From the IMG/VR virus record IMGVR_UViG_3300008627_000025, positions 1 through 37,344 of that record: a DNA stretch of 37,344 nucleotides; one strand, written 5' to 3'. Of the stretch, positions 1 through 37,344 are shown one piece after another (position 1 is the first letter of the stretch; the number at the start of each line of letters is the position of its first letter). Source of the stretch: a virus. The notes under the pieces are model-generated. The model did not search any database. It saw nothing but the letters and a program-made list of their open reading frames with translations, and was not told the DNA's origin. The position numbers and the translations under genes were made by a program.

Positions 1-93
1 TAGTATTACATTAAATTTTAAATCATTTGATGTTACTTCTAATGCTGAATTAGCACTTTCTAAAGTGTCTGAACCCTCTTTAGCCCATGCCAT
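1..93 (-). CDS. Fiber domain protein, N-terminal fragment (duplicate of 37226-37318)
   Basis: This is the first 31 codons of the fiber protein annotated in full at 36845-37318. It appears here only because of the terminal overlap and is not a separate gene. The start codon at 91-93 has a strong Shine-Dalgarno sequence (GGAAGGAG on the minus strand, about 100-108), 21 nt downstream of the stop of the paralogous fiber gene at 114-1190. After closure the two genes are therefore adjacent members of one operon. Confidence 0.85.
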   Translation of the reverse strand, partial: MAWAKEGSDTLESANSALEVTSNDLKFNVIL

Positions 94-119
94 TTTAATT
101 CACTCCTTCCATTCTAATC
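1..119. repeat. Terminal direct repeat, left copy (contig closure overlap)
   Basis: These 119 bases are identical to 37226-37344. An exact repeat at both contig ends means the molecule closes into a 37,225-bp circle, or is a circularly permuted or terminally redundant linear genome. A length of exactly 119 matches a k-mer size used by de Bruijn assemblers, so it is more likely an assembly overlap than a biological terminal repeat (inference). Confidence 0.95.
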
Positions 120-1190
120 GGCTCCCCATACTTTCATTATCGAAGTTGATGAAAAATTGCCCGTATTAGTTTTCACTTCAATATCTGTAATTTGTGATGA
201 TGTATTATCCCATTTCCATACATTCTCTTGACGAATTGGAGGATTTGCAGCTCCAGTATTACTTTGACCCATTCCTACTCCCATACCTAACTTTTCATTG
301 GCAGAATTATTAATTACAAAATAATTAAGGAATTTTGGAAATGCGTCAGTTCCTGAGGCTCTAGCCTGTGCTTGACTTGTTTCTGTACTATCTGTACCAC
401 CATTGGAACTTCTGCGACCTGAATAAGATGTAGTGTCAGAATTAAATACAAATTGAGCTAATGATGAAGCACTAGGAACAACGTATGCCTGAATCCATAA
501 ATATTTTTTAGCAGTTATAGTTCCTGTACTAAATCCACTTGTTCCGTCTCCGTTCACACTAGCCAATTCTTCCCAAAAATTATTAGTATGTGTATCTGCT
601 GGATCCCAACCTAATACTACTACTTCTGAACCTGTGTCATAACTTCCAGAATTAGAATTATACATTTGAAAAATGTCAATAGGGTTTGAAGTATTAACCC
701 ATTTGGCAACTATCTCTCTACGTATTGGAGCTGTTCCTGCTCCTGCTGTTGATTGTCCTATACTTTGTGTTATACCTAATTTTTCTTTCCCTGAAAGATT
801 AGCCCAATATCCTACATGAAATGCAGGAGTTGAACCCCCTGCTACTCCATTTGATAAAACAGATTGTGATGTTCCTGTTCCTTCTGCTCCATTTGTTGAT
901 ATACGATAAGCATAATTTGATCCTGTGTCTACTGAACTGTTACCTAATCTTGCTTCATGATATACTGCTCCTGTTGGGGTAGCATCCCATAAAACCATGT
1001 AATATCTTTTATCTGCTAAACTTGAAACTGTAATTGTATCTGCTGAACTCCCCAAAGTAGTTCTTCCAAGTTCAACCCAACCACCTACTGCTCCAGAAGC
1101 AGGAAATTGTGTAAAAGTGTTAAAGAACATTGGTCTATTAAATCTATTATCGATTGAATTAAATCCAATCTGATTATTCAAACCGTGCAT
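114..1190 (-). CDS. Tail fiber/appendage protein with two related domains
   Basis: A 358-aa protein, probably a virion surface appendage. Residues about 40-200 and 220-358 look like two copies of one beta-rich domain. Each ends in a block with N(L/N)S(G/A)(K/N)EKLG, then a G-rich stretch, then APIRRE or PPIRQE followed by a W-rich strand. The same block occurs once in the neighbour across the junction (36845-37318: NISGKEKLA, APSRREVVGKY). Low cysteine and high S/T/G/N content fit a phage fiber. It lies downstream of the 1200-1790 fiber gene in the late operon, 9 bp from its stop. The receptor is unknown. The fiber assignment rests on composition, repeats and position rather than a named family. 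Confidence 0.7.
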   Translation of the reverse strand: MHGLNNQIGFNSIDNRFNRPMFFNTFTQFPASGAVGGWVELGRTTLGSSADTITVSSLADKRYYMVLWDATPTGAVYHEARLGNSSVDTGSNYAYRISTNGAEGTGTSQSVLSNGVAGGSTPAFHVGYWANLSGKEKLGITQSIGQSTAGAGTAPIRREIVAKWVNTSNPIDIFQMYNSNSGSYDTGSEVVVLGWDPADTHTNNFWEELASVNGDGTSGFSTGTITAKKYLWIQAYVVPSASSLAQFVFNSDTTSYSGRRSSNGGTDSTETSQAQARASGTDAFPKFLNYFVINNSANEKLGMGVGMGQSNTGAANPPIRQENVWKWDNTSSQITDIEVKTNTGNFSSTSIMKVWGAD

Positions 1191-1199
1191 ATTAATTAC

Positions 1200-1790
1200 C
1201 TATGTTTGATAGCCCGTTATATACACTTTTAAACCCGTAGCTACATTATCTGTATCTATGGTATCTAAATCACATGTAATAACAGAGTTTGCTGCTATTG
1301 TAGAACTAGAAATAACCGCAGGGGTTGCTGCCGTAGAACTTGTTTTTTCTGAGGCATCTATTGTAAGTTTGGTTGATAAAATGGTTGCACCATCATCATT
1401 AATATCTACTGTAACAAGGGCTGCACCTGTACCTGCTGTTGTCAATGTAATTAATACTGCTGTAACTTCAAATCCAAAAGGCATTACAAATTCTAGTTTT
1501 CCTGTTCCTGCTGTTAATATTGTTGTTTCATCTGACATGGCACCACCCCAGACCTCTGTTTTAGCGTCTGTATGTAAATCTGCTAGTTGAACATTAGAAA
1601 TAGAATTACCTGTTGCATTTGCATCAAAAGTCTTATTAGTTAAAGTTGAAGTTTTGGCATCATATGCTGCTAAAGCATTACCTAAAGTAGCCTTTTTAGT
1701 GGTAGGAGTACCTGCAACATCATCTACTATTACTAATTCATCTGCCTCTTCAGGAGTACCTTCTGCTGTAAGAGAATTAATAGATACCAT
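1200..1790 (-). CDS. Tail fiber protein with fiber-type N-terminus and jelly-roll-like C-terminus
   Basis: A 196-aa protein. The N-terminus (INSLTAEGTPEEADELVIVD followed by a TTKKATLGNAL block) is the common phage fiber attachment pattern. It is followed by a TLTNKTFDANATGNSISNV segment of the kind seen in collagen-like and fiber shafts. The C-terminal half (about 95-196) alternates short strands with TAGTGAALVTVDINDDGATI and ends GLKVYITGYQT, typical of small beta-sandwich receptor-binding heads. A TATTAAA-N3-TTTAATA palindrome with a GAAGTA box lies directly upstream, so this gene probably has its own late promoter and may be abundant. Fiber role fairly sure; ligand unknown. Confidence 0.75.
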   Translation of the reverse strand: MVSINSLTAEGTPEEADELVIVDDVAGTPTTKKATLGNALAAYDAKTSTLTNKTFDANATGNSISNVQLADLHTDAKTEVWGGAMSDETTILTAGTGKLEFVMPFGFEVTAVLITLTTAGTGAALVTVDINDDGATILSTKLTIDASEKTSSTAATPAVISSSTIAANSVITCDLDTIDTDNVATGLKVYITGYQT

Positions 1791-1793
1791 GAA

Positions 1794-1824
1794 TATTTAT
1801 TAAATTGTTTAATAAATAGAAGTA
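1794..1824 (-). promoter_or_regulatory. Late promoter/operator palindrome, copy 1
   Basis: The perfect palindrome TATTTATTAAA-TTG-TTTAATAAATA (1794-1818) is followed by GAAGTA (1819-1824). It ends 3 bp from the start codon of the fiber gene at 1790. On the minus strand it reads TACTTC then TATTTATTAAA, which could serve as BRE plus TATA box about 25 nt before a leaderless start. The same arrangement recurs near 10295, 15788 and 36070. Confidence 0.7.
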
Positions 1825-1825
1825 T

Positions 1826-2716
1826 TTAACCTATTATTACATCTGTAGCTGTAGCAGAACTAGTCTGTTCTAATTCCAGAATAACCAATGCTTCTGTTTC
1901 CAATGTAACACCTGTTTCAGTATCTATATCATCTGTAAAATCATCATATGCCAAAGTACCTGTAGCAGAACTGTTTGTATCTACAAGTGTTTTATTTATA
2001 TATAATTTCAAATTTGGATCTGAATATGTAACCCATATGTGGTTCCAAGAATCTGCTGTAATCGTACCTGTAACATAATATGGTGTTATTTTATTATCCA
2101 GTTCTAAATCAATCCCTGTTTCTGTATCCAGAGATACAGATAATTCATCATCTATTGTACCTGTTCCACCAGAAATGGCAACATGTGCTCTTATTTGATT
2201 AGATGCAATTACATGAGGATCTACAACCAAACTATACCTACTTCCATTTTCAAGAAGATTCTGTGGTAATGTGTCTCCACTATCAGTAGCAGGAATATAA
2301 AAATAACCACCAAACGAAAATGTTGAGGGTTTTAAACTGGAATGATTGTTTATTTTAACATAAGAAGATCCGTCAAAATCACATCTTCCACCAAACTTTG
2401 TATTGTTTGCAGGGAATGTTAGTCCTGATCCAACCTCTGATTCTGTCAATCCGTCTGCACTAGTTGATGTAGAACCTATTAAACGTCTAAAAATACCTAC
2501 AACCTTTGATCTTGATTCAGAAAACTTGGTTACAAGATCCCAATTAACACTTTGAGTTCTCCTCTTTAAATGCGGGGTAATTGCAATTCTTTGTTCAAGT
2601 CCTGCATCTTCTGGTTCTTGTGCTACTATGTCATGTATTAATTCTAATATTCTATTAATATCTTTTCTGACAGCACCAAAATCTGTAGGCTTGATGTAAT
2701 CATTAATAAAGGACAT
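1826..2716 (-). CDS. LamG/concanavalin-like adhesin, tail-associated
   Basis: A 296-aa protein. Residues 1-60 are a helical attachment segment (VRKDINRILELIHDIV). Residues about 100-265 resemble a LamG-type jelly roll: FGGRCDFDGSSYVKI, STFSFGGYFYIP, then WNHIWVTYSDPNLKLYINKT. In this fold family that matches carbohydrate binding. The C-terminus carries acidic DTETG motifs (SLDTETGIDLE and DIDTETGVTLE), and the second is shared nearly base for base with the gene at 36102-36377. The start at 2716 has a GAGGT ribosome-binding site. It follows the tail hub gene and precedes the fibers, so a host-adhesion role at the tail tip is likely (inference). Confidence 0.72.
   Translation of the reverse strand: MSFINDYIKPTDFGAVRKDINRILELIHDIVAQEPEDAGLEQRIAITPHLKRRTQSVNWDLVTKFSESRSKVVGIFRRLIGSTSTSADGLTESEVGSGLTFPANNTKFGGRCDFDGSSYVKINNHSSLKPSTFSFGGYFYIPATDSGDTLPQNLLENGSRYSLVVDPHVIASNQIRAHVAISGGTGTIDDELSVSLDTETGIDLELDNKITPYYVTGTITADSWNHIWVTYSDPNLKLYINKTLVDTNSSATGTLAYDDFTDDIDTETGVTLETEALVILELEQTSSATATDVIIG
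1893..1939. repeat. 47-bp repeat shared with 36214-36260 (DTETG module)
   Basis: The 47 bases match 36214-36260 with one mismatch (1900 versus 36221). Both copies lie in the same reading frame and encode the DDIDTETGVTL segment of two different structural proteins. On the closed circle they are about 2.9 kb apart. This suggests recent module exchange or duplication inside the appendage cluster. Confidence 0.85.
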
Positions 2717-2731
2717 GACTATACCTCATAA

Positions 2732-4444
2732 CTAAACAGCGTGGACATCGTCTAAAGTAAGTGATATTGTAGTTGCTCCTATGTTTGATTGTGCATCTCC
2801 TGCATGCATCTCAACTGTGTAAGCAGCAATCTCAGCCTTTATATCAAGTCCTGTCAAAGAATCTTGGAATCTAAGAAAAGCAGCCAACGGTATTCTGTCG
2901 TCTGGCATGGTACAAATAACGTTATCATAAATTCTTCTCTCTTTACCTAAGATTTCTCCTGCAACTATCATGGCTTCTCTAACTGACTGTTCTTCCAAAT
3001 CTGCTCTGATAGGTAAAAGTTTCTCTCTCTGTTCTCCCAATTTTTTAGATAATACTGTGTTTTCTACTGATGTCTTTAATCTTTTAGCATCATATACTCT
3101 ATAGTTAACAAGACCTGTTGCAGTACTCCAAGTTGTATCATCTGTACTAACATTATAAGTTCCTGATCCAGACTGATAGTCTATGTTATATGTGTTTGAA
3201 GCGTCTCCAAATCTTCCAAATACTAGGAACAAATTAGAGTTTGGTTCAATTTCTAATTTTGGGGAAACTGGAATTTCTGCCCAATCAGCAGGGGTAGTTG
3301 TACCCAACTTGTTTAAAAAGTCTGCCGATAACCTAATTCTTCTTCTCACATCTGACAAATCAGGTTTTCCAGTTCCATCGTCTCCACGTATTTCAACCCA
3401 TGAATCTGAAGTTATATTCCCTGTCTTTGTTAGTCTAACTGCAATTTTAAATATGTTGTCTACAGTAGGTGTAAACGGAATAGCTATATATTCATCGTCC
3501 ATATTATCAGTAGCATTAGGTGTACTTGTCTCACTCTGATTTAAGGCAGGAGCAAAGTGTCCAAGACCATGAATCCAAGAATACATTGTATCGAAACTAG
3601 AATCGTCCCATGCAAAAGGTTCGTTTTTTAGATACATTATTTTTCCAGAATCCCAATTTTGTGCAACATCTTCTGATAACTTGTTTGTAACCAAGAATCC
3701 AGAATCATAGAAATTTGCATCTCTTACAATTAAACGTCTGTCTGCATCTACATTCCAATCCGAATTTGTTACACCTACCATTCTTGATATAAACCCTGCC
3801 CAAGAATTTCCCAATTCATTTACGTTAGCCAAAGAAATATCAGTTGCATTTATATTGATACCGTCTTCTGTTACTGATGCACCTATTGATGTTGACTGTT
3901 CTATTGATGTATCTATATAGTGGTCAGTATCTTCAAACAGATCAACTAACAAATTATATATCTTGGTTGATTCGTCTGTAGTATCCAAATCAATTCCGTT
4001 TGATTCCTTAGCTTGATTTCTTTTAATTGTTGTAATTCTATTCTTAAGTATTTCTCCCCAACCAACACAGTTTAACTGTATTCTTTGTTCTGCCGTTCCG
4101 GGTCTTAATATTGTTGCTGATTTAATGTGTCCATAAAACCAACGTTGTAATTTTGAATTTGATTTTCCTAACTTAATTTGTACTACCCATTCTCTTTTAA
4201 TGGTACATCTTCTTCTAGAAGTAGAATCAATTAAAACACCTGTATTATCCTCTAATAGTAAGGTAGCATGAGAATAAGCACCGTTTCCCTCTACTGTTAA
4301 AGACAAGTCAGTTAGTCTGAAATCCTGTACAGGGGTTGTCTGAGTCTTACTTGTCTGATATTGTAATTGTAAATCCTCATCATAATTATAAATATATACC
4401 TCTGGTGCTGCTTCGGTTGGATCAAAGTTTGGTGTCATACTCAT
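2732..4444 (-). CDS. Tail hub/baseplate-like protein with inserted beta-sandwich
   Basis: A 570-aa protein directly downstream of the tape measure gene, the usual place of the distal tail/hub protein. Residues about 40-140 (RLTDLSLTVEGNGAYSHATL, WFYGHI, IQLNCVGWGEILK) look like the hub beta-barrel that measures deviation from a base frame. The C-terminal third (REAMIVAGEILGKERRIYD, LRFQDSLTG) resembles the closing hub domain. In between, about 310-440, sits a beta-rich insertion (FKIAVRLTKTGNITSDSWVE, GTGKPDLSDV) of a type common in viral carbohydrate-binding modules. The start at 4444 has a GAGGT site. Hub role inferred from position and fold pattern. Confidence 0.65.
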   Translation of the reverse strand: MSMTPNFDPTEAAPEVYIYNYDEDLQLQYQTSKTQTTPVQDFRLTDLSLTVEGNGAYSHATLLLEDNTGVLIDSTSRRRCTIKREWVVQIKLGKSNSKLQRWFYGHIKSATILRPGTAEQRIQLNCVGWGEILKNRITTIKRNQAKESNGIDLDTTDESTKIYNLLVDLFEDTDHYIDTSIEQSTSIGASVTEDGININATDISLANVNELGNSWAGFISRMVGVTNSDWNVDADRRLIVRDANFYDSGFLVTNKLSEDVAQNWDSGKIMYLKNEPFAWDDSSFDTMYSWIHGLGHFAPALNQSETSTPNATDNMDDEYIAIPFTPTVDNIFKIAVRLTKTGNITSDSWVEIRGDDGTGKPDLSDVRRRIRLSADFLNKLGTTTPADWAEIPVSPKLEIEPNSNLFLVFGRFGDASNTYNIDYQSGSGTYNVSTDDTTWSTATGLVNYRVYDAKRLKTSVENTVLSKKLGEQREKLLPIRADLEEQSVREAMIVAGEILGKERRIYDNVICTMPDDRIPLAAFLRFQDSLTGLDIKAEIAAYTVEMHAGDAQSNIGATTISLTLDDVHAV

Positions 4445-4455
4445 TTCAAATACCT

Positions 4456-7206
4456 CTATAACGGACTAGTTCCTGAACTCATAGCCTCTTGCATCTCTAC
4501 AAATCTAAGTCTATTAAGCAGTTCTCTGTCTCCTCTTGTATGGTTAAATCTAATATCGAATGTTTTCTGTTCAGATAAATTTAGTCCAGCCATAGCATCA
4601 TTTGTCATTCCAATATTGTTAAAGTTTGAAAAATTACCATTAGTGTTAAATGCTCTGGTTGTTTCAATTAATTTTTCTCCACTAGGGAAATATATGTCTC
4701 CACTAGCACCAATATCTGCTCTAATTTGTGCTTGTACTGATGGTTTTGTAGATCTATAAGCATATTTTCTATTACCTTTTCTACCACCCCAATAAATTCT
4801 AACTCGTTTAATAGGTGCGTTCCAATCTGCATCAATACCTAATGATGAAGATATAAATGATTCCATTCTATCTGTTGATCTTCCTATTGCTTCCATAGTA
4901 GATGTTATTAAAGCCCTTGCTCTATGTTTTGCTCTCCTACTAGTTGAATTAGGATCGCTTGGATCATCTTCTACACCAAACATTTGATTTATTCTAGCAA
5001 AATCATCTTGTAATGTTTGATCGTTAAATAGAATAGATTTGTTAGGACTTAATGCCATTGAATCACCCATCATTCTAGCAAAAGAACTTGCTGCACTTCT
5101 AGACAATACACTTACTCTTCCTGTACCACTTTGTAATCTTGCTGCTATTTGTCCCATTTGTAACAGACCAGAATTATAAAATTTATCTCTCTGTATTCTT
5201 TGTTCTTCAACCCATTCAGGTACGTCTATAGTCATAGTATCTTCTGCTGCTCTACGTCTAGCATGTAATAATATCGCAGATCTGGTTCGTCCACCAATAC
5301 CAACTATGTTTTCTACGAATCTTTGTTGTAATTCCAATGTAGGTAATCTTGCAACTTTTGATATTCTTTTAAATAATGATTGACCTGTACCACCCATTGT
5401 TTGTGATATTATAGATGCCATACCAATTAATATTTTATCTCCGCTACTAAAATCAGATAATTTCCTATGTCTATCTCCGCCACTAAATTTGGATAATTCC
5501 ATTTCAATTCTTCCTACTCTTAATGCATCATTTGTACTAATACTGTTTGCTACAGATCCTATATTAACACCGAATATTTTATGTACTAATTCTCTATTGT
5601 CTAAATCTTTGAATTGTTGCATAAATGCTTTACTAGACAAACCACCCCTTTTACCTACTATATCATGTTCGTGAACTGTTTGTCCATTTATAGTAGTTCC
5701 AACTGATAAAATATCTGACATATTACCATGTTCTAAAGAGTTAAATATATCTACAGGATTTACACCATTTGCATCTGGTTTCTTTGTGAATCCATCTGTA
5801 GCATTAGAAATAAATGTAGCCATATCAATATATACTTGTGTTGCATTAGTTCCCTCTGCTTCATGAATAAGAACTGCCAAGACTTCTTTTTGTAATGGCG
5901 GATCTAAAGCCCAAAATTTATTCGACTCATCAAATGTACCTAATGGATCTGCTCGTATTTTTCCTAATTTTCCTGCTGCACCAGAACTACCTCTAGCACC
6001 AACTTTACCTCTTGTTGATCCAGAAGATACACCACTACCTACTCCGTTAGAAACTCCACCACTATATCCCCCTGTTCCCCCTGACGATTGGGTGCTTCCA
6101 ACACCCGAACTAAAACCCGAACCAGAGGGTAATATTCCGTTATTTGATAATTTTAATGCCTTTACTGCCATATTAGCATCGTTTGTACTAGCAGCAAAAT
6201 CTAACATTATTTGTTGATAATTTTTCATTGGTGTACTCAATGCTTCAAACGAACTTTGTAATCCACCTATAGAACCAGAGAAATCATCTATAATTCCTGT
6301 ACCTTCTTCTACTTCTTCGTTAAGATCGGATTGAATACCTAAGAATCCATTTACTGAATCTTTAAATCCATAGAAATTAGTTTCGTATGCTAACATGGCT
6401 GCGGAAATACCCATAATAATTAAACCTACCGGACCTAGTGCAATAGTTAATGCTTTGGTTGCTATTGTGGCTGCTGTGGTTGCTGCTGCTTGTCCACCTA
6501 ATCCTATAGTTAATCCTGTTACTGATACTGTTGCTGCTGTCTTACCTCTAATATTAGACCAAGTTGCTACTGTGTTAAGTTTAGTTGCTATTGTACTTCC
6601 AATAATCGCAAGTTTATTCATAACCCATTTCTTTTGATTTACACTCAACATAGCACCCATAATTTGCATAGAAGACACACCTACGTTAACAAGGTTTGCT
6701 GCGAACAATAACTGAACATCTAAAACTGCTGCTTGTTCGATTTTAGCCTTTTCTTCTTTAACTGCAAGGTCTTCATAAGCGGTTGCTAATTCGTTGGCTG
6801 CTAATCTTGCTTTATCAGATCCTTCACCACCTTGTTCTATTGCCGTATTAAGTGCTAACTGTTTTCTGTTAAGTAAATCTTGAGCTCTTTGTAATCCTAC
6901 TGCTGATGCTGCTGCTCTATTATGAGCTCTGTCTAAATTGGATATGGAAGTAAATGTTTGAACTCCTGCTGTTGACAAGTTAAGCATACCTTGTGATAAT
7001 GTTTGAAATTTAACTGCTGCTGTTGTTGCAGATTGTTGTACATTATCTATAGATTGATCTGCCCGAATCATAGAATTAGATATATCATTTCCTGCCTTTG
7101 TTCCTGCTGCACCTGTCTTTCTTAATTCTGCCTGACCTTTCTGTAATTTGGCTACGGAATCGAAATTGACATTTACTGTAAGATTAGAGGATTTAGTATT
7201 AGCCAT
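4456..7206 (-). CDS. Tail tape measure protein
   Basis: A 916-aa protein and the longest gene of the tail module. The N-terminal 180 residues are helical and Ala/Gln/Lys-rich, as in tape measure coiled coils. A hydrophobic, membrane-insertable segment follows at about 220-275 (IALGPVGLIIMGISAAMLAY). A Gly/Ser linker occurs near 365-410. Residues about 435-500 (VLIHEAEGTNATQVYIDMAT) faintly recall cell-wall hydrolase folds, but this is too weak to call. If the usual proportionality of tape length to tail length holds, the tail would be about 130-140 nm. It sits between the gp10-like gene and the hub, with AAAGGA before the start. Confidence 0.88.
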   Translation of the reverse strand: MANTKSSNLTVNVNFDSVAKLQKGQAELRKTGAAGTKAGNDISNSMIRADQSIDNVQQSATTAAVKFQTLSQGMLNLSTAGVQTFTSISNLDRAHNRAAASAVGLQRAQDLLNRKQLALNTAIEQGGEGSDKARLAANELATAYEDLAVKEEKAKIEQAAVLDVQLLFAANLVNVGVSSMQIMGAMLSVNQKKWVMNKLAIIGSTIATKLNTVATWSNIRGKTAATVSVTGLTIGLGGQAAATTAATIATKALTIALGPVGLIIMGISAAMLAYETNFYGFKDSVNGFLGIQSDLNEEVEEGTGIIDDFSGSIGGLQSSFEALSTPMKNYQQIMLDFAASTNDANMAVKALKLSNNGILPSGSGFSSGVGSTQSSGGTGGYSGGVSNGVGSGVSSGSTRGKVGARGSSGAAGKLGKIRADPLGTFDESNKFWALDPPLQKEVLAVLIHEAEGTNATQVYIDMATFISNATDGFTKKPDANGVNPVDIFNSLEHGNMSDILSVGTTINGQTVHEHDIVGKRGGLSSKAFMQQFKDLDNRELVHKIFGVNIGSVANSISTNDALRVGRIEMELSKFSGGDRHRKLSDFSSGDKILIGMASIISQTMGGTGQSLFKRISKVARLPTLELQQRFVENIVGIGGRTRSAILLHARRRAAEDTMTIDVPEWVEEQRIQRDKFYNSGLLQMGQIAARLQSGTGRVSVLSRSAASSFARMMGDSMALSPNKSILFNDQTLQDDFARINQMFGVEDDPSDPNSTSRRAKHRARALITSTMEAIGRSTDRMESFISSSLGIDADWNAPIKRVRIYWGGRKGNRKYAYRSTKPSVQAQIRADIGASGDIYFPSGEKLIETTRAFNTNGNFSNFNNIGMTNDAMAGLNLSEQKTFDIRFNHTRGDRELLNRLRFVEMQEAMSSGTSPL

Positions 7207-7209
7207 ATA

Positions 7210-7863
7210 CTATCCTTTCACTTTGGTCTTTTGAGAAGTAAGGAAACTACCTGTTCTACGTCTTCTTGATAGAGTTCTCTTAAATGATTTTCTACCTGTC
7301 TTGGCTTTCTGAATACCACTACCACGACCTCTGCGAGTATTTCTTTTAGTTCCTGTTAAACCTACTGTTTTAGACAAATTATATTTGGTTACTCTAGGTA
7401 CTTTAATACCACTAAATAATTTAACGTTTTGTTGAATCAAAGATAACATAAGTGCTTCCATCATAAGATTCATAGCCTTTGTGATTGGCTCTAAAAATGG
7501 ATTTTCTGGAACACCACGAATATCTACTCTAGTTCTGAAAAATTCTTCACCGCCTATAAAGAAATGCATAGCCTTTGCGTTCTTTGCATATATAGTTTGT
7601 GCTACAGTACCATTTGTTACCTGTAAGAATTGATCATGTAGATCTGTTCCTATTGTAAACGAATTATTAGTTTTGCCTGTTATACGCCAAGATTTAGCAA
7701 GATCTCCTGTATTAGATGGAGTATTTTCAATAACAACTCTTAATATACCTTCTGCTGCAATATCTATAAATTGTTTCTGTATAGTCTTACTTTTAAGTTT
7801 GAGTTCACCCAATTCTTTAACTTGTTTATGAAAGTTGTTATCTACACTAATGGTTCTCGGCAT
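7210..7863 (-). CDS. HK97 gp10-like tail completion/minor tail protein
   Basis: About 217 aa from the ATG at 7863. The pattern TPSNTGDLAKSWRITG near residue 50 and VPENPFLEPITKAM near 125 match the HK97 gp10/neck-tail family, in which a small alpha/beta core carries TG-L-(S/A)-S and PFL motifs. The C-terminal 60 residues are extremely Arg/Lys-rich, possibly binding DNA or RNA. A longer reading from 7920 would add 19 residues but overlap the chaperone gene by 74 nt, so I prefer the shorter start (MPRTISVDN). Its place just before the tape measure is unusual, since gp10-type proteins more often precede the tube gene. Confidence 0.65.
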   Translation of the reverse strand: MPRTISVDNNFHKQVKELGELKLKSKTIQKQFIDIAAEGILRVVIENTPSNTGDLAKSWRITGKTNNSFTIGTDLHDQFLQVTNGTVAQTIYAKNAKAMHFFIGGEEFFRTRVDIRGVPENPFLEPITKAMNLMMEALMLSLIQQNVKLFSGIKVPRVTKYNLSKTVGLTGTKRNTRRGRGSGIQKAKTGRKSFKRTLSRRRRTGSFLTSQKTKVKG

Positions 7864-8095
7864 GTGCTTCTTCTTGTTGGATTGTCTTGATACGAAGTAA
7901 TCGGCTAATATATTCTGCACCCTTATCTTTAAGGATTCTTTGTGCCTGTTCTAAATCTCCATATCCTGCTGATATAAAATTATTTAATAAGAATTGATCT
8001 GCTAATTCAGGGAAATTAACTAAAGCTCTGTGTCGTTCTTTTGAGTCTCCGACAACGACTTGGCGTATTGCTTCACCGCTTCTATCGAACTCCAA
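7847..8095 (-). CDS. Tail assembly chaperone, frameshifted extension (T domain)
   Basis: An 82-codon frame that begins only with TTG and overlaps the end of the 8020-8412 gene by 76 nt in the -1 frame. It is most likely not started independently. A -1 slip at TTTTTTA (8107-8101) would add the last 84 residues to the first 104 residues of the upstream protein, giving a 188-aa fusion that begins to diverge at S-K-L-E-F-D. This copies the G/GT arrangement of lambda-like phages, where the fusion recruits the tape measure and tube proteins for tail assembly. The order tube, chaperone pair, then tape measure supports it. Confidence 0.75.
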   Translation of the reverse strand: MEFDRSGEAIRQVVVGDSKERHRALVNFPELADQFLLNNFISAGYGDLEQAQRILKDKGAEYISRLLRIKTIQQEEAHAENH

Positions 8096-8412
8096 TTTAC
8101 TAAAAAAACAAGAATTTCCTCGGATAATCTTGAAATTTCTGCAACTGTCATAACCTCTAATGCTTCGTCATGAGGTAAAGGATTCTCTAAAGCAATACTA
8201 GTTGCTTCATTATAAAATTTTAATTCTAGTTTATCTACATGTTCTTGTGTAGAATCTTTCTTACCATTTGCTATAGACATTAGTTCGTTTCTTAACTTAT
8301 TAACAGGTTTAAACTGTTTTGCTGAAACAAATTCTTTGAATGTAAACGTCTTAATTACTTTATCTCCTCTTTTAATTAAAAGACAACCATTCTCATAATC
8401 TGTCTCAATCAT
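8020..8412 (-). CDS. Tail assembly chaperone (G-like short form)
   Basis: A 130-aa protein starting at the ATG of MIETDYENG. A longer open frame continues upstream to 8565 but runs into the tube gene and past the promoter-like TTTAAATA at about 8440, so it is rejected. The N-terminus resembles tail chaperones that describe a substrate-binding beta-grasp followed by helices (VIKTFTFKEFVSA). The last part carries T TTT TTA in phase, so some ribosomes would make the 188-aa G-T fusion and the rest this short form. It acts in the cytoplasm during tail assembly and is usually absent from virions in the lambda family. Confidence 0.78.
   Translation of the reverse strand: MIETDYENGCLLIKRGDKVIKTFTFKEFVSAKQFKPVNKLRNELMSIANGKKDSTQEHVDKLELKFYNEATSIALENPLPHDEALEVMTVAEISRLSEEILVFLVNWSSIEAVKQYAKSLSETQKNDTEL
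8101..8107 (-). promoter_or_regulatory. Programmed -1 ribosomal frameshift site, T TTT TTA
   Basis: On the minus strand, zero-frame codons GTT-TTT-TTA are followed by GTA. The heptamer T-TTT-TTA fits X-XXY-YYZ and is one of the most slippery known. A -1 shift continues as AGT-AAA-TTG-GAG in the downstream frame, which stays open to 7847. Genes and phase match the tail-chaperone frameshift of tailed phages. Confidence 0.75.
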
Positions 8413-8446
8413 GATATAATAAAATAAAAAGAGGTATTTAAACCTA

Positions 8447-9361
8447 TTATGTGATAGAAACACCTGCTGCTCTTGCTGTGATACTCTCTCTAAAAGCATC
8501 TGTTGAAGAAGCAGATTTCTGTCTATTGTATGAGGTAATAACACAACTAGTAAAGGCGAAATCATCGTCTGGACTTGTACTAATAGAATATCCTGCTGTT
8601 CTTTCGGTCTTTGCTAACCAATCAGTTTCTAATGTATTGTTTTTAACAAATACATCTACTGCAAAATCTATACGTCTTGTACTTGATTTACAATAAACGA
8701 TCTGATTTGTACCATTAACTGCTTGTACTGCCATTCCTCTTGTTACGGTTGTACTAAATCTACCTTCTGGAAATGCTACAGAATTCCATGTGAAAGGATC
8801 TGCTCCTGCTCCACTATGTGACATAGTTGCAGTACTTGTTTCAGAAGCAAATGTTGGTGTACTTGCATTCCAAGGACTTGTACTACTTGGGACAGTTATT
8901 TCTTTACAAATGAAAGTCATGTTTGCAATCCACATACCTCTTTCCAAAGAACAGGTACATGAAGTTGGACGACAACCATACATTGCTGTATAGTTTTCTG
9001 TTCCGTCAATATATTCAGAGAACATAAATGTTAGAGATTCGTCTATAGAACCTGTACCGCCACCAGATGCAGAGAAAGCGTAGTTAATTAATGTAGTGTT
9101 AATCATTTCAAAGGTTATTTGGAATGAATATAACTCTCCTGTTTTAACTGCATCGATGATGTCTTCGTTTCCTAATACATCTGTGTCTCCATGTTGTACA
9201 TCAGGTTGTAGATTAATATCCGTTACTTTTCCTACTGCGATAAATGTTGGTGATGTAATTGCTGCTGCGTAATTAGCAGGAGTTGTTACTGTATCTCCTT
9301 CTCCTACGTATTGCAATACTTTAACAAAATCACGTTTGGATTGTACGTTATGGGCTGCCAA
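8447..9361 (-). CDS. Major tail tube protein
   Basis: A 304-aa protein located where tail tube genes sit, before the chaperone pair. It has a beta-rich composition with alternating strands (FIAVGKVTDINLQPDVQHGD, YSFQITFEMINTTLINYAF, MWIANMTFICKEI), and repeated Thr/Ser loops. A second block (about 170-300) starts PFTWNSVAFPEGRFSTTVTR and looks like another copy of the tube fold or an Ig-like decoration. No ATG lies near the N-terminus; TTG at 9361 is the best start, giving MAAHNVQSKRDF. A GAAGTA box 31 bp upstream (9392-9397) overlaps the end of the neighbouring gene. Confidence 0.75.
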   Translation of the reverse strand: MAAHNVQSKRDFVKVLQYVGEGDTVTTPANYAAAITSPTFIAVGKVTDINLQPDVQHGDTDVLGNEDIIDAVKTGELYSFQITFEMINTTLINYAFSASGGGTGSIDESLTFMFSEYIDGTENYTAMYGCRPTSCTCSLERGMWIANMTFICKEITVPSSTSPWNASTPTFASETSTATMSHSGAGADPFTWNSVAFPEGRFSTTVTRGMAVQAVNGTNQIVYCKSSTRRIDFAVDVFVKNNTLETDWLAKTERTAGYSISTSPDDDFAFTSCVITSYNRQKSASSTDAFRESITARAAGVSIT

Positions 9362-9397
9362 TGAAGTATTTAGGATTTATTCTAGTCTAAAGAAGTA

Positions 9398-9946
9398 TTA
9401 GGTCTTTAGTTTAAACCAACCACATTTTAGAGTACCTGTTGAACTTACTCTACCTGCTGATTCATCATCGTTTCCTAAGAACTCAAATTCTATTTCTGTT
9501 TTATCGAAAAATTCAACCTCAGAGTTTGCTGTTCCAACTGCCAATGTGGATTGAACACCGTCTGATTTTTTTAATCTGTCGTTTTCGTTCGGTCTAATTT
9601 CCCATAAAATACGGTTTATTTCATCTTCAAATTCTTGTAATAATACGATACCTTCTGCCCATATATCTATGACAACATCTGTGTACCAAGTATGTGAATC
9701 ATCTCCTAAAGGTTCTTCCTCATCATCATCTGTTCTATACCTACGAACTGCACTAACTTTAATGATATTAGGATCTGTTGCAAAATCTTCTTCAACGTTT
9801 AATGAAGGTATATATGTTAATGCCTCGATTGTAGGTGTAACAGTATCTGTTATGTTACTAGAATCCCAATTTCCGTTTAACTGTGCTGCTATAACTATAT
9901 CCAGAGGTTCTCTAGTTCCAGATAAGTGTCTAATCGTTACTACCAT
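9398..9946 (-). CDS. Tail terminator/neck-like protein
   Basis: A 182-aa protein between the head connector and the tube gene. Its N-terminus describes strand-loop elements (IVIAAQLNGNWDSSN) followed by an acidic loop (TDDDEEEPLGDD). A central part (WYTDVVIDIWAEGIVLLQEF, then DEINRILWEIRPN) matches the helix-strand pattern of tail terminators that cap the tube and join it to the head. No diagnostic family motif is visible, so the name rests mainly on gene order. The ATG at 9946 lies 9 bp after the stop of the connector gene, consistent with a coupled operon. Confidence 0.5.
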   Translation of the reverse strand: MVVTIRHLSGTREPLDIVIAAQLNGNWDSSNITDTVTPTIEALTYIPSLNVEEDFATDPNIIKVSAVRRYRTDDDEEEPLGDDSHTWYTDVVIDIWAEGIVLLQEFEDEINRILWEIRPNENDRLKKSDGVQSTLAVGTANSEVEFFDKTEIEFEFLGNDDESAGRVSSTGTLKCGWFKLKT

Positions 9947-9955
9947 GAATCATCA

Positions 9956-10291
9956 CTAATTAGGATCAACATATCCCATATGATATGATCTACCTCTAGT
10001 CTTAGTGGTTGTCTCGTCCATATAATCCCTTAATAATTGTTTACCCATGACAGTTCTTTGAGATTCCTGTCTAGGATCTCTCTGTTCCTGTAAAATACCT
10101 GCTGCTATCTGGTTTGCAATAGAGTCAAAAATTGTTGGTAAATCATCTCCTGTTAATTCTGTTCTAATGTTTAGTTTAGCATTAATAAAATCTGTTGCAC
10201 TTGCAAGGGCGGACGTAACCCCCGCAGGTGTATTAGCCTTTGCAGCACCCCATACTAATTCCTGTACAGTAGAAGCGGTACCATAAGCCAT
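9956..10291 (-). CDS. Head-tail connector-like protein (HK97 gp6/adaptor type)
   Basis: A 111-aa, almost entirely helical protein. The spacing of small helices (SALASATDFINAKLNI, then IFDSIANQIAAGILQEQRDP) resembles adaptors that bind under the portal and form the first connector ring. The gene starts a segment with its own palindrome promoter at 10295-10325 and precedes the tail terminator candidate. It is separated from the portal by the capsid and five other genes, which is unusual. Function inferred from length, helix pattern and position. Confidence 0.5.
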   Translation of the reverse strand: MAYGTASTVQELVWGAAKANTPAGVTSALASATDFINAKLNIRTELTGDDLPTIFDSIANQIAAGILQEQRDPRQESQRTVMGKQLLRDYMDETTTKTRGRSYHMGYVDPN

Positions 10292-10294
10292 AAT

Positions 10295-10325
10295 TATTTA
10301 TTAAATAGTTTAATAAATAGAAGTA
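10295..10325 (-). promoter_or_regulatory. Late promoter/operator palindrome, copy 2
   Basis: TATTTATTAAA-TAG-TTTAATAAATA (10295-10319) is followed by GAAGTA (10320-10325). Spacing to the start codon of the connector gene (10291) is 3 bp, exactly as in copy 1. Arms are identical to those of copies 1 and 4; only the 3-base centre differs. Confidence 0.7.
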
Positions 10326-10331
10326 TTATGA

Positions 10332-10982
10332 CTAGTGAATTGTTTTTCCAAATTCATGTCTGTCTATCATCTTTTTTTCAGAATAAAAAGACTTGTCATG
10401 AACTAATTTTAATGATCTAACATCTCTTTTTGTTTTAGTAATATCTGATGCAATATCTCTTCCATCTATACTACTGTAAATTCTTGAATGTGCACCTATT
10501 CCCTGTTCTAAAAGATATGGTCTTTCTCTCATGTTATACAGCCTAGGTCTTCTTTGATTCATACCATAATTATCCAATACAACACTATGACAGCCAAATG
10601 AAATATCTGCCAATTCTACCTTTTCTTGATTCCATTCATGTTTATCTATATATGGAATTTCGTCTGCATCAACTATGAAAGCCCAATCAATTCCAATCTG
10701 TTCTGCTCTGAAAAACATATGATTTCTTTTTTCTGCCTCTGTCTTGTCTTCAACATATTCATAATAAACATTAACATCTGTTTTGGTGTTAGCCCAATCC
10801 TTAATTATGTTTGCAACTTCATCTTTTGGAAATTCTGGACTTCCTTCCCATTGTTTATATTTACCATCAAAGAAACAAACAAAATCATAATCAGTAATTG
10901 TAGGCTGATCCAACATTCTCATTACACCTCTTGGATCGTCCCATACAGAACATAGTAATCCTATTATGTTTAAATCATTCAA
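10332..10982 (-). CDS. GT-A fold glycosyltransferase-like protein
   Basis: A 216-aa protein. Residues 80-110 (TEAEKRNHMFFRAEQIGIDW followed by AFIVDADEIP) match the end of the nucleotide-sugar domain of family-2-like glycosyltransferases. D105 and D107 would form the metal-binding DxD motif. The N-terminus (IIGLLCSVWDDPRGVMRML) fits the first strand and loop. The start is TTG and overlaps the upstream TGA by 4 nt, so translation is probably coupled to the unknown gene at 10979. Embedded in the virion operon, it may glycosylate capsid or tail proteins, but sugar and acceptor cannot be read from sequence. Confidence 0.65.
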   Translation of the reverse strand: MNDLNIIGLLCSVWDDPRGVMRMLDQPTITDYDFVCFFDGKYKQWEGSPEFPKDEVANIIKDWANTKTDVNVYYEYVEDKTEAEKRNHMFFRAEQIGIDWAFIVDADEIPYIDKHEWNQEKVELADISFGCHSVVLDNYGMNQRRPRLYNMRERPYLLEQGIGAHSRIYSSIDGRDIASDITKTKRDVRSLKLVHDKSFYSEKKMIDRHEFGKTIH

Positions 10983-11590
10983 TTTAAATCGTCCCGAAAA
11001 TCATACATTCTATACAATGTCTTTTTCCATGCCTTCCTTAAATATCTATATGTATGAAGATAATAAATCTGATTGTCTATTTCATCATCTCCAATTCTTT
11101 GTACTGATTTGTCTATGGCTTCTGTTCTGTTATGAACTGCTGCCGTATGCCATGCAAGAACCGATCCTTTTTTGTTTCCACTAGCATCATCTACATTTAA
11201 TTGAATCCTTCTTGAAGAATCATAACTGTATAATAGAACATGTCCAAGACCATGTGACATCATTATTAAGTTTGATGCAAAACGCATATCATCTTTATTA
11301 TCCAAAATAAATAAATCAATAACAAACTGACCTACTTTTTCATGTGGAATCAAATCTGATAAATTACCTGTATCTCCTGAACGCCAATTATAGGATCCAT
11401 ACATTTTACTATACATGGTTGTAGGAAAAAATCTTACTTTAAATTTCTTAATTCTAGACAAAGTGTAATCTTTTGTGGTCTCATTTTCAATATGACTGAC
11501 ATGATCTGATATCCATTGATACATTATTTTACGATAACGTCTCTTTTCTATCCACCCTATATTTTCAAACCCATGAAAGGATATGTCCAT
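10979..11590 (-). CDS. Unknown protein with HGLGH motif
   Basis: A 203-aa protein of unknown function. Residues about 110-150 read ASNLIMMSHGLGHVLLYSYD and then AWHTAAVHNR. The HxxxH spacing recalls zinc metallopeptidases (HExxH), but the catalytic glutamate position is glycine, so either the resemblance is accidental or this is a non-catalytic metal site. Both ends are basic and aromatic (RYRKIMYQW, YLHTYRYLRKAWKKTLYRMY). It is translated immediately before, and overlaps, the GT-A glycosyltransferase, so the two may act together. A peptidase call is not justified. Confidence 0.5.
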   Translation of the reverse strand: MDISFHGFENIGWIEKRRYRKIMYQWISDHVSHIENETTKDYTLSRIKKFKVRFFPTTMYSKMYGSYNWRSGDTGNLSDLIPHEKVGQFVIDLFILDNKDDMRFASNLIMMSHGLGHVLLYSYDSSRRIQLNVDDASGNKKGSVLAWHTAAVHNRTEAIDKSVQRIGDDEIDNQIYYLHTYRYLRKAWKKTLYRMYDFRDDLN

Positions 11591-11632
11591 AATAAAAAAA
11601 GAATGTTGAGGTATATAAGTCCTACTATAAAA

Positions 11633-11926
11633 TCAAGGTCTTACATACTCGTCATTGTCTTCACCGACAATAACTCTACCTTCTTCCTGAATACCTAGAC
11701 CGCCTGCTTTACTAAACTTGTGTTTCAATGTAGATGTTTTTTGAGGTTTCTTTTCTGATTCCAGTTTAACTTTTTGTTTGTCACTCATGTTTTCTATATC
11801 TAGTTTCATTTTGAGCAGTCTTTTCTTTTCCTCTAGATAAGGAATGGTTTTGATTCTTAACCTTTGGTAGTTTTCTTCAAGGAAATTTAATTCCTTGTTA
11901 ATTTGAGGTATAGTTAACTTTACCAT
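11633..11926 (-). CDS. Small coiled-coil protein
   Basis: A 97-aa protein. Residues 1-70 are strongly helical and charged (ELNFLEENYQRL, YLEEKKRLLKMKLDIENM), fitting a coiled coil. The tail is Gly/acidic (GGLGIQEEGRVIVGEDNDEY). No family recognised. It lies between membrane-protein genes and the HGLGH protein, in the late operon. It could be a small scaffold or structural linker, but nothing specific supports that. Confidence 0.5.
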   Translation of the reverse strand: MVKLTIPQINKELNFLEENYQRLRIKTIPYLEEKKRLLKMKLDIENMSDKQKVKLESEKKPQKTSTLKHKFSKAGGLGIQEEGRVIVGEDNDEYVRP

Positions 11927-11973
11927 GAATAAAAATAAATAATAAGGTATTTAAACTGTATTCAGTTATAACC

Positions 11974-12201
11974 CTATTTATCTGAACTAGCACGTCTGCC
12001 TAAACCTAATAGTGCAAACGATGCCAATAATCCTGCTATGACAATAAGTTTAACTTCTCCCCATAACTCTTTGCCTTGTGTAGAATCAAATCCATAATGA
12101 TATGCACCTGCACCTATATATGCAACAGCACCAAAAACTAGGATTCCTACCAGAACAACTTGAATATTCTTCAAGACATTTGAATCAATTTTTAGACTCA
12201 T
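11974..12201 (-). CDS. Two-helix membrane protein, holin-like
   Basis: A 75-aa protein with two predicted transmembrane helices: VVLVGILVFGAVAYIGAGAY (about 15-34) and LIVIAGLLASFALLGLG (about 52-68), with short charged ends (LGRRASSDK). Small two-helix proteins next to a coiled-coil/one-helix protein are typical of holin loci, so it may help lysis or membrane perforation. Archaeal virus lysis is poorly known, and a pilin-like or virion membrane protein is also possible. It has its own TATA promoter (12222-12231). Confidence 0.55.
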   Translation of the reverse strand: MSLKIDSNVLKNIQVVLVGILVFGAVAYIGAGAYHYGFDSTQGKELWGEVKLIVIAGLLASFALLGLGRRASSDK

Positions 12202-12219
12202 GTTAAATTGTGTAACAAA

Positions 12220-12232
12220 AGCCTTATATAAA
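12220..12232 (-). promoter_or_regulatory. TATA promoter for the two-helix membrane protein
   Basis: On the minus strand GGTTTATATAAGGC lies about 25 bp before the ATG at 12201, typical of an archaeal TATA box with a leaderless or near-leaderless transcript. The TTTATATAAGGCTTT form is shared with the 21497 and 20028 genes and differs from the palindromic late promoters. Confidence 0.6.
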
Positions 12233-12233
12233 C

Positions 12234-12461
12234 CTATGGTAATATTGCAGGCATAACTTCAACTAGTGTAAAAAATACACCCATTATTGCTATAATAATA
12301 TAAAATTTCTTTTCTTTGTTTTCTGATTTGGACTGTAGTTGGGCAGTATGGGTTTTCCATTCTGTTTCCATCTGTGTTTTCCATTGACATAACTTGTCTA
12401 TTTTATCGTCCAGTATGTCTAATTTGTCAATAATCCTTGTTGTCATATCGTCAAAATTCAT
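12234..12461 (-). CDS. Coiled-coil plus single-helix membrane protein, XhlA-like
   Basis: A 75-aa protein. The N-terminal 50 residues form a likely coiled coil (MTTRIIDKLDILDDKIDKLC). A C-terminal transmembrane helix follows (FYIIIAIMGVFFTLVEVMPA). This layout matches XhlA/haemolysin-type holin-associated proteins of phages. It sits directly before the two-helix protein, and the pair may form a lysis cassette (inference). A GAAGTA box occurs at 12494-12499, 33 bp before the start. Confidence 0.55.
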   Translation of the reverse strand: MNFDDMTTRIIDKLDILDDKIDKLCQWKTQMETEWKTHTAQLQSKSENKEKKFYIIIAIMGVFFTLVEVMPAILP

Positions 12462-12521
12462 TATATAGTAAATGTGGGTAACGACATTATATAGAAGTAA
12501 AAAAAATAAAATTGATTATTT

Positions 12522-14435
12522 CTAATCGTCTTTACTTGAAAGGATTACATAAGCGGTTGCATCAATAACCACAGCGTTTACTCTGTGTGTAGCAACGACA
12601 TCGACAGATTGTCTGACAATGTTCTTATCGAACTCTAGTTCAATATCACGACCTACAGCTAGACCAAATGCTTTACCCTTCATGAAACAAATGTTTCTTG
12701 CAGAGTTGTTGTTTGAAGTATTAATAGAGTTGGTTACGAATATCTCTATACCGAAGTACATAGCGATTCTACCTTGTCTAGAAATCTCTGGACTTGCTTG
12801 TTGAATAAATCTGACGATTACTGTGTCTTGGATTAATTCTTTTTGGGCTTTTGGTGTAAGTGCTAGAACTGCTGCTCCGTTGTCTGGTTCATGACCTTGG
12901 TTTTGAAGTCTAACTTTTGCTGCTTCGACTCCTGCTGCCTTCATGACACCTGTAGCATCTTCTGATGTTTCATCGGTTACTAATGAACCGTCGTTAGCAT
13001 TAAGGTGGTTTGCACCGAAATCCTGTGATGTTGATGCTGCGATTGTTGACAATGTGATAGTTACCTCGTCTTCTAAGGCTCTAGTTCTTGCTGTTTCTCT
13101 GATTTTTTCGAGAAGATCTTTTGGATATTTCTCTACTTCTGCTTTGAGAACGTTTTGTCTAAAACCTCTGACTGTATTTGCTGTTACATCTACGCCTGTA
13201 AGGGTGTGTGTAGCAGGGGTAATATCAGAGCTTGCTGATTCTGTGATAGTTCCAAATGCTGGAATGTCAAGAGTATAGAATCTTACGGTATCTTCTCCTT
13301 GTGCGATTTTCTTAACTTGAACCCATGGTCTAATGGATTTAACTAAGATTCCACCCGGAATTACCATAATTTGTTGTCCTACATCTACGCCCGGAATAGT
13401 ACCAGATGTTGATACTGCTTCTTGGAATGGAGATGGTTGGATTACAGAGTGTTTGTTAATGAACTCATCTTTGTCGATTTTAATGGAGACTGATTGTCCT
13501 TCAAGAACTTTTTCCATCAAACTAACTTGTTCTTCAACTTGTGCTTCTTCCCAGACTTTACCTGTTGATTCGGTAATTTCTGATTTGCGTTGTGATTCTG
13601 TAAAAGATTCTTCTAATTTCTTAGTTGCTTCTTCAACTCTTTTCTCAACTTGTTCAGCGATTGAACTTTCAAGTGCTTGTTTATCGGCTTCGATTTTATC
13701 TGCTTCGTCTTTTGCTTTTTGTGCTGCCTTGCATTTAAGATCGTCTTCTGCACATTTATCTGCTTTTTCTTTTGCTAATTTTTCAGCTTCTGCTTTTTCA
13801 GCTTCTGCTTTTTCAGCATCTACAGTTGCTAAACGGGCATCTAAGACTTCTCCAACTTTGGCATCAATTTTTGCATTTAATTCTGCATCTAAATCGGCTT
13901 CTGTTTTTTGCACCATTACTCTAATATCATTGGATTCATTACTAATAGAAGTATTAATTTTATCTTTTATATGACAATTCTCTGAATATATTTCAATATT
14001 ACGTTTTCCACATTTAGATTCAACTACTGATAGAGATACCTCTGGTATTCCCGGATTTTCTCCTAACAAAACTGACATTTCGTTAAATGAAACATCTATA
14101 GGTGCGTTCATACATTCATCTGTATCATTCTTACAAATTTCCTGTTCTCCGTTTGCAGATAACCCTAAAGATACCTTAACGTCCAAGTTCTGATCCAATA
14201 GTTTCTGAACTTCTGCCTCTACCTGTGCGTGATTAATGGTAGCAGCGTATGATAGTTGTTCCTTGTCGTTATCCCATGACAGAGTAGAATTACCTATTAT
14301 TCCGTCTGGTTCTTTATTATGATTTAATCGTAAAGGTATTGTTTGACCGTCACCTTTTGATAATTCTGATGCAAAGTAAAAGTTATTATTCAATGATTTT
14401 CTAGGCATAGCTAGAGTGCCTTCTATATGTAACAT
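12522..14435 (-). CDS. Fused prohead protease, scaffold and HK97-fold major capsid protein
   Basis: A 637-aa protein in three parts. Residues 1-150 resemble a prohead protease: IEGTLAMPRKSLNNNFYF, RLNHN with candidate catalytic H39, and VKVSLGLS with candidate S89. Residues about 170-325 are an Ala/Glu/Lys coiled coil (AEAEKAEAEKLAKEKADKCA), fitting the scaffold or delta domain. Residues about 330-637 match an HK97-type capsid: VKSIRPWVQVKKI, ALEDEVTITLS, MYFGIEIFVTNSI, and a C-terminal beta region. The protease would cut itself and the scaffold away after assembly. It follows the portal gene, as usual. Start chosen at 14435; the internal ATG at 14408 is possible. Confidence 0.85.
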   Translation of the reverse strand: MLHIEGTLAMPRKSLNNNFYFASELSKGDGQTIPLRLNHNKEPDGIIGNSTLSWDNDKEQLSYAATINHAQVEAEVQKLLDQNLDVKVSLGLSANGEQEICKNDTDECMNAPIDVSFNEMSVLLGENPGIPEVSLSVVESKCGKRNIEIYSENCHIKDKINTSISNESNDIRVMVQKTEADLDAELNAKIDAKVGEVLDARLATVDAEKAEAEKAEAEKLAKEKADKCAEDDLKCKAAQKAKDEADKIEADKQALESSIAEQVEKRVEEATKKLEESFTESQRKSEITESTGKVWEEAQVEEQVSLMEKVLEGQSVSIKIDKDEFINKHSVIQPSPFQEAVSTSGTIPGVDVGQQIMVIPGGILVKSIRPWVQVKKIAQGEDTVRFYTLDIPAFGTITESASSDITPATHTLTGVDVTANTVRGFRQNVLKAEVEKYPKDLLEKIRETARTRALEDEVTITLSTIAASTSQDFGANHLNANDGSLVTDETSEDATGVMKAAGVEAAKVRLQNQGHEPDNGAAVLALTPKAQKELIQDTVIVRFIQQASPEISRQGRIAMYFGIEIFVTNSINTSNNNSARNICFMKGKAFGLAVGRDIELEFDKNIVRQSVDVVATHRVNAVVIDATAYVILSSKDD

Positions 14436-14442
14436 GTCTTAA

Positions 14443-15780
14443 TTAATTGGTTGCGTCGTCAAGAGAAGTAGTTGGATTCTTTTTCTTACGTTTGGTCTTT
14501 TTTACAGGTATGATTAAAGCGTCATCGTCAGGACTAACAAATTCCTGTTTTGGTTCTTTATCCAAATCATTTGTAGGTGTTACTGATGTGATAGGTGGAG
14601 TGTCGTCCATATCTGTTACATCTACCTCTACGTCTGTATTATCCATTATATATTTTCTAATCTCTGATCTTCTTAGTGTTCCTTTCTCAAATAATCCGAT
14701 AACATCTTGAATTGTTAGAACTGATTCTGAATCAAATTGGAAATCAACCTTAATATTAGATTTTTCAGGATTAAATCCCAGTCCTAATAAAACATGGTCA
14801 AAAATCTGCTTTCTTAACTGTAATCCGTATCTTCTTTGTATTCTTTTAATTTTTAATTTAATCATATCTGATGAAGATTCACTACTTGCTCTTGCAGTAA
14901 ATCCTGCTGTAAAAATCTGAGTAGCAAACTGTGTACCTGCTTCCATAATTGCAGTTTCCATATGTTCTATATATTTATCGAATTTTGAGGCAGGATTAAC
15001 TTCAAATATTTCAGCCTTGAAAGCCTTATCTGTGATTATTTTGGCACCTGCACCTAGTTTCTTAAATTCTGACTGTTTTTCTTCAATGAAATCCTCTCCT
15101 ACGTCTTCAAACTGAATCATCATCATAGGGCTTGCATAAGATTGGAATATTTTAACCATGGCGTTCTCAATTTTCCACATTTCTTCTACAGATGAGTCAA
15201 TTAGTTTTCCATTAACCTCTTTTGGTGTCACAACTGCCTGAGCCAATGATCTACCCCATAATTCGTTTCTTCTGTTACTAAATTTGAGATGTCCTATATC
15301 TTTTGAAGGAATTTGAATATCTTTATCGTTAACATGTTGTGTATATGAATCAACTATGCCTTTTTTGTCTCTCTTTGCTCCTGTAATGGTGGTAATATCA
15401 ATTTCTGTTATATCTACAACTCTTTTACCCTTTTTTAATAATTCATATAGAACATTTCCTGCTATAATATAAGAATGTGCTCCATCTTCTAATTTTTCTT
15501 CAATAAAATTATCATTAATCCATTTTTTCAAGGCTTTTACTGCCTTTTGATTATCGCCTGTAATTATCATTCCTGAACCTAAAACTAGTTGAACATAGGT
15601 ATCAGATGCTAAATATAGTCTAGAATCGTGGTCATTTAGATAGAAAACCTTAGCAAAAGGTACTTCTGGTTTGGTATCTTGACTCCATTTAGAGAAATTT
15701 ACCTCAGATTTAGTACCTTCTTCGTATATTTTGACGCTTCCGAATGATTCTATTGGATTTATCTCGACTTTATCGAACAT
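14443..15780 (-). CDS. Portal protein
   Basis: A 445-aa protein with typical phage portal features. A wing region near 55-110 reads YLASDTYVQLVLGSGMII and DGAHSYIIAGNVLYELLKKG. A strand block reads IGHLKFSNRRNELWGRSLAQ. A long stem/clip helix follows with MIQFEDVGEDFIEEKQSEF, and MIKLKIKRIQRRYGLQLRKQ leads to the crown. The C-terminus is Lys-rich (PVKKTKRKKKNP). It forms the dodecameric ring at the head vertex through which DNA passes. It precedes the protease-capsid gene by 7 bp and has a late palindrome promoter upstream. Confidence 0.88.
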   Translation of the reverse strand: MFDKVEINPIESFGSVKIYEEGTKSEVNFSKWSQDTKPEVPFAKVFYLNDHDSRLYLASDTYVQLVLGSGMIITGDNQKAVKALKKWINDNFIEEKLEDGAHSYIIAGNVLYELLKKGKRVVDITEIDITTITGAKRDKKGIVDSYTQHVNDKDIQIPSKDIGHLKFSNRRNELWGRSLAQAVVTPKEVNGKLIDSSVEEMWKIENAMVKIFQSYASPMMMIQFEDVGEDFIEEKQSEFKKLGAGAKIITDKAFKAEIFEVNPASKFDKYIEHMETAIMEAGTQFATQIFTAGFTARASSESSSDMIKLKIKRIQRRYGLQLRKQIFDHVLLGLGFNPEKSNIKVDFQFDSESVLTIQDVIGLFEKGTLRRSEIRKYIMDNTDVEVDVTDMDDTPPITSVTPTNDLDKEPKQEFVSPDDDALIIPVKKTKRKKKNPTTSLDDATN

Positions 15781-15787
15781 ATATGTA

Positions 15788-15818
15788 TCTTTATTAAACT
15801 ATTTAATAAATAGAAGTA
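15788..15818 (-). promoter_or_regulatory. Late promoter/operator palindrome, copy 3
   Basis: TCTTTATTAAA-CTA-TTTAATAAATA (15788-15812) is followed by GAAGTA (15813-15818). One outer base departs from perfect symmetry. It lies 7 bp upstream of the portal start (15780) and probably drives the capsid operon. Confidence 0.7.
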
Positions 15819-15830
15819 TATACATGTATT

Positions 15831-16178
15831 TTATCTGATTCTTAATCTAGATGAACCGTTTATGCCTTTTGCAGTCAATTCTGCATCTGATTTGGTTAAT
15901 TCTATCTCTACTTCTCCTGCAAACTCAAAATTGAAATATCCTTCAGGTGGAAGATACTCCCATGTACCACTTGCTGCTACAAGTATGTTACAATCATCTG
16001 AAAACACCTCTCTTCTGTTCTGATCATATAATCTTATCTTTAAAGTATATCCTGTAAGGTTAACAACATTAGCCATTTTAGGTTCTGAATATATTGTACC
16101 TGAAATTCCTTCTCCTGTATTATCTGTATAATTTCCCATAACCCATACCTCTGAATCTAACTGATTAAAGTAAGTCAT
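15831..16178 (-). CDS. Small beta-rich structural protein, Ig/BppU-N-like
   Basis: A 115-aa, beta-dominated protein. The pattern VNLTGYTLKIRLYDQNRREV, then a loop with ASGTWEYLPPEGYFNFEFAG and GSSRLRIR at the end, resembles the Ig-like N-terminal domain of phage baseplate upper proteins and capsid decoration modules. It lies between the diverging plus cassette and the portal gene, so a head decoration or connector role is possible. The family call is only a fold-level guess. Confidence 0.5.
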   Translation of the reverse strand: MTYFNQLDSEVWVMGNYTDNTGEGISGTIYSEPKMANVVNLTGYTLKIRLYDQNRREVFSDDCNILVAASGTWEYLPPEGYFNFEFAGEVEIELTKSDAELTAKGINGSSRLRIR

Positions 16179-16231
16179 GTTTCTCTGTCACCATTCATAA
16201 CATTAATAAAGGGCTTTGATTATAGAGAAGT
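16179..16231. promoter_or_regulatory. Divergent promoter between portal module and plus-strand cassette
   Basis: The gap contains TTAATAAAGGGCTTTG (about 16203-16218), a plus-strand TATA-type promoter ending about 14-25 bp before the ATG at 16232, with GAAGTA overlapping the start. Read on the minus strand, TACTTC and TTTATTAATG lie ahead of the gene starting at 16178. Both directions therefore look served by the same short region. Confidence 0.55.
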
Positions 16232-16540
16232 ATGGATTCTGTAAAATATGATGATGGGAAGCCTAAATTGGGTCTAATTCCTACACATGCAGCATTTGGA
16301 ATGGGAAGAGCATTAGGATATGGTGCACTAAAATATGATAATTTTAACTATAAAACAGGTACAGGTTTAGATTGGGACAGATATTATTCTGCCTTGTTAA
16401 GGCATTTGTTTGCATGGATTGGTGGAGAAAACAATGATGATGAATCTGGATTAAATCATTTAGATCATGTATTAGCATGTAGTGCAATGTTGGCAGATGC
16501 AGTATATTCTGGAATAGGGAATGACACTAGATTTAAATAA
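16232..16540 (+). CDS. dATP/dGTP diphosphohydrolase-like protein (MazG-related phage family)
   Basis: A 102-aa protein. The N-terminus (KYDDGKPKLGLIP, residues 5-17), then ALGYGALKYDNFNYKTG and LLRHLFAWIGGENNDD, followed by SGLNHLDHVLACSAML, match the small phage family annotated as dATP/dGTP diphosphohydrolase N-terminal domain. The E/D-rich helices would bind Mg and a dNTP. In Z-genome phages a related enzyme (MazZ) supplies precursors to PurZ, but I find no PurZ here. A role in adjusting nucleotide pools is inferred. It opens a three-gene plus-strand cassette between terminase and portal modules. Confidence 0.75.
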   Translation: MDSVKYDDGKPKLGLIPTHAAFGMGRALGYGALKYDNFNYKTGTGLDWDRYYSALLRHLFAWIGGENNDDESGLNHLDHVLACSAMLADAVYSGIGNDTRFK

Positions 16541-16703
16541 ACACAAGTTGCAGGTTCTTTTAGATGATTTGGAAACAGTCTATGGTTCTAGATATTCCTA
16601 TCATTATGAAGAGTTTATGTCAAACGGAACCGAACCTGAACTATGGGGTAAGATAGAATTGTTACAGTATATAATGGATACATGGGAAGACAGTACATGT
16701 TAG
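16521..16703 (+). CDS. Small hypothetical protein of plus-strand cassette
   Basis: A 60-aa acidic protein (LDDLETVYGSRYSYHYEEF, LWGKIELLQYIMDTWED). It overlaps the preceding gene by 20 nt and has an AGGGA ribosome site immediately before its ATG, so translation is likely coupled. No family recognised. Confidence 0.55.
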   Translation: MTLDLNKHKLQVLLDDLETVYGSRYSYHYEEFMSNGTEPELWGKIELLQYIMDTWEDSTC

Positions 16704-16996
16704 CAAAACATACACCACAAAGTATGATGCAGATGGAAATGTTACAGGGACGTTGGGTTTTTAGAGACGTTGAACAATCTAAAACTCTGGATCATTATGA
16801 ATCCTATGGAATCAGAGAAGTTCACAGAGTTCCTATGCATTTACACAATGAAGCCTTTATGAGAGACATGATTAATAATGAACAAGTGGCTCATTTAATT
16901 AAAAACAATATAGAAATGATGAGAGTTAATGTTGGATCTTTTGTCAGTATTCTGTGTCATACTGAATCGATAAGTGACCAGAACCAGAAAACCTAA
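16682..16996 (+). CDS. Hypothetical protein of plus-strand cassette, converges on terminase gene
   Basis: A 104-aa protein rich in Met, His and acidic residues (SMMQMEMLQGRWVFRDVEQS; VHRVPMHLHNEAFMRDMI). It overlaps the previous gene by 22 nt. Its 3' end overlaps the 3' end of the oppositely oriented large terminase gene by 53 nt. No family recognised. The overlapping part (SFVSILCHTESISDQNQKT) is dictated by the terminase sequence. Confidence 0.55.
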   Translation: MGRQYMLAKHTPQSMMQMEMLQGRWVFRDVEQSKTLDHYESYGIREVHRVPMHLHNEAFMRDMINNEQVAHLIKNNIEMMRVNVGSFVSILCHTESISDQNQKT

Positions 16997-18392
16997 GATA
17001 TAGATTGCCTTGAAATGCATCTCCTTCATCAAACGGATTATCCCTAGATTTCGCAGGCTGTCCGTTTTTACCAAAAGTGATGGTCATAAGTTGTTTCTTC
17101 AAATTTATGAACTTCGGGTGGATTCTAACTTTCTTCTTCTGAACTTTGGTAGCAGCATCGACCGTCATTTTTCTGCCACTTTCTTTGTTAGAAATTCCCG
17201 TTACGTTAAGATGAAGTGTCTGTCTCATATCCTTAATCATTTCAGGATTCGCTTTGTCACAACCCCATTTACTTACGGAAAATAAATCTGCCAACCTTCC
17301 AACTTCTTTAACCATTGCAGTTGCACTTTCTCTTTTATAAGACTTTGAATAAATTACATATGGCATATTATCTCTCATCTCAGTAATACAAATACCAAAC
17401 TGTGATGTACCGTATCCCGGATCACAGAATCCTAATCTGTTCTTAGATCCTAATTCATAATCTATTTCATAATCCATGTCGCAAATTTCATCTAGTGCCT
17501 CTGTTGAGTAAATATCTCCTATGTTGGCACCCCATATTCCCTGAAACTCTTGGGGAAAACTAGGTAACTTGCGTGCTTCATCAATAAACTCATTTGAAAA
17601 TATACTAGTACCTGTTATGGAATCCTTTTCTAATCCTCTGTCTTCATACATTTCGAATCTTTTATATTGACACATCGCTTCTGGTTCTTCCTTGATTTCA
17701 TAAAAGAATCCTGTAGCAAAGTCTCCTGCCGTTGATACCCATATTACATAGGAGTCAGATTTACCCCTATAACGTTCACCTACAACCCTGATTGGCTTAT
17801 CATCTTTTAATCCTGTGAAGAATGCTGCCTCGTCTCCAAATACGCAAGACACTCTAGGAATACCTCTAACTGCATCAATGTTGTTTGATGGATATACCTG
17901 TATGTTTGCCTTTCCTATCTGAATCTTATACATTCCGTGATCTTCATAATCTACCCTGTCATTTGCAAACTGTTTTAATCTCTCAATTAATTTTTTTGCT
18001 AACTCGATGTTTGGTCCGGTAAATATTACTACGTCTTCGTTTTTTTGAAAGAAATCGTCTGTACAACATTTGAATAGAATCCACATCAAAGTAAGTTCTG
18101 TAAGTCCTAACCCTGTTGCCTTGTATACACATATCATTTTTTTGGCAGAATCAAATTTACCCTGTTCCAGATGTTCTATTATTTCTTGTTCATATTTATA
18201 ACACGGGTGGAATATGCCATCACGTTCCGGACCGCCATTAGGATAAAATATATAGTGCCACCAACAACAATGCTCTGTTTCAGATAATGGATCATAACAC
18301 CAGAATCTTTCTGGATAAACACGTTCCTCATTAATACGAGCCTTTGTGTTAATATGTCTCTTTGTTTCTTCTGATGCAATCCCTTTAGGCAT
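16944..18392 (-). CDS. terL: Terminase large subunit (TerL)
   Basis: A 482-aa packaging motor. The ATPase Walker A appears as YKATGLGLTE (about 90-99), a deviant form in which the lysine precedes the loop. Walker B is VSCVFGDEA (181-189), and the coupling motif is VIWVSTAG (216-223). The RuvC-like nuclease has D325 in GFCDPGYG, D379 in WGCDKANP and D435/D438 in NPFDEGDAF. It cuts concatemers and drives DNA into the prohead with the portal. The start overlaps the stop of the upstream zinc-finger gene as TAATG. Length fits the family. Confidence 0.9.
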   Translation of the reverse strand: MPKGIASEETKRHINTKARINEERVYPERFWCYDPLSETEHCCWWHYIFYPNGGPERDGIFHPCYKYEQEIIEHLEQGKFDSAKKMICVYKATGLGLTELTLMWILFKCCTDDFFQKNEDVVIFTGPNIELAKKLIERLKQFANDRVDYEDHGMYKIQIGKANIQVYPSNNIDAVRGIPRVSCVFGDEAAFFTGLKDDKPIRVVGERYRGKSDSYVIWVSTAGDFATGFFYEIKEEPEAMCQYKRFEMYEDRGLEKDSITGTSIFSNEFIDEARKLPSFPQEFQGIWGANIGDIYSTEALDEICDMDYEIDYELGSKNRLGFCDPGYGTSQFGICITEMRDNMPYVIYSKSYKRESATAMVKEVGRLADLFSVSKWGCDKANPEMIKDMRQTLHLNVTGISNKESGRKMTVDAATKVQKKKVRIHPKFINLKKQLMTITFGKNGQPAKSRDNPFDEGDAFQGNLYLRFSGSGHLSIQYDTEY

Positions 18393-18556
18393 TATTCCTT
18401 CCTGTTATAGATACGTTCTCTTTCGGCATTGTTTTTCTCCTTTGCCGTATTTATTTCTTCTTTATGATAATTTCTTAAATGTATTTCCATTTGATAATCA
18501 GACTGAGATGAATTGTCTCCACAATAACCACATATTATGCCTCTAGTTATTGCCAT
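18392..18556 (-). CDS. Small C2H2 zinc-finger-like protein
   Basis: A 54-aa protein not covered by longer ORF searches. It begins MAITRGIICGYCGD; C9, C12, H26 and H31 give a C-x2-C-x13-H-x4-H arrangement. The C-terminus is charged and helical (EKNNAERERIY). Its start directly follows the stop of the small terminase candidate and its stop overlaps the TerL start (TAATG). The pattern resembles the 64-aa zinc finger at 20850-21044. Probably a small nucleic-acid-binding accessory factor. Confidence 0.65.
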   Translation of the reverse strand: MAITRGIICGYCGDNSSQSDYQMEIHLRNYHKEEINTAKEKNNAERERIYNRKE

Positions 18557-19231
18557 TTAATTGTCACTTATTCCTGACAGATCTCTAGAATTTCCATCGT
18601 CAACAGATCCGCTATCGCTATACTGTTCTGTCTCTTTATCTTCTGACAATCCCTGCACGTATGATTCTGTATTTTGGTCATTTTCTTCATTAACACTTTT
18701 AAGGGTTTTATACCCACGCTTTTTAGCAGTATCGATTTTTTTACCGTCCTCATCTAACATAACCAACGTGTCATTTTTGAGCCTGCGTTCTTTGTTGAAT
18801 CTGTTTACCTGCATTACAAGTTCAATGTCTGACATCATCTTTATTTGGTTCATAGACATTTGATGCATTGCATTTGATAATTTCAAATATAATTCCTTGT
18901 CTTTTTCATCTGTTAAATCCAACATTTCCTGCAAAGTACGTAGTTTTTCTATTTCCTCATCTATTGTATGCTGTTTTCGAACAAATTCTCCTGTATATTT
19001 TTCCAAGGCATCTTCGTCAATCCATTGTTCTGCCTCTATCCTTGCTTCCTTACAATAGGTTGCTACACTAGACACAGATACAGATCCGTATTTTCTTACA
19101 TATTCCTGATCGGCATTAAATTTGGCAGCAATCTTTCTTATACTAAATCCTTGATAAAGATACATTGTCCTAACAATATTTTTGATTTCTTTCAATGCAC
19201 CGTCAGGGCGTGCCTTCTTGCCCTTTGCCAT
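18557..19231 (-). CDS. Terminase small subunit candidate (HTH plus coiled coil)
   Basis: A 224-aa protein immediately upstream of the packaging genes. Residues 28-64 (GFSIRKIAAKFNADQEYVRK, then SVSVSSVATYCKEA) have the shape of a helix-turn-helix that would recognise the packaging site. Residues 85-145 are helical and suited to oligomerise (EEIEKLRTLQEMLDL). The tail is acidic and Ser-rich (SGSVDDGNSRDLSGISDN), a common place for TerL binding. Position and architecture support TerS; sequence alone is not diagnostic. A TATA promoter (TTTATAAGGGTTC) overlaps the end of the preceding gene about 25 bp from its ATG. Confidence 0.65.
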   Translation of the reverse strand: MAKGKKARPDGALKEIKNIVRTMYLYQGFSIRKIAAKFNADQEYVRKYGSVSVSSVATYCKEARIEAEQWIDEDALEKYTGEFVRKQHTIDEEIEKLRTLQEMLDLTDEKDKELYLKLSNAMHQMSMNQIKMMSDIELVMQVNRFNKERRLKNDTLVMLDEDGKKIDTAKKRGYKTLKSVNEENDQNTESYVQGLSEDKETEQYSDSGSVDDGNSRDLSGISDN

Positions 19232-19236
19232 AAAAA

Positions 19237-20028
19237 TTATTCTGAAAGAACCCTTATAAACTCACGGGCACTATTCTCATCATTATGACGTTCTGGAAAC
19301 TTGTGATACCATTTTCCACATGACCATACAGGTATTTTGCAAGCCAAAGCCTGTAGTCCTGTCTGAGACAGTTCTTCAATTAGTGTAGGTGGGTGTGTAG
19401 GTTGGAATTTTACATCATAATAATATGAATAATTACAAAGTATCTGTGGCATATTTCCATAGGTTACTTTGTTTTTTACCCTATCAACTACAAATACCCC
19501 TGTCTCATTTCCTTTTATTATGTCTAAAACATATTTCTTATATCTGTCTTGGGTTAAACAAAGTCCTATATCTTTTTTCTCAATATCCAAACTTGTAAAC
19601 AGATCCATATCTACAGGTCTGTTGAATAACTCTGCATCTGGTGCATGAACCAACAGATCCTCTGTAGTTACAAATATGTTTTCTATTGATTCCAATGACT
19701 GTATCTTTTTGTATATTTCTGGGTTCTGTCTTAACATGTTACCATGAAACATATATGAAGATTGTAAATGTAAATCGTCTGATTCTACAGCAAGTTTGAA
19801 CATGTCATGATAAACTATGTGATCGTATCCTATTTCTTCTGCTGCCTTTATTGCTAACAACATCTCATCGTGGTCATTAAAATATGTAGTATTATCATAG
19901 TATACACCGTGTTCAAACGTCTCCACGTTTTTGTCTTGTATTACTGTACTCGGGTGTCCTATTTTGGAACATATGTTACTTGTAATAGCAGCCGATCCTG
20001 CCATGTCTCCTACGTGTAGTATTTTCAT
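19237..20028 (-). CDS. GT-B fold glycosyltransferase-like protein
   Basis: A 263-aa protein. The N-terminus MKILHVGDMAGSAAITSNIC gives a Rossmann-type strand-loop. Near the C-terminus (from about 216) LIEELSQTGLQALACKIPVW matches the nucleotide-sugar site of GT4-like enzymes (E-x7-E/G-x2-ALA-x3-PV). The protein is shorter than typical GT4 enzymes (350+), so it may be a minimal form. Sugar and acceptor are unknown; acceptors could be virion proteins or modified DNA. It sits between a nuclease gene and the small terminase candidate and has a TATA box at about 20049-20058. Confidence 0.65.
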   Translation of the reverse strand: MKILHVGDMAGSAAITSNICSKIGHPSTVIQDKNVETFEHGVYYDNTTYFNDHDEMLLAIKAAEEIGYDHIVYHDMFKLAVESDDLHLQSSYMFHGNMLRQNPEIYKKIQSLESIENIFVTTEDLLVHAPDAELFNRPVDMDLFTSLDIEKKDIGLCLTQDRYKKYVLDIIKGNETGVFVVDRVKNKVTYGNMPQILCNYSYYYDVKFQPTHPPTLIEELSQTGLQALACKIPVWSCGKWYHKFPERHNDENSAREFIRVLSE

Positions 20029-20046
20029 AATATAGTTAAAGTAAAA

Positions 20047-20060
20047 GCCCTATAATAACG
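20047..20060 (-). promoter_or_regulatory. TATA promoter for GT-B gene
   Basis: On the minus strand TTATTATAGGGCTTTTAC lies about 22-32 bp before the ATG at 20028. The motif TATAGGGCTTT is shared with the promoters of the 21497 and 16232 genes. It separates this gene from the nuclease gene upstream. Confidence 0.55.
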
Positions 20061-20063
20061 TAT

Positions 20064-20756
20064 CTAATTGTTTGGTTTACAGGTTGAATAATAATCACAC
20101 CATGGACACAAGAAACTCACTACTTTTTCTGGTGGGCTGTCTGTATCGAGAATTTGTAATTTTGCCAAAACACTTGTACGGATACTTTCAATAGGCTCAA
20201 GATTAAAACAGCGTGATTTATGGCGTTCCCAACCAGATGATTTATCGATGTAAATAATGCAAGCACGATTAATCTCTACTCCTGTCGTGATAAAATAAAG
20301 TAATTTATAAATATTCATTTGTGCTACATAGTTGTCAGGTACTTGTCTAGGTATGCTCTTTTTGGTTGTCTTTTTGTCACATATAATTAGTTCATCATCT
20401 ATTTCAACAAGATCGTCCATTGATCCTTTTACACAGTCCGTTATTTTATCTTTGTCTGATTTCTTAGACATTGTTTTAATGTTACAAAACATAGATAGTT
20501 CATGTTCTATTCCACCAAGGTTACAAATATCGTGTAAAGCATTACCGTGTACTAGAGGCAGAGTTTTCTTAAAGTCTTTCAAATCCTTTGCATAATCGTT
20601 TAACCTATACCAAGCCTTTCTCATACACTCTTGGGTTAAATCAGAAACATGTATTGATTTTCTGACAGGATCTGATCTACCCTTTGTTATTATGGATTGT
20701 TCGTATAATTCATCTACAATATTCTCTATTGTTGTGTTTACAGATTCATCAGACAT
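20064..20756 (-). CDS. Cas4-like PD-(D/E)XK nuclease with Fe-S cysteines
   Basis: A 230-aa protein with the RecB/Cas4 plan. C44 in LTQECMRKAWY would be the first cluster cysteine. GNALHDI holds H75. GSMDDLVEID has D114/D115, followed by IICDKKT (D127-x-K129), the catalytic D...(D/E)xK. QMNIY holds the conserved Q146. The last three cysteines are C217, C220 and C226 in LCPWCDYYSTC, completing a 4Fe-4S site. Such viral Cas4-like enzymes resect DNA in recombination or replication; no cas1/cas2 is nearby, so a CRISPR role is unlikely. Full length. Confidence 0.85.
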   Translation of the reverse strand: MSDESVNTTIENIVDELYEQSIITKGRSDPVRKSIHVSDLTQECMRKAWYRLNDYAKDLKDFKKTLPLVHGNALHDICNLGGIEHELSMFCNIKTMSKKSDKDKITDCVKGSMDDLVEIDDELIICDKKTTKKSIPRQVPDNYVAQMNIYKLLYFITTGVEINRACIIYIDKSSGWERHKSRCFNLEPIESIRTSVLAKLQILDTDSPPEKVVSFLCPWCDYYSTCKPNN

Positions 20757-20905
20757 ACTTTAATTTGTTTCCCTTCGTTTATTAACACTTCACCGTATTT
20801 ATATATATCGGTGTCGTATTGATGGGTTAACTTTATAGTTTCTCCGAATCTATTCTTCCAACTTAGAATCCACATTTGTTTTTCTTGTATTATTTCTTGA
20901 GCCAT
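20738..20905 (-). CDS. Small hypothetical protein between zinc finger and nuclease
   Basis: A 55-aa protein (MAQEIIQEKQMWILSWKNRF and on). It has AAAGGA six bases before its ATG. It overlaps the upstream zinc-finger gene by 56 nt and the nuclease gene by 19 nt; an inner ATG at 20875 would reduce the first overlap. The aromatic/basic core (WILSWKNRFGETIKLTHQYD) looks like a folded minidomain. No family recognised. Confidence 0.5.
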   Translation of the reverse strand: MAQEIIQEKQMWILSWKNRFGETIKLTHQYDTDIYKYGEVLINEGKQIKVCLMNL

Positions 20906-21044
20906 ATTTCTTTTCCTGTTCTTTTCTTATGTTGTTTGCCTGATATAAACCTTTGTATGACTGACCTCTGTGTTTTGTATTCATGTGGACACTATAATCT
21001 GAGTTGTTTAATACATCGTTGCTACATATAGGACATTTTAACAT
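20850..21044 (-). CDS. C2H2 zinc-finger protein
   Basis: A 64-aa protein. MLKCPICSND with C4, C7, then H20 and H25 forms a classic C2H2 finger (C-x2-C-x12-H-x4-H). The rest is basic (EKKYGSRNNTRKTN), fitting DNA or RNA binding. It begins a run that ends in the packaging genes and has a degenerate late box (GATAAATAGAAGTA, 21065-21078) about 25-34 bp upstream. Probably a regulator or nucleic-acid cofactor; target unknown. Confidence 0.7.
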   Translation of the reverse strand: MLKCPICSNDVLNNSDYSVHMNTKHRGQSYKGLYQANNIRKEQEKKYGSRNNTRKTNVDSKLEE

Positions 21045-21064
21045 AGAGTTATATTATTTAATAT

Positions 21065-21078
21065 GATAAATAGAAGTA
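21065..21078 (-). promoter_or_regulatory. Degenerate late promoter (half palindrome + GAAGTA)
   Basis: GATAAATAGAAGTA matches the right half and GAAGTA box of the late palindromes, while the left half (TATTATTTAATAT) has decayed. It lies 21-34 bp upstream of the zinc-finger start (21044), the same spacing as in the complete copies. Confidence 0.55.
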
Positions 21079-21107
21079 TTATGATATAAAAAAAAGAAAA
21101 AGAATAT

Positions 21108-21497
21108 CTAGTATTCTGATTCGTTTGGGAACAACAAACACCAGTATTTACCTGATGTTTTCTTACTCTGTTTCTTGCCTATTTTTGCCGGACCGAGTAA
21201 ATCCCCTTTTGCAAATGCTTCCTCGTAATTAGGAACACGTTTAATCTGTGATGCTATTGCTGATGTACCAAAGAAAGATGTACTTCCTTCTCCATCTAGA
21301 TCACAATCTGTATCTACTATAAAATAGTCGATTTTACCGTCTTCTCCAATCAGACTTTTATCAGTTAAAGGAGATGGTTTTCCTCTAGTGATTTTGAGTC
21401 CACAAATGTTTAACTCTTTGCCTTCTGCAACTTTGATAGCAACGGCTTTTGTACGTTCCTCTTGTTGCTGATGTTGGCTCATGTCAATCGTAGTCAT
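21108..21497 (-). CDS. Hypothetical protein, 129 aa
   Basis: A protein of unknown function. The N-terminus is Gln-rich (MSQHQQQEERTK). A central acidic part (YFIVDTDCDLDGEGSTSFFG) and a basic end (KIGKKQSKKTSGKYWCLLFP) follow. The five residues LGPAK are encoded by a 15-base string identical to one in the 27175-28248 gene, in the same frame. It has a clear TATA promoter (TTTATATAGGGCTTTGT) and is the first minus-strand gene after the large gene-free block, so it may be expressed early. Function unknown. Confidence 0.6.
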   Translation of the reverse strand: MTTIDMSQHQQQEERTKAVAIKVAEGKELNICGLKITRGKPSPLTDKSLIGEDGKIDYFIVDTDCDLDGEGSTSFFGTSAIASQIKRVPNYEEAFAKGDLLGPAKIGKKQSKKTSGKYWCLLFPNESEY

Positions 21498-21510
21498 TGT
21501 ATATGATTGT

Positions 21511-21528
21511 ACAAAGCCCTATATAAAT
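21511..21528 (-). promoter_or_regulatory. TATA promoter of the 129-aa gene
   Basis: On the minus strand ATTTATATAGGGCTTTGT places a TATA box about 22-30 bp before the ATG at 21497. It shares GGGCTTTG with the plus-strand promoter at about 16210, defining a second promoter class next to the palindromic one. Confidence 0.65.
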
Positions 21529-21610
21529 CTATATATTAAACGTAGTTCTTCATCGGTATAATGATACATATGTATTAAAGTATTTAATATAAGATAAAAA
21601 GTATATATGA

Positions 21611-21673
21611 TTTAGATAACTATATTTAGATATTCTTTAGATAATAATATCATTTATAGAATAAATTAGATAA
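21611..21673. repeat. AT-rich direct repeats, TTTAGATA (iteron-like)
   Basis: TTTAGATA(A/T) begins at 21611, 21625 and 21636, and ATTAGATAAT at 21665. Spacings are 14, 11 and 29 bp, about one helical turn for the first pair. Such short AT-rich direct repeats can act as initiator sites or unwinding elements; the low complexity makes chance a real alternative. Confidence 0.45.
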
Positions 21674-21690
21674 TAATTAGAGATTGTAAT

Positions 21691-21981
21691 CGCCCCCTCC
21701 ACGTTTATAGGATTCGTGAAAAAGAGGGTATATAAATGTTTCTATTAGAAAAAGAAACCCTTAAGAAAAAAATTCAAAATAATATTATTCTTTATATATA
21801 AATAATATTATTATATGTTTTTTACAATCTGAAAAGTCTCGAAAATACGATTTCTACGAAATGATCCCGATTTGTGCCTAGAATTGAAAATCACGCCTAT
21901 TTTAATGAAACAGGGATTAGGCTAAGTAAATTAATAAAAGATTTGTCGAATTACAATTTGGTATGTCAAACGTAGGGGGCG
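21691..21981. repeat. Inverted repeat with GC arms flanking an AT-rich core
   Basis: CGCCCCCTCCACGTTT (21691-21706) faces AAACGTAGGGGGCG (21968-21981). Apart from two extra bases in the left arm the arms are perfect complements over 14 bp. They enclose about 260 bp of AT-rich DNA with a hairpin. GC-rich arms are conspicuous in this A+T-rich genome and suggest a protein binding or origin structure. Confidence 0.65.
21780..21810 (-). terminator. Hairpin duplicated at 35361-35391, terminator-like on minus strand
   Basis: TAATATTATT, an 11-base loop (ctttatatata) and AATAATATTA form a perfect 10-bp stem. On the minus strand it is followed by TTTTGAATTTTTTTTC. The second copy is the same except for one loop base and is followed by TTTCAAGTTTTTTTCC, just after a gene stop. 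If this copy is also a terminator, an unannotated minus-strand transcript ends here. Confidence 0.5.
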
Positions 21982-22059
21982 GTCTCCTATATATATGTAT
22001 CGCCGAGTCGTTTTTTTAGAGAATCAACGATACGTTTATATCCTCACAATCTGGGCAAT

Positions 22060-22070
22060 CCGTACCGTAC
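22060..22070. repeat. CCGTAC tandem repeat, inverse of 26827-26848
   Basis: CCGTACCGTAC holds two overlapping CCGTAC hexamers. The other gene-free block carries three GTACGG hexamers, the reverse complement, at 26827, 26833 and 26843. The GC-rich hexamer in both intergenic blocks on either side of the plus island suggests a shared binding protein (inference). Confidence 0.45.
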
Positions 22071-22220
22071 CCTACAGTACCAGAACCGTAAAGTGCCGAC
22101 TCCAATTTCTCAGGATTTGGAAAATTAAGGGTTTATAAGTGTTATGGGTGCTTGACTACGCTTAAATACTATAGCTTAAATCAGAAAGTAATATATACTA
22201 GCCATTTTTGGACGACTATA

Positions 22221-22256
22221 TAAAGGGGTCTCCAAATTAATTATGCAACCCCTTTA
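22221..22256. repeat. Hairpin TAAAGGGGT/ACCCCTTTA
   Basis: TAAAGGGGT (22221-22229) pairs perfectly with ACCCCTTTA (22248-22256) across an 18-base loop. A second ACCCCTT follows a few bases later and could pair with the same left arm. It overlaps a TATA-like ACTATATAAAGG. It could be a promoter operator or an RNA stem. Confidence 0.5.
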
Positions 22257-22404
22257 AATACCCCTTCAAAAAATGCTGCTTAATATAGTTTTGGTAAGAG
22301 TATTTATACTTTATATACTCAAGTCTTAAGAACCTCATAGTTTATATTACGACAAATTCAGAAACAATTAGGTAATTTTTGATACCGCTGTCCTTGAACC
22401 ATAT

Positions 22405-22610
22405 AGGGCTGTAATCCTGCGAGGGATAAAATTAGAATGATTGGAATCGAGAGCCAATAAGCCACGACTTTCAGCCCTGAGTTAAGGGTTAGTGAATTTC
22501 TCTAAGTCTGCCAAATAGAGTAGTAATGGGAAGCATAACCTGAAAGTTTAGTCTCATTAAGTTTGATTATTCACTTATAGTAAATCATTGAAGACTTAGT
22601 CAATATTGAC
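22405..22610. ncRNA. Possible structured RNA or DNA element (tentative)
   Basis: Several complementary pairs lie within 200 bp: AGGGCTG (22405) with CAGCCCT (22472), enclosing ATCC/GGAT and ATTGG/CCAAT hairpins; AGTGAAT (22491) with ATTCACT (22569); CTAAGTCT (22502) with AGACTTAG (22592). The last two interleave like a pseudoknot. CAGCCCT can also pair with AGGG at 22485, giving an alternative fold. A 12-bp palindrome GTCAATATTGAC follows at 22599. Pairs of this length can arise by chance, and no RNA family is recognised. Confidence 0.25.
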
Positions 22611-22837
22611 AAAACTTCAAAACGAATAGAAATAAACTGAATTTTCCTAAAACCTAACGGACTTAGCAAAAAACAACAATAACAAATCACAATACTCTAA
22701 GCGGTAAAATCGTAATTAGATTAGTGATTCATTAAACTATCAATTAACTTCTAAAACAAAAAACATAACTGATGAGACTTATCTAAAGTCGAAATAAAAT
22801 TAATTATTATCATAAGAAATTATGATATTCATATTTT

Positions 22838-22854
22838 TTTTATCTTATGTCAAA
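22838..22854 (+). promoter_or_regulatory. Repeated start context TTTTATCTTATGTCAAA, copy 1
   Basis: This 17-mer, which includes the ATG of the 33-aa gene, recurs exactly at 22949-22965 and 23090-23106, each time at the start of a small gene. It contains no Shine-Dalgarno sequence. It may be a shared translation or RNA-processing signal, or a relic of tandem duplication. Confidence 0.7.
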
Positions 22855-22948
22855 ACCACACATAACAGATTTAGCAATACGCTATATCAAAAGATTCAAT
22901 GACAATGATATTGCATACTTGGTATATTGTCGTGAACTTTCAAACTAA
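22847..22948 (+). CDS. Small gene A, 33 aa
   Basis: MSKPHITDLAIRYIKRFND and on to YLVYCRELSN. First of seven small plus-strand genes. It opens with ATGTCAAA in the repeated start context and is separated from the next gene by the 9-base TTTTATCTT. Helical and basic; no family recognised. Evidence is the shared start context and tight spacing rather than length. Confidence 0.5.
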   Translation: MSKPHITDLAIRYIKRFNDNDIAYLVYCRELSN

Positions 22949-22957
22949 TTTTATCTT

Positions 22958-23089
22958 ATGTCAAAAAAATACACAGGAAAAAAATGTCATAAATGCAATT
23001 TTAAAATAATTGTAAATGAAGAATATAAACACCAATTTTGCCACTTTTCAGAAGTACAAAAAGAATTTGGTGATTCAGCATTTTTCTAA
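22958..23089 (+). CDS. Small gene B, 43-aa zinc-knuckle-like protein
   Basis: MSKKYTGKKCHKCNFK, with C10 and C13, followed by HQFCHF (H25, C28, H29). C-x2-C and C-H pairs would make a compact zinc site. It begins 9 bases after the stop of gene A with the exact TTTTATCTTATGTCAAA context. Likely a nucleic-acid-binding or regulatory miniprotein. Confidence 0.6.
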   Translation: MSKKYTGKKCHKCNFKIIVNEEYKHQFCHFSEVQKEFGDSAFF

Positions 23090-23098
23090 TTTTATCTT

Positions 23099-23197
23099 AT
23101 GTCAAACATAAACCAAAATCAAGAATCACATATAGCACAATTTTTTCAAAAACAATACGCTATGATTCAAACAAAAAGGAATGATAATATTGAATGA
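23099..23197 (+). CDS. Small gene C, 32 aa
   Basis: MSNINQNQESHIAQFFQKQY and a short charged end. Third gene with the identical start context, again 9 bases after the preceding stop. Gln/Asn-rich, helical. Function unknown. Confidence 0.5.
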   Translation: MSNINQNQESHIAQFFQKQYAMIQTKRNDNIE

Positions 23198-23300
23198 TTC
23201 GACAAAACTTAGATTGATTCATTTAATTTTTCATTCATGGGATAGAGAAAACTATACAGAATTTGAAAAAATCAATATGATTAAGGAGATTCTAGCATGA
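23190..23300 (+). CDS. Small gene D, 36 aa, TTG start
   Basis: Begins TTG with AAGGA nine bases upstream and overlaps gene C by 8 nt. The product reads LNDSTKLRLIHLIFHSWDRE and ends KINMIKEILA, an amphipathic helix pair. It overlaps gene E by 4 nt (ATGA). Translation coupling supports it; function unknown. Confidence 0.5.
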   Translation: MNDSTKLRLIHLIFHSWDRENYTEFEKINMIKEILA

Positions 23301-23413
23301 CCGATTTTAATAAAATGTTAGATTCACACATTAAGAGTTTTGAGCAATTCGGCTCTGATATTAATTACTGTCTTTACATCGCACATCACGCAAAATATGG
23401 AGATTCAAAATAA
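23297..23413 (+). CDS. Small gene E, 38 aa
   Basis: MTDFNKMLDSHIKSFEQFGS followed by INYCLYIAHHAKYGDSK. AAGGAG lies 9 bases before the ATG, inside gene D. The stop overlaps the start of gene F as TAATG. Function unknown. Confidence 0.55.
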   Translation: MTDFNKMLDSHIKSFEQFGSDINYCLYIAHHAKYGDSK

Positions 23414-23604
23414 TGCTTAACAAAATGCAAGTATTAGAGATATCTCAAAACAAAAAATGGGATTCTAAAACACCTAGACAAAGATTTACTGTATTATGTG
23501 AAACAACTATCATAAGTCAAAAAAAGCGTTCACTTTATTCTAGACAATATTGGCACGAATTACCAATTAATATCCAGAATAGAATAAACAAGGTGAGATA
23601 TTAA
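23413..23604 (+). CDS. Small gene F, 63 aa
   Basis: A basic 63-aa protein (KKWDSKTPRQRFTVLCETTI, then KKRSLYSRQYWHELPINIQN). The Arg/Lys/Trp content suggests nucleic-acid contact, but no family is recognised. The start overlaps the stop of gene E, and GGAG is present upstream. Confidence 0.6.
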   Translation: MLNKMQVLEISQNKKWDSKTPRQRFTVLCETTIISQKKRSLYSRQYWHELPINIQNRINKVRY

Positions 23605-23607
23605 ATC

Positions 23608-23736
23608 GTGACTCTATACAATACGAATTTTGATGAATGGATTAATGCGGACTCTAGATTTCACGCATGGACTAAATCCAAATATCCTTTAGAATTGGTT
23701 ACAATTACTAATAAAAAACCCACTATAGAAAAGTAA
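23608..23736 (+). CDS. Small gene G, 42 aa, GTG start
   Basis: Begins GTG with AAGGTGAG ten bases upstream, 3 bases after gene F. The product reads VTLYNTNFDEWINADSRFHA and ends NKKPTIEK. No family recognised. It is followed by a CCCTTTTTTT tract before the amidoligase module, which may attenuate or end the upstream transcript. Confidence 0.55.
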   Translation: MTLYNTNFDEWINADSRFHAWTKSKYPLELVTITNKKPTIEK

Positions 23737-23758
23737 GTTAACCCTTTTTTTCATAGAC

Positions 23759-24226
23759 ATGGAAACAATACAAAAATTTCAATCTGTAACAGATGAAATA
23801 AACGATATTGACTTGGTGACATTACAAATCAAACGTACTGTTAAAGGTACACGGGTCTATATCAAGTCTAAAATCTTTGAAGACTTTTTTTCAACCTTTG
23901 GAGATTCTGGAGAGCAATTTAGAGACGCAGACGATAACATTAGAGAATTATACAAAATGCCAAACATGGAACGAGTCGCGACGTATTACATGTTGAGAGA
24001 GCCTTATGTTAATACTCTCATAGGTTCTGAAAATTATACAAACATGGCATTCCTACGAAGTAAGCAACTTTCAAAAGGAATCTGTTTTAAAATCGACGGG
24101 CTACAAAGCAAATCATCAATTAAGAAATTTTCAAAGAATTTCAAAGCAAACGCTATTGATATCTACAACGAATATCTAAAAGACGAAAAACGAGAAGTAG
24201 AAATAAAAATCAGGGAGTCCAAATAA
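23759..24226 (+). CDS. Unknown protein coupled to amidoligase, 155 aa
   Basis: An alpha/beta protein (TLQIKRTVKGTRVYIKSKIF; MERVATYYMLREPYVNTLIG; basic C-terminus EKREVEIKIRESK). No family recognised. Its TAA is immediately followed by the ATG of the amidoligase gene, whose ribosome site (GGGAG) lies inside this gene, so the two are surely co-expressed. It could be a substrate, adaptor or third enzyme of the amide-forming module. No metal or catalytic motif is clear. Confidence 0.65.
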   Translation: METIQKFQSVTDEINDIDLVTLQIKRTVKGTRVYIKSKIFEDFFSTFGDSGEQFRDADDNIRELYKMPNMERVATYYMLREPYVNTLIGSENYTNMAFLRSKQLSKGICFKIDGLQSKSSIKKFSKNFKANAIDIYNEYLKDEKREVEIKIRESK

Positions 24227-25012
24227 ATGACTAATCTATTACCACCATTTCAAGAAGAACTGTATAAGGAATATCCATTTTATGTAAAATATTTCGGGTA
24301 TGAAATCGAAGGCGGCTTTGAATATGATTATTCAGACACTTATTGCGAAGAATGTGATTCATCTGTTTGTGGCTGTGTAGAATCTGAAAACCAATATTTC
24401 AAGCATGACGGTTCGGTAGAAACAGAAGATTATACCGCAGGCGAAATTGCAAGCCCAAAATTTAGAGTTGACAGAATGCCACAATTTGAACAATTTGTAA
24501 AAGAGAATATGCCGCAAGAAGTTAATAACACATGTGGACTTCACGTTCACTTATCATTTAACAACCAACTTGCATATGAGAAAACTATGGACTTGGAATT
24601 TTTTACAGAATTCAAAGTTAAGGTTAAGGAATTTGTTTTGAATTCGGGACTTTTTACCGAACATACGCAAGAAGAATTTGTTAAAAGATTTAGGGGTAAT
24701 AACACGTATTGTAGGGACATATTTTCACCAAATTCTCAAGCAACAGGAAAAAATGTTTATGACGAAACAACCGAACAAGGAAGATATACTTTCATAAATT
24801 ATCCATATAACCAACATGGGACGATTGAATGTCGATTATTTCCAAGTACAGTTTCTAGTTCAGAAGTATGTAGTTTTGTAAAATGGTTTATTGACTTTAC
24901 AAATACTTACTTGAAAAACCAACCAAAATATGAACGCGGTAATTACCAAAATACTAAAATCAAAAACGTTCAATCAATCAATGAAAAGGAGTCTGTTATT
25001 ATATGTGTGTGA
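24227..25012 (+). CDS. Amidoligase-family enzyme (GS-like carboxylate-amine ligase)
   Basis: A 261-aa protein. FGYEIEGGFEYD (E26, E28), FKHDGSVETED (D61), GEIASPKF (72-79), CGLHVHLSF (103-111) and NYPYNQHGTIECRLF (191-205; E201, R203) are the ordered motifs of the amidoligase (COOH-NH2 ligase) family, related to glutamine synthetase. The enzyme would use ATP to join a carboxylate to an amine. A small Cys insert (CEEC 40-43, CGC 48-50) could bind zinc. The next gene, overlapping by 10 nt, encodes a class II glutamine amidotransferase that could supply ammonia. Substrate unknown. Confidence 0.85.
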   Translation: MTNLLPPFQEELYKEYPFYVKYFGYEIEGGFEYDYSDTYCEECDSSVCGCVESENQYFKHDGSVETEDYTAGEIASPKFRVDRMPQFEQFVKENMPQEVNNTCGLHVHLSFNNQLAYEKTMDLEFFTEFKVKVKEFVLNSGLFTEHTQEEFVKRFRGNNTYCRDIFSPNSQATGKNVYDETTEQGRYTFINYPYNQHGTIECRLFPSTVSSSEVCSFVKWFIDFTNTYLKNQPKYERGNYQNTKIKNVQSINEKESVIICV

Positions 25013-26109
25013 TTCTTGCATGTGAAGATAAATTTCCTACTTCTGAATTATTAAAATCATGTGAAGTCACAAATCCGCATGGAGCTGGAATTGCATGGAA
25101 CGATTCAAATGGAAATCAACATTATAGAAAAGGAATTGATTCAGACGAAATAATTTCAATGATTGAATCGGGATTAGTTAAATTACCTTGCATAGTTCAT
25201 TTTAGGATTGCAAGTGTTGGGACTAGTGACGGTCTTGAAGGTAAAAAACTATGTCACCCATTCCCAATTAATGACAAAGTCGAATTAGACTTGCAAGGTC
25301 ATATTGCATCAGATAAAGACGGTTTACTATTCCATAACGGGACAGTTTCAAATTATGAAGATATTGTAAAAGAAACTGTATTATCATCAGGTAAACGAAT
25401 GTTAAAAGGCGTTATTTCAGATTCTCGAATAATGGCTTTTAGTGCTGCACAATATGGTCACGAATTCATACCTTACTTGGATTCTGATACTTGGAATAAA
25501 TACGCAATCTTAGATAAAGACGGCATTCACAAATACGGAAATTGGCATGAAGACGAAGGCGTGCAGGCTTCAAATCAATATTACAAAATGAATTCAAATA
25601 ATGGGTACATTTACGGATTAAGTAATGATTTTGACGAATGGGACGAATCTGGAATAGATAATGTTGGACGTAAAGACGCTTTTGACGAATTTAATGATGA
25701 AGATTCATTTAATACAGTTAAAGGCGAATGGATTAAACAAAAAAACGGTTCTTGGAAATATATTAAATCTGAATTCAAAGAAACATGGACAGAAGAAAAA
25801 CAAAAAGACGTTAAAGAGTTAAACGACTTTTTTGGACTCTCAGACAAAATAAAATATCCATCTAAAAAGAAATTGAAAAAAGAACGTAATGCAAATATTC
25901 AATATTTGTTAAATCATAATTGGGTTAACCCCCAAAGATTAGACAATAAAGCCTTGTATTATTGGGTTCATGTCTTACAAACAAACAAGAAAACATTAAC
26001 CAAAGACAAAATACAAAAAACACTTAATCAACGTGAAAAGATGAACGCAGACGACTATGTAGACTTGTTTAAACAGAATGAGGAATGGATTGAAAAATTC
26101 AAATCTTAA
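25003..26109 (+). CDS. Class II glutamine amidotransferase-like protein (Ntn hydrolase)
   Basis: A 368-aa protein. C2 directly after Met is the nucleophile expected of GATase II. NPHGAGIAW (24-32), HFRIAS (66-71, R68 for substrate), CHPFP (84-88), HNGTVSNY (111-118, N112/G113 oxyanion) and SDSR (139-142, D140) complete the active site. The C-terminal part (about 220-368) is charged and unrelated to known synthetase domains (EGTs such as KKKLKKERNANIQ), perhaps a docking region. It overlaps the amidoligase gene and has AAGGAG upstream. It likely hydrolyses glutamine and passes ammonia to the amidoligase. Confidence 0.82.
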   Translation: MCVILACEDKFPTSELLKSCEVTNPHGAGIAWNDSNGNQHYRKGIDSDEIISMIESGLVKLPCIVHFRIASVGTSDGLEGKKLCHPFPINDKVELDLQGHIASDKDGLLFHNGTVSNYEDIVKETVLSSGKRMLKGVISDSRIMAFSAAQYGHEFIPYLDSDTWNKYAILDKDGIHKYGNWHEDEGVQASNQYYKMNSNNGYIYGLSNDFDEWDESGIDNVGRKDAFDEFNDEDSFNTVKGEWIKQKNGSWKYIKSEFKETWTEEKQKDVKELNDFFGLSDKIKYPSKKKLKKERNANIQYLLNHNWVNPQRLDNKALYYWVHVLQTNKKTLTKDKIQKTLNQREKMNADDYVDLFKQNEEWIEKFKS

Positions 26110-26126
26110 TTTTTTTTCATGTACAA

Positions 26127-26149
26127 TAAGTTAAGAATCTCTTAACTTA
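26127..26149. promoter_or_regulatory. Perfect 10-bp inverted repeat upstream of micro-gene cluster
   Basis: TAAGTTAAGA-atc-TCTTAACTTA is a perfect palindrome with a 3-base centre. It lies 7 bp before the first micro-gene (26157) and after a T8 tract that follows the GATase stop. It may be an operator or an attenuating hairpin. Confidence 0.6.
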
Positions 26150-26156
26150 GTACAAT

Positions 26157-26249
26157 ATGACAAAAGAATTAGAACGCATTGAATTCTTAAAACTTAAAAT
26201 TCTTGCGATGAAAAAAGAATTACGAAGTCTTGGAGTTAATCAGCATTGA
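26157..26249 (+). CDS. Micro-gene I, 30 aa
   Basis: MTKELERIEFLKLKILAMKK and a short end, an amphipathic basic helix. It overlaps the next gene by 4 nt. The chain of four consecutive overlaps with the following frames supports translation. Function unknown. Confidence 0.5.
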   Translation: MTKELERIEFLKLKILAMKKELRSLGVNQH

Positions 26250-26335
26250 AACATTGGGACTTAGTTAGAGAAATACTACAGAATAATATTTCAATAGAAC
26301 GCAAACTTGAAGAAATAGGAAAATTAATGCAATGA
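26246..26335 (+). CDS. Micro-gene J, 29 aa, TTG start
   Basis: LKHWDLVREILQNNISIERK followed by LEEIGKLMQ; a charged helix. GGAG lies about 12 bases before the TTG. It overlaps gene I by TTGA and gene K by ATGA. Confidence 0.45.
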   Translation: MKHWDLVREILQNNISIERKLEEIGKLMQ

Positions 26336-26415
26336 TTGAAAAGGAATTTTATTATTTTTCAACTCTTGTTATTTCGAGTTGTATATTCATAATTTTAGTA
26401 GGTATGATAATATGA
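26332..26415 (+). CDS. Micro-gene K, 27-aa single-helix membrane peptide
   Basis: MIEKEFYYFSTLVISSCIFI and on, a short charged N-terminus then one membrane helix filling the rest. It overlaps both neighbours by 4 nt. Such peptides can act on the membrane or on partner proteins (holin/toxin-like), but nothing proves it. Confidence 0.55.
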   Translation: MIEKEFYYFSTLVISSCIFIILVGMII

Positions 26416-26498
26416 CTTTAACAATTTTTGAAATAACTTTATCAAGTATTGCAGCCTTCAGTTCAGCCTTATTAGTACATGGTATTATCATGTATTAG
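26412..26498 (+). CDS. Micro-gene L, 28-aa single-helix membrane peptide
   Basis: MTLTIFEITLSSIAAFSSAL then LVHGIIMY; one likely membrane helix. Last gene of the plus operon; its end forms the left arm and loop of the terminator hairpin. An AGGT ribosome site is present. It pairs with gene K as two adjacent membrane peptides. Confidence 0.55.
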   Translation: MTLTIFEITLSSIAAFSSALLVHGIIMY

Positions 26499-26514
26499 TA
26501 AGGCTCTTTTTTTT
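26465..26514 (+). terminator. Strong hairpin-T8 terminator at end of plus-strand island
   Basis: A 17-bp stem (two G-T wobbles) pairs 26465-26481 with 26489-26505 across a 7-base loop, followed by CTTTTTTTT (26506-26514). It overlaps the last codons of micro-gene L. Archaeal termination mainly needs the T run, but the arrangement is exactly bacterial-type and marks the operon end. Confidence 0.8.
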
Positions 26515-26526
26515 GTGCATTTTATT

Positions 26527-26543
26527 AAAGTATGAGGTTCATA
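26527..26543. repeat. AAAGTATGA-NN-TTCATA repeat, copy 1
   Basis: AAAGTATGAGGTTCATA matches copy 2 (26809-26825) except for two central bases. The left half AAAGTATGA is repeated in inverse at 26858-26866 and 26890-26898. Iteron-like arrangement. Confidence 0.55.
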
Positions 26544-26808
26544 CACTCATACAAGGTTAGGTATGATTTTCATATATTATTTTTTTAATATTTGCTATTT
26601 TTTTTAATGTCTGTCGATAAATTAACCTGCTTTTTTTCCATTTATTAATCTTTTTATTTTTTTAAAAAATCAATACATTAATATGTGGCGGATGCGTGAA
26701 TAAAACAGCGACGAACAAATTTCAAACTATAGGAATTATGGTTTAACTATATAGTTCATATAGATTAAAATAAAATCAGAATTTGTCTAAGTCCGCACAT
26801 AACATAGG

Positions 26809-26898
26809 AAAGTATGAACTTCATAGGTACGGGTACGGTAAAGTACGGTACAAATCCTCATACTTTCACATTTGCATAAATTCTTAAATTCATACTTT
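26809..26898. repeat. AAAGTATGA iteron-like cluster with GTACGG hexamers
   Basis: AAAGTATGAACTTCATA (26809-26825) is followed by GGTACGGGTACGGTAAAGTACGGTAC, which lies across 26826-26851 and contains GTACGG at 26827, 26833 and 26843. TCATACTTT at 26858 and 26890 faces back toward it. The mix of direct and inverted copies looks like a protein-binding array such as an origin or operator. Confidence 0.55.
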
Positions 26899-26945
26899 TT
26901 GGATATTTTTAGTCTTTACTTCTTTGTAGAAAATTTTTTCTTTTT

Positions 26946-26962
26946 TATTAAATAGTTTAATA
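26946..26962. promoter_or_regulatory. Operator-like palindrome TATTAAA-TAG-TTTAATA
   Basis: This has the same 17-bp core and the same 3-base centre length as the late promoter palindromes, but no GAAGTA box and no nearby start codon. It could be an additional binding site for the same regulator in the putative origin region. Confidence 0.55.
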
Positions 26963-27054
26963 GATAATATCAGGTTTTTTCAAAAAACATGTTTTTCAAA
27001 CCACCCCCCCTCTCTTTTTTTCGATGATATTTATTTTATAAAAGTTACGTTCAA

Positions 27055-27083
27055 TCGGCTAACCGACTAGTAGGTTACGCCGA
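27055..27083. repeat. GC hairpin TCGGC-AACC/GGTT-GCCGA
   Basis: TCGGC (27055-27059) and AACC (27061-27064) pair with GGTT (27073-27076) and GCCGA (27079-27083) around an 8-base loop, with a small internal loop. TAACCGA recurs at about 27103. GC hairpins are rare in this genome; an origin cruciform or a terminator for the minus operon are options. Confidence 0.55.
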
Positions 27084-27174
27084 GAGACGAGTTGTTTTGT
27101 GTTAACCGATTAAAACCGTCAAGGGTACAACTTTAAACCTGTTATAATATAACATTAACCACTTATAAATGTAT

Positions 27175-28248
27175 CTACAAGTGATCTTTAAAGAAATTAG
27201 GATTAACATTGGTGGTATGATAAAGACATTGATCACAATCATCTTTACTAATATGTTTAGCCATAATGTTTTTCTTGTCTCCCTGTGTCATTTTCAAACT
27301 AGGATTCTTAAATATAACTTTCATAAAGTCACACATATCATCTGAATCTTCATACAACAAATACATATGTTTCTTCAAGTCTGCCAATTCCTGTGTCTCA
27401 CGTTCTGCCCACTTTATTCCTTTTGTCGTCATTTCTTTTTTGAATTGATGACAAATATGGTTACATTTTTCAGCCCTACAATGTATTAAATCAATACACT
27501 CTTTGCAGTTTTTTTCGTTATCATGAACTTCCCATCTTGACAAAACTTCAACCTCATCTCCTGCCAAATCAGCCAAAGATCTGGTATGTTCTGCACATAC
27601 TACAATAGCCTGATACCTAGAAAATGTTGTTGCAAATCTTTTATCCCTTGCTATCCTTATTGTCTTTGCAGAATTTTTACAATATTCTGGATTATGTTCT
27701 TTTTCATGTTCGTTGTTTAATTTGATTGCTAATTTAACCAATTCGTTACTCATATCACATTTCCAATTATGATTTTCCACATGTTCCAAGTCGTTTTTAA
27801 CCTTGATCTCTTTTGCCGGACCGAGATTATCTATACCCCTCATTCTTTTCTTTAATTCACCACTCATTTGCAGCAAATTAGCATCACTAATGTCACTTGC
27901 ATGGATCATTTTTTCCTTTACCTTAAATTCTCTTGACTCCTTGTATTCGTCAGGCAAACACATTGAAATCCATTGGGCTGATATTGTCTGGAAATTCTTT
28001 CTTGCTATTTTTTGTATCAAAAGACTGATTAGTTTGGGTGTAATTCCGTCCTGACCCCTAGGTCTTTTAGTATCTTCTGCCAGTATTGTCTTTAATTTTG
28101 CTATAATTTCAGGTCTGTTTTCCTTTATTCCATCATTAAGGTGATCTGCCAATTCCAATACAAGACGTTTAAGTCGTCCTCTATCTACCTTTTTTTCAAT
28201 GGTAACAATATCATTAATTATTCTTTCAGTAACATCATTGTAAGACAA
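27175..28248 (-). CDS. Cys/His-rich protein of unknown function, 357 aa
   Basis: The last gene of the MCM operon, adjacent to gene-poor block 2. The N-terminal 100 residues are helical and basic (RLKRLVLELADHLNDGIKEN). A cluster near 245-270 (CKECIDLIHCRAEKCNHICH) and another near the end (CDQCLYHTTNV) could bind zinc. It shares a LGPAK segment, by identical DNA, with the 21108-21497 protein, which borders the other gene-poor block. It might recognise the repeats next to it (inference). The start is TTG at 28248; no in-frame ATG lies nearby. No family recognised. Confidence 0.6.
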   Translation of the reverse strand: MSYNDVTERIINDIVTIEKKVDRGRLKRLVLELADHLNDGIKENRPEIIAKLKTILAEDTKRPRGQDGITPKLISLLIQKIARKNFQTISAQWISMCLPDEYKESREFKVKEKMIHASDISDANLLQMSGELKKRMRGIDNLGPAKEIKVKNDLEHVENHNWKCDMSNELVKLAIKLNNEHEKEHNPEYCKNSAKTIRIARDKRFATTFSRYQAIVVCAEHTRSLADLAGDEVEVLSRWEVHDNEKNCKECIDLIHCRAEKCNHICHQFKKEMTTKGIKWAERETQELADLKKHMYLLYEDSDDMCDFMKVIFKNPSLKMTQGDKKNIMAKHISKDDCDQCLYHTTNVNPNFFKDHL

Positions 28249-28297
28249 TATTCACTCACTAAATAAAAATATATAAAGGGTTATAAACCCTTATATA

Positions 28298-28708
28298 CTA
28301 TAAGGAACTGTATATTCCTAATAAAGAATCCTTTGTACTAGACACAATAGCACCAAATATATCCATTTTAACCTTTTGAGGTTGTCTTCGTGCCTCTATG
28401 TTATATGCTAGATTGTATGCATAGTTTTCTAGTTGTTGACACGTATCGAATTTTTTCTGAATATCGTCTGATACTTTGGGTAATTCTACTTCAAGGTCTT
28501 CATTAGATTCTGGTTTGTCTGTTGGTTCAATAAATGTTATCTTTCCGTTAATAGAACGGTAAGCCTGCTCGCCATTTTCATGAAACCATGCCAGTTGAGG
28601 TGAGTTGTTAAACATTTGACCTGTAGCCTTACAAGTGAGTTTGTAATTGTTACCGTCAATATTAGTTTCTACAACCCTGCCTTCTACTTTCTTTCCTAAA
28701 GAAACCAT
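28298..28708 (-). CDS. Hypothetical protein, 136 aa
   Basis: The N-terminal half is beta-rich (KVEGRVVETNIDGNNYKLTC), possibly an OB or SH3-like barrel. The C-terminal half is helical (CQQLENYAYNLAYNIEARRQ). No family recognised. It lies between the Hjc-like nuclease and the Cys-rich gene, 13 bp from the former, so a role in DNA metabolism is possible. A TATA-like ATATATAAAGGG precedes the next gene downstream. Confidence 0.55.
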   Translation of the reverse strand: MVSLGKKVEGRVVETNIDGNNYKLTCKATGQMFNNSPQLAWFHENGEQAYRSINGKITFIEPTDKPESNEDLEVELPKVSDDIQKKFDTCQQLENYAYNLAYNIEARRQPQKVKMDIFGAIVSSTKDSLLGIYSSL

Positions 28709-28721
28709 GATATACTATAGT

Positions 28722-29120
28722 TTAAACGTTATTTAAATCTTCCCATTTTCCATCTTTGCATATTCTCCAAGAAATTTCTGGAAATGTGTTATATGCATGA
28801 ATTACGGTAAACTGTTCTTTCAATATTGTTAACACAGGACACCTATGACTTTTCTTCCATTCTATAAACTCATACTCTTCTGTAGGATTCATTGAATATT
28901 CACACAACTCTTTATTCTCTTTGGGTGTTAAATATTTCTTATTGTTATTTGACTTCAAAGATTTAGCCTGAATACCCCACCTTATTCCGTCCTTATAGGC
29001 TAACAAATCAAACATTCCCTTGCTTGCATAAGCACGTTTAACAATCCAACCTTTCTGTCTTAAAAAATCACGGACTTTATATTCAAAGTCTCTACCCTGA
29101 TTATAATTCTTTCTTGCCAT
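28722..29120 (-). CDS. Hjc-like Holliday junction resolvase/PD-(D/E)XK nuclease
   Basis: A 132-aa protein. GRDFEYKVRDFLRQKGWIVK (E13 region), then RAYASKGMFDLLAYKDG and WGIQAKSLKS match archaeal Hjc: E in the first helix, SKG, D in the FDLL strand and (E/Q)xK, here Q-A-K. Hjc resolves four-way junctions at replication or recombination; here it could process concatemers before packaging. The enzyme has a normal length. The catalytic Q in place of E is known in this fold but lowers certainty about activity. It overlaps the zincin-like gene by 20 nt. Confidence 0.78.
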   Translation of the reverse strand: MARKNYNQGRDFEYKVRDFLRQKGWIVKRAYASKGMFDLLAYKDGIRWGIQAKSLKSNNNKKYLTPKENKELCEYSMNPTEEYEFIEWKKSHRCPVLTILKEQFTVIHAYNTFPEISWRICKDGKWEDLNNV

Positions 29121-29349
29121 CTAGGTAAATGTCCGCCCAATCTATTATGTTTATGGCATAATGATCTTGTTCTGCTGTTGTACCAAACTCTTCTCCCAAC
29201 ACCTTATGTATGTATTCGTGTTGTATTGTATTAATAAAATCCTCTATACCTGTACATTTTGCAGGATTGGCATATCCCTTTCTAAATTCAGGATAATATT
29301 CGCCCGAATCGTCTCCACGTATATCTATATCAATCAATCTATTATTCAT
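29101..29349 (-). CDS. Small HEXXH metalloprotein (zincin-like)
   Basis: An 82-aa protein with FINTIQHEYIHKVLGEEFG: H-E-Y-I-H is a complete HEXXH zinc motif. The third ligand may be in TTAEQDHYAINI. The N-terminus is acidic and beta-like (IDIDIRGDDSGEYYPEFRKG). Domains this small exist in phages as uncharacterised metallopeptidases. Substrate unknown. It overlaps the coiled-coil gene upstream by 4 nt (ATGA). Confidence 0.6.
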   Translation of the reverse strand: MNNRLIDIDIRGDDSGEYYPEFRKGYANPAKCTGIEDFINTIQHEYIHKVLGEEFGTTAEQDHYAINIIDWADIYLDGKKEL

Positions 29350-29573
29350 GTCAATTCTTTAAATTCAAGTAGTAATTGATCTCTCTTCTTAGTCATTAAT
29401 TTAATCAAAGTCTCACCTTCATCATGAGATTTAACCATCTTATTATAGGCATTAGCAGCCTTTTGTACCTTTGGTTTAAGTCTACGTAACTGTTTTTGTG
29501 CCCTTCTAATATCTTTCTCTAATTTCTGTATATTTTTAACCTTGATGAATTTGTCCTTAGTTAATTGATCCAT
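29346..29573 (-). CDS. Small coiled-coil protein, 75 aa
   Basis: Nearly all helix and very basic/acidic (KNIQKLEKDIRRAQKQLRRL; ETLIKLMTKKRDQLLLEFKE). A two-helix coiled coil. No family recognised. It is coupled by ATGA to the HEXXH gene and follows a 25-aa membrane micro-gene by one base. Confidence 0.55.
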   Translation of the reverse strand: MDQLTKDKFIKVKNIQKLEKDIRRAQKQLRRLKPKVQKAANAYNKMVKSHDEGETLIKLMTKKRDQLLLEFKELT

Positions 29574-29574
29574 A

Positions 29575-29652
29575 TTAATTCAAACCAAGTCCTATTAATA
29601 AACCCACCCAAAAAGCACAATTACCTACTATTAATATTTCCATTCTATCCAT
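29575..29652 (-). CDS. 25-aa single-helix membrane micro-protein
   Basis: MDRMEILIVGNCAFWVGLLI followed by GLGLN. The start overlaps the metallophosphoesterase stop by 8 nt and the stop lies one base before the next ATG, so it fills the gap exactly. One membrane helix. Too short for homology; reality rests on operon fit. Confidence 0.5.
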   Translation of the reverse strand: MDRMEILIVGNCAFWVGLLIGLGLN

Positions 29653-30457
29653 GTTGATTCAACTTTCCTTTATATGCATCAAACTCTACTGTCCATGTTC
29701 CGGGTTTAGACATCTTTAGTTTGTTTCGTTGGTCAAACCATTGGTCAACACCGTCTCTAATACCAGTTGTAAAACACCCAGAATTAACCAGTATTTGATC
29801 CTTTGAATCCCATTTCTTTTTAGTTTCATTCCAGAACAAAGTCTCATTGTTAAATCCCATAGGTCTGTGTAGGTGTCCCATCTGATAAACATCAGCCTCA
29901 CAATTTACAGTAAGATTCTCCAATGCCTTTTCAGGTTGTCCGCCACCTGCTCCATGGTTAACAAATAATGTTTTCTTCATTAAACTTTTATTTTTAAATC
30001 TAATATCAAGTCCTACGAAACCTTTTGAACCCAAAAACGTAGTCCCGTGGTCTCTCTTACACCATCGTTTCATTTCTCCTTCTTCCATAACTCTAGAATT
30101 ATATTCATGATTACCCCATTGTTCATACCAAATCTTTTCCATACCATAATTATCCTTGTAATATTGTTGTTCCTTGAATAACTCTTCAAAGAAATCATCA
30201 AACTCATTCATCTGTTCTGCCTTTGTTGCCAACCTAACAGACTCATCTTTAAACCTTGGATCTTTAGGTAAAATCAAATCTAACTGGTCTCCACCAAAAC
30301 TTGTAAATCTATAAGGGTCGTCTAATATAGCATTCAATCTTCTTGTTGCCAAATCTTCTTGCCAATTTGCATTACCCATATGAAAATCACTTATGACTTC
30401 CCAGTTTACTATTGTGTCTATCTTGTCTAACTCAATAATAATTTCTTTACTAAACAT
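29645..30457 (-). CDS. Calcineurin-like metallophosphoesterase
   Basis: A 270-aa protein with the full metal set: VISDFHMGN (D24, H26), SFGGDQLD (D57), WGNHEYN (N116, H117), FVNHGAG (H168) and YQMGHLHRP (H195, H197). It forms the two-metal centre of phage phosphoesterases that act on nucleotides, nucleic-acid ends or phosphoproteins. It belongs to the MCM operon, 4 bp after a 57-aa gene. Substrate cannot be predicted. Active site complete, so probably functional. Confidence 0.85.
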   Translation of the reverse strand: MFSKEIIIELDKIDTIVNWEVISDFHMGNANWQEDLATRRLNAILDDPYRFTSFGGDQLDLILPKDPRFKDESVRLATKAEQMNEFDDFFEELFKEQQYYKDNYGMEKIWYEQWGNHEYNSRVMEEGEMKRWCKRDHGTTFLGSKGFVGLDIRFKNKSLMKKTLFVNHGAGGGQPEKALENLTVNCEADVYQMGHLHRPMGFNNETLFWNETKKKWDSKDQILVNSGCFTTGIRDGVDQWFDQRNKLKMSKPGTWTVEFDAYKGKLNQHG

Positions 30458-30461
30458 GGTA

Positions 30462-30635
30462 TTATCTTATGTTTTCTCCAAATATAAGTCTTTCTTCTAC
30501 TCTACTTAAACTCATACTCTTGATAACTAAATGACTAGTCTTAGGATCAAGTCTCTTTCTAATGTATCTATGTATTAATTCAAAGTCATGTTGTGATAAT
30601 TCATCTGCTTCAATCTTAAAATATCTTATGTTCAT
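30462..30635 (-). CDS. Small hypothetical protein, 57 aa
   Basis: MNIRYFKIEADELSQHDFEL then RKRLDPKTSHLVIKSMSLSR. A small alpha/beta or RHH-sized basic protein. It overlaps the upstream coiled-coil gene by ATGA and ends 4 bp before the phosphoesterase start. No family recognised. Confidence 0.55.
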   Translation of the reverse strand: MNIRYFKIEADELSQHDFELIHRYIRKRLDPKTSHLVIKSMSLSRVEERLIFGENIR

Positions 30636-30877
30636 TTCTTATCCTCTTTGAGTTGTTTGATTTCCTCTTGAAGTATATTTCTATCTCTAACAGTTAAATC
30701 CCATTCTCTCTTATAGTGTTTGTTTTGTTGTTCTAGTTCTTTGATTTTATATCCATGTGGTTCAGGGTACATCATCTGTTCTATCTGACTCTTTAGGGAA
30801 TTGTATTCTTCATGATTTTCATCATCATCAAATAATGCTTGAGGATATAACTCTAATAATCGGTCTAGGAGAGTCAT
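30632..30877 (-). CDS. Small coiled-coil protein, 81 aa
   Basis: Starts MTLLDRLLELYPQALFDDDE. Residues 35-81 are a coiled coil (KIKELEQQNKHYKREWDLTV). The start at 30877 overlaps the previous TGA as ATGA; a start 15 bases earlier is possible but overlaps more. Likely an oligomeric adaptor; function unknown. Confidence 0.55.
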   Translation of the reverse strand: MTLLDRLLELYPQALFDDDENHEEYNSLKSQIEQMMYPEPHGYKIKELEQQNKHYKREWDLTVRDRNILQEEIKQLKEDKK

Positions 30878-31155
30878 TCCAAATACACCCAATGATCATC
30901 TACTTTAACTCTACGATATAATCCAAATGAAACACCTTCAACACGATCCATTTTTGCTAACTGTATATCATCTACCTCTAACATCATACCAGAAACCATA
31001 GTGTCAGGATTTTCATAGACAGTAGCAAAGCCACATTTACTATGAGTTCTAATGTTATAACCGTCCAGAGTATGTTCCCAACAAGGCACGTCTCCTATTG
31101 TATGTAGTCTGGTGTCTTCATTTGTAAAGATACCATAAACAAAAACCTTATTCAT
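30874..31155 (-). CDS. Gamma-glutamylcyclotransferase/AIG2-like protein
   Basis: A 93-aa protein. MNKVFVYGIFTN (V-Y-G at 6-8) and MDRVEGVSFGLYRRVKV (E73 as catalytic acid) match the GGCT fold, whose members open gamma-glutamyl amide bonds to 5-oxoproline. Shorter than typical GGCT (about 110-180), but both key motifs are present. In bacterial and viral genomes such proteins often accompany amidoligase genes; here an amidoligase lies 5-6 kb away on the other strand. Reversal or trimming of an amide product is a hypothesis. Confidence 0.7.
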   Translation of the reverse strand: MNKVFVYGIFTNEDTRLHTIGDVPCWEHTLDGYNIRTHSKCGFATVYENPDTMVSGMMLEVDDIQLAKMDRVEGVSFGLYRRVKVDDHWVYLE

Positions 31156-31355
31156 TCCTTACTCCCCTTATTTTCGGTGTTCATAAATTCATTCATACCC
31201 TCTTTAGTCCAAAAGTATGGTACATCTTCAATTCCTAATTTATCTAGGATTCCATATAGTTGTTCTCCATACTTTTCTGATTCCTTGCCGTCCCATATGT
31301 CTGCAAGTTCAACTATTATTTCCCTTAGTTTCTCGTTTTGTTCTATTCTATTCAT
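31152..31355 (-). CDS. Small hypothetical protein, 67 aa
   Basis: MNRIEQNEKLREIIVELADI then YGEQLYGILDKLGIEDVPYF. Acidic, helical. It overlaps both neighbours by 4 nt (ATGA). No family recognised. Confidence 0.5.
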   Translation of the reverse strand: MNRIEQNEKLREIIVELADIWDGKESEKYGEQLYGILDKLGIEDVPYFWTKEGMNEFMNTENKGSKE

Positions 31356-31549
31356 TGTGAATCAAGTCCTCTCAGTTTATCCATAACATCTGGACTAATA
31401 TATCTAACCTGTGCTGTCTTGTTAGTTATTAATATAGTCAAGTCCTTATATTTTTTCTTGTCTGTTATTTTTTCTAACAAAACTCTGAGTTCATCTTTTT
31501 CTTTGTCATTCCATTCAGGTGGAACATTTACAATTATATCTCCTTTCAT
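31352..31549 (-). CDS. Small hypothetical protein, 65 aa
   Basis: MKGDIIVNVPPEWNDKEKDE then KKYKDLTILITNKTAQVRYI. The opening motif (I-V-NVPP or NNVPENLSHEQ) resembles that of the next upstream gene, hinting at a duplication. ATGA overlaps at both ends. Confidence 0.5.
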   Translation of the reverse strand: MKGDIIVNVPPEWNDKEKDELRVLLEKITDKKKYKDLTILITNKTAQVRYISPDVMDKLRGLDSQ

Positions 31550-31767
31550 TTATTATCCACCAACTGTTTGATAATATTTTCTAAGAAAAGTATTTTGCTT
31601 TCTTGTTCTCCTAACTTTTTTATTGCTGTTACCATTTGTTTGGTTGTTATATCCAACCTAGATTTAACGTCTTCATAATCTAATAAAAGATCATTCAGTT
31701 TTTCTTTCAAGTATTTTTTCTGTTCATGACTCAAATTTTCAGGAACATTATTTATTATATCTTCCAT
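31546..31767 (-). CDS. Small coiled-coil protein, 73 aa
   Basis: MEDIINNVPENLSHEQKKYL then DVKSRLDITTKQMVTAIKKL, mostly helix. N-terminus similar in plan to the 31352 protein. A TATA-like GGTTTATAAAGAGG lies 20-35 bp upstream, inside the end of the Mom-like gene, so an internal promoter may start here. Confidence 0.5.
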   Translation of the reverse strand: MEDIINNVPENLSHEQKKYLKEKLNDLLLDYEDVKSRLDITTKQMVTAIKKLGEQESKILFLENIIKQLVDNK

Positions 31768-31774
31768 GATATAG

Positions 31775-32356
31775 TTAAGGTCGTATCCTCTTTATAAACC
31801 TTACTTTTGGTTTCTCTGTTACCTTTCTAAGATTGTTCTTCATAGCATAATCCAATTCTGTAATCCCCAATTTTTTAGCAGCGTCCCAAGGTAGTCTCTT
31901 GTTTATACGATTGCCCTGCATATCTATGTAATGATATTTCTTTGCTGTATATCCATGTAGTTCCCAACTGCCTGCCTTATATACTGTACCATCATGTCCT
32001 TCTGTCTGATCTGCATATGTTACTAACATCTTAACTTTAGGAAATTTCTGTCTCAGTATCTTAATAGATCTACTCATGAAATATGTTCTATTAACAGGTT
32101 CATCATCTAGTACAACCATTCTAAGAAATTCAAAACAAGTCTGTTCTGTATGACCTAAAGATTTAGCTACTAGTCTGCCACTAGGCTGTCCAAAGGTTAT
32201 GACTCCTACAAGTTTATCTTTACGCCACATACCTGTAATCAGGCTAGCCTTGCCAAATGCTCTAGTGTAATGATTATTAATAACAAATGGTTTTGCTATA
32301 TCTCTACTAATTACGTTAACTAAACATTCGCCCAACAAGGTTTCTCTCCACCACAA
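31775..32356 (-). CDS. Mom-like DNA modification protein (GNAT fold)
   Basis: A protein of up to 193 aa. PFVINNHYTRAFGKASLI, WRKDKLVGVITFGQPSG, FEFLRMVVLDDEPVNRTYFM, LVTYADQTEGHDGTVYKAGS and WELHGYT follow the order of the phage Mom family, GNAT-like proteins. In phage Mu, Mom converts adenine to a carbamoylmethyl form that blocks restriction. Here it would protect viral DNA from host restriction (inference). The start is uncertain: TTG at 32356 overlaps the Cys-rich gene by 37 nt; TTGs at 32338 and 32335 are alternatives. No ATG is near. It is the best evidence for hypermodified DNA in this virus. Confidence 0.82.
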   Translation of the reverse strand: MWWRETLLGECLVNVISRDIAKPFVINNHYTRAFGKASLITGMWRKDKLVGVITFGQPSGRLVAKSLGHTEQTCFEFLRMVVLDDEPVNRTYFMSRSIKILRQKFPKVKMLVTYADQTEGHDGTVYKAGSWELHGYTAKKYHYIDMQGNRINKRLPWDAAKKLGITELDYAMKNNLRKVTEKPKVRFIKRIRP

Positions 32357-32613
32357 TAACTATGCTTGTTATATTTACAACATGGACATCTGTCATTACC
32401 TGTCTTTGCATTTTTAGGTATGTTCCAACCACCGTCCTTGACTCCTTCAAACCTATATGTTTTTTTCTTGTTAAAGTCTGTCCTCTTAAAGTCATATTTT
32501 AATACGTTAATACAGTAATCTTCCAATTCAATAATCTGTTTCTTTATTTCCTCTTTCTTTATTACATTACCTTCCTTGTAATATGCTGCCAACAAATCCT
32601 GTCTCTTACTCAT
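32320..32613 (-). CDS. Cys-rich zinc-binding protein overlapping the Mom-like gene
   Basis: A 97-aa protein. The N-terminus is helical (KEEIKKQIIELEDYCINVL). The end (RCPCCKYNKHSYCGGEKPCW) has C76, C78, C79, C87 and C93, fitting a zinc or Fe-S knuckle. It overlaps the Mom-like gene by 37 nt. In Mu, the small zinc-finger Com gene overlaps mom and activates its translation; this pair has the same layout, but the sequence does not show Com homology. It overlaps the upstream gene by 4 nt. Confidence 0.6.
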   Translation of the reverse strand: MSKRQDLLAAYYKEGNVIKKEEIKKQIIELEDYCINVLKYDFKRTDFNKKKTYRFEGVKDGGWNIPKNAKTGNDRCPCCKYNKHSYCGGEKPCWANV

Positions 32614-32900
32614 CTTGAACCCACCTTAATCCATTGCTTACAATCAGGACTCTTACATCTCTTTCTGTTTAAATGTAGGTCAGATATGTCAACCCCACAT
32701 CTGTTACAGTTTCTTTTTGGTGCTAACAAGCGTCGTCTTTTGGTTAAAAGTCTAGACCTGTTATCATTCTTTCTTTTACAATATATTACATTCATGACAC
32801 TACTATGCAATTTGCAGAACTTTCTACGACCAGATTCAAATTTGAACCATGTATTTCTACATGAACCATATTGACACATTCTTTCTATATGTCTACCCAT
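32610..32900 (-). CDS. Small double zinc-finger protein, basic
   Basis: 96 aa from the ATG at 32900 (MGRHIERMCQYGSC). Two groups: C9, C14, C29, H32 and C65, C68, C82, C87, each a zinc site. A very basic middle (LLTKRRRLLAPKRN) suggests nucleic-acid binding. The ATG overlaps the MCM stop by 8 nt; a TTG start at 32933 is less likely. It lies between MCM and the Cys-rich/Mom pair. Confidence 0.6.
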   Translation of the reverse strand: MGRHIERMCQYGSCRNTWFKFESGRRKFCKLHSSVMNVIYCKRKNDNRSRLLTKRRRLLAPKRNCNRCGVDISDLHLNRKRCKSPDCKQWIKVGSR

Positions 32901-34734
32901 TGTATCTGAACACTCCTTTGCTTGCTGTTCCAAGTAATCTGCCTTCTTTCATCAACTCTTTTACAGTATCTTCGGCTATATTAATCTTGTTAAACATTTT
33001 ATTTTCCATCAATCTGACCTTGAACGAATCAATATTTATCATACCACTCATTGCACATTCTTCAAGACATTCGTCTACGAATTGTTGTTTTGTTGAATCT
33101 CTTGTAGCCAACTGAGTCTTTTTAAATTCACCCATGGTTTTCATTCCAAATGATGACAAAGCCTGTATGTATAATCTCCATGCATTATTGACATCTTCTA
33201 TCTCTACTTTTGGACTAAATCTGAATCTTGCAAAACTATATGATGCCCTTATAATGTCATGATATGCCCTTGAATCAATATCCAAAGAACCCTTATCCTG
33301 TTCTCTGAATTTCAATTCTATATACAAGTCTTCCAGTTTGCCCAATGCATTTGTTTCAAATATAGGGTTCAAACTCTTTGCATAGTTCAAGTATTTTATC
33401 AACATGTCTTTTTTTAACAATCCCTCATCTTCTATGAATTTATCCAGACCGTCTATCTTAATACGGTTTATTCTTCTAATCTTTTCACGTTCTTGATTGA
33501 CATCGAAATTATCCAAGACTAAAAAGATATACCCAAATCTTGCTAGGAGAGAATTGGGCATACCTATATTAGCCATAATTGTTGCGTCCTTATCATATCT
33601 GCTACTCTTAGGATTTGCAGCACCGATAATTTTGGTTTGTGCAGGCATGGTCAAGTTTATACCAACCTTATTCAAATGTGCCATCTGTTCTTCCATGACA
33701 TCGTGTAACATAGACCTATCGTCTGGTTTCATTTTATCCATTTCATCTATACAAACAAAATGATTATGTGCCAATATAACCGGACCAAATGTAGCCATTC
33801 TGGTTCCGTCAGGCAGGTTATCTACACCCATAACCATACCCGCAGCACTAGCGGAACGACCACTTATCTTGTAAGATTTTTGGTCTAAACTTTTCAAGTC
33901 GTCTAGAATATCTGATTTTCCTGTCGAAGGGTCTCCTACAAACAAAGCTGAAATATCCCCTCTCATATTATCAACTCTTCCACCTGATAACAAAGAAATT
34001 AGAGCAGCCATTTTTTCTTTTTTACGGTAAATTAATTGCGGTGCTAAAGACTCTATTATTTTTTCAGAATCCATTTTTCTAAATATTTCTATTTCATCAG
34101 GTGTTGGGAGAACCGTGGTGTCTTCGTCCATACATCTAACCCTTGTAACTGACAATACAAATCTGTTATAATTCTCTTTCTTTCCATATGATACAGCCCA
34201 GACTCTTGCTTCAAATGTATAATCTTTACCTGCCTGTAATTCATATACGTCCTTTCCTATTAATTGGGCTTCAATTCTTCTTGGGTTTACAGAACCTTCT
34301 TCGTTTGTTTCTTGAAGTACAACCTTTCTAATGTTTCCAATAATACTTTGTTTTTTGTCAATTAACATAGGTGCTTCTTCACAACTACTACAAACACCTA
34401 TTGAATCTTTGTCATATATTTCTCTGTAATCATCACATGCTTTTTCTGTCTCTGCTCCACATGATTGACATATGTATACCTTTTTGATATAATAGTTTGA
34501 GATGTCACTAGTCTGCATAATTGTAGCCTTGAACACAACAAGTCCGTTCAAATGTTTTGCATCTATTGTTTTAAAAGGTGTTGTATTGCCAGTTATGTTT
34601 AATATGTCTACTGAACCGTCTGTATTATCACCTATAACCTCTTTTACTTTTTCAGGGTGGTCTCTGAAACAAGTACCAATCAATAGTTTAGGTTCTACTA
34701 TCTTACATTCTTCACATGCAAATTTCCTAGCCAT
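32893..34734 (-). CDS. mcm: MCM replicative helicase
   Basis: A 613-aa protein. N-terminal zinc site: C89, C92 and C115, C118 (CQSC, CSSC) in the OB domain. AAA+ core: Walker A GDPSTGKS (about 267-274), Walker B CIDEMDK (about 328-334), sensor 1 AANPK, and arginine finger LLARFG (about 396-401). The end (FKVRLMENKMFNKINIAEDT) resembles the winged helix. MCM forms a hexameric ring that unwinds DNA 3' to 5'; viral copies replace or recruit the host helicase. Near full length. No polymerase or primase is visible, so these would come from the host. Confidence 0.93.
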   Translation of the reverse strand: MARKFACEECKIVEPKLLIGTCFRDHPEKVKEVIGDNTDGSVDILNITGNTTPFKTIDAKHLNGLVVFKATIMQTSDISNYYIKKVYICQSCGAETEKACDDYREIYDKDSIGVCSSCEEAPMLIDKKQSIIGNIRKVVLQETNEEGSVNPRRIEAQLIGKDVYELQAGKDYTFEARVWAVSYGKKENYNRFVLSVTRVRCMDEDTTVLPTPDEIEIFRKMDSEKIIESLAPQLIYRKKEKMAALISLLSGGRVDNMRGDISALFVGDPSTGKSDILDDLKSLDQKSYKISGRSASAAGMVMGVDNLPDGTRMATFGPVILAHNHFVCIDEMDKMKPDDRSMLHDVMEEQMAHLNKVGINLTMPAQTKIIGAANPKSSRYDKDATIMANIGMPNSLLARFGYIFLVLDNFDVNQEREKIRRINRIKIDGLDKFIEDEGLLKKDMLIKYLNYAKSLNPIFETNALGKLEDLYIELKFREQDKGSLDIDSRAYHDIIRASYSFARFRFSPKVEIEDVNNAWRLYIQALSSFGMKTMGEFKKTQLATRDSTKQQFVDECLEECAMSGMINIDSFKVRLMENKMFNKINIAEDTVKELMKEGRLLGTASKGVFRYNG

Positions 34735-34740
34735 GATTTA

Positions 34741-34956
34741 TTATCCCCCTCGTACCTCTATTAATTTTGATAAATTATCACGGTATTCTATAATATCTTT
34801 TAATGAAATTTGATTCTTATCTAATGCCTTTACTATGAGATTATGAAGAGGTAAAATATTTTGAGTATTTTTTATTGCCATTGTAACAAACTTTGATTTG
34901 TTTTTGATACCAGATAAAATCTCCAATGCCTCTAAATCTAAACTAAAGGAAGCCAT
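34741..34956 (-). CDS. Ribbon-helix-helix-like regulator, 71 aa
   Basis: MASFSLDLEALEILSGIKNK followed by SKFVTMAIKNTQNILPLH. A short N-terminal strand, two helices and the (N/K)(R/K)S-x-FV-x2-AI turn are typical of RHH DNA-binding proteins. RHH dimers bind short palindromes, and the genome has a repeated 17-bp palindrome (TATTAAA-N3-TTTAATA), including one copy 300 bp upstream at 35264. It could be that regulator (inference). The gene sits 6 bp before MCM. Confidence 0.62.
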   Translation of the reverse strand: MASFSLDLEALEILSGIKNKSKFVTMAIKNTQNILPLHNLIVKALDKNQISLKDIIEYRDNLSKLIEVRGG

Positions 34957-34982
34957 GATATAGGGTACGTTAGTGCCATATA

Positions 34983-35228
34983 TTAAGATATCGTTTTTAG
35001 TTGCTCTGTAACCTTCTGACGACCAATACTGTGTTTTGATTTTCTTCTAAGTGAAGAACCACAACATAAACAAGTATCCTGACTTTTTAGGTACCAAATT
35101 GATTCGTTTGATTCAGAACAGGTACTGCATCTGTTTGCCTTTAAATATGCAATAGAAGCCTTTATGTTTGTCATTGCCAAAACATTTGATCCTTTATATC
35201 TACATTTATTTTTACATAAATATACCAT
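34983..35228 (-). CDS. Zinc-ribbon protein, 81 aa
   Basis: MVYLCKNKCRYKGSN with C5 and C9, then RCSTC (C34, C37) and CLCC (about 53-56). Pairs of C-x(2,3)-C separated by 15-25 residues suggest two zinc ribbons. A basic end (LRRKSKHSIGRQKVTEQL) fits nucleic-acid binding. It is the first gene of the MCM operon and the likely leader of the early transcript. Confidence 0.6.
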   Translation of the reverse strand: MVYLCKNKCRYKGSNVLAMTNIKASIAYLKANRCSTCSESNESIWYLKSQDTCLCCGSSLRRKSKHSIGRQKVTEQLKTIS

Positions 35229-35263
35229 GGTAACAATGTGTTATGGTGATATTTAAACTTTTT

Positions 35264-35280
35264 TATTAAAGTGTTTAATA
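35264..35280. promoter_or_regulatory. Operator-like palindrome TATTAAA-GTG-TTTAATA
   Basis: The core of the late palindrome occurs about 36 bp upstream of the zinc-ribbon gene at the head of the MCM operon, without a GAAGTA box. It may allow the same regulator to control the early operon. Confidence 0.6.
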
Positions 35281-35357
35281 GATCACGCATACGACACTCT
35301 ATTATTCCACCTATAAATGTTTCTATGGATAAAAAATAACCATAGGAAAAAAACTTG

Positions 35358-35391
35358 AAATAATATTATTCTTTATATGTAAATAATATTA
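35358..35391 (-). terminator. Hairpin terminator at end of virion module (copy of 21777-21810)
   Basis: The 34 bases match 21777-21810 with one difference. A 10-bp stem TAATATTATT/AATAATATTA lies 3 bp after the stop of the 35395-36066 gene. On the minus strand it is followed by TTTCAAGTTTTTTTCC. It closes the appendage operon before the MCM operon. An additional CTATGG/CCATAG hairpin follows at 35323-35345. Confidence 0.65.
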
Positions 35392-35394
35392 ATT

Positions 35395-36066
35395 CTATAA
35401 AGTACCGTTTTCTTGTAACTCATTCATCTGTGCCACAAACAAATTACCTGTATCCATAATGAAATCCGTACTTGCAACTCTGGCATGACATTTACTAGAA
35501 TCACTCAAATGCCAATGTAATCCTGCTTCTCTGATTGTAACAGGTACTGAATCAAAGTTAGTGTCGTCCCATAACATACCACATCTCATTGTCTGGTTTA
35601 CTCTTTTACGCTGTCCACCTGTTGCTACTGACAACTGTAGTCTTGCATATGCGGTATCTGTAAATTCTGACTGTAAATCTGTCTGTGATTCTGATTCAGA
35701 TGTAGAACTAGTACCCAAACTCATATAGTCTATTGAAGTAGAACTTGCACCAATATCTCTATCTATAGATTCAGACATTCCCTGTGTTAATATAACATTA
35801 TAATTAGTTTCCATTTTAATCGGTCTAGGACTTTTATTTGTTTTGTTAATAAAATCTTCCATATTCTCTACCAGTAATTTATCATTTAAATCGCATGTTT
35901 TGGCACCATTAAATGATATGTCTTTGCTGTCCCACATTGTGAAACCCCAAATGTCATTATGTAATTTTACATGATGTGATAGTCCTTCTGCTTTAGATTT
36001 TAGAGAATTTTCCGCTTCAAAGTATTGATAGATATTCTTCATTAAATCTGTCTCAGATTGAATCAT
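35395..36066 (-). CDS. Virion appendage protein, tail-fiber-like, 223 aa
   Basis: The N-terminal part is mixed (MKNIYQYFEAENSLKSKAEG, WGFTMWDSKDISFNG). The C-terminal 100 residues (FTDTAYARLQLSVATGGQRK; VTIREAGLHWHLSDSSKCHA; RVASTDFIMDTGNLFVAQMN) match the EAGL-x-RV-x-F pattern of a common tail-fiber C-terminal domain. It has a perfect late palindrome 3 bp upstream of its start and a strong terminator after its stop, so it may form its own transcription unit. Likely host recognition (inference). Confidence 0.65.
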   Translation of the reverse strand: MIQSETDLMKNIYQYFEAENSLKSKAEGLSHHVKLHNDIWGFTMWDSKDISFNGAKTCDLNDKLLVENMEDFINKTNKSPRPIKMETNYNVILTQGMSESIDRDIGASSTSIDYMSLGTSSTSESESQTDLQSEFTDTAYARLQLSVATGGQRKRVNQTMRCGMLWDDTNFDSVPVTIREAGLHWHLSDSSKCHARVASTDFIMDTGNLFVAQMNELQENGTL

Positions 36067-36069
36067 GAT

Positions 36070-36100
36070 TATTTATTAAATTATTTAATAAATAGAAGTA
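36070..36100 (-). promoter_or_regulatory. Late promoter/operator palindrome, copy 4
   Basis: TATTTATTAAA-TTA-TTTAATAAATA (36070-36094) is followed by GAAGTA (36095-36100). It ends 3 bp from the start at 36066, identical in geometry to copies 1 and 2. Confidence 0.7.
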
Positions 36101-36101
36101 A

Positions 36102-36377
36102 CTATGCTATTAAATCTGCTTCTGTTTCTATTGAAGAGTTACCCACAAAAGGTATGGTAAATATCTCTATTGTTGCCTTTGATTGGTTTTCTCTTTCAAG
36201 ATCAACACCTGCCTCTGTTTGCAATGTAACACCTGTTTCAGTATCTATATCATCTGTAAACAATGCACCTTCTGTATCTAAAATTCCATCATAATGATTT
36301 GAAATCCATGTCAGATCAACTTCGGAATTAACCATACTAATATGACTCATTCTTGTACCTGACTTACAACGAGCCAT
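36102..36377 (-). CDS. Small structural protein with DTETG module, 91 aa
   Basis: MARCKSGTRMSHISMVNSEV then DIDTETGVTLQTEAGVDLER. The acidic DTETG segment is shared with the LamG adhesin (1826-2716), with 46 of 47 bases identical, so the two exchanged sequence recently. Small, probably part of the tail tip or an accessory to the appendage protein that follows. Confidence 0.55.
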   Translation of the reverse strand: MARCKSGTRMSHISMVNSEVDLTWISNHYDGILDTEGALFTDDIDTETGVTLQTEAGVDLERENQSKATIEIFTIPFVGNSSIETEADLIA

Positions 36378-36400
36378 TTATGATTCGCCACCTATCATAG

Positions 36401-36598
36401 TTACCACTTTTTTATTATCTTTTTACCTTTTTTAGATTTTAATGCGTTAACTGTTGCTAGATCGATATTTTTAAGTTTGTTTTCAATTATATCTGCTTCC
36501 CATGCATAGACTTGAATCTCTTGTGCTTTGTTTCCATCTATGAATCTTAGAATAGTAACAAATGATTCATCAAAGTCCTCTCGTTCTACTTTAACCAT
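36401..36598 (-). CDS. Small hypothetical protein, 65 aa
   Basis: MVKVEREDFDESFVTILRFI then AWEADIIENKLKNIDLATVN. The start at 36598 has GGAG ten bases before it and overlaps the zinc protein by 13 nt; an ATG at 36619 gives a longer form. The basic end (KSKKGKKIIKKW) suggests binding to nucleic acid or acidic protein. No family recognised. Confidence 0.5.
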   Translation of the reverse strand: MVKVEREDFDESFVTILRFIDGNKAQEIQVYAWEADIIENKLKNIDLATVNALKSKKGKKIIKKW

Positions 36599-36843
36599 GT
36601 TACTTCTTCTCCACAACATGTTTTAGGAAGTATATTTTCACTTCTAAGTGTGCCTTTACTATGGCATTTATTACACTTGAATTTCTTTAATACGATCCAG
36701 TTTGCACAATTTTCACAATATACTCCTCTTTGATTTCTAAGGTATCTGAATTCATCTATGTTTAGTTCTCTCTCATTACACCTGTCGCAGAGATAATAAT
36801 CCCCGTTTCTTACTCCTTCATACCATTCTAGTTCCAAGTCCAT
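36586..36843 (-). CDS. Multi-zinc-ribbon protein, 85 aa
   Basis: C19/C22 (LCDRC), C43/C46 (YCENC), C57/C60 (KCNKC) and C76/C77 (TCCGE) could hold two zinc ions. It lies in the appendage cluster one base downstream of the fiber gene at 36845. This position is odd for a zinc protein; it may be a folding or regulatory helper for late genes. No named family. Confidence 0.6.
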   Translation of the reverse strand: MDLELEWYEGVRNGDYYLCDRCNERELNIDEFRYLRNQRGVYCENCANWIVLKKFKCNKCHSKGTLRSENILPKTCCGEEVTWLK

Positions 36844-36844
36844 C

Positions 36845-37318
36845 TTAATCAGTTCCTAATGCTGATAAATCAGAATCAGTATCAAAGTTACTTGCTACAC
36901 TAACATCTAAATCAAATTGTGTCAATGATGTGGTAATATCATATTTTCCAACAACTTCTCTACGACTTGGTGCTGTGCCTGCTCCTGTGGTGGCATTTCC
37001 AACTCCCCAACATAATGCTAGTTTTTCTTTCCCTGAAATATTAGACACATAACAAACAACAAATCCGTCTGGACTTTGAGGGTGGAAACCACCGATGAAA
37101 GTTGCGTTAGTTCCTGTTGTATCACCACCACCATTTTCTGAACGTCTATAAGCATAGTCAGTAGCACTTGAATCATTAAATCTTAAGAGTTGTTGCATAC
37201 TTCCAGAATCTGCAAAATGATGAGATAGTATTACATTAAATTTTAAATCATTTGATGTTACTTCTAATGCTGAATTAGCACTTTCTAAAGTGTCTGAACC
37301 CTCTTTAGCCCATGCCAT
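36845..37318 (-). CDS. Tail fiber/appendage protein, single-domain paralog
   Basis: A 157-aa protein similar to each half of the 114-1190 protein (shared NISGKEKLA, GAGTAPSRREVVGKY). Probably the same beta fold in a single-copy form, produced by duplication. The AAGGAG ribosome site and 21-nt gap to the 114-1190 gene are seen only after joining the ends. Its N-terminal 31 codons appear twice in the window because of the overlap. Confidence 0.7.
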   Translation of the reverse strand: MAWAKEGSDTLESANSALEVTSNDLKFNVILSHHFADSGSMQQLLRFNDSSATDYAYRRSENGGGDTTGTNATFIGGFHPQSPDGFVVCYVSNISGKEKLALCWGVGNATTGAGTAPSRREVVGKYDITTSLTQFDLDVSVASNFDTDSDLSALGTD

Positions 37319-37344
37319 TTTAATTCACTCCTTCCATTCTAATC
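37226..37344. repeat. Terminal direct repeat, right copy
   Basis: Identical to bases 1-119; see the left copy. One copy should be removed when the circle is closed at 37,225 bp. Confidence 0.95.

Follow-up and report, generated by a model that had tools for sequence, protein, structure and literature searches.

A three-gene amidoligase and glutamine amidotransferase cassette, including a new small protein family, in a tailed virus of a probable Nitrososphaeria host

Our study identified, in the genome of a tailed virus whose host was probably an ammonia-oxidising archaeon, a cassette of three adjoining genes in which a glutamine synthetase (GS)-like amidoligase and a class II glutamine amidotransferase (GATase) are preceded by a 155-aa protein, here called U. 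The pairing of these two enzymes is a known phage module, often found with a gamma-glutamyl cyclotransferase (GGCT), and its presence in viruses of the Nitrososphaeria type is apparently unreported: a search of the open-access literature found no paper naming an amidoligase in a thaumarchaeal virus. This virus setting and the U family are what is new here, and the apparent fusion of U to the amidoligase in sister viruses is the strongest new element. We lean towards a reading in which the cassette would be a two-enzyme amide-forming system with U as its accessory recognition subunit, the GATase passing ammonia to the ligase for use on a substrate other than peptidoglycan. In what follows, the window means the whole stretch of DNA analysed (37,344 nt), and its relevant features are these:

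16232-16540, plus strand: N-terminal domain of a dATP/dGTP diphosphohydrolase (PF18909, E 9e-25)
23745-23751, plus strand: run of seven T just 5' of the cassette, a weak candidate for an archaeal terminator or boundary
23759-24226, plus strand: U, 155-aa protein (open reading frame, with a homologue in sister virus G010 and matches to the amidoligase C-terminus in sisters G013 and G015)
24227-25012, plus strand: GS-like amidoligase (Amidoligase_2), 261 aa (PF12224, motifs, structural model)
25003-26109, plus strand: class II glutamine amidotransferase, 368 aa, predicted from phage GATase matches, family profile and motifs
26110-26117, plus strand: run of eight T right after the GATase stop codon, a weak candidate for an archaeal terminator
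30874-31155, minus strand: GGCT-like protein (GGACT/AIG2), 93 aa (PF06094)
31775-32356, minus strand: Mom-family DNA-modification protein (PF25680, E 8e-31)

The two ends of the window share an exact 119-bp repeat, and because of this end repeat the genome was taken as complete, at ~37.2 kb. Among its genes are those for an MCM helicase and an archaeal Hjc resolvase, and its TerL shares 35% identity with the TerL of Pro-Nvie1, a provirus of Nitrososphaera viennensis. Counting TerL, five virion genes are collinear with their Pro-Nvie1 counterparts, the other four encoding the capsid-protease, major tail, tape-measure and baseplate proteins. The earlier note on this DNA, made from the sequence alone, had called it an archaeal virus, a description that these genes support; the MCM, the Hjc and the matches to Pro-Nvie1 together point to a Nitrososphaeria ammonia-oxidising archaeon as the probable host. 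A scan of viral contigs with TerL returned 23 contigs (TerL 79-100% shared) that make up the virus family. The window virus belongs to this family of marine tailed viruses, and its low GC and its relatives suggest that it is itself of marine origin. Two other conserved proteins, at 10332-10982 and 19237-20028 (both on the minus strand), lie within or adjoin the virion gene block, the first of them having a weak match to glycosyltransferase family 2 (E 0.0084, below the cut-off). An Rfam search of the window gave no match.

The three open reading frames of the cassette lie exactly at the positions first given for them, all on the plus strand. The stop codon of the 155-aa gene directly abuts the ATG of the amidoligase, in agreement with its description as a gene translated just before it, and the reported 10-nt overlap between the amidoligase and GATase genes is present at 25003-25012. 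Since sister virus G010 keeps homologues of all three in the same order (28%, 44% and 32% identity), we regard the three genes as real. The 10-nt overlap is also found in G010 and, identically, in phage MEP402, and G013 has a 1-nt overlap. Three of the 23 sister contigs (G010, G013 and G015) carry the amidoligase, most of the others being fragments that end short of the cassette locus. The genome of G013 is complete (99-bp end repeat), and G015 is a fragment. Both encode an amidoligase, of 450 aa in G013 and 399 aa as called in G015, together with a 277-aa GATase, and neither has a gene for a free-standing 155-aa protein. Scans of viral contigs with single U, amidoligase or GATase sequences found no relatives, and the broad alignments were too variable to serve as queries. 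The run of seven T before the cassette is one of 21 runs of at least seven T on the plus strand.

The 261-aa protein is an Amidoligase_2 enzyme on the glutamine synthetase/YbdK fold. Its Pfam match to PF12224 (33.9 bits, E 3.9e-8) clears the cut-off of 22, and the G010 homologue scores 32.4. All five motifs expected of it (FGYEIE, DGSV, GEIASP, CGLHVH and GTIECR) are present in sequence order, and none of 20,000 shuffled versions of this protein matched a regular expression for this order, which was composed after the motifs had been seen. An 11-sequence alignment has G24, E26, E28, S63, E73, G104, H106, N191, E201 and R203 as invariant positions, which cover the amidoligase motifs GxExE, DGS, GE, GxHxH, N and ExR. 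From the same alignment, AlphaFold gave a model with pTM 0.72 and mean pLDDT 66. Foldseek against the PDB alone was weak and suggestive (YbdK, E 0.029); a second structural comparison matched the model mainly to glutamine synthetases (Z up to 10.4), to YbdK (Z 9.7) and to gamma-glutamylcysteine ligase and PafA, with Z of 8-10.4 overall, and in a viral structure library nearly all the named matches are amidoligases, with E down to 2.7e-6. The structural match on which the earlier note had staked this assignment was thus found both in the glutamine synthetase/YbdK fold and among viral amidoligases. The model shares fold and active-site motifs with the glutamine synthetase, YbdK and gamma-glutamylcysteine ligase superfamily, from which the protein differs in sequence (8-17% identity). 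Cysteine-bearing segments were also observed: the G013 amidoligase (L043:13533-14885) has a Cys-rich, zinc-finger-like insert of ~100 aa between the DGS and GE motifs, and the window protein has a short CEEC...CGC stretch between GYEIE and DGS.

The 368-aa protein is, judging by its sequence, a class II (Ntn) glutamine amidotransferase. Its C2, HFRIAS, HNG and SDSR motifs are all intact, as had been read from the translation, and the key residues are C2, R68, N112-G113 and S139-D140. As a single sequence it scores 14.3 bits with Pfam GATase_6, under the cut-off of 27; its matches to phage GATases are at E ~1e-12, and the family profile finds the GlmS glutaminase 1xff with E 1.1e-5. The HPF motif is lost in the G013 GATase. 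In the tree, the four archaeal-virus GATases cluster, with a single origin in 85% of the bootstrap trees and a branch support of 84/78 that is not decisive, and their group adjoins GATases of uncultivated phages and of a Verrucomicrobia contig. The protein also has a C-terminal extension of ~150 aa without an assigned role, for which we discarded two matches below the cut-off, one to a Tc5 helix-turn-helix, which was not reproduced in G010, and one to HMG-CoA synthase.

Amidoligase/GATase modules are widespread in phages, and the pairing that the earlier note recognised recurs well beyond the window. We examined ~22 GATase loci and found an amidoligase just upstream in all except one, the partial BP742P1 record (L007), where no amidoligase was detected; this supports a functional pairing of the two enzymes. 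The pair is present in Marvin (gp105/106), MEP401/402 (gp06/07), Arthrobacter phage Ottawa (65/66), Kovu (96-98), C75C1, a Christensenellales phage and Bifidobacterium phage BA720P3, as well as in L061, in Verrucomicrobia contigs and in five viral contigs (L054-L058) that were not part of the seed set, so that it spans viruses of very different hosts. The named phage pairs share with the window an Amidoligase_2 followed by a short class II GATase of the type 'MC[VIL]I...NP[DH]G'; they differ from it in having bacterial hosts, in their sequences (~15-30% identity) and in that no U protein or domain was found in them. Two phages, GR1 and Taranis, have amidoligases without a nearby GATase, which indicates that an amidoligase does not always need GATase-derived ammonia. 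In the Verrucomicrobiales contig L013 (4950-5972) the amidoligase adjoining the GATase is broken into two open reading frames, and the copy in L058 is longer.

Class II GATases have also been reported in the haloarchaeal viruses PhiCh1 and ChaoS9 (PMC8651126). Directly upstream of the GATase, both viruses (loci L071:1216-2863 in PhiCh1 and L070:1216-2869 in ChaoS9) encode an uncharacterised protein of 355-357 aa with ordered amidoligase motifs (GMExE, DxS, GSHVH, N and TIELR), an order also matched by 8 of 20,000 shuffles. This protein has no Pfam match, and because its hhalign comparison with Amidoligase_2 was not significant we treat it as a motif-level lead only. These are archaeal tailed viruses with a GATase downstream of an amidoligase-motif protein, as in the window; they differ from it in belonging to another virus lineage and in lacking U. 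Should the lead hold, two unrelated lineages of archaeal viruses would have the pair. An older PhiCh1 record shows the amidoligase-motif protein in two pieces, ORF41 and ORF42.

As a rule, the ammonia set free by a class II GATase is used by a partner synthase. In the amide-forming system that we favour, removal of the initial Met would expose C2 of the GATase, which would hydrolyse glutamine and release ammonia; the amidoligase would activate a carboxylate of the substrate with ATP and join it to this ammonia to give an amide, an amine other than ammonia being a less likely co-substrate. U would bind the amidoligase and present or select the substrate, and in G013 and G015 apparently the same domain would do so from within the ligase chain. 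The gene pairing and the fusion are what point to the ammonia transfer and to this role of U. The substrate may be a protein side chain, of the host or of the virus, or a small metabolite, rather than peptidoglycan, and the virus would probably benefit from an altered host surface or metabolism during infection. The GGCT may cleave gamma-glutamyl products or by-products of the reaction.

This last protein, proposed from the outset to be GGCT-like, matches PF06094 with 34.9 bits against a cut-off of 22.8 (E 2.6e-8) and keeps the catalytic Glu, its MDRVEG aligning with the LDxLEG of phage GGCTs (the 'DxxEG' motif). A functional tie between GGCT and the cassette had been suggested as well, and this stands in part. 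It is real in other genomes, where GGCT is fused to the GATase (C75C1, L010 and L011) or adjacent to the pair (Kovu); in the window, by contrast, the GGCT gene lies 5 kb from the cassette on the opposite strand. Many sister contigs have GGCT homologues upstream of terL on the main-operon strand, and in GR1 a GGCT adjoins the amidoligase without a GATase. None was found in the complete G013 genome and, since that genome carries the pair, we consider GGCT a frequent but optional partner, possibly one that cleaves the product of the cassette. Enzymes of the GGCT/GGACT families cleave gamma-glutamyl amines. This chemistry, the GATase fusions and the Kovu arrangement, together with YbdK and gamma-glutamyl ligases among the fold matches of the amidoligase, would also suit a protect-and-release scheme in which the amidoligase adds an amino acid or amine (glutamyl, polyamine), the GATase-like protein is a deamidase or gamma-glutamyl transferase, and GGCT removes the gamma-glutamyl group. 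We think this scheme unlikely, although it deserves attention, given that G013 has the amidoligase and GATase without GGCT and that the usual role of class II GATases is to feed ammonia to a partner.

The 155-aa window protein is the founding member of a new small protein family. As the earlier note had supposed in calling it undescribed, it has no match in Pfam, NCBIfam or the named phages, and tblastn of U and of the amidoligase against named phages found nothing. Its homologue in G010 (28-29% identity, E 2e-12) occurs there together with that of the GATase, a co-occurrence on which the note had made its proposal depend. The C-terminal ~115 aa of the G013 and G015 amidoligases match the U family (hhalign P 1.9e-5, probability 78%), and these two proteins were the top non-self matches of U among 6,335 open reading frames (E 0.004 and 0.048); single-pair scores between U and these C-termini are weak (z 3.5-4.8). 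D18, K25, G30, K36, S37, F40, E41 and F44, and further on N95, F98, L99, G107 and G114, are invariant in the family and its fused copies, with the motifs 'KS..FE..F' and 'N..FL......G...I.G' kept in G013 and G015. These comparisons strongly suggest that the U domain forms a subunit of its own in the window and in G010 and is fused to the amidoligase in G013 and G015, and because of this match we regard U as an amidoligase-associated domain. An AlphaFold model of U from four sequences was too poor to use (pLDDT 50, pTM 0.37). Two PHROG matches (E 0.017 and 0.051) were set aside as chance, since the homologues do not reproduce them.

U had been put forward as either the substrate or an adaptor of the enzymes. 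Its gene lies immediately upstream and is apparently co-translated, and the fold matches of the amidoligase include the Pup ligase PafA (Z 8.9), so U might be imagined as a RiPP- or Pup-like precursor that is itself amidated. This is improbable in our judgement: apparently the same domain sits within the amidoligase chain of G013 and G015, and the protein is 155 aa long with conserved internal residues and a C-terminal tail that is not conserved. The adaptor half of the suggestion fits, and a subunit that recognises the substrate is a likelier role for U than that of the substrate itself.

The presence of a Mom-family protein in the same genome raises the idea that the cassette serves DNA modification, for example by supplying the amide for this enzyme. 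No Mom homologue was found in any sister contig searched, including the pair-bearing G013 (stretches 8000-37283), and for this reason we rejected the link as a general explanation and consider it very improbable. The diphosphohydrolase-domain gene at 16232-16540 is 72-75% conserved in the sisters examined; in some phages dATP/dGTP diphosphohydrolases accompany altered-base genomes. Other observations concern the DNA around the cassette. Three short plus-strand genes at 22832-23110 have near-identical starts, TTTTATCTTATGTCAAA, spaced by 111 and 141 nt, which suggests a repeated gene-start signal or a recent duplication of small genes. Before them, ~1.3 kb (21500-22830) is rich in inverted repeats, with convincing genes absent, and a GTACCGTACC-type motif at 22062 has a second, inverted copy at 26826; this region and the 26826 motif, one on either side of the cassette, may possibly serve replication or regulation.

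To our knowledge, Nitrososphaeria make no peptidoglycan, and archaea lack the bacterial cell wall. Among the closest described systems are the cassettes of LUZ24, phiEco32 and RIO-1-type phages, which comprise a COOH-NH2 ligase, an amidoligase, a GATase, an ATP-grasp protein and a GGCT and were treated by Iyer et al. 2009 (cited in PMC10580990). The likeness to the window lies in the amidoligase, GATase and GGCT families and in a protein of unknown function encoded just before the amidoligase; the window differs in its probable archaeal host and in lacking the ATP-grasp protein and COOH-NH2 ligase, for which profiles built from UFV-P2 and phiEco32 members had no significant match in the window, in G010 or in G013. 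No relation was detected between U and the uncharacterised genes that precede the amidoligase in UFV-P2 and phiEco32 (hhalign P 0.23). Such a phage cassette has been called a peptidoglycan modification cassette acting against superinfection (PMC5498523), and the peptidoglycan reading has also been published in PMC10580990 and PMC11318856; shared enzyme families speak for extending it to the window, but a host that is probably an archaeon without a bacterial cell wall, and the two missing members, leave this role scarcely tenable here. The earlier note had not raised this consequence of an archaeal host.

In the papers that we found, no tested substrate of amidoligase/GATase modules is named, and peptidoglycan is the current guess. 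That one archaeal virus family has the module in two architectures, as three separate genes or as a ligase with an apparently fused U-like domain, argues against this guess as a general rule. The set is compact (~800 aa over three genes), and its natural fusion points to a substrate-recognition subunit. We tentatively propose, as a possibility somewhat short of the probable, that tailed viruses of ammonia-oxidising archaea may amidate a non-peptidoglycan target, such as the S-layer, a protein of translation or replication, or a metabolite, by means of a GATase-fed ligase whose specificity would come from U, separate or fused. If this is true, the general role of the module in viruses would be something other than cell-wall modification. 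Nitrososphaeria, which subsist on ammonia, belong to the most abundant microbes of the sea, and a viral enzyme pair that would move glutamine nitrogen within such cells is therefore of ecological interest.

What the first reader, a model, noticed from the sequence alone, without database searches (positions are those of the whole stretch)
31775..32613. Mom-like DNA hypermodification with a Com-like overlapping zinc protein
Seen: a GNAT-type protein with YADQTEGHDGTVYKAG and ITFGQPSG, matching the Mom family, overlapped by 37 nt by a small Cys-rich gene. Known: Mu Mom makes N6-carbamoylmethyladenine and is translationally controlled by the overlapping zinc-finger gene com. Inference: viral DNA carries a modified adenine that evades host restriction, and the overlap controls expression. 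The TTG-only start and overlap suggest tight translational regulation. To my knowledge Mom-type modification is little studied in archaeal viruses.
Basis: partly seen in the sequence, partly recalled or inferred. Interest (0 to 1): 0.75.

Follow-up and report, generated by a model that had tools for sequence, protein, structure and literature searches.

The report
Mom-type DNA-modification gene in archaeal viruses

Summary
The Mom half of the finding is right. The ORF at 31775-32356(-) matches Pfam Mom (E=8e-31), PHROG Mom-like (5e-33) and Mu Mom itself (30% over 142 aa); the predicted fold matches the Mu Mom crystal structure best (Z 16.1, next 12.6). The start is TTG at 32338 (187 aa), so the overlap is 19 nt, not 37. 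The window is a complete (119-bp terminal repeat) tailed virus related to thaumarchaeal proviruses. Mom belongs to a 100%-supported clade of six archaeal-virus proteins under purifying selection. They keep H48, E98, R101, D139 and Y149 but share S114T, N153S and H173N. Mom is absent from complete relative G013 and from about 1,200 sampled Thermoproteota genomes, so it is mobile viral cargo.

The Com half is not supported. The Cys-rich gene has no similarity to Com. Homologues exist in viruses without Mom and, in L120, beside a Mom that it does not overlap. There is no inhibitory hairpin or Com motif, and such overlaps are routine here.

Best reading: virus DNA adenine hypermodification against restriction (inferred). 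The virus lacks GGCC (0 against 28 expected) and avoids AGCT, a methylation motif reported in thaumarchaea, so restriction pressure is real and Mom has not relaxed it.

The parts
31775..32338 (-). Mom-family GNAT-fold DNA-modification enzyme, 187 aa, TTG start (frame open to 32356)
   Evidence: PF25680 E=8e-31, PHROG 1384 E=5e-33; Mu Mom 30%/142 aa, E=1e-14; fold match to 8bv8 Z 16.1; start placed by sister L060; dN/dS about 0.13
32344..32349 (-). Shine-Dalgarno-like GGAGAG upstream of the TTG start (sister L060 has GGAGG before ATG)
   Evidence: sequence inspection
32320..32613 (-). 97-aa upstream gene with C-terminal CxxC...C...C knuckle; not a Com homologue
   Evidence: no family match; conserved in L060; homologues in Mom-less G020 and others
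32335..32388 (-). codons of the Cys motif (C76-C93, CPCCKYNKHSYCGGEKPC), overlapping the Mom ribosome site
32320..32338 (-). 19-nt overlap between the Cys gene and mom, same length in L060
31546..31767 (-). 73-aa ORF starting MEDIINNVP, resembles its downstream neighbour; function unknown
   Evidence: no reliable family match
31352..31549 (-). 65-aa ORF (NVP gene) homologous to the gene that directly follows the Cys gene in Mom-less G020
   Evidence: 38% over 60 aa, E=2e-6
32610..32933 (-). 107-aa Cys-containing ORF in the same position as an ORF of G020 (CxYGSCR)
   Evidence: weak, E=5e-4, plus gene order
32893..34734 (-). MCM replicative helicase, upstream in the same operon
   Evidence: PF00493 E=1e-47; archaeal virus matches
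1..119 (.). direct terminal repeat, left copy (complete genome)
37226..37344 (.). direct terminal repeat, right copy

Best explanation
This is a Mom-family, GNAT-fold nucleic-acid-modifying enzyme carried as optional cargo in the replication operon of a thaumarchaeal tailed virus (next to MCM). The likely action, inferred from Mu Mom, is acylation of the N6 amino group of adenines in the virus's own DNA during infection, which blocks host restriction enzymes. It is translated from its own ribosome site (GGAGAG-TTG) at the end of the upstream gene, by ordinary operon reading or termination-reinitiation, not by a Com switch. Shown here: family membership, fold, conserved catalytic core, purifying selection, archaeal-virus clade, gain or loss between relatives. 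Inferred: DNA as substrate, the adenine product and the anti-restriction role.
For: Profile hits far above cut-off. 30% identity to Mu Mom. PDB 8bv8 (Mom) best by sequence (E=6e-10 single sequence, 7e-32 profile) and by fold (Foldseek 8.6e-12 against 1.3e-5 for the next; Z 16.1 against 12.6). All residues invariant in the family are present, including H48, E98, R101, D139, Y149; position 114, whose alanine mutant is titled inactive in 8bv8, is Thr, as in several other Moms. Six archaeal-virus Moms form one 100/100 clade. dN/dS 0.19/1.44. Mom sits in three different places: after the Cys gene (window, L060), before the phosphoesterase (L120), after family B polymerase or a small Cys gene (L121, L127, L129); absent from complete G013 and from the syntenic site of G020. 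Restriction pressure is real: GGCC 0 of 28 expected, AGCT 19 of 70, neither comparably avoided in sampled genomes of the host class; thaumarchaeal AGCT m4C and GATC m6A methylation is published (PMC6329791).
Against: No chemistry was measured. Two positions near-invariant elsewhere differ in all six clade members (H173N, N153S), and S136 is Thr in four of six, so substrate or product may differ. AGCT and GGCC avoidance is not relaxed in Mom-bearing viruses relative to Mom-less ones, so Mom has not removed that pressure; GGCC has no adenine, and AGCT is methylated on cytosine.
Confidence: 0.72

Rival explanations
1. One reading: the Cys-rich gene is a Com analogue that binds mom mRNA and opens an inhibitory structure so that Mom is made late.
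For: A C-terminal Cys knuckle overlaps the mom ribosome site, and overlap length and knuckle are conserved in L060. CxxC-ending upstream genes overlap mom in two other lineages: Mu com and the ParB-Mom phages. The second Cys pair is absent from the Mom-less homologue in G020.
Against: No similarity to Com; motif C-terminal, not N-terminal; no CC(N)2-3GAG motif and start-region folding no stronger than shuffles or other starts of this genome (z +0.06 to +1.1; -3.4 against -2.8 kcal/mol mean), whereas Mu gives -9.5 and two motifs. Homologues exist without Mom or apart from it: in L120 the Cys gene overlaps the NVP gene by 8 nt and Mom lies about 460 nt downstream. About half of the nearby junctions overlap.
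Confidence: 0.07
2. A Mom-clade enzyme with altered chemistry: same fold and catalytic core, but another acyl group, base or nucleic acid (for example RNA).
For: H173N and N153S in all six archaeal-virus members, long stem (1.34) to all other Moms.
Against: Core residues conserved; positions 153 and 173 vary in a few phage Moms too (L055, L057, L058, L063); no direct evidence of another substrate.
Confidence: 0.18
3. An ordinary GNAT acetyltransferase of proteins or small molecules, unrelated to Mom.
For: GNAT fold; many GNATs score Z 11-12.6.
Against: Mom profiles at 1e-31 to 1e-33, Mom structure best by a clear margin, Mom-invariant residues conserved.
Confidence: 0.03

Closest known systems
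Phage Mu Mom (PDB 8bv8, PF25680)
   Same: Fold, 30% identity over 142 aa, conserved H48, E98, R101, D139, Y149
   Different: Thaumarchaeal virus instead of a bacterial phage; shorter N-terminus; S114T, N153S, H173N; no Com homologue; lies by MCM or PolB
Mom-like DNA modification proteins of other tailed phages (PHROG 1384: Enterococcus Efquatrovirus, ICP1, Listeria, Microbacterium phages)
   Same: Com-less mom genes, often beside DNA polymerase, helicase or other replication genes
   Different: At most about 30% identical over the full alignment; separate clade
Mu Com
   Same: Small Cys-containing gene upstream of and overlapping mom
   Different: No sequence similarity, different motif position, no target RNA features, occurs without Mom
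Nitrososphaera provirus Pro-Nvie1
   Same: TerL 35%, capsid, tail and baseplate relatives
   Different: No Mom in its annotation and no Mom hit in it

Membership tests
Mom family (PF25680) | Profile score above the curated cut-off | tested here: met
   107.7 bits against 27.1
Mom family (PF25680) | GNAT fold closest to the Mom structure | tested here: met
   8bv8 Z 16.1, rmsd 3.6, 158 aligned; next 12.6
Mom family (PF25680) | Conserved catalytic core (H48, E98, R101, S/T114, D139, Y149 in Mu numbering) | tested here: met
   that H48, S114, D139 and Y149 form the active site is from my own knowledge of the Mu Mom literature
Mom family (PF25680) | H173 and N153, near-invariant in other Moms (typical, not defining: both vary in a few phage Moms) | tested here: inconclusive
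   N and S in all six clade members; other residues also occur in L055, L057, L058, L063, so departure does not exclude membership
Mom family (PF25680) | Modifies adenine in DNA | not testable with these tools
   needs LC-MS or an enzyme assay
Mu Com (translational activator) | Sequence similarity to Com | tested here: not met
   BLASTP E=0.16, six residues
Mu Com (translational activator) | N-terminal CCCC zinc finger, disordered C-terminus (PMC6483171) | tested here: not met
   Cys motif at residues 76-93 of 97; N-terminus predicted helical, C-terminus low confidence
Mu Com (translational activator) | CC(N)2-3GAG hairpin target and inhibitory structure holding the mom start | tested here: not met
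   no motif within -120/+60 in window or L060, two in Mu; no excess folding
Mu Com (translational activator) | Gene dedicated to mom | tested here: not met
   homologues without Mom (G020 and others) and apart from Mom (L120)
[quoted passage not shown]
   needs EMSA and a reporter
Thaumarchaeal tailed virus | Terminase and virion genes related to thaumarchaeal proviruses, archaeal MCM | tested here: met

The most novel reading that the evidence does not exclude
Archaeal tailed viruses carry their own Mom lineage whose active site has changed (S114T, N153S, H173N), making a DNA hypermodification different from Mu's, exchanged between at least two groups of viruses of ammonia-oxidising archaea as a counter to host restriction.
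Probability: 0.2. Interest if true: 0.7.

Novelty: new member of a known kind. Interest (0 to 1): 0.45.

Why it matters
DNA modification reported for archaeal tailed viruses in the survey I could read is 7-deazaguanine and methylation; the word Mom does not occur in its main text (PMC8651126). A Mom clade in viruses of ammonia-oxidising archaea extends this chemistry to an ecologically major host group. It also gives a natural comparison of viruses with and without Mom under measurable restriction pressure (GGCC and AGCT avoidance), and an enzyme set with defined substitutions to compare with the solved Mu Mom.

Tried and rejected
Com homology of the 97-aa and the 107-aa Cys genes: none. A translation-inhibition structure at the mom start: none beyond chance. 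Using the 19-nt overlap as evidence of regulation: rejected, overlaps are common. Relaxed palindrome avoidance in Mom-bearing viruses as a sign of protection: not seen. Active-site decay: an early worry because of H173N; rejected by dN/dS 0.13, clade-wide conservation and similar variants in other Moms. Structure of the Cys protein: too poor to use (pLDDT 57). Single-protein and degenerate-pattern scans missed most relatives; the decisive relatives came through the Cys gene. My first conclusion that Mom is nearly unique to the window was wrong. The paper on the Mu Mom active site (10.1093/nar/gkaa319) is not held. Whether any named archaeal virus isolate carries Mom was not tested exhaustively: the rows seen of the phage-collection hits named none.

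Full report
Observation. Both ORFs exist as described. The 193-aa ORF is a Mom protein by every sequence test: PF25680 at 107.7 bits (cut-off 27.1), PHROG 1384 E=5e-33, Mu Mom 30% identity over 142 aa, E=1e-14. A profile of 14 Moms finds one good PDB match, 8bv8, 'Methylcarbamoylase mom' (E=7e-32); the window protein alone finds it at 6e-10. NCBIfam gives only a weak sub-cut-off hit.

Start and overlap. The sister contig L060 encodes a 77% identical Mom that starts with ATG (MSSECLV) at the codon aligned to codon 7 of the window ORF, behind GGGGGAGGAAAACC. The window has GGTGGAGAGAAACC-TTG there, so the start is most likely TTG at 32338 and the overlap is 19 nt, equal in both viruses. The TTG is not conserved, so it is weak evidence for regulation.

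Fold. AlphaFold2 with nine window or viral-contig sequences gave pLDDT 86. Foldseek ranks both chains of Mu Mom (inactive mutant S124A) first, E=8.6e-12 against 1.3e-5 for the next GNAT; VIA-align gives Z 16.1 against 12.6. S124 in that entry is S114 in the 231-aa numbering used here, by offset and by the alanine in its sequence.

Virus. Identical 119-bp ends show a complete genome. TerL is 35% identical to that of the Nitrososphaera viennensis provirus Pro-Nvie1, the only phage-collection match; MCM matches only archaeal viruses there; capsid, tail and baseplate relatives are found in Pro-Nvie1; TerL relatives occur in 34 of 400 genomes of the order of a Nitrososphaeraceae MAG. IMG/VR holds 23 contigs with close TerL.

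Mom is optional cargo. None of those 23 contigs has Mom, although most are fragments; G013 is complete (99-bp end repeat) and lacks it. In G020 the gene order is MCM, 98-aa Cys ORF, 107-aa Cys-gene homologue, NVP gene, a 59-aa ORF, then phosphoesterase, with no Mom. A scan with the Cys gene found further relatives, five of which carry Mom. L120 has the Cys gene, then the NVP gene (8-nt overlap), a 68-aa gene, Mom, phosphoesterase. L127 and L129 have Mom right after a family B DNA polymerase (7-nt overlap), and L121 has it after a 58-aa Cys protein following the polymerase. L123-L126 and L129 also carry MCM relatives. Mom was not found in 400, 400 and 398 (partly overlapping) genomes of the class, order and phylum of a Nitrososphaeraceae MAG. 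No control rang within those runs, but the same query rings in the window, L060, a phage contig, Mu and Enterococcus phage Vaquero.

Clade and active site. The six Moms form one clade, 100/100, on a stem of 1.34 changes per column. They keep H48, Y49, G71, E98, R101, D139, G146, Y149 and A151 (H48 and Y49 lie outside the truncated L125 copy). Position 114 is Thr in all six (and in several of the 31 others); N153 is Ser and H173 is Asn in all six, positions that are N or H in nearly all others. Between window and L060 dN is 0.19 and dS 1.44, so the gene is maintained.

The Cys gene is not Com. There is no similarity to Com. Com has an N-terminal CCCC finger, recognises CC(N)2-3GAG in a hairpin loop and melts a structure holding the mom start (PMC6483171). 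Here the motif is C-terminal, no such RNA motif exists near the start in either virus, the -25/+15 region folds at -3.4 kcal/mol against a genome mean of -2.8, and Mu gives -9.5 and two motifs; longer windows fold no better than shuffles. The gene exists without Mom and apart from Mom (above). One caution: upstream genes that end in a CxxC motif and overlap mom by 8-32 nt also occur in a ParB-Mom phage clade, so a loose functional tie is not excluded.

Restriction context. GGCC is absent from the window (28 expected by a Markov model; 12.9, sd 3.0, by codon-preserving shuffles of the genes) and from most relatives, and AGCT is at 19 of 70 (17 against 79, sd 7, by shuffles); four archaeal genomes of the same class, sampled at 100 kb each, show no comparable avoidance. 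Some relatives avoid GATC almost entirely (L027 0/30; L022+L030 2/49). A freshwater thaumarchaeon methylates AGCT (m4C) and GATC (m6A), motifs also reported for Nitrosomarinus (PMC6329791), and type I restriction genes are frequent on thaumarchaeal mobile elements (PMC6563490). So these viruses face restriction, but Mom-bearing genomes avoid AGCT as much as Mom-less ones. Mom therefore either acts on other systems, came recently, or protects incompletely.

Verdict. A real, conserved Mom in a thaumarchaeal virus lineage, a new member of a known kind with a clade-specific active site; the Com analogy fails. DNA modification remains an inference from the family.

Noticed in passing
window 1-37344; G020, G010, G004, G013, L014-L031: Strong avoidance of restriction-type palindromes in this virus family: GGCC absent (0 of 28 expected in the window, 0 of 66 in G020), AGCT about 0.1-0.5 of expectation in most, GATC nearly absent in L027 and L022/L030; not seen in four sampled genomes of the host class.
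   Followed up: partly
L057, L058, L062, L063, L066, Antuna (L044): In a clade of Mom phages the upstream gene (ParB-like where tested, L066, or annotated, Antuna) ends in a CPxC motif and overlaps mom by 8-32 nt, an arrangement parallel to com-mom.
   Followed up: partly
window 24227-26109 (+): Putative amidoligase (PF12224, E=4e-8) overlapping an ORF that by eye resembles a class II glutamine amidotransferase (no Pfam match); possibly a peptide or cell-surface modification pair.
   Followed up: no
window 16232-16540 (+): dATP/dGTP diphosphohydrolase N-terminal domain protein (PF18909, E=9e-25) opposite the packaging genes; nucleotide-pool enzymes often accompany DNA modification.
   Followed up: no
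window 28722-29120 (-): Hjc-like archaeal Holliday junction resolvase (PF01870, E=2e-5), conserved in relatives.
   Followed up: no
PHROG 559 and 3339; Campylobacter phage hits: Mom-like domains also match families named HNH or homing endonuclease, suggesting Mom-nuclease fusions in some phages.
   Followed up: no
window 31546-31767 and 31352-31549: Two tandem small ORFs starting with similar M-(E/K)-D-I-I-x-NVP motifs look like a duplication specific to the window; L060 has one copy.
   Followed up: no
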